From Mesaphorura yosii (Eukaryota; Arthropoda; Collembola; Poduromorpha; Tullbergiidae), in contig WIXG01000202.1 of assembly GCA_009869945.1 (NCBI GenBank), positions 82,075-146,074 of the forward strand: a DNA stretch of 64,000 bases, in the 5' to 3' direction. Every line of letters starts with the position of its first letter. Position 1 is the first letter of the stretch. Under the pieces are notes generated by a model, which was not told the DNA's origin, did no database searches, and saw only the letters and a program-made list of their open reading frames with translations. Shown here piece by piece: positions 1 through 64,000 of this stretch. The position numbers were made by a program, and so were the translations under genes.

Positions 1-231
1 AAGTCTTAATAATATCAGGCGTGCTTAAAGCATTTCGCATTTTGCTATTCACAGAGTTAAAATTAAAAGAGGCTACACAAACGTAATTCAGAGTGAAGGC
101 ACATAAATCAAGATTTCTATCTAAAATACGTCTAGTCAAGAAGGCAGGCAGCCCAGACAGGACCAAAAGACACTTGAATCATACTCAAATCAATTTAGGC
201 TTATCAGCTAAACGCTTAAGGCAGGCTAACA

Positions 232-2054
232 CTAAATGTTGAGGAGTTTGTTGCTCCACGGCAGTGAAAATTGTTTCGGGAGGTGGCCGCCGACATTGCC
301 CTCAAAGTACATGAACCAGCGGTACCAGAGCGTGTTGGAATAGTAATTCGTGGGGGAAGGCTTCTGTAAGGCACCAGAAAAAAAGAACAGGAATTTAAAT
401 TTCACGCGCCAACACCCTACATTCAAATTTTGAAGGTCGCGCGCGCCGTGCCGTGGGTCACCTTGAATTCTGGGTTGTTGGCGAGCATGTGGTACGTCCA
501 AAACATTCTCGTGGCCGCGTAGTAGCCGATGAGAACGTCGATGGTGTAGTGCCCCCGCGCGATGAGGAGGATAGCCATGCCCGACCAGCTCAGAAGCCAT
601 GAGATCCATTCGATAAAGTACAAACGCCTCGGCATATCTGAAAACGAGGCAAAGGAAAAGGGTTTAAGAATTTTTATTCATCTTGCGGATGCGGATGTGG
701 AAAATGCGAATCTTACATTCTTTGATGAACAAATAGCCGACCATCAGCATGCAAGTGTGCCCGCTATAAATGTAATCACCACAGCTCTTCTTTTGTCCGC
801 TGATCTGGAGACCGCCTCCACCGAGTAGCTCGCCGGCTCGTTTGAGGACGACGAAGAAGGAGGTCGAGTTCGATTTGGGCGAGCAGTACACCGTGTCGTT
901 GGCGATCGGGAGCACTGTGACTGAAAAGTGCAGAAAGAGAAATGAGAAAACTCAGAAAACGGAAATGGCAAAATGCAAAATGCAAATGAAAAATCGGCAT
1001 CGGCATTCTTTGACATCAACTATCGGCATTTTACTGATCTGCTTGTTCGATCTATCGGGCGGATGGGAGATTCTTTTGTTTCGCTTCACTCTACTGAAAC
1101 TGAAAAGTAGGGCTCACTTACCGTACATCGTGACGCTTCGCATGCAGTAAAGAACTGACAGGATGAAGAACGCTCTTCTGGCGAGTATCCATCTGGAGCA
1201 ACGACGACGACGAGCCACGCATGAATGCAATAAAGAAAGAAAGGCATAAAAAATTAATGTCTTTTTAAATGGTGCGGGGCAAAAATGTTGCAAAAATGTT
1301 GAAAAATGCCACGCGAAATCGAATACGACGGAAATGTAGGTAAGGCGTCTTACCGGTGGCGGTGGAGGCCGATCATCGTGCCCCACGTGATCATCGTGAG
1401 CATGACAAACACGTCGGGGACGCGCATCAGCTGTGGAATGATGTAAATGTTGTCCAGGACGGCGTCGGGGAGTGGCGGGTGCGTTGCGCGGTCGGGGACC
1501 CGGTCGTGGACGAGAGCGATCGAGACCGAGTTGAGGACGAAGCCGAAGGCGAGGAGGAGGAAGGCGACGAACGTCTTGAACTTCTCCTTCGGGTACTTTG
1601 TGATGTGTGTCGTCTTCTCGGGCATCTGCACTTGCCGGGACCAATAAAGATTCTTGTTCATGTCCTAAACACACAAGATAAATCGACAAATGGAAATTAA
1701 GGAGGAATTCCACGCATGCACGCGCCGACCCTATCAAATTACTTTTTGGCGCTCCGGGCTTACATAATCTTTCATTTCCTTCTCCTTATGGTAGTAGTAA
1801 TCATCCTCCAGATTGTCGCCGACGAAGCAGTCGTCCGAGTAGTCGATGTTTAACACGCGGGCTCCTGCAGCAATGGGGACTCCGTTCGACGCACCACTGC
1901 CGCCGCTGCTGCTCAGGCCGCCGACGCCCGTGCTGCTGCCGGCTGGTGAACAGGAATTCGAGTCGTGATTACAGTCTTCGAGCAGTGGGCTTCGCTGCGT
2001 GATCCGCTGCGACTCGGTCTCACTGATTATGATCATCGAGCGGGGGCTCTCCAT
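232..2054 (-). CDS. SGMS: Sphingomyelin synthase (phosphatidylcholine:ceramide cholinephosphotransferase), 6 coding exons
   Basis: Exons run in coding order 2054-1764, 1664-1354, 1192-1122, 920-717, 637-462 and 363-232, giving 394 aa. The protein is a multi-pass Golgi/plasma-membrane enzyme that moves phosphocholine from phosphatidylcholine to ceramide. The LPP-like catalytic triad is visible: His in CGDYIYSGHT (about residue 279), then His and Asp in GHYTIDV (about 322 and 326). The H-43-H-4-D spacing equals that of vertebrate SMS1. Other family blocks are PKEKFKTFVAF, RILAR-like WILARRAFF, and RRLYFIEW with YHMLANN. The N-terminal ~97 residues are low complexity (Ser/Gly) with acidic Tyr-rich YSDDCFVGDN, and no SAM domain is visible, so SMS1/2 type is likelier than SAMD8/SMSr. 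The start is the first in-frame Met (MESPRSM); the frame upstream has no other ATG. The fifth intron donor (AAG|gtgacc) is the least certain junction. Confidence 0.93.
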
Positions 2055-5000
2055 CGTCAGGACCGCTGAGGACGCGCCGGGCGTTCGTGATCTCGTCACT
2101 GTCACTGTCACTGTCACTATCAGTCAAGTCAATAGTCAAAGTCAGCTCAGTGCCGATCAGCCGATCACATTAACAACTATCAAAATCTCTGTGTCTTGAT
2201 ACTTTGAGCGAAAGACGAAAGTGTCATCCTTCAGCAGCGCCTGCCTTTGCCTTCAATGCGGTTAGCTTAGCGGTTCGGTGCACGTTGCCAATTCCGTAAC
2301 TAAAATTAGGATGACACATTTCAGATTCTGATTTCAGATTTCTTCGTCTGCGATGCGACTCTGCCTTGCCATTTAAAATGAGTGCTTATCATTTTCCGCC
2401 TGCTGCTGCTAGGCGAATCGCGAATCGAAGCTTTCTGATTTGGCTTTTGCCCACTACACAGTTAACAATTTAGTTTATGGTCTCTGCTGATAAGAACCAG
2501 CTACAGTCACAGTCACGTTGCAATCAATGGCGTGGCTGGTCTGGTGAATGGCTCGCTTAATCACCATCACAGTCACAAATGAAATGTAAATGTAATAATA
2601 AAGGTTACTGATAAGGTTGACTTTGTTCCAGTGCTTTGTCTGATTCGAAGTGTACGCGAATCGAAAAGCTAAATTGGCCTGGCGTGCCGTGGCCGTCAGG
2701 CTTATCTTTTTTTCACCGTGGCCGATTTTGCCAAGTTCGCTGGGCAGAAGCGCCGTATTTTGGAGCTCCGAGCACGTGGGGAAGCGTAATTACGTTACGA
2801 ATCATGAAAGTCAGGTAAATTGGCTCGTTAACAAGTACTCATTCACTAAATTACTTGGAATTGACCTCTAAACTGATCAGCAAGAGAAAATCTGTGAGCA
2901 CGAGTCGCTGTTCGCAGTCGCAAGTCGAAATCTCACTTCACTGCTGGTCTGCCGTCAACAAAATTGTCTTTACGCGAAGATACGCTTTCAAGTCTTTACT
3001 TACTTTTCGCACTGCACAGCACCACGCGTTCAAGTTTTTGGCACGCGTACGTTTCGTTCAGAAAATCATAACTTGCACTGGGCTTTAGTGTGGAGTCTTA
3101 TTGTACTGGCACTGGGACTTGTTTTGGTTGTCGTTGTCGTGATCATTAGAAGCAAGTAGCAAAATAAAAGTGATAAGAGGTTATGATGGCAAAATACAAA
3201 ATTATCGCCCACGCACACGCTTCGGAAATCGTACGAATTTTGTCTTCGTCACAACACAAAACGCCTTGCTTTGCGTTGCTTTACTTTGCTTTTTTGCGAA
3301 TTTGGAACTGAGGCCGAGTCCACTCTTGCAAAAATCGCAATCGTCTTGTGTGTCCTTCAGAATCATGAATCGCGAATGGCCAGCAGAGCAGTGCCAGCAA
3401 CAAGTTTCGTCTTTCGTGGTTTCTGATTTCGCATTATTACGCAAGCTTAGCTAAATTGAGTCTTTGAATCTCTTTGCCAACTGCCACGGCGACAAGATCA
3501 CTTGAATTTGAATAAGTTTCGCAATTCACCATAAATTCGCAATTACAGGTTGGCTGTTGAATACGTCGAGTTCTCTTGAAGGATTCGCAGCTGAATGCAG
3601 CAAAGAAGGAGAGCGGAATTTGAACAAGTCTCGAGTGTTCGTCCGCGTTGGATTTAATTGAGGGTAATTCAATTTGAATGGAAATGGCCTGACTTTCGCC
3701 TTTCGTTTTTCCTTTCCCTCGTCTTCTGCTCGCCGAGCTCGAGCGATTGTTATTCAATTCACACAATTATGGGTCATTTAAGCGGCCAGCCCAGCCGGTC
3801 TTGAGTCCTCGGTCTCAGTGTTCTTCAGCCGTCGAGGCGTGCTGGGTGAGAATTTTCTATTCAAATGACTCAAGGCAGGCCAAAGCTAAAGTAAAGAAAA
3901 GGAGTCCAGTCCAAAAGTCCAGCCAGCCAGCCTCGAGTGTTCTTCTCCAGTTCCAGTTTTATGTCCCACACAAGCCGAGCATACAAGCATAACTTTGAGT
4001 ATCAAGTCAATAAATCAGTCACCGTCACGGCCGTCACAAGCCTGCAATTCAATTTGCGATTCGCGAATTGAGTTCTGAATTCCAAAGTCATTCAATCTGT
4101 CCATCCATCAAGCCTGAGCCTGAAGCCTTCAAGTGGCGTGGCGTGGCGTACATAAAATAATCACGAGGCGATCGATGATCGATTTAATCACGAGCCGATG
4201 TCGATTATTATGCACATAATCACAATCACTGCAATGCACCGCAACGCACTATTTATGATTCATCAATGTGAAGTCTTCTCTTCTCTTCGCGCCGTGTCGC
4301 ATTAACGCCGAAATTATGACTGCATTAATTCTTTATGTGTTTATGTTAACGTCACGCACGGCACGGCCTTTGACGCCTGATGTCTGTGTAAACAAACCCA
4401 GCAGCCAGCAGCGAAGGAGTCGAACCGAGCACGTGTTGGGAGCCCATAAATCATTCTCTCTAATATTCACTTCCACTTTCTCGTCGTCGCCCGCGCCGTT
4501 GTCGTGCCATGAATTACGATAATGATGGCTGGCGAATTGGTGATGGTGAATATTGAATTGAATCTCCAATAATTGATTTTCTCGGTCCGCTTGCTGCACG
4601 CCACTTTCTTCTCAAGTCTTCAAGCGGCTTTTATTATGCATAAAATTTCTGCTTGGTCGCTGGTCGTCGGTTTTTGTGTCAAGCACTCTGAAAAATGACA
4701 AAACATAAATTACATTCAAATTGGAGGTATGCGATTGGCGATGGCCTTTGAGATATTGGCCAAGTTTGCAAACTTTGCAAACATGCAAATTGGGAGAAGA
4801 AACGAGTGCTGCGGTTTGGTTTTATGGTTTTGGTTTGGATTGCGATTTGGGAACTTTGGTTTTTGTCTTTCATATTTACATGGCTGGATTGGCACAGTAT
4901 GCAAAAGAACGGACGTTAAAATCACAAATCGAGATTCGGAAAACGGCAATGGACAAATGCAAATATGAGTGTATAAGTAAACAAAGGCCTGAAAGCCTGC

Positions 5001-6797
5001 TGAATTGGCCTGGCAATTCCCATTATATTTCGTTCGTCATTGTCATGTGCGACCGCGACTGCGGTGTGACTTTGCTTTGATGATGGGCCGATGATTATTA
5101 ATTTTATATGTTAGTGAATTGTAAATGCAAATGACGAATCTGCAAATAAAATAGACAAACCAAGTCAAAAGCTAAGCCACAGCCACGTCACACTCAAAGC
5201 AAAGAGAGTCCAGAGCGACTGACGGCTCCTAAGCTGCTCGGCTCGTTTTGTTTACGATTCGCAAATACACTCGATTTGCAAAGTATTCGCATCGCATCTT
5301 CGTTCTTATAAGCATTTTGCGCTGTTTACCTTTAATCCTCGTGTCACATGAAGCACTCGTTCCACACTCGCAAAGTCTTCAGTGCAAATTGCAAATTAAA
5401 CTACGAATTCCAGTTCGCAAATTGCAAATTATCTGTTAGTCGTCAGTCTATTTATAAAGGTGACAATGCGTGGCGCAGGATGACAAAAAAAGACGGAACA
5501 CGAGGTAATTATGCTAAATCACAGGACAAATCTTCACTCTTCACTAATTCCAATGCCAAAGATGATCTGTGATCTCTGATTTGTGATCTGCGAGTGCAGG
5601 TGTACAAAAATGCCTGCAAACTGCAATCTGCAGTAGGAATTTGTGAACGTAGTCAGCCGTGAGCCGTAGTCGTTCAAGGTTTCTCCGATGACTGTGACTT
5701 GACTTGACTGGGTTACGTCGTGGGCACTGAAGAACTGAACAAGACACGCGAGTTTCTCTTCACTCTTCACGTTCCCACAAAAGACCAGTAATAAAAAGTG
5801 AAGATGATGATTCAGTGCAAACACAAAGGCTCACGCTTTGTTATGATTTTTTCCATTCCCCATCGCAATCGCATTACGCACCTGCTCTCTGCCTGCTCGT
5901 TTGCTTCTCGCCGTCCCCGTGATGCGATAATGAGCCTGTTTTCCTTTGAAGGTTGTATGTACAACAATGAAAAACCATTAAAAAAATCTGTGCCACGCCA
6001 CGCCACGCCAAAGCAAAGCCACAGAGAGCGAGAGTGAATTTGTAGTTCTCGAGCAAACGAGCAAACGAGCGATTGACTCTTTTGCAAAACATGAAAATCG
6101 GACTTCCTCTCCTCTGCTTTTGTCTGCCTGCCTTTAATGCCTTTAATGGCTTTGTTTGCTTTGCGTTCACCGACGCGATTGCAAAATGAAGGTCGCCGCT
6201 AACGCGAATTTTGGTGTTTGTCTGGAAAACCACGTCGCGAATGGTGAAATTGATTTTTGTGGATTACAGAGCCCAGATGCAAGTGCAGGGCAGAAGGAGA
6301 TGAAAAGATAGCGTGCAACTCGCCAACCGCCAACTTGCCACTGCTACTACAAGAAAGGCGAAGGTAATTACACGTGTAAATAAAATTAATGTCATTCATT
6401 CATGAAATGGCTGGCTAAATGCATGCTAATTTGATGATAATTTGCAAACGCAAATAAATGCAATCCACCGGTGACGGGAAAATGAGTGCTAATTGAGTAA
6501 TAAAACGTAAACTGCTGCTGCTAATTCACCCAACAAAAATCGCAGATCACACACACGCGAAGCCGAAGAAAGACGCACGAATCGACGAATGAAATCCTGG
6601 AAATTCACAACGTAACGACTCGAATTCGCAATTTGCAAAGGCTAGGCTGGAGAGTTTCTTTATTTTGCAAATACGATCGAGTATCACACTTCATGTGGAA
6701 CAGCAACAAAGAACAAATTGGGCAAATCTCGTCGAAAAACTTGGAATTGGGAGAAGAAAAATTAGTCTTGGCTTTCATTTTATAAGAAAAGTAGTGA
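2055..6797. other. Intergenic, between the 5' end of SGMS and the 3' end of MMS19
   Basis: About 4.7 kb with no exon I can support. Open frames are short and show no family similarity. The DNA is A+T-rich with many ATTTGCAAAT-like words (for example near 4756-4792 and 5385-5430). SGMS promoter elements presumably lie near 2.1-3.2 kb, but no TATA/initiator pair stands out. Confidence 0.6.
2095..2118. repeat. Short tandem repeat (GTCACT)x4
   Basis: Four perfect copies of GTCACT, followed by degenerate copies. They lie about 40 bases upstream of the sphingomyelin synthase start codon, so probably in its 5' leader. In the gene's frame they would read as a Thr-Val repeat, but no ATG precedes them there. 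Confidence 0.8.
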
Positions 6798-9700
6798 TTA
6801 GAGCCCGCCCGGGGCCCCGGATAGGATCCACACGTTTCTCGTCGTCACCGCTTCCTTCCGCACAAGGCGCTTGGGGTCGTCCAGACTCTTGGCCAACTCG
6901 GTCACAATCTGCAAGGGCAAAACGAGTATAGAATTTAAAAAGCGATGTAATTATTTTTACGTGAAACAAGGTTCTCTCCCAGTGAAAACTGCCACCCTTA
7001 AAAATATTTATTTTTCCGGTGAATTTCTCCTTTCGTAATAGAAACTTTCCATGAAATAATATCTGCCTGGGATAAAATAATTATAATTGCAGTAACGACA
7101 GGTTTCGTGAAAGTATTTTTGGAAGCATTGAAAAAAATTTACACATTCCCGGTGTTCTTTGCATGCTTGTCATTTTTGCTGGAATTTTCAAAGTTTTTGG
7201 ACCATTTTCCTGAGATGAACTGTTGTGCTTTCTGCGAAGTGTCAAATGATTCTTTCAAAACCCAATTATCAAATATTCGCATACGTTTTGTAAGAACTGC
7301 ATTTTCTTCAATCTCGGTGTCCTCGTCAGATGAATCAGAAAGATTCACATGTGAAAATGAGAGCGGTATAGCGACTCGGCAATGTCTCAATTTAAACTGG
7401 TTGTATATACTAGTAGTAACTGGCATTTCAAATTATCTCAGTGCTATTTATAGATATGCCTGTGGGAAATTGTCTCAAGTGCAACTCTTGCCACCGGAAA
7501 AAAGACTTATATTACTGGTGCAAGCTAATTATTATTTTCACCGAAAAGGAGCGTTGTTATACAAAACTAAATAATTAAACCCATTAAAAGACTATCCGCA
7601 TTCGCATTTTGAAATTCGCAAATAGCGAAATGCGATACGAAATGCGTCCGAAAAGAGTGCTTACTTTGTTCTTGAAAGGTAGGATGACGTGCGGCGGGAA
7701 TTTTGCAGCGCGCTGAAGGCATTTGAGCGCGACGATTCGAATTTCCTGAAAATACAAAGAAAAATACACGCAGATTTAGTTCGAATTTCACTAATTAATG
7801 TCACTTTTCAGCGAACGAAAGCAAATTCCGAAAAAGCGGCTATAAATAGAGTAAATTGAAATTCAAAAGGCTTACTACCATGTTCGCTTTGAAGGAGACC
7901 AGCCTAAGGAGCCGTGGCGCCAAATCACAAAAGTATTGAACAAGTGAAGCTGAATTTGCGGCCGATTCCTCTCCAGATCGAGTTCCAGATACTCCAGGAC
8001 TGGAATCCTGAGCGGTAAACAACTCGAAAATGGCCGTCAGGCTCGTGATCACCACTTGCGAGTCCTTTTCAGGCGCGCCCGGCGCGGGCTCGAGCCCTTC
8101 TCCGTCATCGCCTTCCGCCTCGCCGAGTCCTACGCTCAAACCCGCAATTAGCAAAGGAATCACCTGCGAAACGAAAAGATCAAAGCCATCACAGAAAGTT
8201 ACTTGCATCTTCGTTAATTTACGCTATGCGCTTCGCTGAATCACACCAAAAGATCAAAACTACAGCAAAGGAGCCTTACATTTTCAAGCTGCAGGTGGAG
8301 AACAGACTTTGGCACATGCTTCAGTTGACAGCTCAGCGCCTTGATGTAGTTCGTCTTCGCACTCGAGTCCCTGCCTGAAACCCCGTCGGAGCCCACGCTG
8401 ACGCTGCACTGGCGGTAGGCAGCAATCAGTTTAGGGACAGAGAGCATGAAGAAACGCTGCTTGTACAGGAATTTGAAGGCACAATTGTTTTCTGGGGTCA
8501 GTGACGACGAAGACGCGCCGTCGCCGTCGGAGTCGGAGATGATTTTTGCGAAGCCTTCAGCCGCTGCTGCTCCGCCAACGCCCATGCCGCCGCTGAGCAG
8601 GTTGATCAGCTTATCGATCCAGGCAGGGAGGTGGGGCGAGCCCTTCATGGCGAGGGATTTGACGGTCCAGATCAGGAGGCCCAAAAGCGCCGGCGCTGGC
8701 TTGGATTCAGTCTCCATTTTCTCTTCTCCAGCTGGTTGGTCGAAAAGAGAATTCTGAAGATGGCTCTCGACTCTTGCCAGCAGCTTCTCAAATTCGGAGT
8801 CTGCAAAAACCAAAAGTACGTTCGTTAATTAGGTAGGTGTATTGAGTTAAGTTCGTAGTTCGCTGTGTTTTACGACACGACTTCGGCTTCGACTTACGCA
8901 TACGAGAAGAGAATTCTCTAGTCTATAATCCGATCGAGCCGGCCCATTTATTAATTTTTAGTTCAAATATAGTAGAGCTGCCAGCTTAAAAGTAAAGGAC
9001 TTAAAACATTACATAAAAGTGTTTCTGCTTTTCATGAGATGAGATTAACAGCTGAACTCCGCGTACACGTAAGCGAATTTCCTTTTCTGAACGATAATTT
9101 GAAAACTTTCTCCATCAAAGTTTGAGTGGAGTCGATGACGAGTTTTAAGCTCTCCAACACTTTCCCTTGCTCGCCTGTTTCAAGGCCATTCGATGCCTTC
9201 AAGCATTCTCCGAACTCATTTTCATTTTCACTTTCAAGTGATCAAGTATAATCATCAAATTCACTGTCTAACAAATCTGGCGTGAGCTTACCTTCCAATT
9301 TGTTGTGTAGCACAACAAAAAGTCTGACGTGGGCTTCAAAATCTTCCAAATCGCAGCCCGGAATGCCTGGAGCCTTAATTTTATCCAGGAATTCGTCCAT
9401 TAGCTCCTTTTTGCGATCGATCCTGACGCAAGGGTGAAGTGGAGACAGGAGCGCCTTGAGCAGGGATATCTGGAAAACGAAAATGACACCAACACGACAC
9501 TATTAAAATTCCATTCGGGCCAGAAAATTCGACACCGACAAGACAAGGCAAGCATTAACTGGAATCGCCTGTAGAAGTTTGTCCAGACGTTCGTGCGCAC
9601 GCGAATTCCATATCTTGTCCACAATTCTCTGCTGAGCGGGGGGGTCAACGGCGCGTAGGAGTTTGATCACAATTTGCGCCAGCATCGCACACAATTCACG

Positions 9701-12471
9701 GGCAGAGACTCCGTCGGCGCTTTCGGTGCGTTGAGCAGCAAAATGCGCCCCAGCGCTCATGAATCGCTCCACGCCTGCTCCGTCTTCGCCATCGCAGACG
9801 AAGCCGATCAGCTCCTTCGAATGCGGCTGCTCTGGCGCTTGCTGGCAGATTTTGTCGATGGCATCGTTCAGGCACCTCACTACCCAAATTTGCTGTTGCA
9901 GCTGCAAGCAGTCGAAGTTCGGGTCGGTTGACGTGGAAAGTTGGACCAGCCTTGGAAGAATTAAGCGCCCAACTGCGGACGCGGGCGGAGGCACGCCGGC
10001 GCATTCGGAAATGGCTTTCAGGACGAGCGGATTGAGATTCCACTGCATTTGGTGTACATTTTCCAAGGCGTGGAGCAGCTTTGGGCCAAGGAGCCCGACG
10101 AATTCGTCGGGGAAAGTGGCCGCGAAGCGTTCCATGACTCGAACGGCAATGGCGCCCTCGCCAGACACAGCCACGGTTTCTTTGCTGATCAGCTTGAAAA
10201 GATGTTCTTGAAGCGTGTTTCTGTAACTCGCGTCCAATGGAAAGGGAAAGTCAGAAGCTTGAGCACGGGAATGGGCGATTGCGTTGTCAACGAGCTGCTG
10301 GAAGAGTCCCAAAGCTAGGCTCACGTATTCCGGGTCCGAGTGAGTCAAAAGAGTGAACCACGCGGCCACCATCGCGTCCCAGGCGCTGCCGCTGCTTGGA
10401 AGCAAGCTCGAGATTGACACTGGATTAAGCAATCAAAAGTTAAGAAGATTTCAACACGAAAATTCAGTTCGCAGAATTTTGATTACCCGCACTGCAGGTG
10501 CAGATAATGCGGATTAATGCGCTTACGTGATGGAAAAGCACTGAGGGTAGCCACAAATCGCGTCAGAATGCGAAGTATCGCCTTCCGGTCCGAGCTGAGC
10601 CCGTTTACCAGGAATTGCTGATGAAGGAGTGGGACGACGAGGCCAAAGACTTCGACGCAGCACGGCGCGTTGGCTTCCGCGATGGCGAGCAGGACCTTTG
10701 ACGCGGGCTGACTAAGGCGGAGCGCCGGCTCGGATAAATGATGTTTACATTCTGCCAAATGCGAAATGCCAATTAAAAGACAAACTTTGTTTAATACTTT
10801 TAAAGTTTAAAAGTTTTAATTGGCAAGCGAGTTATGAGTTATTGAACTCATGACTCACGACTCACCGGAAAAGAATGTTGCGACGCTTTCCTTTAAAATC
10901 CCCGACTCCGAATCCGAGCCCGACTCCTTTGACCTTGAGAGGGCTTTGAACGCGGAGCGAATAAACTCCAGGCTCGCCGCTTCGACCTGCTCGTTGGGTT
11001 CGAGGAAGACTTCCCGCCGAAGCGCGTGCCAAATCTGGGCGAGGAAAGGGCGCAGGTCGTCGGGGCTGTAGCACTCCTCGCAGCAGGCAGCGAGGAGGCG
11101 GAGCGAGTCCAGCTTGGCGCTGTGCAGGTCCGAGGCGAGTTTTTCTAGCGCCAGCGGAATCAGGAACTTCGAGAACAGATTTGTTCGCGACAGGCAAAAG
11201 TGAAGGCCGGAAGCCAAGTCTTCCCGAGTGATCGTGTCGGCGGAATTTGGTCGGGCCACCTACAAGGGTGAAAGCAAAATTGATGTCAAAGGTCAAATCA
11301 AGCCGTTGAGGGAATTTTTTCCTCACAGGATTGAAGTCGATTGGAAAATAGCACGCCAGTGCTTCGAAGAATTCCTCCTCCAGTGGCTGGATCGGAAAAT
11401 TCCCCAGGACAGTCGGGACGACGTTGAATAATATAACAAGATTTCGGGGGTCTTTCTCCCCTGCGAAGGCGTCGATGAAATGTTCGACGAAATTCGGCGT
11501 GTTGTCTTGCAGGTCCTTCAGGTACGCCTTTGTCCTGAGCATGTGCTGCAGTGTCGCGAAGAAGGAGCGCCGAATTCGGTGCACGTTCGTCTGCATGTTG
11601 ACTTCCATGAAGAGCCTGTTCAGAATCTTGCTGCAAGAGCCTGGCGGGAGGTTGGCGCCGCCGCCGCACTTTTGCACGATCGGCGCCAGGCAGAGTATGA
11701 CTTTCGGGATGACGAGGTGCTGATCACGGAGCCGGTCGACAAGGAATTCGACCAAGTAAGTCAGGTCGTTGGGTGTCAGCGTGGCCGCCTGCAGTTCGGC
11801 GAGGGTGTAGTGGAGCACGTCGACGGCCTTCGCCCGGTCCTGCACGTCCGAGCTCGTCAGCTTGTCGCCGAGCTGGTCGACCACGTCGACGAGCTGCAAT
11901 GATCCGGCGTTAAGATAACTCGCGATTTTCTCGCCACATCTTTCAATGGCTCCGTCGGGGTCGTCTTCCGCAGCCGCCACAGCGAATGCTTCGACGAGGT
12001 GGGCTCGGACGAGGTCAGCGCTACAAAAATGGGGTGTTATCATAAATTGGGGTCGAGTTTGATGTTCATCGCAACATGCACTTTGGACGTTGAACTCTCA
12101 TGTGTTAGGTTTTTGTATCATCGGCACGTTCACCATAGCTCTCACTCCACCGCTGCCAACCAACTTTATTCTAAATGCATGTGTTGTGATGCTTTTTGGC
12201 TGCTGTTACGTAACGTAACGTACGGGTTTTAGTGTGATCGAATTCTCCGTATGTATGTACAAAGCAAGAGGTTAATACTTGGTCGCTTGATTAATTTAAG
12301 TGACTGTTAGTCGGTTATCGGTGTGAAGTCTATTCAGTTCAACCAGCATTGATCTTAATTGTCCATCAGTAGCTGACTTGGAGGAATCGGTATAGCTACT
12401 CGTTTACTAAAGGCCTGATAGGTAAGTTTTCAAAATACTTACTGGCGCTTGCGCTCTTCGGTTGACTCCAT
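6798..12471 (-). CDS. MMS19: MMS19 homologue, cytosolic Fe-S cluster targeting HEAT-repeat protein, 10 coding exons
   Basis: Exons in coding order: 12471-12443, 12020-11327, 11259-10866, 10751-10527, 10419-9536, 9469-9292, 8800-8280, 8163-7876, 7745-7665 and 6908-6798. They give 1134 aa, against about 1030 in human. MMS19 is the targeting subunit of the cytosolic Fe-S assembly complex (with CIAO1 and CIAO2B) and delivers clusters to DNA polymerases, primase and helicases such as XPD. Recognised blocks are DRLRDQHLVIPKV, GEKDPRNL and CYFPIDF in the N-terminal region, LHSAKLDSLRLLAACC in the middle, and the very conserved C-terminal LDDPKRLVRKEAV ending at the stop. The first coding exon is only 29 nt. 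Least certain are the 66-nt intron 9470-9535 (weak donor gtgtcg) and the exact donor at 7876 or 7879; both keep frame. The 755-nt last intron (6909-7664) holds open frames discussed under findings. Confidence 0.92.
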
Positions 12472-13014
12472 CGCTGTGTCTGGATTTTTCGCCGGAATTC
12501 GACACCAATAATATCGTTAATCTAACTTCCTAACTCTTAATTCACATTTTAAGTACGGATTTCTGCAGCCGGAGACTTAAAATCCGGATGAATCAGCTCA
12601 TTTCACGTGCTGGAACGTGCGATTTAACGATTTAGCAACTAAACTGGGACCTTCCTTAACTTAAGACACTTCACTACTTTCACCATTACTGCCTACTATT
12701 AAAACAGGCCTAACAAGGTACAACTTGAGCAATAGAATGTGGAAGGAAGATTATGATTATGAAATCACGAATTGAGGATGCGAATCGCAAAGATGAACTC
12801 AGCAGCCAGCAAGCTCCGAGAGCACGAGCATGAGTTTTTGCAGAAATTCGCGGACTCGAGATGCGTGACGTGCGCATCTCCGGCGGCTCTTTGTTCTTCA
12901 GTTAACTGTTGACTTGACTGTTAACGCCTGCCCTTTCCAGCTTGCAAGGACTCAAACTCGCAGACGTCGACTAATTAATACTTTAACAACGCAAAGCCTA
13001 TCAAACTTATCAAC
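12472..13014. promoter_or_regulatory. Shared head-to-head intergenic region, MMS19 / DECR1-like
   Basis: 543 bases separate the divergent start codons of MMS19 (-) and the dienoyl-CoA reductase (+), so both promoters must lie here or in untranslated exons. On the + strand, TCAGT at 12898-12902 matches the arthropod initiator and lies about 115 bases before the reductase ATG. I see no TATA box at the matching distance. The role as a bidirectional promoter is inferred from geometry. Confidence 0.4.
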
Positions 13015-15194
<2,180 letters not shown>

Positions 15195-15353
15195 TTAACT
15201 GAGGCACATGGAATATTTCATCTCAAAGACGATCTGCAGCCGCTTGAAATCGGATTCCAGTAATTGGAAGTCCCTTTCTTTGTACTTAATGTCAGATTCC
15301 AGGAAATTAAACTTCTTTTTGCTTCTACATGTCAGATTTGAGTTTTCTTCTTT

Positions 15354-15359
15354 AATAAA
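15354..15359 (+). terminator. Candidate polyadenylation signal AATAAA of the DECR1-like gene
   Basis: AATAAA lies 160 bases after the stop codon, inside an A-rich run. It is the first such hexamer downstream on the coding strand that I noticed. Confidence 0.45.
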
Positions 15360-17500
15360 ATAAATGATGGCAAAACCTTGAATTGCAAATTGCATTTTCC
15401 TTCTACAACGCGTCCACGCTTTGTGAATTCGGAATGCTCCAAGAAATTAAACAGAGCGGGAAATCAGAATGAAGCAACAAAAAACGCATCAAACTTCAAA
15501 GGTAAAAGAGAATACAAAAGACTTATGATGCAGCAGTTCGGGTCATAGGTCAATCAGTTCAATGCCACGCAGCCTCCGCTTGACGTCTTGGCTAACAAGC
15601 TCGACGGCGCCACGACTTTCGACCTCGGCAACGAGAACGGAAACAAGCCATTCAATTTCAGCAATCACATCTTCAAATCATTCGGCCAACGGCACCGAAG
15701 CCCCAAATTGCAATGGGGAATTGGCAAATGGATATCGCAAGTGAACAGACTCATCTCGATTCTATTCTTCTGTTGCATCATTCGTTTGGCATTCTGGAAT
15801 TTAATAACTTACATATGTAAGCGATGCCTTTTTATTTATTCTTTTATGAAAAGCACGAGCCTCGCCTCGCAATCGGCAAGCGGAATTCAGCCTCACTTCA
15901 AAGTATTCGACCTCCAAAACCTTCCAGCCATAAAAAGTTCAAGTTGCCCCATGCCGCCACATATTTGCGACCGTCACACGACAATTGAAAAATAGAAGCA
16001 GACATCTTCTTGGAATCGGAAATTTAATATCGCACAAACACATTGCATTAAGGCTATTAAAAAAATGAGTTTAAAAGAAAAGTTATGATTGTGCTGTGGT
16101 GGGAAGTTTGTTTTGTTTGGCAAAGCGAAAGAAAGTGCCGTGTACTTTGAACTGTCTCCAAACGAGCCTGAGCCCACGCGCCAGACGACTGACAATCACA
16201 AAAATGAGAGTATACTCAAGTCATTACGTCTTATTCAATAAAAACCTGGTACAACTCCAGCTCGCTTCTTACTTGCGTTACGAGCCTTCGTGTCAGAACT
16301 ACATAAAGAAACATGTATATGCAGTGCGTGGAAGTTATCGGAAAGTTTCCAGCTTTTCATTTTTTTTTTAAAATCCGGCTGACTAACGCTGCTAGCGATG
16401 GGAAGTTCAAACAAAGGTAAAGGCCACAAGACATTGTTCAAGCTCGTTTGTGCTCAAGTTTCAAAGCAAAGCCGTACTCGAGTTACTCGTTCCGGTTTTA
16501 GTATTCCAGTTCATTAACGGAGGAGCACAATGCTGCAGTGGATTGTGAAAGTAGATCGGGTTACAGGTGCGATTGATTTCGGAGGAAACTTTCTTTGGCG
16601 TACCACAAAGTTGCGAATTACGATGCAAATTAATGTTGGCGCAGTCGAGACGAGAATTTGGCTGAATCGAAATCTTGAATTCGCAGTTCTCAGAATTGTA
16701 CTCGTGCCCTGTCGCTGCGGCTGGCCTGCAAGAAGAAAAAGTAAGTTGTAGTTCTAACGATCGATTGGATTACATTTACATTTACATCTAGAAGAGCTCA
16801 CGCAAATGGACATGAATGAATGTCAAACAGATTTTCGAGTAGTCAAGCTTATTATCCTTCCACGTGTCTTCTGAAGCGAAGAAGTTCCACTTCTGTGCCC
16901 CGTGGAGGACGTATCCAAGCGACGCGACACAAGTGGAAATTGAATTGTGACGATCAGGAGCTCAGAAACTTGGAAGGAAGATGATCTAGTTACTTTCTTC
17001 ATGCGTGACTTCATGACATACGTACGTACTCCAGTCTGCTGGAGCGAATGCAATAAGTAATTCGACCGTGCTCTTTGTATAAAACTGAAGAATCTACACG
17101 TCAAGATCAAGATCGCATCCTCCGAACTTGTTTTTCATTTACAGGTATCACATATCATCTTCAGTGGGAGCATGCCTGCTTCCCCTCTTTGGTTGGAGAG
17201 GCGAGGGGGTCCCAAGTTGCGTTGGTTCACCTGCACCCGATGGGATCAAATTTCCAGCAGCAGCGGAGAGGATTGGTTTAACTGGAGAAGGATGCTTATT
17301 ATTCCAATTCCCATTGGAAACTGTTTTCCCAACTCCCGAATCCCGAATTCAGATTTTGGACGAAAGAAATTTAGAAATACAGCACTCAAAAACAGCAAAA
17401 ACAAGCGAAAGAAATGAACTTAGAAAGGGGCTGTCCAGTGGTCGAGTCCAACCACCGTTTGTGGAGCCGGTGCTGTGTTCCCTGGGAAAATGGAAAACTA

Positions 17501-17535
17501 TATAAAGCGTAGCGCGTTACAGTTCCAGTTTCAGT
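17501..17535 (+). promoter_or_regulatory. Candidate core promoter: TATA box plus TCAGT initiator
   Basis: TATAAA at 17501-17506 is followed by TCAGTC at 17531-17536. Taking the A of TCAGT (17533) as +1 puts the TATA start at -32, the classical spacing. A DPE-like AGACA occurs at about +27 to +31, one base off the usual register. The only downstream + strand gene without an assigned promoter is the receptor kinase, whose ATG is 4.3 kb away, so a long untranslated first intron is implied. The assignment to that gene is inference. Confidence 0.45.
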
Positions 17536-20500
17536 CACGTTGAAGTTGAAGTTTAATTAGACAATAAGCAAGAGCCGAGACGAGCAGCAGTCCAGACAAG
17601 GCAGGCAGTGTATTTCAGCATTCAGCTGCTTGTCTACTTTTTATCGCGTCTTCCGCGGTTCCAGTGCTCAGTTGTTCAGATTCGGCCGGAGCCACAACAC
17701 AGCCGATTTGACCGTCTCAACGCGAGGCAAATAAGCATCAAGCTTGAGTAACAGGTGTCAGGCGGTTAAGTTTTATTAAAGGGCAAGGAAAGGAGTTTCA
17801 CTGCCCCATCACTGATAAGCAAGTTACTGAAAAATTGATTTGATTTGAAACTGCAACCACCGCCTTTAAGGTTCAAGGTTCTTCATTAATCATCTGAGCA
17901 GTGAAACTCGACTCGCGACGTGCACGTCTTTCTTCACTTCCAATCAGTGTCAAATGGCGAAGTAACTGCTGAATTATTCAAGAACAGATCTGCAGTGTCA
18001 AAGTCGGTCCAATTCAGTACCTGTAACAGTAATCGGAAATTAGGCATGGTGAGTGGGTCATCAATCTAAATCCAATTACAAACTGACGTGCTGCAACTGC
18101 AGCTAGCGTAATTGTAATTAGGTTAATAATAGCAACAGCAAGGCGGCTGGCGGAACAAATTCAAGCCAAGTCAGCCGAGCCAGCGAAGCAAGCATCAAAA
18201 CAGCTGGGCAGAGGGGCTCCCTGCCCTTTCTTTGCTTTGTCGTGTCGTTAAATGTCGGTTAGAGTGAGTATGTGAGTCGTTAGCAAGTTAGCAGCGACAC
18301 GATCGTCAATCGTCTCTCCACCGCAACTTCGAAACAGAAACAGGTAATCAACACTTTAATGATTAATGCATGTTGGCAATGGGTAATAGCAATTGGAGCT
18401 GCAAAGCTCGTGCTCTAACTCCGCTTGGCTCGAGTCGAGGCTTAGCTGGCCGAAGTGCAGTTGATAATTTAAAGCAACTGCGACAACGATAGGGCTTTGC
18501 GAGTAAAACCGCAAATTGCAAACCCACAAATCCGCATAGCAGATGTCCAGACGTCTTAAACCTAGCCTAGCCAAGCTACGAGGGACGACCTCGACGAGGA
18601 TTATCAGCTCGTCATACCAGTTAGAATCAAGACTTGAGCGTGGGAAATTCCATGCACGTTAATGTCTATTGTTGTCAGAGGCTTGGAACTTTTGGTTCTT
18701 GTTCGTGGCCTTCAGAAAAATTCGCATTTCACAAGATCGCAATTTCCAATTTATGCGCTCAATTTCTCGTCGTCGTCATCGATTGCAAATTCAAATTCCT
18801 CAGGACATCAATCACTCAGGCACAAAAGTTGATCGATCGATTGTTCTCAGCATTTCTTAATTTATGCCGGCAAATTTCTAGCGTGCTCTGCGATGTGATT
18901 TCCAATTTCGGCATTGCGAAATTCTAGTCTTGGCTTGATTACAGGTGCATACATAATTGAATCCCAGTCCACTTCACTCGGCAGCCCATCTTCATCAAAA
19001 GTTAATGTCACGTTATCCGTTTGTATTGATTGCCTTGCTTTCTGCTTTCTGGCCTGGCCACGGCCATCGCAATTGCTGCTGCTATGAATATTTAATTCGG
19101 ATTAAATCAATACACTACGTTTGCTAAAGGTTAAAAGCATTAAAAGCTTGGCATGCAAGTATGGCAAGGCCGAATTTTTCGAAACATGGCCAGCGAAGAG
19201 TTTCGAAATGTCGCGAAGGCCACGGCTAAAAGCCCAAGAGCTTATTGTTGAGCGCTGTCGTTCTTTCCTCTTCCTCCACTGCGCTGCATTGCACTTGTAC
19301 GTGGTGAAGCAATTGATCGAGCGATCTTCGACCTGATTTCTGTGATCAGACGCGGCGGCCGCAGTTTACAGAATTCAGGCCACTGGGGCTAGACAAACAA
19401 TTTTGTAAGCACGAAAGCTGAGGTGGTTGGCGTTGGCATTGACGACTCGCGAATGAGGGAGTCGAGTTGAAAGACCCAATTAGTTTACAGGATACTTAAG
19501 CTGTCATTACGCAAGAGATGCCACAGCTTAGAAGAGGCGAGGTTGAATGAAGTTTTACAAGTGCCAATGCCCTCTGGCCAGCTAACATAACACACGTCGA
19601 CACGCCGAATGGAGAATGCGGATGAAGATTCCAGGCGGTAATTCCTATTCTCATTCTCATTCTTGCAGTTGCGTCGTCTTCGCGCACCGCTAATTAATGG
19701 TTTGGCTCGGACTTTGGCCGCGTGACAGCGTGACACCTATAATTTTAAGCTATTTCAAAAATTTTCATTTAAAATAAAGCCTAAAGAATTGAAGCTTTCT
19801 TTTTTAAAAGTCCTGCGATTTTTATGTATGGATTCGTCGTGGTGTGGCATTGAAGATTGGCTTGACGACATATTTAGTGAAAGCAACAGCTTATTTGCGA
19901 ATTCTAGATTCGACATTCGCGATTCGTGAATCATGAAATTTTGAAGTGGAAATATAAAAACAAGAAAAACGAAGATGTCAAGACGAATGCGATTATTTCG
20001 TGTTCGCGCGAGGTCGAGTCGTAATTTCGAATTCACACGTGCAGAAAGAAGAAATTTAATCTCGAATAGCGTGTACGCTATTCGCACATTCGAGAGAATT
20101 CACTCAACACGTTCGATGCGAATTAATTTGCGACAGTTACGAATTTCTTAGACAATTTTTCAAACTTTATCAATTCCGTAATTGGTATTTTGTTTCTAAT
20201 TTGTTCGTAATTTCCCAAGAAAAGTTGTCCCCAAATTGATTTAAAACGTAAAAAGGGTGACAAATCGCTCAAGGTTAGGTATCATGCAAACTCATTTTAC
20301 ACGAGTGCGAATCGATTCTCGATTTGTGGCGAAAAGTTGGGTCTGAAATTTGGTCTCCTTTGCATGTGTATTGCGGTAACGGTTTTTGTTTAGGTTTTAT
20401 GGAAACTTTTTTACTTTCATAATTTTGATGAGCTTCTCTACTACCCAACTTTTTTAATCATCCGCTTTTCATATTTCACATTTGCTATCACCGTTGCACG

Positions 20501-21859
20501 TTGCGAATTCTTGCAGCTGGCGGCTTGGTGCTTCGGAGCTTAATGGAAGCCGGAAATTTGCACTTTGCATTGTTCCTCGTGCATTTTATAATCCATAAAC
20601 CTTCTTCGAGCGAATTGAGCACTCAAGAAGCGAGCACTTTCGTGTACAAACAACTTAAATTTAATTTACCTGTTGCGAGTACGTCTTTTAAAGTAATTGC
20701 GAATTACGGGTGCCGAAATTAGAATTGCAGGTAGCGTCACCGCGTAGGTCGTAAATCTCCGCTTTCTCTTGTCGCAAAGTGGCGAGGTCGTGAAAGAAGT
20801 TGAGAAACTCGAAAAGGGCAGGTCGGGCTGACACGCTGAGCTAAAAATAGACATAGAATGCCTATTTGCCAATTTACGACTCGAATTCGAACGCGCATTT
20901 GCAGTTTCAGGTTCCTGACCGTCTCACGCGACGAGCCATTGAGCACTAGCGTTTTTGCAAATGTTTTCCGTGCTTCATGTTGGCATTTTAAGGTCAGTGG
21001 ACCACAAAATCGCGATCAACGGCGATTGTTTTCCTATGGAAATCTTCCACTTGTGCGTCTCATTTCTTAGCCATTTCGGCTCCACTGCCTGACGCTTAAT
21101 TAAATGCCCTGTCAATGCCAATCACCTGTCCAGATGAATAGAGCCTGAAACCCACGACCGGGTGCGTGAATTTTCAAAGAATTGCATTCTAGGCTGGTGG
21201 CCTGGAAAATTTCCTGCTCCTCACAAGTTTGACACGAGACTTCTCGCCGCCGAGCGGTCTACAAAGATTCTAGTTTGCCTTCATCATCTGCGATCAGTTG
21301 TTTATTTGTGTGCATGCGTTCGTCGGTGATCGATCTAATCGAATTAAAATTGGAATGCAAGTTCATTACGTACTATTTCGAGGTCAAAGTCCAGCCCAGC
21401 AGCCCAGAGGAGATGAGGTCTGGAATGGCAATGGCAATACAATGTATAAATAGCAGAGCAGCCCGTAGCATAAAACTAAAGCGGATCAGAACAGAGACGA
21501 CGTACGAGTGGTATTTAATTAAATAGTGGCAAAGAAGAGCAAAAGAGAAGCAGATGTTTTGTTTACATGTTCATTCTTTCTCGCATTATGACTGCTGGCA
21601 CGACGCTGGTAGATTAAATTAAAATGTGAAAATCTTGCTTTTGCCCTTGGCCTCGGCTTTCTTCGCTTTTGCGAGCGCGAACGCCCACTTTTGAAATTAA
21701 TTGCAGCCACCGTCACTAAATAAACAATCATTCATTTACTCATTAGTCTCTCGTCCTAATTGCTTTTGTGCTGTAACTTTTGTTCTCGCTCTTTCGGTTT
21801 ACTGCAGGTTTCCACGCCAGCGCTCCGAATGTGAAGCCTGTGCCGTTGCCACCGAGAAA

Positions 21860-24800
21860 ATGCTGGAGCTGTTGCTCCAGCCGTATTTGCAACGGCCCTT
21901 TCACCACCACCCCCGAAAAAGCCAACGGAGACGGCGAAAATCTGCCGCAGCAGTCGTCGTTCTTTTCCTCGTCGTCATCTGCAGCATCTTCGCAGTGCAC
22001 ACGCAAGCGAAGAGTCTACACAAAAGACACCCAGCCCCAACCACAAAAGACAGAGTCCGACTCCGACGCGAGTCTCCGCCACGGCCAAATCCGTCTCGGC
22101 TGCGCCTGGACCCCCGAAATGAGACGCTGAGCTACCAAGTCGCAGTCTTCCTCGCGCAGGAAGAAGCAAAGTGCCTTGCCGAATTCGTAAGTTCGTTTCC
22201 CGCCACGGCTCGATAGGCGATATGCGCTAATTTTGACTTTCGTTTAACGATGCGTGATTTTTTTGTACTGCACTGCAGGGCGACCGTGAGAATAAATCGG
22301 CGTTGGCAGAGCCGTACGACGTGCCAAATCCTTTCACATGCAGCAGCAACAGCCCGCAGTCGGTTTCTGGAGCGCCTACGCCTGGAGTGCTGAAGTGCGA
22401 AATGGTACGTCTTACGTCAGTTCAACCAAGCAAGCATCTCTGAGACTGTCATTGTCATCTTGCAAAGTGGAAGGTGATCACGGCACGTCAAGCCACGCTA
22501 CGTCAAGCGGAGTCGATAGTCGGGTGAAGGACGAGAATATTTCCATTCAAACTTGTACGACTTCCCTACACGTACGATGAAAAGAAGAAAAACTGTCGCA
22601 TTTACCTTTCACTTTACGGATATCTCGGAAATGGAAATATTCTTTCTTTATTTCGACAGCTTGAGAACAAAGTCTCGTATCTCGCTGACGGCTCCGTCAG
22701 CATCAATTTTACATTTCACGTCACGCTATTTCTATTATTGTCAATATTAATTACGCATTACGCTCAGCGCCCGCGCCTTCGCGTGCCGTGTCGTAATTTG
22801 ACTTGGACGTGATGATGGAAAATTCAGTCATTATACGTTCTCGTATTTCGTATTTCTGCTTTGATAATTACTAAGCCTGTGCTTTGATGCCTGCATGGAT
22901 TTGAGGATCACAAAGAAAGTAGAAAATTCAATTTCCATTTTATGGAAAGAATCTGATTAATGTACGCGCATCTTTTGCGAAATTCCTTCCACGCCTGGTC
23001 GATCAAGGGGGCTTTCACATTTCGCGGACTATTTGAGTGTTTTTAATAATCATTCCGTCATAATCAATTCGCAGTGCCGGAGTCTGACACAGAGCCTGAG
23101 ACGAAGTCGGGAGGAATGCAGCTCATTTTGCGTAAGTTCCAATTTTTCCTGACTTTCTCCTCCGGAGTGGAGCTGCAAACTGAGCGAGCAGAAAGCAAAG
23201 TTGTGCAGAAAACGTTTATGAGACACAGTGCAGCGAAATCAAAGCAAAGCATTGACTTGATTTCCTTTCGTCATTTTGCAGGGCCGAAATTCATTTTGTT
23301 TCAAACGCTGCGAGGCGATTCGCGAAAGGAGTTCCAACATGAGCGTGAGTTGGCTGCAAGGCGGCGGCGGGGCTGGAGAGCAACTCGAAATCGCAGACGC
23401 GGAGCCTGAAATCTTCGTTCTGGAGGAACCCCGAGTATTTTGCGAGGACGTCGTGGCGCTGGGGAACGGCGACGCTTCATTTCATGGGCCCGCGTCGTAC
23501 GCGCTCCTCAACGACAACGCCCGCAAGCGTACACGAAACGACCATGAAGACGAAGAAGCTGACGCGTACTCGCCTTTTCCTTCATCGGGCAATGGCAGTG
23601 GAGCTGCTGAGGCAGGCGGCTCCGGAATCGGCGCAGCAGGGGCCGGATCTCATTCGCTCTGTCTGATATGGAGACTGAAAACGAGAAAAGAAAAACAGGC
23701 TTCTGTTTCTTCATCAGTCGGCACTCCGCAGCAGGCACTCATTTCCGCATCTGGCAGTGGTTCTTATGAGATTCCATTTCCGGTTGTCTTTCTCGTCGAG
23801 TACCAAACGCCGGACGCTGGTGCGGACTGGATTCTTCTGGGCAAGGTAAGCTTTAAATTTTGAAATGTTGTGTTACGTAAATATTTGCTATTGCTAACCT
23901 CACTCGGTAGTCACCAGACCGCACAGAAATAGAAATCGATCCGTTTCGTGATGCAATTCGAGATTTGTGGTTTCTACTGCCATTAATATTGATGGCAGTG
24001 CATAACTTTTGATGAGCCTTCGCGCTTACTTCTTGTCCTTACGGTTTCTTGTGGCTTCTTTTTCATCTTCTTGGCCATAAATTATCTCGGTATCTCATTT
24101 CTGGACAGTTCCAGTTCTCAAACATTTGCATATTTTATGGCTAGGAAGCATCAAGCATTTCGTGCGTGATCGCGAAAGGCAGCAAGGCAAAGAGTGATTC
24201 CTCCGAAATGGAAATGGAATATTTGATTGAAGGGTTCATAATTAATGCGAAAATGCGAAAGCGAACGAAAGCGAAACGAAGTCTTACTCCTAACCCTTAC
24301 ACTTTGAAATTGATGTCGCATTTCGCAATCGTTTGAAGTCGCACTTCAAAATCGGGAGGACAAAACGGTGAAACACCAATTGATATTGACCACCACCGTT
24401 GAAAGCTGGGTCGCACATGGAATCTCGGCCGCAGTGTTTCTGCAGTGTTTCTCGTTGACATTTGACGTTTGCCTTTGCCGTATGCCAAAATACACACAAT
24501 TTAAGCCAGGTTATTAAAATCCCTAGCTAAAAGGGCATGCTGTGCTGTGGTTTTTGAGAGCATTTCAAGTGCTTCTTCAATTTTCCTCTGCCAGCGTTTG
24601 AAACGTCAGCAGACTCTGAAATATTGAATAGAAAGGCTCACATCGACTCACATGTACGCATATTACTTATTTACATGGCCTTTCTTGGTGTGAACTGGCT
24701 GGAGTGGTGAATTTAAATTAATGAGCTTTAAATTAAGAAAGCTGTATTGATGTCGGACGAGGGACCTTGAGAACTGACTTTTTTTGGTTTGTCTTGCCTG

Positions 24801-27800
24801 CCATTTGCAGAAGCTGTCGTCCGTCCAGCGCCTCGGCGTGCCGTACAACTCCCGAAAGTACCGCTGGCGGGTTACGGCCGTCGGAGCGGCCGGTATGCTG
24901 TCCCGCACCCACTCACCCCTCTTCTACATGACCCTAGACGGTTTCAAAGAGCCCGGCCCACCCTCAAGCATCTTTGTGGCGCGGGAAATTGTAAACGACG
25001 CGTCAGTCGACGTGCTCATCGGATGGGAACCTCCGCCAGGTCCGTTCACGGCGTGTGTTGCAGCGTGCTGTGTTCCTCGAAACACGAGCGTGGTCTTTAT
25101 AAATTTGATCTTGAACACTGATTTTGGTCTCGTCACTTCTTCAGAGCGTCCGTGCGCCTACAAAATCAACCTTTACCCGATGGACACGATGGAGCACTAC
25201 CGAACACATCGGCTTACAGTAAGTAAAAGTAAAGTTGTCCATTGTTCTGAGTCCTTGTCAAGTCGAAGTGGAGTTCCTGGAAACTTAGGTTTCGGCTTCG
25301 GCTTTGAGCCGAGGCAGATGTCCGAGTTTCCAGAATCAAAGGCGCAAGGGAAGCTCTTTGGGTCTTTGATAGTTAATAGGCTTGTAGGAGGATTAAATTT
25401 TCTGTCTGTGGGCTGTAGCTTCTTTCATCTCGTCCACTGCATTCTCGTTTTCGTAATTCCAGGAGCCACTGGGCGTGAACTTCCACATGTTTCGCGGTCT
25501 CAAGTTTGGAAGCAAGTATGATGTGACGATGACCTCGCGGGGAGATAATTGGCGCTACGAAAGCACGCTCAAGTCGCAAAACTTCACAACGATCAGTTGC
25601 CTGGAAGCCCATGAACACCGCTTTGACAAATGTGGTGAGTATTTCGGCTCGGGTAACTCGGGCTCGGGTTACTTTGATCTGTTTTGCGACCTTGCGCTAA
25701 TTAGCGTGTGTAATTCGATCCTTTGATCACATTTTCCTTGTTGTCGTTCTCTTTGTCATTGACACGCCACGCCGCTGCAGACCCGCCGCCACCGAGAAAC
25801 ATCTCGCACCAGCTGCAGCTGGAGGAGAGGCAGCGCCTGGAATCGGACGAGCAGCAGCCGTCGAAGAGCAGCAGCAGCAACAGCAAGCTGGACGTGAAGC
25901 TGAGCTGGCTCCCTCCGCCGTACACATCGCCCTCGAATCCGATCCTTGCCTACACTGTCAGCCTTGGCCCGCCACTCAATGAAACGGCGACCGCTTCCAA
26001 CCCTAAAAACATCCTCTCCGCTGCTTTCTTCCGCATGAACCGCAACCACAACGTTCCCGGGGTAAGCAAAGCATCAAAGCACTAAGCAGAAAGAAGATTA
26101 ATTTGTTCATTTGGGGCTTAATTCCTGTTTTTACCCGGAGAGACAGGCGGCTTAAGGCTCATATGAGCTGGATAGAATGTTAGAATTTAACCGCTCCGAA
26201 GAGAAAACAGACTCTTTGTACTATTTACATACGTGGGCGAGCAAAATTTGTACAACTTGTTCTTTGATTTTGCCAACTCCATTTTCCATTTGCTATTTGC
26301 AGAACACAACGCACACTTACCTGAGCGAACTCCTGCCCAACACGCAGTACGTAGTCAAACTGACGGCGACCTCCGCCAAGGGAAAGTCGGCGCCTGTGCA
26401 GTATCACATGAGCACAAAATTGGGTAAGTAAACAGTAAATGGGCCCAAGCCTTGCTCAAGTCTGTGTAATCATCAATCACAATCTAACCGCACGAACACC
26501 TGAGAACAATGCAGACAATGGCAATGGCGCTACCGGACGTTTTCTTTTCAGCTGTCGAGAAGGAGGAGGTCGTCATGCCACAGACGAGCAACTGGCTGTA
26601 CTTGTCCGTCTCAATCTCGTGCGTAATCCTCATCCTCTTTGGCTGTCACTTTCTCCGAGTGTTTGCGCGAAAGAGGAAAGTCAAGAAAGCACGAAACCAG
26701 TATTTCCAGGTGAGCGACGCGGCACGCACCAGCACTTCTTTTGTTGTCCGTCCGTCCTCAGCTCCATCCGAGCTTTGAGTTTTGAATCCTGCTTTTGTCC
26801 CCGCAGACAATCGAGGATCGGGACGCTATTTCTGCAGACTGGTCGATCGTTCCCCTGCACGACGAATGCTACTCCCTCAGCGAGTTTTCAAAGGAGAAAT
26901 GGGAGATTTCGTACGACAAGATCGTCATGGGTGATGTTATTGGCCAGGGCGCCTTTGGCGTCGTGAGGCGGGCAGCGATGGCGCGCAAGAACTTTCTCGC
27001 GCTCGCCAAAAAGCTGCCGGGCGTCGGTTGTGGCGGGGACGTCGTGGGCGGGGCGTACGAGGCGACGGCGATGGAGACGGTCGCCGTCAAGATGCTCAAA
27101 GTCTCCGCCACGCGTGACGACCGGGACCAGCTCATCAAGGAGATTCTGACGATGCAGAACCTCGGCTCGCACGCGCAGATTGTCAGCCTCCTTGGCGCCT
27201 GTACGAAAGGTCGGAGTCTCTGCCTCGTCATGGAATTCTGTCCAGGAGGCGATCTCCTCACTTTCCTGCGAAAGGTAGGCAGGCTTCATTTCTTCCTGAC
27301 TTTCATTTGAAATCGACCTCCGAGACTTCCAACTCTGCCTTTTCATGCCTTCTTGCCATTTCTTGCAGGTTCGTGCCAAATACTGGCCCACGCTGGGCAT
27401 GGTCGACTCCGCCAGGTCACGCACACACCCGCCACTGCCGCAAACGAGCAACAGCGCGAGGACGTCCGTGAGCAGCACGCGAACGGCACAGAAGAGCATC
27501 GACAGCTCGCCGATTAATTACGCCGATCTCGAAGTGCTCTCAGACGAGTATTCGTCCTCGCCCATGGGCGATAAGCACGAATGTAAGCCAGATTTTTCAT
27601 TTCACGTGCGCCTGGAAAAGAAAACTGCCCGCATTTGTGGAGGTTCACTTCATTTGAAATTTGCGAGGCAGAAGCGAAAAATCACAAATTGTGAATTTAT
27701 TCAAATCGAGCCAAGCCGAGCTGAGCTGAGCGGTGATTGACATTTGACAATAAAACAGATACTACTGGAAATCTGGAAATGACGTGCAGACAAAAGATTG

Positions 27801-30800
27801 GGGCGTATTTTCACTCGTAAATAAGCACGGAATTAGAATTCTAGAAACCAAACACCGGATCAAAATTCAAAACTTGTTATTGTTTTTGGTTTTATGCCGT
27901 ATCCCTTTTGCTTTTACCTTCGCAGATGGAAACGCGCCTCGACCTGCCACAACCACGACGATGACGATGACGATGACATCGGCCTCCGCCGCGCCCGGCG
28001 TCGATTTCGAGGATGAAGACTGCCGGCCGATCGACGAGAAAGACGTGCTCTGCTACGCGCGGCAGATTGCGATGGGGATGGAGTACCTCGAGAAGAACCA
28101 CATCGTCCACCGCGATCTGGCGTGCCGGAACGTCCTCCTCCTCGGCGACTACAAGCAGGTGAAGCTGTCCGACTTTGGGCTGAGTCGAGACGTGTACACG
28201 TTCCACGTGTATCACCAAAAGTCCAACGGGAAACTGCCCATCAAGTGGATGTCCATTGAATCAATCTTCACACACGTCTTCACAAGCAAGTCGGACGTGT
28301 AAGTCAAAATTCCCACACATGCCACGCGCACACACTTTTCCAATTCTCGGTTCGCGAATGAATGGGCAGGCTCGCTCGAGTTGGCAAAATAATTCCGGGA
28401 ATGAAAAGTTAAAAAAGCATAAAACGATAACAGAACAGAGAAAACAAAGGCTGGGAAGTTGAGATCTTGATCTTGGGAAAAAACTTTTGGGACTGTACAA
28501 TTGCCATTGCCATTGAATTAATTTGGAGACCTCCCACGTCAGAGTCAAAGTCAACGTCAAAAGTTATGCTGGCGGGTGGGTGACGGAAATTGCGTCGCGG
28601 CACGGAATTTGAGTAATTCCGAGTAACAAGAAGTACTTTTGTCCAATTTAGAAGGATGAAAGTCGATGTCAAACTCTTGAGTTTCAATAATTTAATGTGA
28701 CAATGGCTTGCGCACTTTTAACTTCTGTCGCGTGGAGTAGAAATTCCTTGCCTGTAGAGGTGATGTGTGCTTTTGTTAATGGAGTCTGAATGAGCTGGCA
28801 TCTCCACTCTCGCAGCCGCAGCATTTTGCATTCATCTCGTCTTCTTTATAAGTGTTTCACTCCAATCTCGATTTTCGACTTTACTGCATTGTCTATTGCC
28901 TATTGTGTGTCACCGTTCTTAACTCAAGTGTCCTCGGGTCTCAATTTGTCAGATGCAAAGATGCGGATGCTGCCACGAGTAGCATGAAATTCGTATTTGA
29001 AATGCGAACGCCATACGCGAAATTCCACTCTGGAAAATGGGGAACTTTCGATTACAGCTGAAAAGCCGAAAACTCGCTACTCACATTTTATGACAATGGC
29101 TGGCAGCAGCGGAGTGGATCGATAAAATGAACGCAGTGATTGATTATTTCAATTATTTTAATTATTGCATTCTTCTGCCTCTCTTCTTACTGTTCTGAGT
29201 CTTGCTCATAATTAATATGATGGCACCGCCACCGCATGCGCGTGGCACGTGCAGCGTGTAGCTTAGAGTTACTTTCATTAATTAATCCTTACCTGAGCCT
29301 ATTGCCTTTGCTTCTCCTGCAGCTGGAGCTATGGAATTCTGCTCTGGGAGCTGGTCACACTCGGAGGAACGCCGTACCCCGGCCTCGGTAACACGGAGCT
29401 CTTTCAAGTGCTCAAATCTGGCTACCGCATGGAACGACCTGACAACTGCTCCGAGGAGCTGTAAGTGAATGCAAATATTTTCGTACGCTGTTACTTTCGG
29501 AAAGATTTCGACCAGGCAAAAATAAACCAAACAGAATGAAAAAGAAAGAAAAGATTACAAGTTCATTTGCTGCTGCTGTGGCTGCGGTTTTTTTTACGAT
29601 TTCTGTTTCCCAACCGGATTTAATTAAAGTGCTTTCCCAGCATACTTTCACTCTGCAGCTGTGACGTACGAATTGTTTACATTTGTTTCGATGCCCCACA
29701 CGAAATGAGATATTTTGCGAATGTTCCGGACAAAGAATGAAGTATGAGAAATATCTTTCCAAATTCCAGCTTTACAGATTGTGTAATAGTTTTTTGTACG
29801 CTAATCGCCAATCATTCATGTACAGGGTGGCAAATAATTAGTGACCCCCACCCCGCAGCCAATTCTGGTAAATTTAGGCACAAGTGCCATATATTAATCG
29901 AAAGCTTATGTCCAAGCGGATTTAGATCCAAAGTTTCAGATCAGTTGGACCACAGGTGCCGAAGTTATAAGCATTTTAGTGCAAGAAACATTAACGCGAT
30001 TTGTTTATTTTTAGGAAAAAATCGTTTTGCTTCTTAACAAAAAGAAAAAATTATTAACAAAGCATTGGCAAAAATTGATTTCTTTAAGTGATCATAAAAT
30101 CGACAAGGATAGTCCAGTCAATCTGAAAATTTGCACACGTATGCTGCTTGACACGGGCTATCCAACGATATGATTCACATGTACCTACCTACTCCAGATT
30201 TGGCTGTGGGGTGGGGGTCACTAATTATTTGTCACCCTGTAGCTAATTATATTAACTACGTAATTTTACATGCAAAAATGGCCAGCCTGTTTTGTAGCGA
30301 CTCTCAATGGAATGGAAAATTCCGTGACAGGTTCTAAAAATAGCGGATGTGCACTTTATTAGGCTTCCAGCATGATCCCCGTCATCATCATAAAATCGAC
30401 TAAACGACACAAAGCGTCATGGCTTATTATGATGAGCAAACGTGACAAAAGACTGGAACATGAAACTTGGAATGGAGAGGAAATTCCGACATCAATCTTC
30501 ATGTTTTAGCATTTCCATCCATGCATGCCAGGATGCGGGTGACAGACGCATGCAGTTTAGTTTCCAGCGACAAACCGCAGAAACAGAAAGCCTTCGTGAC
30601 GTATAACGCAGTTCTGCGGCTGAATCTGAAATTCCAGCTTCAAGCACGTGCGAGCCAAACACGAAGTAGAAGTACAAGCACGAACTTTCTCTATTACGTT
30701 AAGCTATGGTGATCTTTCTTTTATTACGCTCCATCGCGTCGGCTCCGTATGCGTCTTTCTCCTTTTATTACTCTGCTCCAGTGACACTGATCAATGGAGC

Positions 30801-31768
30801 GTGCAAATTGGTCGGCCTTCCACCGTATTCAGACAGAGTATTTTAATGGCGTTGTTATCGTGTGATCTGCTTTCTACCGTTTCAGATACGCTCTGATGAA
30901 AAAGTGCTGGCGGACTGCTCCCGCGTCCCGACCAAATTTCACGGAGCTGCGTCGCTACGTCGAGACGATGATGGATGCCGCCGAGCCGAGTCTCTACCTT
31001 TCACTCATGGCTGACTTGCCTACGGATTACTTTCACATCAACAGGTAGCGTAGCTCGTAACAATTCCGTGAAAATTTGAACTTTACTTTTATATTATGTT
31101 TGTAACATTTATTGTGCAGAGAGGATCTTCTTCACAGCCATGCGCGATTGGATGATGAGGGCGTTTCCGGTTCGAAGGACAGCGTGAGCGCCAGCAATTC
31201 GACCTCGAACCTGAAGCGGTCCCTCCAGCAACAGCAGCAGTTTAGCGAAAGCCAAGGTGAAAGTCGTAAGCACGCTAAAACAGCCGCTGGGTTTGGCGCG
31301 GACGTTGCTGAGAAAAGAGGTGGAAAAACAAAAACAAGCTCCACCGCAGGAAGAGAAAGTCAAAGCCAACCGAAACCGGATCCTGAAGCGACGTCGTATT
31401 TGCATGTTGACGGTGAAAGCATTGCAAATATAAGTGAAATCAGTGAAAGCATGAGCAGCAGTTGTTTACCGTCTCTGAAGAAAGGAGAAGAAAAAGGAAA
31501 GACGACTGCAGTGGGGAGCCCGCGGGCACGAGAAAAGAAAGCGGTGAACGAAGAAGACGAAGACGATGCTCAGCAGAGTTTGATAAAATCGAGAGATGCG
31601 GCAAGGCCAAAACCGCCGCCGCCGAGCCTGCAGCTGGAAAACAACATCGACAAAAATTGCAGCAACGGCAATGGCTTTCGGAGGCCAGGCTCCGGCGCTT
31701 GCAGGTCTCTGAAGGAGGCGGCCAACTCCGTGATCATCATCGAGAACAAAACTTACGACTTGATTTAA
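21860..31768 (+). CDS. Receptor tyrosine kinase with fibronectin type III ectodomain, Torso/RET/PDGFR-like, 16 coding exons
   Basis: Exons 21860-22186, 22279-22404, 23075-23131, 23282-23845, 24811-25039, 25145-25218, 25463-25634, 25781-26061, 26303-26423, 26552-26709, 26807-27274, 27369-27582, 27926-28298, 29323-29460, 30886-31044 and 31120-31768 encode 1369 aa. A basic n-region precedes a hydrophobic signal ([18 protein letters not shown]). Next come a Cys-rich region in exons 2-4, at least three FN3-like units ([35 protein letters not shown]), and a TM helix at about 665-687. The split kinase domain has GQGAFG (about 749), VAVK (about 798), HRDLACRN (about 992) and DFGLSRD (about 1013), so it should be catalytic. 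A ~27-residue loop separates the glycine loop from the lysine, and a ~110-residue Ser/Thr-rich insert splits the lobes. The tail is ~230 low-complexity residues. FN3 plus Cys-rich ectodomain and [18 protein letters not shown] fit Torso (PTTH receptor) best; RET is the alternative. Confidence 0.87.
29823..30239. mobile_element. MITE-like element with ~46-bp terminal inverted repeats and TA target duplication
   Basis: The left end reads CAGGGTGGCAAATAATTAG and continues through GTGACCCCCACCCC to about 29868. The right end is its inverted copy, ending ...TTATTTGTCACCCTG at 30239. The arms match at nearly every position over about 46 bases. The 417-bp element is flanked on both sides by TA (29821-29822 and 30240-30241), the target duplication of Tc1/mariner-type transposons. 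It has no transposase frame, so it is a non-autonomous copy. It sits in the receptor kinase intron 29461-30885. Confidence 0.85.
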
Positions 31769-32302
31769 TATTGCTCGCAAAGACTTTGAAGATCTCGTTC
31801 GCCAAATATTTTTTATCGATTTCATTAACGACGGTCGCCATTCCAGATAAGACGGGCTTCGAAGCGTTGACTACCTCTTGAGTTTTTTTAAGTGTTTATA
31901 TTAATTGTAAGACAGAAACTTGCAATTTGTCGAATTGTACCTGTCTCACTTTGTGTACCTTTAATGAAGCTAATTTGGTGCGTGCTACGATGAAAGGCAT
32001 TACAAAAACGAACTCTTGTGACCTGTACAAAAGAACCTGGTGAAATAAATACGAGAAAGGCGCAAAATGCGAAATGCTTGGCCATGATTTCTGGCACCAA
32101 AATTACGAGGAGGCAGATGAGAAAGATGAGCGGTGAATTTGTAGGGAAAGTTTGTTGAAAGAACAAAAGACAAAGTTTTGCATACAAATTAACAAACGCA
32201 CGTCAAGACTTGCGCGAGTGAATTTTAATTGCTTGGCATTATTATTTTGTTTCGGAAGAACTCAAGTACTGTTTATTCTTATTTAACTAGCCTTTCAACG
32301 TT
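31769..32302. other. Tail-to-tail intergenic region
   Basis: This segment holds the 3' flanks of the receptor kinase (+) and the astacin-DM9 gene (-). A minus-strand frame from 32085 begins MAKHFAFCAFLVFISP, which looks like a signal peptide, but the 65-codon frame has no other support and probably lies in a 3' UTR. Confidence 0.5.
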
Positions 32303-33806
32303 TCAGCAAGTCAGCAGTTGGAAATTTGAGCACTTGACCGCCTTCCCGCCAAAAGGCACGTACAGCGCGCCGACACGTGCCTGAAAGGAGCCTGACGTGA
32401 TCGAGTCCGCGCCGGCCACTTTGCACTTGCCGATGTACACCGGCTCCCGGTCGCCGGTCCGGCCACCGAGGATGGCGAAGGGGAGAATCGCGTTTATGGC
32501 ACCCCACGTAAAATTGTGGCCGCCTGGGCTGGTGAGGACCTCGAAGTTCCGCCCGTAAATGTACTCCTTGCCCCCGTCCGCGACCCAGCAATTCGTATGG
32601 CTCTCCGTCGTCTTCATTTTTCCGACAAGGAGCGCCCCAGCGGGCCCGTGGTACACCCGACACACGTACAGCGGGCGCTGATCGATGTCGTGGCCCGACT
32701 CGACTGGGTTGAAGTGGCTGGACTCGAAGGAGTGCGGCGAAGCGAGGAGGCGGTGGATGTCCATGAAGCGGTACGAGTGGCAGGCGGGACAGTCGTACAG
32801 GGCGTTCAGCTTTTCGAGGTCCAGCACGCTCAACGCCCCGGAACCGCCGGCGGTGGCGTCGTCGTCGCTGGAGCCGAGCCTGGCCGACGGGTGCTTGTGG
32901 GGAGTGAAACATTCGCGTGTGACAAACATGTGACTCGCGTAGTCGAAAACGATGCCTAGCGCGGCGGCGGAGTGCTCGTGGGAGATGGCGACGGCCTTGC
33001 TCCTGCTCGCCAAGGTCGCGTTGGAGTCCATGCCTGCGCCGTCGCCGGCATCCCTGAACTCATCTTCGTATTTGTCCAGTGCGGCAATGCATTCTGTCCT
33101 CAGCGGATTGTAGCGGACGTACTTTTCGCGGTCGACCCGTGTCTCTTCGTAGGCGAGGCCGAGGACGAGCCCCAGCGCCCGCTGAATGTATCCGTTCGTC
33201 AGGCAGTCGAGCCCCAGCTGAATTTCTTGCCCCTGCCCGCGACCGAAGCGGGCGCGCCCTGGTCGAAGGCCGATTTGGGAGGTGACACATATTTCGTCGT
33301 TGCGAGTAAATCGTACCCAAAACCGGTCACTGTCGCCAGGCGCCTTTTCCCTGAACCGGATGCAGGTTTTCTCGTGAATCAGCCTGAACGCCTGCTTGAT
33401 GAGCAGCTCGGCGTTGGCGAAGAGCGGGTCAATCACGAACGGCACAGTGCGGTTCGGCCAGAGTTGCGGGCCGTCGTCTAGAAGACGAAAAGCCAAGTTT
33501 AGAATGGAAAAATTAAATTAAATTAGCAGAACTGAAGAACTCCAATTTCAAAAATTCAATTTCCTCGTTTCCCGGGAATTGAAACTAACCGTCCGGTAAA
33601 TAAAGTTCACAAAGTTCATTCAAACGGCGAATTCGAAACTTACCTTCATAGCTGCCGTCGCCCAGGGCGCTCCTTCCTGCACGGGCACTGCTGCTGCCGG
33701 ATTGCCCGGAGCCATGAATGATGAGGACGATTCCGAGAATCAGGAGTGGGACGATGAGGACAGCGAAAATCCTCCAGCCGAGTCGTGCCGCTGAATTCCA
33801 GTCCAT
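32303..33806 (-). CDS. Membrane-anchored astacin-like pseudoprotease fused to a DM9 (DUF3421) domain, 2 exons
   Basis: Exons 33806-33644 and 33477-32303 give 445 aa. Residues 13-30 (IFAVLIVPLLILGIVLII) form a signal-anchor with almost no cytoplasmic part, so the protein is probably type II or secreted after cleavage. Residues 57-310 follow the astacin (M12A) fold: LWPNRTVPFVI, KTCIRFRE, IQLGLDC, then the helix normally HExxHxxGxxH followed by E-x-[ST]-R-x-D-R. Here the motif reads RALGLVLGLAY (154-164), followed by EETRVDRE. All three zinc histidines and the catalytic Glu are lost while Gly161 and the flanks stay. The Met-turn region (DYASHMF) is also altered. Residues 316-445 form a DM9 region with PLYVCRVYHG, NCWVADGGKEY, EPVYIGKCKV and LYVPFGGKAVKC. 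A proteolytic role is unlikely; ligand binding is inferred. An alternative donor at gttagt (nearer 33590) would add 18 residues in frame. Confidence 0.88.
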
Positions 33807-35545
33807 TCCACGTGCTGTGGTTTGATTGATTTGAAGGGCAAGATTAGTTTTACAGACTGGAGACTGCTGGAACGTGCTTGAACTCGGCTCGCTCAAAGTC
33901 GGAATATTTCTGCGGAAGTTGTCAACCGAGCTCCAGCTTAGCTCAGCTCAGTTCGGCTAGAGTCGAGCTTCGAAAAGTTTTAATTAATGGAATTGCACTT
34001 TCAGCTTGGAGCTTGAGCTTGAGCTGGACTTGTCGTCCAGCTGTCACATAAATCACCTCGTGGCGAATGTAAACAGGGCGATTAAAATAATTTATGTCAG
34101 CAACTGTCAAGTAAAGTGTCAAATGTCACAGGCTGACGTAATGACCACGGTGCGCTGTATGCCGTGCTTTCAGTCACTTCCAGTCGACTGACCGCATGCT
34201 CCAAATTTTGATAGTGTGTGTTATTCATAATTCACAATTCACGCCACACCACCGCCACGGCCACAAACATCAAAGGAAAGGGCAATCCAGGCTGGAGGCT
34301 GCTGCTGGAAGTTTTTCCGGCACAAAATTCCTGGAATTCGAAATGCGACGACGACGGAAAGTGAAATGAGCCGTGGCTAACTGGAATTTCCACGGAAATG
34401 GGTGAGTGGGAAGCCCAATTACTTACTTCTCCATTAAGTTCACTAGTTGTACAGGTTAGTTGCGGCGTTGCAGATATGAACCAGACGTCATTAACCAGTC
34501 TCAGTCGCCAAAGTTCAAACAAACTTTCAGTATTCAGCATCTTTCCAGCTGGAAAACTGGCATGTTAGTTTTGGTTACGAAAAATTGATTGACTGACAGT
34601 TTGGGTCTAATTAAATAATTACTGCTTAATTGCTACTATTAATATTGTTCTTCGGTGCTTCATTGGTTTGCGGACGTAATGATTCTTCCATTCTATTCTT
34701 CGTGTACTTGCACAGATTGAAGCCCCTTAGATCAGGATCAGAGCAGCGTAGGAGTTACTGAAAGATTTCAGCTTCGGTCGTCCTCCATGCAGAACCTGTA
34801 ATCTTCCAGTTTTATTGTCTTGCTGTCTTGGCTTTCCATTTGACTGCTGCTCGTGCTCGTCTTCCCAAGAAATACGTTAGTTGACCTCACTTACAGTAAT
34901 TTGCTCGCTTGCTCGATGCTCGTGCCCTACTTGAGAGCCCAATTAAGCGTTAACAACTCAGAACGACAACCACGCCCACACAACCTTTTAATCAAGTCGC
35001 GAACGCGAATTCGAACACCTTAGATCCAGCCCCTGAATTCCAGAAACGTCGGAGTTGTCGGAAAACTGGAACGCGGAATCTGCCATGAATTTATGGCTTT
35101 CATTTGAATCTTGAATTTACCGCCAAGACAAGGCCAATGACAGGTAGAGAAAATTTCGAGGTCACTCTCATTTCTGTTTTTTTTCATAAACCAAGTGAGC
35201 AGCCAAATGAAGTTAATTATGCATTTAATTAGCTTATGCTGATCTCGCATCTTTTAAGTAAACAAGCTTTATTTCATAAAGTAAAATTCTGCGCGCACGG
35301 ATTCATTAATTTGCACAAAATAGAGACAAAAATAGATTTTATTAAATTCAATACGCGAACGAGAAGTGAACAGTGAAGGATGGATGAACAGCGAACGGAG
35401 TGCAGTAGAGCAACTTAATTAAATGAAGCCCTACACGACACGGCGCAGCACAGACGGGCTCCAGACGGGCTCCAGACGAGTAAACAGGTTCCTGTCAAAT
35501 GCCAATGCGAAGTCAATTAAAGCTTGCGATGCGAGTTTAATTAGT
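33807..35545. other. Intergenic, 5' of the astacin-DM9 gene and 3' of SGSM3
   Basis: 1.7 kb with no supported exon. It contains a short G/A-C/T-rich tract (AGCTTGAGCTTGAGCTGGA near 34012-34030) and A+T-rich DNA. I see no clear core promoter for the minus-strand gene. Confidence 0.5.
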
Positions 35546-38500
35546 TTAGAGGTTCCACGAGAAGAGGTGATGTTTGACGAGCATGTCTTTCACGTCCGTT
35601 TTCAACTCCGACTTTTCCTTCTTCACCGTTGGCTTGAGCTCCCACTCCAGACTCAGGCTGAAGGAAAACTGGGCCAGGACGCGAAGTTCGCACTTTAGTC
35701 CAATAAAGCCCGGGCTATTGAGGAAACTCCATGGATGGTACCTGGAAATGGAAACAAAAACGACAAACTGACAATTACAGCACCGTTGGAATTTTCCAAA
35801 TGGCGAGAGTTTTTGATTTGCACTTGCCATTTGTTGAGTACTTCCGCGGAGGAGCAGAAGATTTCGATCCACAGGTGGAGAACCTGCTCGTTGAGCCCGA
35901 GGCAGAGCAGCGAGCGGAATTTGACATCCATCTGCACTTTCTCGTGGGAGCGGTTGACTACTTCTACGCAGCGGTACAGCAGCTGCGGAAATTCAGATCA
36001 GATTTTCAATAAATCACGGCTCAGTTAATTTGCACCGTATTTCGCTCCTAACCTCTTCTGGACTGAGGACTTTCCCGTCTTCGTCCAGCCGGTACGTTTT
36101 GCAGAGGACCAGACGAGAGTACACCGACCGGAAGTCGCGCTCGATTTCCTTCCGCGCCACTTCCTCGATAAACAGCCACGGATGGACGGGAATCAGGCTC
36201 GACGTGCGCTTCATGCCGTGCTCAAAGATCCGCTTGAGGGCGGGGCAGAGGACGCCACGGGCGAGGTCGGCGATGCCCTCCGTCACAGAGTCGTCCCCGG
36301 CAGGGGAGTACTGCTTCGAGCGCTCGTCGAGGACGGCCACCAGCCGCGAGGGAAACCAACCTCTGAAAAAAGGAAATATACCACGCACGCACGAATGAAA
36401 AATTCACGTTCCAGGAATAAAAACCTCACATTCAAAGTAAAAAATGCGAATATCTCGCCTTCCTTTTCTGCTTTGCATTTTACGTCACGACAAGTACAAA
36501 TACAGAAATCACAAATCTGAGGATCTCCTGATCGAATTAACTCGCATGAATGAATACGAGTGAATGCATCGAACCAAAACACCAGACGCTTTCACTAAAA
36601 GACTGAAAGCCAAGGTACTTTCACCTTTCACAAAAATAGAAAGCATTCACTTTCTCCCAGAATACAAAATTCCCACTCAGCATTTGGCATTAACGGGGTA
36701 CAACTAAAGATCCGGAATTTATGAAGGCGTGTATAACTGACAAGGTAACGCATTTGGCTTGGTACCGGTTTTCGATAACCGACCAGCACATCATGATCAG
36801 CATCCCAAAAGATGTCTATGTGCAAATTTTTAGGTTGTCAATTTCACTACAGACCGCCCAGTACGGATTTGAAGTTGCAAATGTAACAAATGGAGCCAAA
36901 CGTTACAAAATTTTTTTTTAAATTATTTCAATCGTCTTCTCTCTAAGTACGGTAAAATTCACAAAATTGTGTCTTCAATTACTTTGCAAATTTCTGCGTT
37001 TTGTTTTTGTCAAAATATTCGAGAAGTTTCATCATAATATCCAATGCGAACGTTTTATTGCCAATTGTGTGCTCCTCTCATTATTGTGACTGACTTCGAC
37101 TGTCTTGTGTCTCGTCCAGAGTACATCACAATAATTGAACTCACAGAACTCGTATGAATCAAAGTCTAGGCACTCCTCTTCGATTGCTCTCTCGTCGAAA
37201 TACGCTTCTTTCAGCTCCTGCAGTCTCTGCACAGATTCCCGATGACTATCAGTTGGGTATATTGGTTCGACTTTATACTTTACCCTTAACGTGTCAAGCA
37301 TCAGCTGCAGCACGGTTAGATAGTCAGCCATTGTTGAGCACAGACTTCGTTAAACTTAACATTTGACTTAAGCATTTGATAACTTCCACACAAACTCGAA
37401 TTTGCGGTTCACGGTAGTAGACAGCGAGTTGAAATTGAAATGATTTAGTGTAGAGTTCGTTTCTGTTACCGTTTCGTTCAACACAAAGAATGAGAATAAA
37501 CGAGTGCAAGCAAGCCACAGACGCTCTGTTCAGATACAGTAATGCGCTTGAGTGCGAGAAGCTACACAACAGTTTCAAGTGTGCACTACGCGGTGAAATT
37601 GATAACCTAAAAATTTGCACATCTTTTGGGGTGCTGATCATGATGTGATGGTCAGTTTTCGAAAACCCGATACTAAGCCAAATGCGTTACCTTGTCAGTT
37701 TGGGTGAATAATTTGAATGCAACCAAATATGCCATCTAAAAGTGCTTGAAGAGAGCTTCAAAGTGAGGTATCGCTTTGTGGTGTTCGGGTCTAACTACGG
37801 CAGTAATGACCCGTTGAAGCTGGGTCCCTTAAAATGGCACAGAACGACATTTTTAAGGAGGAGCCGCGTCCGACTGAATGAAGCAGCCTTTTCTCTTTGC
37901 TGCCTCCCCGGTTCTCTACGATGTCCAAGCAATCGAAAAATTACCCGGTTGGATTTATTTCGTGCCTACCGTGTCGTAAACAGTAAACTTCCCAATTCCC
38001 TCTCCGTCCAGCTAGAGGAGCTAATTTTGTCGGGTCAGTATCTTTGGGGTAACTGCAGGATACGTGGATGGAATAGGGCCGTGTATGGGCTCAAATGCTC
38101 CTGGCATTCATATGAATCTAAAGACACCCAATTTGACCCAATTCTTTGTCTCTTGTACAAGACATGGAGCACAATGAGGCTGCCGCCCCATCAGGGGTAC
38201 TTCAGACTCCTCTGGCCGTACAAATTTCTTAGTGCGCCCAGTGGGGTCGTGCATACACTTAAAATGCTCCCTAGCTTCAACAGATTCGAAATCTGGTACA
38301 AAATTTGGTGTAGCACTACGTCCTAGGGCTTTCGAGCTATGAAGGAAGGTCAGGTAAAATGAGTGTGTCCGAAACAATTCTTAGGTGGGGCTTCTTTCGA
38401 CGTGCCTATAGAAGTCCTGAAATTGACTAAAATTGTACCGAGTCCATTTGATGGGACTAAACTATGTGAGGATTAAGAAAAAAATGTCGATGTTGCCCAA

Positions 38501-41500
38501 AAGTGACATCACATGCGAAAATTTTGAAGGAGATAAAATTCCGGATCTTTAGGTGTCACTTGTTACACAGAATTTTTGCGTGCTAAATTTGTCACTGACC
38601 TTAGCCCGTTGAGTTCTCCAATCCAGCAGTGCTCGTCCTTCGAGTTGAGAATGATGAGGATGTCACTTTTGCGAAATCCAAGCTCGTCGTCGTCTCGTCG
38701 CTCAAAATCTGCAAGTTTGCAATTTGCAATCTGACTGTAAATTTAAAAGCAAAATGAGTCAAGAGCTCACCGAAAAGCGCTTTGGCCCGTCGAATTCCGT
38801 TTGAGATTCCCTGCGCGAACTTTTCATGATCCCGCTCGTGACTTTCGATGGAAAAGTCTGGCTCCAGACTGGCTTTCATGAATTTCGCATCGTTTGCGAT
38901 GAAATGTCGGCCGATTTGCAGAATTGCTTCGTGTAAGTCGACCATCAGCTCTAAAATTGTGCAAAAATTAGAAATCACTGCAAATTTTGCAAAAATGTGT
39001 GGCCCACGCATGAAAATTGCTTGCCTGTCTGTCGAACGTTTTTATTCTTCACATCATTTGCGTCCTGCCCAAAAATCGTTTTCAAAATCCCCGGGTTTGT
39101 CTTCTCAGCTTTTTTATTGGTCCGTTTCTTGACACGTCGAGACGCCGCGGACGAGAGCGTCGAGGAGCCGTCAGTGACGACCTGCGGCGCGAGGCGTTTT
39201 CGTTCCTGTTCGATAGAATTCGCGTTCAGGTCCCCAAAGTGGTCGAGGTCGAGTGCGTCGAAGGAGACGAGGGTGGAGGGCAGGTCAGACAGGAAATTGA
39301 AGATCTCCGCTGAGTTTGCGAGCTGCAGCAGCTCTGTGTCCTTGTATTTGATGAGTGCCAGTGTGACTTTGAAGAGGACGACGTCGCCCTCCGCGAAGAA
39401 GAGGTCCCAGATGCGGAGGAGGAGCTTGACGTGGATGACAGAGGCGAAGATGGAGAGGAACCAGTTCAGGGCCACGAGGGCGAGGTCGATGTCATGTTCC
39501 TTCAGGAGGTCGGCGAGTTGAGGAAAGTAGACGGAGACGAGGTACGAGAGCACGGCGGCGTCGAGGCGGATGCCGACAAAGTCAGAGAGGTACCACGTCG
39601 GAGGGAGGAGGTCCTCGATGATGGAACAAATCAGCCAGAAGGTGTCTTCTTCCTCCAGAAAGAGGAGCAGGTGCGCCACGATCGTGCCCATCCCCTGGCA
39701 GTAGCCAATGTCGGGGTACAGCCAAGCCAGGGCGCGGAGGACTCGGCGCAGCCGCGGAATTCCGGGGGCGTCGAATCCGCTGAAGCAGACGTTCCCCGGA
39801 AGGATCCGCGTCAGGTCCTTCTCGATGAGCTTCGCGAAGGAGAAATACTCGTTGGCCGCCGACTCCTTCACGACCTTCCAGTACGGCACGTTCAGCGCGT
39901 GCGTGTTCGCCTTCTTCTCCAGCGCGCTGCTCAGTCGCAGCCAGATTTGTGGGCGAAGTGAGTGCGGAATCCCACCGCCGCCGGCGCGGGTCATCATTTC
40001 CCACAGTTTCTGGGTCACGGGGATCCGGTTTGGAATCGAGTCCCATGAAAGCTCCTGCACTTCTTCGCGGCTGTGCGAAAATTCCAGGTATGCCAGCCAC
40101 TGCAGCCTGATATATAAAAAGGTACGGGAATCATAATTAAAATGTGACGGCGGCATAATCGAAATTTAATTTCTACTGCAAGAAAACACGAAAACGCGCA
40201 AAATATTCGCAGCTCGCCCACAGATTTGCTTGAATGCCATTAGGCTGGATTTATTCTTCGCAAAATTGGCCGCGACACAAATACGAAGGTACGAATGACG
40301 AAGGATGTCGGGGAAATCGACGGAAGCGAATGAGATCTTAATTTTTCTTAATACAATTACAGTTAATTCGAAATCGAAGCATATCAAAAGATAGCAAAGC
40401 TGCCTGAACCCTGAACAGCTGGAAAAGAACAATATCAAAAGTTGCTGGAATCCGGCAGCATTCTTAATGTAGAATCGATCAGTCTATCGTTGGAGTTGTG
40501 GGATACGTCGGGTATTCCGGGTATCTTGCATTCATGTCTCGCAGGTAGACTTTTCTGACTGGCGAGGCGGAGCCGGAGCCCGTCGGCGAGCTGACAAGGT
40601 CCTGATTGTATGAGCAGGCAACGGCCAGAAGTAAACCTGCAAAAGGTAAAATCGGAAATTAAATCAGTGAGAAATTGAAGGAGGAGACACTAAAATTCGA
40701 AAAGCATTAAGCAACCGTCTTCTGAAAAGTCCAGCGCCGAGATTCCAGCCGGATAAGCCGAGTACGAGTTTAGACAGGCCTTTTTGGGCCAATTCCAGAG
40801 ACGGAGCATTCTGTCGGAGCCTCCAGTCACAAAATTGGCGGTACGAGGTTGAAATCTGGCGTGTCAGATACAAAAATCGCGATTAACAATTAATTAAACT
40901 ATTTCGGCGTCCACCTGCCTGAAAAGCAATCGCAGTCGCTTACCGAATTGCGTTGACCGGAAAGTCGAGTTCGTGCGAGCGATGAGCTCGAAATATGAAC
41001 GTTTCTGTTTGCGCCTGTTGAACGCTTTCGATAGAAACTCGACCTTCACAGCTGCCCAAAACGTAATGCTACAAGAGCACGAAAGCAGGTAAACTGATAA
41101 GTTGACTAAAAAGGACAGACTTTCCTACTGTTTGTGGTACGCCCGCCTTACCTGCTTATCGGGACTAATGGCCAAGCAGCGTGGGTGGTAAGTCGTGAAA
41201 TTTGACGTGCGTTCGCTCAGGGGGTTGAGCATATTCCTTAGGTCCCAAATCGCGATGTGATTCTCAGCGAGCGAGGCGACGACCAATTCGTCGACGACTT
41301 CCGTCTGGAAAACTTGCTCCAGCTGCGGATACTTTCCCACGACGGTCAGTGTTCGGGGGTCAAAAGTTTTTATGTACGTGTCCCAGCTTCCACTGACGAC
41401 CTGGCTTGTGGATCGACTGAAGCCCATGCAGCTCGTGGCGAGGACGTGGCGCTCGTCACCGAAGGAACTCACTGAAATCGGCAAAATGCAATTTATCAAT

Positions 41501-43376
41501 CAATGTGATAACCGATAATGCGAATTTTGATTTGATTCGGCTTCTGTCTTTGGCTTACCCGCCTCGGTTTCTACATCAACGGCCTTCACCCAGCCTTCCG
41601 CGTCTCCGAAGAAAACTGTGCTCTTATCGCGCATTGCAATGGACAGGATCGGGACTGAAGGGAATTCGGGCTTCTCCCCGGCATTCTTGAAGTGCATCAC
41701 AGCTGTGCCAGGGGTAGTGGTGGGAGTGGTGGCATACAACATGGACAGAGTTCCATCCCAGCAAGACATGACCAAGTATTCGGCTACTTCACCGTTGTCA
41801 GGAACCTGCGACAGGCAAATCGTGGTTCGTGAACCTGGAGCTCCATATCACAATAAAAGTCCAATCTACTTACGAATTTTAACCCGGAAATGTCGTCTGT
41901 TGGTTTAATATTCAAGTCGAACTGAGAAAGTGGGCCGCTGTGAGGACGACTCCTTTGCCCCGACGCAGGAGTAGACAAGGACAACGTCGAAGGTTTGGGT
42001 GATTGTGATCGTGGCGGTGACCGCTGACTGTGCTGACTTTGCTGCTGTTGCTGTTCCAACTCCTGAAGTCGATGCAATTTAAGTTGCGCTTTTATACGCT
42101 GGTGGAATGAAGTCATCTTGCTTCTTGTTGGATTTCACTTCACTTTCTATCACAAACTTAACTAATGCAATGCTGCAACTGCAACCGGCTTGATACTGTT
42201 AATACTGAAAGTCTCAAAACTATCTTGATCTTAAGTTTCCAAAGTCGAACTCGAATCTCGAATTTAATCCAGGCTTAATTATTAAGATTTACGACACGAG
42301 TGAGATTACGAGTGAGATGTGCTCCTTGAACAAACGAGATTGAAAGCTACGCCGCGCCGTAAAGATTTAAAAGTTTTGACAGAGAAAGATGAAACGTGTG
42401 AAACAGTTTAGGCTCTTTCTGTTATATTGCAGGCTTTGCAGGTAAATTATTCGTAGTTAGTATAATTAACTTATAACTAATCAAATAAAAGTAAAGCAAA
42501 GTTTTTTGCCCCATTTCCGAGCTGGAAATGGGTGACTGCTTACCTCACGCTGTCGTCTTCCTCGAACGGTATGCTATTATTGGAGCGTAAAGCCCGGACA
42601 GGCGCCGGCACGCACGCTCGCGCACGATTAACCGGACTGGATCGGGGGCTGGAGGAGCCTTCTTGCGGCGCACCCTCTTCTGTATCGTCCGGGTCTCCAA
42701 CTTCGTCTTCAACTTCCCCATCGTCAGCGATGACTGGTTTCTCCAGCCGAAATCCGAGCTCGTCATAAGGAATCGGGTCGTCTTCATCTCCGCCTTCGTC
42801 CGTCTCGGAGTCCCGGCCTTTCCGTTTGTCCATCGACGTTGGCGGTGGTGGAGGCCACATGGAGGGCGTGATCCCGCTGAAGGGGACGCCGGGCTTCAGC
42901 TTAATTGCCTGACACAACCCGTTTCTGCTGTCTCCATCGGAGTCGCTGTGGCGATGGCGGCCCATGGTGGAGCTGCTGCTGCCGGTTCGTTCTGGCTCCA
43001 GCTCCAGATCGGGGTCGTCACAGGCGGACTCGACGAGTGCGAGTTTCTGAAACGAGCATATGAAAGTCAGTGTGGATTAATTAAATATTTATTCATCTGC
43101 GCTACTGCTGGGTCACATTCGCATCTGTTTTAGGTTGGTAAGCCAAATATCTGCTGTCGGCACATGTGCGTGGACTGAATTTTATCTTTTTATCCTCATC
43201 TCTCTTGTATTAATACGCAAATGATGTGTATGAGAAGATGCGAAGCGAATGCACGAGGATTAAAGCAACAGCAACTTGACTGGTTTTGGATTTCGACTTA
43301 CGTGAGCAGTGTTGACTGTCACGTAACCTTTTCTGTCGTTGACGGTCGACTGAAACAGGGATTTGGCGAAATCCAT
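35546..43376 (-). CDS. SGSM3: SGSM3 homologue: TBC (Rab-GAP), SH3 and RUN domain protein, 8 coding exons
   Basis: Exons in coding order: 43376-43302, 43046-42544, 40106-39025, 38950-38771, 38708-38600, 36362-36053, 35982-35828 and 35741-35546. They give 869 aa, against about 749 in human. SGSM3 binds Rab/Rap GTPases and acts in endosomal and membrane trafficking. The N-terminal third (1-192) is acidic and low complexity, with [10 protein letters not shown] matching the vertebrate N-terminus. The TBC domain keeps both catalytic fingers (IEKDLTR, YCQGMG) and [13 protein letters not shown]3: [73 protein letters not shown], ending [11 protein letters not shown]. Introns after exon 3 (donor at 39024) and exon 7 (donor at 35827) begin GC. 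The 2.4-kb intron 40107-42543 contains a separate BUB3-like gene, and the 2.2-kb intron 36363-38599 contains an inverted-repeat element. Joining exons 2 and 3 gives [15 protein letters not shown], which matches the vertebrate protein and so proves the nesting. Confidence 0.94.
36704..38552. mobile_element. Inverted-repeat (foldback-type) element inside an SGSM3 intron
   Basis: Two nested inverted repeats lie here. The outer arms are a perfect 17-mer, CTAAAGATCCGGAATTT, at 36704-36720 and inverted at 38536-38552. The inner arms are about 110 bases, 36735-36847 and 37593-37700, sharing for example AAGGTAACGCATTTGGCTT and CACATCATGATCAGCA inverted, with a few substitutions and a 4-base gap. The ~745-bp spacer between the inner arms carries a minus-strand 99-codon frame. 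The 37742-38326 segment is an uninterrupted 194-codon + strand frame with no recognised similarity. No transposase is recognised and target duplications were not resolved. The outer limits are therefore tentative. Confidence 0.6.
37032..37331 (-). CDS. Hypothetical 99-aa ORF between inverted repeats
   Basis: An intact frame starting [19 protein letters not shown], acidic in its middle ([17 protein letters not shown]), with no signal peptide or membrane segment and no family I recognise. It lies between the inner inverted-repeat arms in an SGSM3 intron, on the host gene's strand, and starts with a clear ATG. It may be cargo or a remnant of the element, a captured gene fragment, or chance. Confidence 0.3.
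   Translation of the reverse strand: MADYLTVLQLMLDTLRVKYKVEPIYPTDSHRESVQRLQELKEAYFDERAIEEECLDFDSYEFCEFNYCDVLWTRHKTVEVSHNNERSTQLAIKRSHWIL
40479..42116 (-). CDS. BUB3: BUB3-like WD40 protein nested in an SGSM3 intron, 6 exons
   Basis: Exons in coding order: 42116-41874, 41805-41559, 41471-41152, 41068-40944, 40855-40716 and 40636-40479. They give 410 aa, against about 328 in human BUB3. BUB3 is a seven-bladed propeller that recruits BUB1 and BUBR1 to kinetochores via GLEBS motifs. Diagnostic blocks are [76 protein letters not shown] and [14 protein letters not shown], in BUB3 order. Oddities: the N-terminus carries ~65 extra residues rich in Gln, Ser and Pro ([14 protein letters not shown]); the C-terminus has a new tail ([14 protein letters not shown]); and the fifth donor (GACG|gttgct) is weak but keeps frame and homology. 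The divergence from canonical BUB3 means a paralogue or a fast-evolving orthologue are both possible. Candidate TCAGT initiator on the minus strand at 42208-42204. Confidence 0.85.
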
Positions 43377-44543
43377 GTCGAAATTAGGCGAATCTTGTAA
43401 TATACATCAAAAATATAAATCTCGTCCCTGCCGGACAGTGTCCACTAATTTAATGCGAGATCATCACTAAACTGCTAAATTACTGAATACACTGATGATA
43501 TTAGGCTATCAGGTGATAGATCGGGCGATATCCTGCAATTTCGCACCATATGGAATGAATCTTGGACATTCCAGCGTGCACGGCACGGCACTTGAAGAGC
43601 ACGGTAATTTATTGACATGCAGAGTAGAACGCAGTAAAGTAGGAATTGCCAGTCTTCATTTCTTCATTTCCAGTTCCAGCAGATTCGACTCGGAGTTTGC
43701 GTTTGTGTCGGGTATCGATTTTTGCGTAGGCTCGTGTCTCGTGTCTTCTGCGTTGTGAAACTCCGGGCTTCTTTGTTTTGACTGCACTGCACTGCCAACT
43801 TGACCGGACGTCTGTCAACAAACTTAATGTGTTTCTGTTTCAGTTCAGTCGTGGACTCGTGACGGACTCAACGTTTAACACTGGCATTGAGCTTACTAGA
43901 AGACGAAGAGCAGAGGACATTTAAATCCGCCCGACCACGGCCGCGACCAGTCGCTAACCACATTTCTTGACGCTGGAGCTTATAATTATGAAATCCATGT
44001 TTTTAATGCCATATGCCGTTATAAGTGTTTTTGTCTTAATAGGGTATAGCTGCCAAGCTACTAAGCTGCTACTGGATTAATTTGCGGCTTTGTGACATCG
44101 CGGCCGGCATGTACAGGCGCAGACAGCCGCTTGGTTGCTTAATATTTACAGTCAGTCGAGTCGAGGAAAAGACCTGACAATTCTGGAGTCGGTCGAACCC
44201 TGTCGTGCTCTTTGACGAAATTCGGCGCTGCCGTTGTCGCTGTCATATTCTTGCGATGCCATGTTTCTCTGATGGAATAGAAAATGCAATGCAAGGCAAC
44301 TGCCGACGAAGACGAAGACAAGGACAAGCAAGAGTTAATTTTGGCTCAGTTATTTTTAGACGTGCAAGTTAAAGTCGAGGGAGCCGAAAGGAATCAGGCA
44401 CCTTGCATTTTGCTTTTGCGTTGCGAACACGGAAAAAGCGGACAGAAGATTCGGTTTATCATTTTTCGAATGCAGCGGAGGAAGAAGGCCGTCAGTTTTA
44501 GATTAAATTTCATAAAATAAATCAGATTTCTAATTATTAAATC
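43377..44543. other. Head-to-head intergenic region, SGSM3 / K2P channel
   Basis: 1.17 kb between the divergent start codons of SGSM3 (-) and the potassium channel (+). No supported coding exon. Several TCAGT/ACTGA words occur, but no TATA-initiator pair is convincing. Confidence 0.45.
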
Positions 44544-45771
44544 ATGGCTTCAACGAAGCCCGTGCCCGGCAAAGACAACACACCGCCGGAGCTGCTGGTC
44601 AACCCATTTCGGGAGCTGCAGAAGGAGCTGCTCCGAAAATCAGTGAAAAAGCTGTGCGTTCGGCTCCTGATTCTCTTCATGTTCAGCGGACTCGGTGGAT
44701 TCCTCTTTCGAGTGAGGCCCCTGCCGCAATAATTAAAACCTTAATATGACCATTCGCTAATTAACTCGCGATTAATTAACTAATTTCCGATTTTTTAAAT
44801 AAAATTCAGTGGTCAGAAGGATCTCGTGAGCTGGAGTTCAAATGCGGAGTCAAAAAGGTGCATCGGGACTTTCTGGACGCTTTGTGGTCAGTGCATCCTG
44901 AAAACAGCCGAAGTCGTTGACAGAATTAAGAAATTGTCCAATTAAGAGCAGTTTAGAGAAAGATATATGTTGCCTCGGAATGTTTTATAGGAAAGGAAGC
45001 CAATTCATGAAAGAAGACGACTGGAAATCGCTCGCACGGAGACGGCTCTTGAAATTCGAGGATGAGCTCCACACGGCTTTCGACGCGGGCATCAATTCGT
45101 ACTCGGGCCAGAAGACGTGGTCATTCATTAATTCGGTGTTCTATTCGCTGACGGTCATGACCACAATCGGCTACGGGCACATCACGCCAGTCACCGCCTC
45201 TGGCAAGCTGCTGACGGTCCTGTATGCCCTCGTCGGGATCCCCATCTTCACGATCGTGCTCACGGACGCCGGGAAGGTCTTCACGAGGGCTCTGAAGCTG
45301 CACCTCAGCCGACGGGAGCCGGAAACGAGAAATATAAACGAAGACTTCGATCTGCCGCTCATCACAGCGTCCGGGATCCTGATTTTGTACGCCCTGGCAG
45401 GTGCCTTGGCTTTCTACCTCCTCGAGTCCGAATGGAGCCTCCTGGATTCATTCTATTTTGTCCTCATCACAACTAGCACGGTGGGGTTGGGCGATTTTGT
45501 GCCGAGCAGCCCTCTGATTGCAGTGTCCACGTCGCTGTACTTTCTATTCGGGCTCGCACTCACAGCCGGCGTGATCGGCCTCATTCAGGTGAGGCAAACC
45601 CACATTATTGGACAGGGATTCACATAATGAATTAGTAAATAGCTGATTTAACTGATTTTCGCATTTGCGATGCAGGAGCGAATGGACGGCGTGCTGAACG
45701 CGGTGGCTGGCAAAGTTGGTGACGTGGTTGGAGTGCCCGAGACCGAAGAGTCTGCGAAAAAGACCAGTTAA
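44544..45771 (+). CDS. Two-pore domain (K2P/KCNK) potassium channel, 4 exons
   Basis: Exons 44544-44711, 44810-44886, 44991-45588 and 45676-45771 give 312 aa. K2P subunits dimerise to make background K+ channels. Order: short cytoplasmic N-terminus, TM1 (KLCVRLLILFMFSGLGGFLFR, about 36-56), an extracellular cap segment, pore loop 1 with TIGYG (about 140-144), TM2, a linker, TM3 (ITASGILILYALAGALAFYLL), pore loop 2 with TVGLGD (about 245-250), and TM4 (LYFLFGLALTAGVIGLIQ). The C-terminal tail is very short (about 30 residues), so the large regulatory tails of TREK/TASK channels are absent. Both selectivity filters are intact. The subfamily is not assigned; TVGLG in the second pore resembles the TWIK/TASK side. 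The stop is followed after 11 bases by AATAAA (45783-45788). Confidence 0.9.
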
Positions 45772-45782
45772 GCTTAGAGACC

Positions 45783-45788
45783 AATAAA
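45783..45788 (+). terminator. Candidate polyadenylation signal of the K2P gene
   Basis: AATAAA is 11 bases after the TAA stop, implying a very short 3' UTR. Confidence 0.5.
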
Positions 45789-46535
45789 ATGTCACCTTAC
45801 GGCAAAAGGAGTTAATTTATCGTTATTATTTGTCCGCGCTGGATGAAAAAAGTGGGTTTGACGACACCAACAATGCAAATGCAGAGTCTGAAGAAAGTCT
45901 CCACTCCAACAATGCGAATTAAAAGATCTTGCTCTCTTGATCTTGCCATTGCCACGCTATTTAAATTACCTGTTCGCCTTGATTTCGGTCGTTTAACCTG
46001 CGCACACGAAGATTAGGATTTGGTACTCACTTGACTTGGGCCCAGTCCGGTTTCACTTTCATCTTCTTCACTTTTGGAGATGCGTGCAATTACTTGGCTC
46101 GCTTCACTTGATCACAGATTCACAGCAATGCAATTGATAAATCAACTTCTTCAAGATGCTTAGCTTGAATTGTATGGAACGTGATTACTTTTTTAAACAG
46201 CTTTTATGGCCAAAGCTGTGGCTGTGAAGACAAAAGCCACGCTTATTGCTTGCTTCGCTGGGATGAGGATTCTGCACATACGAAAGATGCGATGAATATT
46301 TTGATCGGAGATTGTTGAACTGGAACGACCTTTCGCTTCGCCATTAGCCAGCCACTTTACATTCACACTTTACAAGTTGCTCTGTCTTCGTCCTCAGTCT
46401 TCAAGATTCGTACGAGGAGCGTGCACGTCCGTCCTTCCGTCCGATCTTCAACCTGCTATCACCTTGCCTTATCTCTTGGCGCGTCCAATTAATTAGTTAG
46501 TGCTTGATTAGAGTGACTCGTCCGTATCAGTGACA
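45789..46535. other. Intergenic, upstream of the GH20 gene
   Basis: No coding frame supported. TCAGT occurs at 46527-46531, just before the GH20 start codon, and elsewhere (for example near 46397). The true transcription start is unclear. Confidence 0.45.
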
Positions 46536-48878
46536 ATGAACGGACTCCACGCAGCGCTGTTCCTCGCAGCCGCGGTCCTCGCCCCGCTCTGCCTCGCCCA
46601 AGAAGTATTTTATCAGCTCCCTACCCCGTACTCTTACTCCTGCCTTAACGAAACGTGTTCGCGTGACAAGAATCCGGAAGACTCACCCACCACACAGTCA
46701 CTAGCAAAATGCCGGCTCCTGTGCGGAGAGCATCGATCAATCTGGCCCCGCCCGACGGGAATCGTCGACCTTGCCGATGACCTCGTGTCCTTCAAGCCTC
46801 AAAGGTAAATTATCGCAGTTACCACGCCCCAGGCGATGGAATTTCTCCCATGTCCTGTCCCGCTTTCGATTTCTCTATGTACAATTTGCTGATTGGCTCC
46901 GCCAGACTCTTCATCAATTGGCAACATCCTCCATCTGCCCGTGTCCGCGACCTCCTCCAGCAGGCAGGCAAGACCTTCCAGACGGAGCTCCTGAAAATGC
47001 ACCCCACGTATAACCAAGTCGAGGCGACCGTCAAGCAGCCGAACCCCTTTGACAAAAAGTATTCGTCGGACATTGAGCGGACCACGGTCATGGTCTCGAT
47101 GCGGATAGAGACGGCGGAGGACCGCCTGAACCTCAACACGAACGAGAGCTACACGCTCAAGATGAACACGTCCGAGTCGGGGGTAGTTGAAGTCAAAATC
47201 GATGCCCGGACATTCTTTGGGGCGCGAAACGCGCTGGAGACGCTGAGCCAACTGATAAATTACGAGGACACTTGCGACTGCCTCATCACACTGAGAAGCG
47301 GCTACATCGAGGATGAGCCTGCGTTCCCTTACCGCGGACTCATGATTGGTAAGCCACGCAGAAGTTAATGATCTTGTTTCTTGTCCTGTCACCTCGCCGG
47401 CTGATTTATGGCCTGTGTGTTCGCAGATACCGGTCACAACTACCTCTCGCCCAAGGCGATTCGCAAAGTTGTTGACGCGATGTCGTACAACAAGCTCAAC
47501 ACCCTCCACTGGCACCTCAGCGATGCGCACTCTTTCCCTTTCTACTCCAGACGGGCGCCAAAAATGGCCCTTTGTAAGTCCATGCATGACGCAACGCTAC
47601 GTACGCGTATACTTTTCTTGACCTTTGACCTTGACTTATGCTGTACAGACGGAGCGTACTCGCCAAAGAAGATTTACTACCCGAACACGATCAGAGAGCT
47701 GGTCGAGTACGCGCAGGTCCGTGGCGTGCGCGTCGTGCCCGAAATCGGCGGACCCGCCCGTGCTGGAAATGGCTGGCAGTGGGGGGAGCGTGAAGGGAAG
47801 GGAGAGATGGTCGTCTGCCTCAACAAGGAGCCGTGGAGGGAATTCTGCGCCGAACCACCCTGTGGGCAACTTAACCCTGTCAACAATGAGACTTATGTGG
47901 TAAGTTGGCGCGCGAATTTGAGATTATACTTCGCGCTTAACAACCGTTAATCGCTGGATATTTGTTAATTTTTTCAGGTTTTGGGCCGAATTTACCGCGA
48001 CGCCCTGGAGAACTTTGCTGGTTCCGACTTTTTCCACATGGGCGCTGACGACGTGAATTTCCAATGCTGGAACTCATCCGAGGCCATGAACGAAGTACTC
48101 AAGGCCACTTCGCAGATTCCGAATGACGTCACCTTCCAGCGGCTTTGGATGGAGTACCAGTCACGTGCCCTGCAGACACTGTACGACGGAATACCAGACG
48201 ACGGGTTCCGACCGACTCCAATCATTTGGGACAGCAAACTGACGTCACTCCGTGACTCGGAGGTCGTGCTGGACCCCGAGACGTACGTCATCCAGATCAA
48301 AAGCCCTGCGCGCGAGCCGGCGCTTGCGAAAATCATCAACCGTGGCTACAAACTAATTTTCTCCAACGCCGACGCCTGGTCGTTTGACTGCGGCTTCAAC
48401 TCGGGGCTCCTCCCGCCCATCGGACTCACTCCACTCAACGTCCAGCAGCAGCCCGTCTTGCCGTCGTGCGGAGGCAACTTCAAGACATGGAAAACCATTT
48501 ATGACAACGATCCACTCAACATTGCGGCCACGCATCACAACAATGAGACGGCGGCATTTGCGCAGGTACGAACCAAATACTTAATTAACTTAAATAACTT
48601 AAGGTTAATTAATTAATTTGAATTAATTCCAGGTTCTCGGAGGGGCTGGCACGATGTGGTCGACCGAAACGGACGAAATGACGCTAGAGCCCAAACTCTG
48701 GCCGCGTGCCGCCGCTCTCGCCGAGAGACTGTGGACCAACCCAACTCAATCCTGGCGCGAGGCCGCCCCTAGGCTGGATGCCCATCGTGACCGTCTCCTC
48801 CAGCGAGGAATCAGCGCTGAGGCAATCCGACCCGAGTGGTGCTTCCATCACCGAGTGGAATGCGAACTGCTCCTGTAA
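46536..48878 (+). CDS. Secreted GH20 beta-N-acetylhexosaminidase homologue with degraded active site, 6 exons
   Basis: Exons 46536-46804, 46906-47348, 47427-47573, 47649-47899, 47978-48565 and 48633-48878 encode 647 aa, the usual length for insect chitooligosaccharidolytic hexosaminidases. A signal peptide (MNGLHAALFLAAAVLAPLCLA) is followed by the family's PTPYSY...C...C region, the GH20b domain and the GH20 barrel. Framework motifs persist: NKLNTLHWHLSDAHSFPF, NKEPWREFC, EPPCGQLNPVN, CWNSSEAM, FSNADAW, LWPRAAALAERLW. Catalytic positions do not. DTxRNY has His for Arg (241). The D-x-P-x-H motif is GGPAR (320-324 carries Gly and Arg). The Asp-Glu catalytic pair is Asp-Asp (394-395, FHMGADDV). 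The QIW tryptophan is Lys (478), the SNYDAW tyrosine is Ala (501), and GAEAALWSE reads GGAGTMWST. The frame and splice sites are intact, so this is a candidate pseudoenzyme, possibly a chitin or glycan binder. Confidence 0.92.
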
Positions 48879-51095
48879 ATCGACATGGCGTGGCGTGGAC
48901 ATGACAGGGCAGACGAACTTGGACGTAAATTGGACGCACTTTACGACTTTCAACAGGACACGACGGCCAACATTGACCTTTGATCTTACCAGACTAATTT
49001 CCAGACTCGTACGAGACTTTTCTTTAAAATTGACAATAAGCTGACAAGATTTTCGTACGAGACTCTCGACAGCGATTTTTGACTGACGACCCACGACTTG
49101 AGAGCCATTAACTCAATTTTGAGACTGCAGAGGGAAGAAAAGGGGTATAATTAAGCTGAGCCTGTTATTTATGGTTAATTAGCAATTATCATTATAAATT
49201 TGTACACTGTAGACAGATTTTTCACTTTTACGTGTCATTTGCTTTATTGCCATATTGTCATTTATTATTTAATTACGATTTTAATGTACGTTCTGTGCTT
49301 TATTCAAATTTCTGCCTGTGTGAGCTTTGAGATTGCATTGCGATTAAATCAAATCATTTAGCTGCTTGACAAACTCATCTTCCATTTATTTTTATGCGTA
49401 AAGGAAGTGAAACATGCACGTGCATCTGAAAGATAAACTTATTTCAAATGTGCATCGAGTTCCTGGAAATGAGCAATAAAAACGAAGACGAAGATTTGGA
49501 ACTGGAAAAAGGAGTCGAGCAAAGCAATAAAGCAAGGCGAGGCGGGCTCTTTTCAGTTTTCAAGCAGCTTTCAGTGAATTTCAGCAGCCTGACTTTTAGC
49601 ATTTAGAATAGAATCTTGAAATTGGATTTCTTTGCATATTGCCAAAAATTGTACCAGACATTCAGAAACCAGTCACCGTGTCTTTGCGTACCAATTGACA
49701 CTGTCAACTAGTCAACTCAACCATGCGTGATGCGTCTAAGGACCTTATCGCTCTTGCTCCAGACCACAACCCAATCATTTCCGTAAACGATTGTGATTGC
49801 GCCAGCGCCAGTTTGGTTGTATTTTGACTATGGCGTAATCGCGTAATACTAAATTAGTGCAAATAGTTAAATAGCTGAAGAATTTTAGTCTCCTGACTCT
49901 GACGACACTTGGTACCTGAAACTACGTAAGTACAAATTACTAAGTATTAAATTTAGTTAATTCAAGTCCAAACTTAGTGACCTGGCTTCTACATCCTGGT
50001 TTTACCATCACACATCACTGTAACTTGTTAATCAAAGTCCATTTCCAAGCAATCAAGCAAACCTAAAATTAGAACGGGCAATCAATCGTGTCGAAGTCGC
50101 CGATCAAAGTCAATAAGCCGCCGCAAGCAAATGATTGGATTGGCAATTGGCTCGGCCATCGGCATTTCCCAACCAACGCCAGTCCAGTCCACTGCTGATT
50201 GTGTTGATTGCCTGTGCGAATGATGAATGGACGATTGACACATGAGTACGATTTGCCCTACCGCATTTTATTGATAACGACTTAATTAGCGAGTGAGCAC
50301 GAGTGCCACTTGTGTACGTACGTGTTTGTGCGCTATAAAATAATCGCTGTCATCGCGTATAGTTGGTAAATCATGAATTCATGAATAAAGATGCGTTACA
50401 CGCATTTGCATGAGGTTCTTGCCCTTCTTAAGTATGAAGATGAGTATTTACCAGAAAGATGCAGTTCACAGCGTCCAGTCTGCCTGCGTTTACTGTTTGT
50501 TAACTTCACAGTTAACTGATAGCCATAGCCAAAGGCAGGCTTCGCTCTATTAATACCACAAAATACAATCTGACCAGTGTAGTGCCGTTATCCGTTGCAC
50601 GCCACGCATTACGCTGAATGGGACTCGGACGCGTAACTCATTGCCATTGTCAATATGTTTAATGGTTTCTTCTGAAGTGCTTGTCGTAATTCCCAACATT
50701 GCATTCTTCCCGTGATTTTGTCACGCTGCTGTCGTGTACTTCCCAGAACAAATTTCCCATTGGATTCGGGCACGACACGGCCGGCAGCTGTGATCAAAAT
50801 CAAAGTGGCTCCACTCTAAATTAGCGACACAGCAGCAGTTTATTTAAGGCTCGTCTCCGCACCCTGCTGAGTTTCAGTCGAGATTTCAGGCTCTGTCCGA
50901 CCGCGCACACACACAACAGACTACATTGCAATTGTGTAAATTCGCATTTGCAAATTGTGTAAAGTGTAATCAACTCAGTCTCATTCATACATCTTTCATA
51001 CATCATTCATCGGCTTCGGCTATTCATTCAGTTGACTCAACTGACAAAGTCAGTCCAGGGAGAAGTCGTAACTGGCAAATTGGCAATTGTACATC
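48879..51095. other. Intergenic, 3' of the GH20 gene and 5' of PAPS synthase
   Basis: 2.2 kb with no supported exon. It is A+T-rich, with several AATAAA words and ATTTGCAAAT-type words (for example near 50942-50958). The last ~150 bases probably hold the PAPS synthase 5' leader; several TCAGT words occur there (for example near 50974 and 51027) without a TATA partner. Confidence 0.45.
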
Positions 51096-54000
51096 ATGGC
51101 TCCAGTTTTTCGGGTAAGCAGATTGCACACGAAAGAGACGCGATTTGGGGAACAATGAGAATTGATGCAGTTTCACTTTCGGGTCTCGCGTGATTGCGAG
51201 CGAGGCCTTTTTGGTTCGATGCGCTCAAATCTCAGAATTTGAATTCCTGTCGTCCAGTTTCAGTAAAATGAGTGAAATTCGCATTTGTAGCGATTTTGGT
51301 TAAGTAATTAGTTGTTCATCGTTGATCTCTTTATGGCCATTGAGGCTGAGGCATTTTCGTTCTCATCTTTGGTCAATCTGAGACACATCTGTGCTGTACG
51401 CGTGCTAATCGCGTACGCGGCTCTGACGCTGATAGCCTATTTAGAAGAGCAGGGTTTTAGAGAAGTAAGTCGACTGATTTTTATATCCAGTCGAGGCGAG
51501 GACTGAGCACAAAGCCAACTTTGAATGAGAATCCTCTTCGCAATTCTCAGGAAATGAGCCCTGAGCAACCCAGTCGCTTATCAGCCCAATTTCCTGGGAA
51601 TTCGTACTTAATGCTCAATGCTACGCTTCAATAACTATTATTTTAGTCGCAAGTGTAAACTGTAAAGTGTTTAATGCCAATTTAACAACAGACCACAAGT
51701 TGTGCGGTTATTTTGTGTAAGCGCTGACGTTGACTAGCGAATCTGAGTTGAGCCTTTGAGACGTGCCTGCAATTTGACGACGGGCTCACAGCTGTTGCGC
51801 TCTTTGAATTCTATAGCTACTCGTACATTTATACTGCTTTACGAGTGAAGTCAGTTTTTACATTTTGCAGCTGGTGCTTGACTTTTAAGTGAAGAATTCT
51901 GCGAAAGTGATAAAGAGAATCATTAAAACCTCGGCTGTGGGCAGTGAATTGTGTGCATTTACATTTAGCATTTTAACTAACGCATGTTTAACTCATTTCA
52001 GACGACGATGGCCACGAGCTCTCCGCTCAACATTCTGGAGCAGAAGCACCATATCTCGCGGGACACCCGCGGCAAGATTCTCGGGCATCTGCGCGGGTTT
52101 CGCGGCTGCACCGTCTGGTTTACCGGTACGTGACAGTAATTCGCAAGTCGCAGAGTCGCTGAGCGAAATTCACAATTATGCAAATTCGTAAATTAAATAT
52201 GCCTACGCTTTTCGCTATTTCGTAGGTTATTCTGGTGCTGGCAAGACGAGCATCTCATTCGAGCTGGAGGCCTTTCTAGTCAAGAACGGAATTCCCGCCT
52301 ACGCGCTGGACGGCGACAACATCCGCTCGGGGCTGAACAAGAATCTGGGTTTCTCGAAGGAGGACCGCGAGGAGAATATTCGGCGCGTGGCGGAGGTCGC
52401 GAAACTCTTCGCCGACTCGGGCGTCGTCGCACTCTGCAGTTTCGTGAGCCCCTTCGAGAAGGACCGTGAGCTGGCGCGACGGATCCACGAAGAGAGCAAC
52501 CTGCCCTTCTTCGAGGTGTTTGTCGACACTCCGATCGAAGTCTGCGAGGAGCGGGACGTGAAGGGGCTGTACAAGAAGGCGCGGGAGGGGAAAATCAAAG
52601 GATTCACGGGGATCGATCAGGAGTACGAACCGCCTCAGAACCCGGACGTGCTGGCACGGACAGTCGGGGTCACAGTCCACGACAGCATGATGCAAGTCGT
52701 GAGGCTCCTCGTCGAAAAGGTAAACCCTCCCTAGTTTAAAGCCCCGACGCCACCGAAATTAATTTTTGACTCGTGTTTCTCCGACAGAAAATATTGCCAT
52801 TGGATCTCAAGTATGAGGACCAAGTGCTCGAACTTTTCACGACGCGCCCGGGGGCTGAGGTCCGGAGCCTGATCGAGACGACTCCGCCGCTGGAGATCAC
52901 CGAAGTCGACCTACAGTGGACGCAGGTTCTCGTCGAGGGCTGGGCGTCTCCACTGAACGGATTCATGAGGGAGGAGCAGTACCTTCAAGTCAGTTAACAT
53001 CAATTCCACGAGAGGAGAAAATCTTTTGAAACAGTTCACTCTAATTTCCATTTATTTTGTAGGCGCTGCATTTCAACACGCTCGTCGGCGACGTTTTGGT
53101 CACGATGCCGCTCGCGATTGTTCTCCCGGTCTCAACCCAAGACAAGGAGCGGCTGCAGGAGGCCAAGGCGCCGGAGATTTGCCTGCATCATAAAGGCAAG
53201 GCCGTGGGGCTTCTGAAAAACCCCGAATTTTACCCGCATCGGAAAGAGGAAAGGATCGCCAGACAGTTTGGGACGTCTTCGCCAAATCATCCTTACATTA
53301 AAGTAATTCAAACTCATGCACGCCCTTTCAGACATGAATTAATTTAGTCTGATCTTAATTGCAGATGATTCTCGAGAGCGGCGACTGGCTCGTTGGCGGG
53401 GAGCTCGAAATCTTCGAGCGTATCAAATGGAACGACGGCCTTGACCACTACAGACTTACTCCGAATGAGATTAGGCAGCGAATGAAGGACGTCGAGGCGG
53501 ACGCAATCTTCGCGTTTCAGCTGAGGAATCCGATTCACAACGGCCACGCGCTTCTGATGCAGGACACCAGAAAGACGCTGAAGGAAAAGTACGGGAGTCG
53601 CAACCCGATTCTGCTCCTCCATCCGCTCGGGGGCTGGACGAAGGACGACGACGTGCCGCTGCCCGTGCGGATCAAGCAACATCTCGCCGTGCTGGAGGAT
53701 GGCGTGCTCGATCCGAAGGAGACGATCTTGGCAATATTCCCCTCGCCAATGATGTACGCTGGCCCGACAGAAGTGCAGTGGCACGCAAGGTAGGTGGCGA
53801 CGTCCATTTTCCTTGCTTAGGCGCTGAATTCAAATTTTCCCGAGTTCTTAGCTCTGTTTGGACGATAATTTCAAATTTTCCAATTTCAGAGCCAGACTCA
53901 ACGCTGGAGCGAATTTCTACATCGTCGGGCGCGATCCTGCTGGGCTCCCGCACCCAGAAAACTCGAGCATCGACCTGTACGATCCCACGCATGGTGCGAG

Positions 54001-54376
54001 AGTCCTGAAGGTCGCGGCAGGGCTCCCTGGCCTGGAAATCATTCCATTTCGCGTCGCCGCTTACGACAAAAGCGCCGGGAAAATGAACTTCTTCGACCCC
54101 GCACGAAAGGAGGACTTTGACTTCATTTCCGGGACGAAGATGCGTGGGCTGGCCAAGTCGGGGCAGAATCCGCCGGATGGATTCATGAGCCCCAGGGCGT
54201 GGACGGTGCTCGCCAATCATTACCTCAGCCTCAGTCAAGCGCAAAATGGAGTCATTCAAAACCACGTCGTTGGAGATCTTAACGGCAATGGCAAGATTAA
54301 CAATAGCAGTATCAATTCAAGCCCAAACAATCCGAAGGCTCCAAAACGGGCAAAAGTCAACGCCGCCGGCAATTAA
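51096..54376 (+). CDS. PAPSS: Bifunctional PAPS synthase (APS kinase + ATP sulfurylase), 7 coding exons
   Basis: Exons 51096-51113, 52002-52125, 52226-52719, 52788-52988, 53063-53302, 53365-53789 and 53890-54376 give 662 aa. The enzyme makes APS from sulfate and ATP and phosphorylates it to PAPS, the donor for all sulfotransferases. The N-terminal APS kinase has P-loop GYSGAGKT (about 48-55), [17 protein letters not shown] and [19 protein letters not shown]. The C-terminal sulfurylase has [23 protein letters not shown] (nucleotide-binding HxGH, about 417-420), [32 protein letters not shown] and [10 protein letters not shown]. Both activities should be intact. The 18-nt first exon (MAPVFR) is in frame with a good donor but is the least certain part; a start at 52008 (MATSSPL) would give a normal protein. 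The C-terminus extends ~45 residues past the usual end, Asn-rich, with a basic [16 protein letters not shown] follows directly at the stop. Confidence 0.94.
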
Positions 54377-54978
54377 TAAAAGCCTAATTTAATATTTTAT
54401 TGATATTTAATTGTTATTACATTGCGTTGAAGCTTTAAGCATATTTTTGTATGTACGACGAAGTCGCATTTCGCCTGAGCTGAAATCAATGACATTCACA
54501 GAATTGATGTTAAGTGCTATGCTACTGTTGCAATTGGAATCCTAATCTAATCTGATAATCTGTAATACTATACTGTACGATGAATGGAGAATTAAATCAT
54601 TTATTTATGACCGGGATTGTTTACTACGACGAAATGTCCACATGCGAGATGCGAGAGGCAAACGTGCAGGTTGAATCTTTAATCTTTGCACAAGCGTTGC
54701 CGACGAGGACAAAGTTCAGAGTCCATGGACATCGAAGCAACAAATACGATGCGGTCTGCTCAACTGATCTGAGTTATAGCCGTGTGTTTGAGAGAGCGAA
54801 CAGAATTTCTTTGCTGTAAGCCAGCCAAGTCAAGCGACTCCGACTGCCTGTAAACTTGTAAACAGCTTTGAGATCTCTTTTGGAGCAACTGCAAGCTGCT
54901 TTCCGAAAGTTTCTTCAATTGCACTGTCTTCTTGATTAATTAACTCGCAACTCCTTGTCGATAGAACCGAATCGCACA
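54377..54978. other. Intergenic, PAPSS to HSDL2 (tandem)
   Basis: 600 bases between two + strand genes. It contains a short open frame from 54580 (MNGELNHLFMTGIVYYDE...) without recognisable similarity. The HSDL2 promoter is probably in the second half; no TATA/initiator pair is clear. Confidence 0.45.
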
Positions 54979-56767
54979 ATGTTGAAGAATACCGGGTAAG
55001 TTATAAGCAACCTAGTTATCCATTATTCCAGTCTGTTAACAAGTTAGCCGATTGATTTTGCTGATTTGGACCCTGATTACCTGCTTGCAGAAAGTTGGCC
55101 GGCCGGACGGCGTTTATCAGCGGCGCCTCGAGGGGGATCGGACGTGAGATTGCATTGAAGCTTGCTAAGGACAATGCCAACATTATCATCGCCGCAAAGA
55201 CTGCCGAAGCACACCCAAAGTTGCCTGGAACAATTTACACTGTCGCAAAAGAAAGTTAGTTAGTGCTTATCAGCTTAACTAAGCCGTAGTTAATGCTTGT
55301 TCCAAGCCTTGTAATTAAGCCTAAGCCTCTGATTCTAGTTGAAGCCGCCGGTGGCAGAGCTCTTCCGTGCATTGTCGACATTCGTGATGAAAAGCAAGTG
55401 CTGGAGGCCGTCGAAAAAGGTGCAAAGGAGTTTGGGGGTATCGACATTTGCATTAATAACGCCAGTGCAATCAGTTTAACCAAGACTGTGGATACGGAAA
55501 TGAAGAAGTACGATTTAATGCATCAGATCAATGGCCGAGGAACTTTTCTAGTGTGAGTGAAGAGTGAGCCGAAACTGAAGCCGGTTTTCCCAATTTTTTG
55601 CACATTAACCGACCCACCTTTGGATTATTTGCAGGTCAAAGGCGTGCATCCCTTTTCTAAAGGCTGGGAAGAATCCACACATCCTGAATCTGAGTCCTCC
55701 ACTAAACTTAAACCCGCAGTGGTTCATGAATCACGTCGCATACACGATGGCCAAGTACAACATGAGCATGTGCGCTCTCGGCATGGCTGAGGAGCTCCGA
55801 GGAGAGGGAATTGCGTCCAATTGCATCTGGCCACGAACCGCCATCTTCACAGCGGCCATGGAAATGCTCGGCGGAGGGAAGGGAATTCAGCCGAGCTGCC
55901 GGAAACCCGAAATTATGGCGGACGCGGCGTATGCGATTCTTTGCAGAGATAGCAAGCAGTACACAGGCAACTTTTGCATCGACGAAGACGTCCTGCGTGA
56001 AGAAGGAATCACTGATTTCACGCCTTATGAATATGGAGCACGTAAGTCAAGTTCAGCCCTCCAATAATTCCAGAGTAAAATTCAGCATTTCCATTGCAGC
56101 CTCGGAGCTGATGCCAGACTTTTTCCTGGACGACAAGTGCCAGAATACCGTCCACGCCAGTCAGTACGCCGTTCTGGGGAAGGGACAGAGCGCCAGCGCC
56201 GCGTCAGCCTCCGCGTCCACTCCTCCAAAAGCGGGTACGGCGCCAAGTTCTGGCGCAGGCGGAAGGAATACGATTGCTCCCGATTCGGACGTGGGCAAGC
56301 TTGTGGCGACAATCAAAGGAGCGATCACAGACGAAATCGTGCAAAAGACTAAAGCCATTTTCCAATTTGATATTACCGGTAAAAAGGCATTCTTTATGAA
56401 AGTTTATCTAGAAAGTTTGCCACATAAAAACGAATGAGTCTTGTCTTGTGCACAGGCGACAAAGGCGGAAAATTCTACCTGGACCTGAAAAACCTGCCCG
56501 GGAGCATCGGGAGCGGTGAGACGCCTGCTCCACACAAGGCGGACGTGGTGCTAACGCTGAAGGATGCCGATTTCGTGCAGGTTTTCACGGGCAAAGTGAA
56601 TCCGACGACGGCGTACATGACGGGCAAGCTCAAGATGAAGGGTGATATCACAAAGGTACTGATAAGAAAATTCTGGCCGATTTGATTACTACCTGCAGCT
56701 GTCTTTTGTTCCATTTTAGGCGATGGTACTGGACAAATTAATGGGGAAATTAAAGCCAAAACTTTAA
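54979..56767 (+). CDS. HSDL2: Hydroxysteroid dehydrogenase-like protein 2 (SDR + SCP2 domains), 7 coding exons
   Basis: Exons 54979-54995, 55091-55254, 55339-55552, 55635-56041, 56100-56378, 56456-56655 and 56720-56767 give 442 aa. The N-terminal SDR domain has GASRGIG (about 17-23), ALPCIVDIRDE, NNASAISLT, LNLSPPLNLNPQWF and the catalytic YTMAK (Tyr168, Lys172, the same numbering as human). PDFFLDD ends the SDR part. A ~50-residue Ala/Ser-rich linker is followed by an SCP2 sterol-carrier domain with KGGKFYLDLKN, FVQVFTGKVNPTTAYMTGKLKMKGD and the C-terminal LDKLMGKLKPKL. The C-terminal PKL resembles a peroxisomal PTS1 variant (human ends ARL), in keeping with the family's peroxisomal or mitochondrial location. 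The substrate is unknown, as for the family. The first coding exon is only 17 nt. Confidence 0.94.
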
Positions 56768-57315
56768 TTTAACTTCGCCGAGCTGAGCTTCCTTCGTTTG
56801 ACATGAAACGTCAAATTTATTTTATAGTAATCAATTTTTAATGAGAAAAGTCGAAAATATTAACCAGTTATATTTTTCATAATCATAAGTCATCCAGAAT
56901 TAAGGTGGAATAAATCCTAAATTAAGCTCTCAATGCACGCACTTTAATCTTCGATTTCTTGTGGTTGTTATTTTTCGACATCGATTTGCTGCCCAACTTC
57001 GACATGATGATTTGTTGACGACAGCGAGCCCGAGCTGGAGCTACAAGCTTCATACGATATCATCGTCGACGATGTCCGAGCCACTTTGAACTCTGATAAG
57101 CAAAATCAAGATTCTGCTCACTACCGTCAACTTTTTTACGAAATGTCCAAGAACTCAAAGACGAAAACAAAGTTGAATGGGTGTGGCGATTAAAAGTGAG
57201 AAGATGAAGAAGGCAGAACACCGAAGTGGCAGAAGAGTGAAGATATGGAAGTAGAAACAGGAAACAGTAGAAAGTTCTTATCAGTCGTCAGTCCTCACCG
57301 GGCAAGAACGTGTAC
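56768..57315. other. Tail-to-tail intergenic region
   Basis: 3' flanks of HSDL2 (+) and the unknown membrane protein (-). No further gene seen. Confidence 0.5.
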
Positions 57316-57822
57316 CTAGGCACGAGGGTGTGGCGGAGGTCGTCCCATTTCTTTCTTTTGTGGATGATCACCCAAATCTGCGATATCATTCAAAATGCGT
57401 GTGCAAATTTCGTGCATTTGCAAATTCTCATTTTGCAGGGCGAAGCTTACTATAATCGAAACTCCCATCAACGCCATCATCAGCAGGAGCGGAATAATGA
57501 AGTACGCGATCGTTGTGGAAGAGTCTGGATTCGGATTCGCCGGTGAGCCGAAGTCGGAGTCGAAGTTAATTGCAGTTTTTAACGCGGAAGCCGTCACATT
57601 TTCTGATGTCACTAATGTATTTGACAAAATCGAGTCGCTGCTGCTCTGCCATGTAGGGTCGATTTTCGGGTACCACGTCACATTGCGCTGCTCAGCCCCG
57701 TGGTCAAAAATTTGGATGTAGTGTGAACCTTGGCCTTGGCCCTGGCGGGCTTCGGCTGGAGGAGCAGCGGTGGTGCTGGTGCTCTGGTTAAAGATGGAGT
57801 ACTTGTAAGTGACCATGGCCAT
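57316..57822 (-). CDS. Unrecognised single-pass membrane protein
   Basis: A 168-codon uninterrupted frame from ATG at 57822 to 57316. The first ~100 residues are polar, Thr/Ser/Pro-rich, with three N-glycosylation sequons (NQST, NVTW, NVTA), so they are probably extracellular or lumenal. One strong membrane helix follows (about 105-128, YFIIPLLLMMALMGVSIIV), then a short cytoplasmic tail with HEICTRILNDIADLG and a basic-proline end. I recognise no family. There is no N-terminal signal peptide in this frame. A neighbouring minus frame just upstream (57900-57840) encodes a hydrophobic LSALLFVVFVFRFLHC, hinting at a missing first exon or a mis-set start. The coding call rests on length, composition and the coherent topology. 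Confidence 0.6.
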   Translation of the reverse strand: MAMVTYKYSIFNQSTSTTAAPPAEARQGQGQGSHYIQIFDHGAEQRNVTWYPKIDPTWQSSSDSILSNTLVTSENVTASALKTAINFDSDFGSPANPNPDSSTTIAYFIIPLLLMMALMGVSIIVSFALQNENLQMHEICTRILNDIADLGDHPQKKEMGRPPPHPRA

Positions 57823-58629
57823 TGGGATGCGATTCTTGGCAATGCAAAAAACGAAACACGAACACGACGAACAGGAGCGCACTCAACTTCCGTTTAAGCA
57901 GGTACTTGAGACACTGCTTAACTGCCTTGCCTGCGCCTGTGAGGAGAATTCCTACGCGAACACTACGAGAAGCGAAGGAATGAGTCAACGCCTCGGTTTT
58001 GTCCCGTTTTCTCGTTCTCGGATTCGAACAATCGGTCATCAAATTCCACGAATAATCGCACGGTCGCACATCCGAAATGCTACGTGACGGAATGCAATGC
58101 TTTTGGTTGTCTTTTTTTATGAATTGTCAGCGTCTGCTCAGCAATTTTAAGCAAGATTGCGAGATTTTCTATTTTCAGCTAAACCGCAGCGCAGATGGAT
58201 GGACACCTGAACAACCATTTCGATGTGTGCACGCGTATTTCATGCCACAAACGTGCTAATTTCGGTAATTCCTAATTCGACGGCTGGAAAGGCTGACAAT
58301 GAATGAATTGAAGCTCAGTCTTGGTCTTGAAAGTCTTGAACACTTGCGATTTGCGAAAATAAGTCACCGCTTTTTAATTCGTCGCTTATCGTCTTTTATA
58401 ATTATAATCATAATTCAACGTGTTACGTGATTACGCCACATGTGATTGAATTCTGTATGAGTTGACTAGCAGCATATTGCGAAATAGTTAATGTGTAGGT
58501 ATACGCATAGAAATTTACCTACAACGTCTGAGATAACTGACTAAAATTCGTAATTCGTTATCCGTCCGCAGTCGGTGTTAAGATTCACTGATCACTAGCG
58601 CATATCGCCTCGTGACATCACAGCCGACG
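57823..58629. other. Intergenic, 5' of the unknown membrane protein and 3' of ISCA1
   Basis: Apart from the hydrophobic frame mentioned for the neighbouring gene, nothing recognisable is seen. Transcripts of both minus-strand genes probably use part of it. Confidence 0.4.
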
Positions 58630-59290
58630 TTAAATCGAGAAACTTTCCCCACAACCGCAGAGGCCTTTGATATTTGGGTTGTTGAACACAAACTCGGAAG
58701 CCAGGTCGCCTTCTTGATAGTCCATTTCAGTCCCGAGCAGTGTCAGCTGTGCTTTCTGGTCTATCAGAACACGAACACCTTAAAAAAAGATGTGGACATG
58801 TCGAGTCGAATTTGTTATCAACATTTCGCGTGGTGCGATTGAGAGTGAAATCAGAATACTTACCGTCCTGGAGGACTTCTTCGTCTTTTGGCGTTTTCTG
58901 TGATGCGTATTCGAGAGTGTAACTTAAGCCATTACAACCACGCTGACGGACGCCGATTTTCAGACCAATCTGCACACAGGCACATAATTACTGATTTGCT
59001 TTATGTTCTAGTGATTCGCATTGCCGGCACGGACAATGATTTAGACTTACGTATTCAGATTTTCCATCGAGAAGGGTTTTGATTCGGTTTACAGCTGCTG
59101 GCGTCTGAAGCCACAATTAAAGTCACATTAGCCAATCTCAAGAATCTACTGATAAGGTCATAGATAAGCTGAAACAGCAATTAGCTCAAAAACTTACCAG
59201 TGATAAGGCGGCCCGCGTAGGGATTAATCTCTTTTTGGATGCTTTCACGGTGGCCGTGCCCACCACCTTACTGCCCGTTCCCGTCGACAT
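58630..59290 (-). CDS. ISCA1: ISCA1, mitochondrial A-type iron-sulfur cluster assembly protein, 4 exons
   Basis: Exons in coding order: 59290-59198, 59104-59051, 58969-58864 and 58778-58630. They give 133 aa, close to the 129 of human. ISCA1 works with ISCA2 and IBA57 in making [4Fe-4S] clusters in mitochondria. All three cluster ligands are present: Cys in RQRGCNGLSYTLEY (about 61) and the pair in GLCGCGES (about 125 and 127). LIPTRAALSLTP and AQLTLLGTEMDY, followed by SEFVFNNPNIKG, are near-identical to other animals. The N-terminus (MSTGTGSKVVGTATVKASKKR) is basic and hydroxylated with no acidic residue, fitting a mitochondrial presequence. Splice sites are canonical throughout. Confidence 0.95.
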
Positions 59291-61535
59291 TTGCCGTGCG
59301 AGCGATAACAGCGAAGCACCATTCTTTGTGAGCGACGAATACATTCTTATCACTTGATTCCACAAAGTTCACAATATTTTTACGACTAAGTTTATAGTCA
59401 AGGATTCACGCAATCAAACCGAGCTCCAACTTCAGGTTCCCATTGTTGAAGTGGCTTAGCGGCACAGATTTACAATCAGTCCCCAATTACCAGAAAGAAT
59501 TGCGAATTACGTGATTACGTCGAAGTTTTAATAAATTCTCCGTTCCGTTTCGATTTGATTTTTCCATTTGAATGTAAAACTCGTGACAGCCTACTGTGAA
59601 AGACGACCCGTTCTCGAGATGGCGCCTCTTGCCACCGGCTCCGTCGAAGACCAGCCAAATCAGTTCATGCATTCACATACTTCGCATAATCCGCAATTAG
59701 AATTCATTATTTTAATGATGATTAGCAATGCAGTTATGCAATTATGCGCGCTTATTCCGTTATGTAGCCTGTGATTAAGCGATCATTATGCAAATAATTT
59801 CTCTCCAGTGTAGTGAACTGAACTGTGGCACAAAGTTCAACGTAAAAAAAAGGCGGCGGAGATGCAAATCGCAAATAGCCGGCCGAGCCGAGTTAATCAG
59901 TCCATTCGGCAGATCTTGTTGACAGTTCACAAGTCAATGATTAACATTCCTGATCTTTGAGACATGACGTTGGTGCGACAGGAACTGCATTCCTGGGAGC
60001 AGGCAGACTCAGACGTTCAGACAGCGAAAGAAAACTTGATCTTGACTTGATTCTGATGAATGAGATTCTTGAACTAGAATTTGCGTACGCATTTGCCAAA
60101 CTCCGCGTTCTGCATTCCAAAGCCGTCTGCACCTGAAAACTGTTCAAAATACCAAAATACGACTATTATAACTAAAATCATCACGAAATCATTCATTTCT
60201 TCATCATTTCATCCATTTTCGCATCATTAATCCACAAAATCCACAGACTCCTCGATTCCTAATCATCAGCGCCTCATTTTCAGTGACGAATCAGCATCGG
60301 TGACGAATTTATGAATTCTGGAGCTGCGATTTATCATTCGCGAGTCGCGACGTCTCTAGTAGTCATGGTCTCATGATATCAGCGATTTGTGGCGAAAATT
60401 CCTATGCTAAACCCCTTATTCTGCCAATTTTGTTATCAGTGCACGAGGAAAGTATTTACATAACAAACTCAGACTCGTCTGACTCGTGCTGATTATGTCG
60501 TTCACACTTGGACTCGCACTGCATTTCACACGTTCATGTTACGGAATCTCATTCAAGTATTCGCGACCGCGACAGACTCGCTAAATGTGAAAAATACTAA
60601 ATACTCTACAATTCGAAATCAGACATAGACTGTCAATCTCTCAAATGCTAAATAACTAAATACTACGAAGTACGAACGTTATGCATCGAGCACGAGCACG
60701 AGTGAGCTCGAGCACGGGGCCACTTTCGTCAGACTGAGTTGGGCACCTCCTTTGCATTGCATTGCAATGCTCTGCCTGCTTATGCAAAGTCTACATGCTA
60801 GGCAATGGCTGTGCTGTGCGAAGAGCAACCAGAAAAGTACAGCGCAGAGGCGAGCAGGCAGTTGAAGCCGACAACGTTTTAGTTGGGCTCGTGGAGAGGA
60901 CGAGCAACGAGGTACAACAGCGTACGTGGCTGCTGCCTCGCCGTGCCGTGCCGTACGACTTTGCCTGCGACCGTTTTAGAAGAGGCTGGGAGAGTGAGAA
61001 GAAAGGAAGGCTGTATGAAAAGTCTCTGTCGCTCTTCTCGCTCGCCCAGTTCATGTTTGCTATCTGTGCAGAAAACACTCTTTTCTCGCTCCAGCCCGTA
61101 ATAAACCGTATAAACCGTAGTTTTCTGTCACTGGCACTGATTAAACAACTAATTAACTGCTGCAAACACCTGTAATTAATAAACTCCGACTTTGTTTAAT
61201 GTTCTGGACTCCCAAGCCAGCCTCGTGCCGTGCCGTGCCTGGCCCGTGCGTGCACTGATAATAAACTAATTGATGCTGACTAAACAAAGAGGTCAAGTGG
61301 CAGGGGGTCGTCAAAGCCAACGCCAACGCCGTCTCCGGCCGACAAACTGGCACCCAACCCCAAAAACTCAAGCCTCTGCTCGTCGTCGTCGGCCACGTCA
61401 ACCAACAGTCACGGTAAAAGTACAAAAGGAGGAAGACGAAAGAGCCCCCGCGCAGCAGCCGAAGCGGCGACCGAGGGCGCAGAGGCTCCTCCGCTGGCGT
61501 CGTCAACCCTCCTCCGCCTCAGCCACCACGGCCTA
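59291..61535. other. Head-to-head intergenic region, ISCA1 / MED26
   Basis: 2.2 kb without a supported exon. Overlapping frames at 60762-61175 (both strands) show no family similarity. A polypurine/GC block at 61420-61530 directly precedes the MED26 start and is probably its 5' leader. Confidence 0.4.
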
Positions 61536-64000
61536 ATGCAGATAAATGAACCTGCAGTCCTCAGACAAAAGCTAATTGACGCGTGCGACACAGCCTACCA
61601 TGTAAGAACTTTAATTCAATCTCTTATCTCGTTCCGCGTCTTCTTCGCCTCGACTCTAATTAATTATTGATCTCGGTCCCTGCTAAATGATTACTGATGA
61701 CCACTACACATGCTCTGCGCTGTTTATTTTTTGCAGTCGCTCACCAAAATCGATCTCTGCCTAGTTCTAAGTCATAAACTGCCTAAACCTACCTAGCTCC
61801 CTGCCTTCCCTCACGCTCACGCGCCTTGTCACCTTAATCTGAATCTTATCACTGAATTGTACTTGTCTAAACTGAGAATAAATGCGAATCGCAACTTTTA
61901 ATTAACTGCTTGCACCAGAACCGTGAACTGACCCTGCAGCAGCCTGCCTAATTATTGTCTCTAACTTTGCCCCCGCGCCTCGTCCGGAGCCCAGAGCGGG
62001 ACCCGCGACAGCGAAGGCGATCCGCCACCTGCCTGGCGGGCCGGGGTCGGCAATTGCGGTCCGGCGGCCGAGTTAAATAATGGAAACTAGTCGAAATTGA
62101 GGGCAAAATGGTGCTCAAATCTAAAAAAAGATACTTGGGCTCAGGCACAGTCCACAGCAGAAGAACGGGCGCGTAGTTTCTTCGTAGTTAAAGTACAGTA
62201 ACAGTACGTTGAAGGCACGGAGAGAAGTTGCTCAGCACTGTCGATTTGTTGTACACGAAAAGTAGTACCAAAGCTCGAGCTCGCTCCACTGAAAATCTAT
62301 GATGGCGGCTCTCGGCGGCCTTCTTCTCCTTTCTGCTCTCTCCTTCCACAACCTCCATTGCCTCCTCTCCCACTTTATCACCAACCTAAAACCTACCAAC
62401 TAACTAACAACAGCCAGTTACCAGTTACGTTACAAGTTTTCAGTGTTTTCAGTGTTTAGATAACAAAAAATGAGCTCCAACGTTCTAGAATGTCAAAATA
62501 CGCAGTTTATAAGCATAGACGCGTCCGGGGGCTACGCTCGGTGGATATACCCAAAAAGCCCCTACCGACTATCGACCAAGGCGATTATTATTTGTTAGCT
62601 GATGGTGACCGCATTACGCATTGTTCACTGCTCGCTTTGCGCCTCGCCTTGCAAGTGATTCAGTTATACCTAAAATAGTCCCTCGAAACAGCAGAGCAGA
62701 TTCGCCTTGTCGAGCGTTGTTTCAATTTGCCCCCCGATGGCCACGAAGCAGGATTTTATGGGCAGCGGGCAGGAATAGAAAGAGAATAAGGCAAAGGCAG
62801 TAAGGAGTTTTTAGTACTTCTCTGTGAAGAATGAGCCAGTCGGCTACAGGAAATCTGTATTTCTGTGCTTGCGTGCATTCTTTAGCACAAAATTAATGCA
62901 TTGAGCAGTACAGAACAGGCCAGCCAGAGTTGGTAGAATTGGCACTGCAGCACTGGCTTGGTAGAGAGAATTTTAGGCAATAATACACTGTAAAATTGTA
63001 GAGGAGCTGACAGCTAAGCTAAACGCGGTAGGCGGGGGCTGGGAAAAATGAGATTCTATGCCACGGACGCTTTGGGGCGATGTGAGACCTCCAAATTCGA
63101 CAAAATGCGATATTTTATCAAATTCGAACTGATTTCATGAATTTTTTCATTGCAGGTTCGTGATTTCGATTCAATAGTTGAAGTGCTACAAATCCTCGAG
63201 TCTTTACCTGTGACCAAAGAAGTTTTAGAGGTAAGGAAGCCTATAGCCGAAAATTGGCGTGGCCAACTATCTGTGAAGACCGGAGATTTTCGAAAGAGAA
63301 TTTAATTGTGTTTTTCCTTGCATGAATTTTGCAGACAACTCGCCTTGGACGTACTGTAAACGAATTTCGGAGGAAGGTTGACGATGGGAATTTGGCGAAA
63401 CGCGCCAAGGCCCTAGTCAAAAAATGGCGGAATGAAGTGCTCCCTGAAGAAACTCCGCCGACGCCTGCGCCCGCCCCGACAAACTCGCCAAAGTCAGCTA
63501 CAGCCACCCACGCCCATTTCAATGGAAACTCACACCTCGTCGGCGCCGACGTCGTGCCTGGCGCTACCTCCTGCACCTCGCCATCGCCGCCTCCTCAGAC
63601 ACCGACCTCGAGCTCGGTTAAAACTGAGCGCGAGCTCGACCACCTGCTGGATGTCTCCGCGACCACCTCCCCACAGGCGTTGGCCGATGCTGCCACGCTC
63701 ACGCCCACAGCATCGTCGACTTCTGACGTCGTGGAGGCTCCTCCGCCAAAGAAAGGGCGGGGACGCACTAAGAAAAAGCGGCTGCTTACAATCGACGATA
63801 AGATTGCAGACAGTAAGTTTTAAAAAACCGTTGTGATTTAATTAAAAACTTAATTAATTCTTGTGCTTGTAGCTACTCTGGAGCTCCAGGCTCAGCTTGC
63901 CAAGGCGGAGGAGCTGAAATCTGGCCGCGTTATCCCCACCACCGCGACGGCAACCGCCATCTCCGCCGCCTCGGCAGTCCCGCCAAAGCTGAGCAAGTTA
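61536..64000 (+). CDS. MED26: Mediator complex subunit 26, 5' part (gene continues past the window)
   Basis: Exons 61536-61601, 63156-63230, 63335-63812 and 63873-64000 or beyond. The first three code for MQINEPAVLRQKLIDACDTAYH, then IVEVLQILESLPVTKEVLE, then TTRLGRTVNEFRRKV and LAKRAKALVKKW. Together these form the TFIIS N-terminal (LW/TND) domain that opens MED26. In Mediator this domain recruits elongation factors (super elongation complex, TFIID contacts). Conserved features are the PxTKExLExTRLGR core and the KRAKxLxxxW helix. After it the protein becomes Pro/Ser/Thr-rich with a basic patch KKGRGRTKKKRL, as in other MED26 proteins. The 1.55-kb first intron shows nothing else I can name. 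The related TCEA/elongin A N-domains are alternatives, but the N-terminal position and the linker favour MED26. Confidence 0.85.

Follow-up and report, generated by a model that had tools for sequence, protein, structure and literature searches.

An Astacin-DM9 Protein with a Fully Replaced Zinc-binding Motif: A Putative Lectin-bearing Pseudoprotease in the Genome of Mesaphorura yosii

Introduction

The astacins, classified as MEROPS family M12A and represented by crayfish astacin, BMP1/tolloid, the meprins and LAST-MAM of Limulus, are the nearest peptidase family to the protein described here. Many accessory domains are given in the legend of Figure 1 of a review of the family, the available portion of which does not mention DM9 (PMC9848320). 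Pseudopeptidases have been described among the ADAMs, M14 and other metallopeptidases (PMC11266112), and the pseudo-ADAMs (ADAM2, 11, 18, 22, 23 and 32; M12B) display the same type of loss in a related metzincin. For ADAM18 that paper gives QLLGLNVGLTYD and for ADAM32 QMLALSLGISYD in its Table 2, with the Met-turn typically conserved in pseudo-ADAMs, while astacin is named once in its accessible text, in a metzincin list, and M12A not at all (PMC11266112).

Among DM9 proteins, the lectin CGL1 (CgDM9CP-1) has been dissected at the residue level and possesses two mannose sites: site A, constructed by the side chains of D22, K43 and E59 with stacking by H52 and F126, and site B, formed by K114, E130, F55 and Y123 (PMC4932603). 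The mutations D22A and K43A abolish the mannose binding of CGL1, the effect of H52A is limited, and D22 and K43 are highly conserved across an alignment of 477 DM9 proteins (PMC5712788).

Herein, we describe a gene in which an astacin-type domain, deprived of every zinc ligand, is joined to a DM9 domain that retains the side chains of the primary mannose site. It was found in a window of 64,000 nucleotides (the whole stretch of DNA that was analysed), located on contig C202 of a 93 Mb genome of 1127 contigs. The RR cuticle domain Chitin_bind_4 matches this genome 66 times, which marks it as probably that of an arthropod or close kin; COX1 yielded no match.

Gene Structure and Surroundings

The gene is situated on the minus strand and comprises 445 codons (1338 nt spliced), with the frame kept across the splice in the translated and spliced model. 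Its start codon, an ATG at 33806 with a purine in position -3 and G in position +4, opens exon 1 (33644..33806), which encodes a 12-residue N-terminal tail with two Arg, a hydrophobic segment and a short linker. A single GT..AG intron of 166 nt (33478..33643), with the donor G|GTAAGT and the acceptor TTCTAG|ACGACGG, interrupts a codon between its first and second bases. Exon 2 (32303..33477), open over 390 codons, harbors the astacin-like domain, a CxxCHxYRF linker, the DM9 domain and the stop codon (32305-32303), and an AATAAA poly(A) signal is found 25 nt past the stop at 32272..32277. Translation and the splice model thus bear out the intact frame of 445 codons with one splice that had been proposed in the initial annotation. 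On the plus strand, a tyrosine-kinase-type gene with its kinase domain at 27754-28302 heads towards this gene; its tail is assumed to be an open frame that terminates at 31768.

The Astacin-like Domain and the Lost Zinc Site

The Pfam Astacin profile (PF01400) matches two stretches of exon 2 at 3.5e-20 and 72.9 bits, compared with a curated cut-off of 22.5 bits, and membership in the astacin fold is predicted from this score. The domain covers residues 56-284 (32789..33475, minus strand) and contains four Cys, at residues 93, 118, 146 and 284, which by alignment would correspond to the two conserved astacin disulphides (C42-C198 and C64-C84 of astacin). A good structural model of this domain was built on an alignment of real astacins, which pulls the prediction to that fold; the model depends on this alignment, since prediction without one gave a pLDDT of 34.

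The zinc motif site (residues 154-164; 33149..33181, minus strand) was compared with nine astacins of the same genome, to which the protein aligns without a gap in the motif, and with 62 bacterial astacins. The latter originate from a search of prokaryotic contigs, in which 263 pattern matches yielded 123 astacin relatives and the best 80 of the 123 were retained; the search patterns begin with HE or HEQ, which made the search blind to loci lacking these His. Among the best 80, 63 loci were checked for stops and for the motif, 11 loci and 6 Legionellales records being left out, and 62 of the 63 match HExxHxxGxxH. The remaining one (L089), which reads HELGHTLSYWH with its ligands kept, was dropped before the alignment, which accordingly consists of 63 rows, namely the window protein and the 62 bacterial astacins.

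In place of HExxHxxGxxH, the window protein reads RALGLVLGLAY. At the four catalytic positions, where at least 90% of the 63 rows carry H, E, H and H, it has R99, A100, L103 and Y109 (exon-2 numbering), so that His is replaced by Arg, Glu by Ala, His by Leu and His by Tyr; all four are changed and the consensus Gly alone is kept. No His, Glu, Asp or Cys is left within the motif, while the conserved Glu directly after it stays. The alignments to both sets of astacins therefore uphold the claim that the whole motif has been replaced, with all three ligands and the general base gone.

The landmarks around the site were likewise recovered as annotated, including the Gly of the zinc helix and the EETRVDRE stretch. 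The family signature EXXRXDRD, which follows the position of the third His, is present as EETRVDRE, in which Glu, Arg, Asp and Arg are kept and the last Asp is Glu. Six columns are invariant in 63/63 rows including the window protein, namely the motif Gly, R113, D115, R116, S181 and M183 (exon-2 numbering). The last of these belongs to the Met-turn FDYASHMFV (residues 232-240; 32921..32947, minus strand), in which SIMHY has become SHMFV. The Met-turn had been called altered, which holds for its zinc-binding Tyr, now Val; the turn is not lost as a whole, because its Met is kept.

Other Astacin and DM9 Genes of the Genome

At least 37 exon-level astacin matches were found in the genome, and the motif was inspected at 24 places; of the other 13 matches, 12 adjoin inspected ones and look like their further exons, and one, on C37, is outside the inspected set. 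HExxH is kept at 21 of the 24 places (20 by direct inspection, plus L024 on C196, read by eye over an intron). It departs at three, which are the window gene, a locus on C84 and one copy on C527, and only the window gene has lost all four residues.

The C84 locus (G000:C84:158432-159027; L020, L052) reads HQLIQILGMNH, in which the general base and the second His are Gln and the third His is kept; its next exon retains the Met-turn SIMHY, and it is a candidate second pseudo-astacin. In a three-gene array on C527, the middle copy (G000:C527:4223-4738, L005) reads HNFIHVIGFAH with Glu replaced by Asn, and since it lies between two HEFIH copies, it is probably a dead member of the tandem array.

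DM9 domains were also observed beside RING domains. A single open frame of 317 residues on C656 (G000:C656:about 3560-4515, L057, frame +1) contains RING and DM9 (zf-C3HC4_2, 39.6 bits; DM9, 49.7 bits) and its product may resemble a ubiquitin ligase that bears a lectin-type domain. Open frames of the Sina-type RING adjoin DM9 exons at G000:C360:72000-73025 and in the region of G000:C21:250261-250467 (L058, L040; 40.7 and 48.2 bits), and these neighbours are perhaps further RING-DM9 genes with introns. In viral contigs, one stretch matched the pattern of the pseudo-astacin and 25 stretches that of the C291 DM9 tandem, and none of them was confirmed as a relative.

The DM9 Lectin Domain

The C-terminal DM9 module of the initial annotation is recognized by Pfam (PF11901) at 6.2e-17 and 62.0 bits against a cut-off of 26.2, with positions 1-114 of the 115 covered, so that both domains score far above their cut-offs (the Astacin profile at 72.9 against 22.5 bits). 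The domain (32333..32689, minus strand) consists of two sub-repeats and is preceded by the linker CPACHSYRF (32765..32791, minus strand), whose counterpart in the pairwise alignment with the C456 protein discussed below is CGGCHAYRF.

When the domain was mapped on CGL1 with two MAFFT modes, D318, K341, E359 and F430 corresponded to D22, K43, E59 and F126 of site A, and H52 was replaced by Trp. At site B, K114 has become S, E130 A and F55 Asp, and only Y123 is kept. The suggestion of a glycan-binding head thus gains residue-level support, as the residues whose side chains hydrogen-bond mannose at the primary site of CGL1 are kept. With D22 and K43 both highly conserved in DM9 proteins (PMC5712788), their retention marks a normal DM9 domain and not a special one.

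Because the DM9 part reached a pLDDT below 50 in structure prediction, its assignment rests on Pfam and on its alignment with CGL1. With the DM9 part alone as the query, phmmer retrieved no DM9 lectin from the PDB, the sole match being a galactonate dehydratase at E 0.72, and with the exon-2 protein CGL1 (named Natterin-3 there) appeared at E 0.19; a clear match to CGL1 (3e-31) was obtained solely with a six-row DM9 profile that has the window DM9 among its rows.

An Astacin-DM9 Relative in the Same Genome

The pairing of astacin and DM9, for which no described counterpart had been known to the initial annotation, is not unique, since a second gene of the same genome on C456 has both domains and the zinc ligands as well. 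Its astacin and DM9 are encoded by one exon (G000:C456:29898-30878, minus strand; L012, L051), with Pfam scores of 98.8 and 98.1 bits, and its upstream exons, spliced and read by eye with hydropathy, specify a short signal peptide of the ordinary kind as well as a prosegment of about 40 residues.

The two proteins share the domain order and are identical at 122 of 366 aligned residues (33%), the CxxCHxYRF linker included. Among 44 loci fetched with both Pfam families, C456 is the best match to each half of the pseudo-astacin, at 2.4e-19 in the astacin half, where the next gene reaches 1.7e-9, and at 1.5e-22 in the linker and DM9 half, where the next reaches 1.4e-8. In the astacin tree they join at 95/87, a value that carries a long-branch warning, and neither is placed firmly without the other; the common domain architecture is the better argument for their kinship.

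In contrast with the window protein, the C456 protein has a signal peptide and a prosegment, and its zinc motif HELGHTLCMGH keeps the three His and the Glu, with Gly changed to Cys inside the motif. Its Met-turn SIEHY, a natural variant, keeps the Tyr and has Glu for Met. Judged by these residues, the protease is probably, though not certainly, active. Its DM9 domain has kept D, K, H and E of site A, with Tyr for F126, and K114, Y123 and E130 of site B, with His for F55, so that K, D and E of both mannose sites are present.

The N-terminus: Anchor or Signal Peptide

An 18-residue hydrophobic run, preceded by two Arg, occupies residues 13-30 (IFAVLIVPLLILGIVLII; 33717..33770, minus strand) and is predicted from hydropathy as a type II signal anchor. 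The Kyte-Doolittle mean reaches 3.05 over the 19 residues from residue 13, whereas the scanned windows that begin at residue 61 or later do not exceed 1.0. An N-terminal membrane anchor is a plausible interpretation of these features. Sequons for N-glycans occur at residues 63, 207 and 376. The same run could instead be a cleaved signal peptide, in which case a secreted glycan-binding pseudoprotease would act as an opsonin or decoy in haemolymph or cuticle. The C456 relative does have an ordinary short signal peptide, and by eye HGSG before residue 35 offers a weak possible cleavage site. Against this, 18 residues at a mean hydropathy of 3.05 are long for a signal peptide, and no strong cleavage site stands beside the run; we regard secretion as possible but on the whole rather unlikely. 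The run and the astacin domain are separated by 25 residues, among which no FxGD latency motif was seen by eye. Astacin prosegments span 34-486 residues (PMC9848320), so that the latency segment seems to be missing as well.

Decay versus Selection

The loss of all catalytic residues raises the question of whether the gene is a pseudogene of an astacin-DM9 protease, heading for loss with its frame still open. Its branch in the astacin tree is long (1.75 changes per column), every catalytic residue is gone, and the codon-usage signal is weak in two of the four scored pieces. Over the whole gene, codon usage favours the frame, though weakly, with 0.078 bits per codon and a maximum of 0.032 in the other frames; the N-terminal astacin piece gives 0.060 in frame and 0.069 in an antisense frame, and the piece from the zinc helix to the Met-turn 0.035 in frame and 0.053 in another frame. 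Four control genes (TBC, TWIK, APS kinase and C456) score 0.118-0.173, values that are flattering because all four were in the training set and the pseudo-astacin gene was not.

Drift was simulated from the present frame over nine divergences with 2000 runs each, with transitions as frequent as both transversions together and without indels. Neutral drift sufficient for the four catalytic changes, which occurred in 12-24% of the runs at 0.5-0.7 changes per site, brings 11-14 stops on average, and in none of the 18,000 runs did an open frame survive together with changes in all four catalytic codons. The protein has kept its fold residues, all four disulphide Cys and the hydrogen-bonding side chains of mannose site A, and the splice sites and the poly(A) signal are intact. 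The GC of the three codon positions is 0.61/0.47/0.78, compared with 0.48-0.62, 0.36-0.43 and 0.69-0.80 in four Pfam-supported genes, the second position being slightly high; third-position GC is 0.36-0.47 in four other stretches of the window, two of which overlap by 200 bases and all of which are assumed to be non-coding. Decay is thus very unlikely, and the data support a pseudoprotease whose gene is intact and probably under selection.

Continued enzymatic activity through a different metal site or mechanism is a still poorer prospect. The Met-turn Met and the fold residues are kept, and the HELGHTLCMGH and SIEHY of C456 demonstrate that unusual active sites are tolerated in this branch, but RALGLVLGLAY supplies none of His, Glu, Asp and Cys, and the switch Tyr is Val. 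Least credible is an assembly or base-calling error across the motif, for although the sequence is known from a single assembly, the differences extend over the four catalytic codons, the codon of the Tyr and the majority of the remaining motif residues, all in frame and with conserved sequence on either side, and no second copy with a canonical motif exists, the only 100% match being the window itself and the next C456 at no more than 37%.

Proposed Function

The loss of the whole zinc site together with the retention of the primary lectin site points to a recognition function. The reading that we favour, with fair but far from complete confidence, is a living pseudo-astacin, that is, a probable type II membrane protein in which a metal-free astacin fold, the CxxCH linker and a DM9 lectin constitute a glycan-recognising receptor or adaptor. 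Such a gene may have originated by duplication of a secreted astacin-DM9 protease, followed by the exchange of the signal peptide and prosegment for an anchor by which the protein would sit in the membrane. The DM9 head would hold mannose-type glycans on microbes, cuticle or matrix, and the old substrate cleft, free of zinc, might serve as a surface to which a peptide or a partner protein binds. The molecule could act as a receptor or adaptor, and it might also compete with its active twin for substrates or act as a decoy for them; a parallel may be seen in the zinc-less ADAMs, which act as adhesion receptors. The receptor or scaffold role put forward in the initial annotation is, in these terms, what we infer.

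A more speculative extension, which we consider rather unlikely, is a working pair, in which a secreted active astacin-DM9 protease directed at mannose-type glycans is accompanied by a membrane-held dead twin, directed at them too, that would intercept either the shared glycoprotein targets or the protease. This decoy or brake, for which C456 would be the active partner, is the boldest reading that the data allow. If true, it would represent a lectin-guided protease with a pseudoprotease brake, a form of regulation that was not found described for astacins in the open-licence papers. An astacin that lacks zinc but has its lectin site intact, together with a twin that retains the lectin and the zinc ligands alike, would be a natural experiment, in one organism, on the way from protease to recognition molecule, and the finding suggests an ability of DM9 lectins to steer proteolysis, or to take its place, at the invertebrate cell surface.

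Comparison with Known Systems

In contrast with M12A peptidases, the pseudo-astacin has no zinc ligand, general base, switch Tyr or visible FxGD prosegment, and carries a predicted N-terminal anchor in place of the signal peptide and a C-terminal DM9. A natural astacin pseudoprotease is not named in the available parts of PMC11266112, PMC4398375, PMC4932603, PMC11727788, PMC5712788, PMC9848320, PMC5753285 and PMC4826915, the last of which, a Lucilia paper, has an M12A row of 'unassigned peptidases'. Astacin and DM9 were mentioned together, within the accessible open-licence literature, only in a sand fly midgut transcriptome with one mention of DM9, and neither an astacin pseudopeptidase nor an astacin-DM9 architecture was found described there.

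CGL1 of Crassostrea gigas (PDB 5ID8/5MH1) belongs by sequence to the same DM9 fold family, and its D22, K43, E59 and F126 are present in the pseudo-astacin. The latter differs in the loss of the second site, the change of H52 to Trp, an extra Cys and the position of DM9 behind an astacin domain, whereas CGL1 is DM9 alone. With the pseudo-ADAMs, the resemblance lies in the type of loss, as the motif RALGLVLGLAYE illustrates when set beside QLLGLNVGLTYD of ADAM18 and QMLALSLGISYD of ADAM32 (PMC11266112). The pseudo-ADAMs belong to M12B and not M12A, and they have a C-terminal transmembrane segment with disintegrin and Cys-rich domains and no lectin domain. Pseudometallopeptidases and DM9 receptors are each already known; in a family for which the open-licence text at hand yielded no described pseudopeptidase, what is new is the combination of both in one protein.
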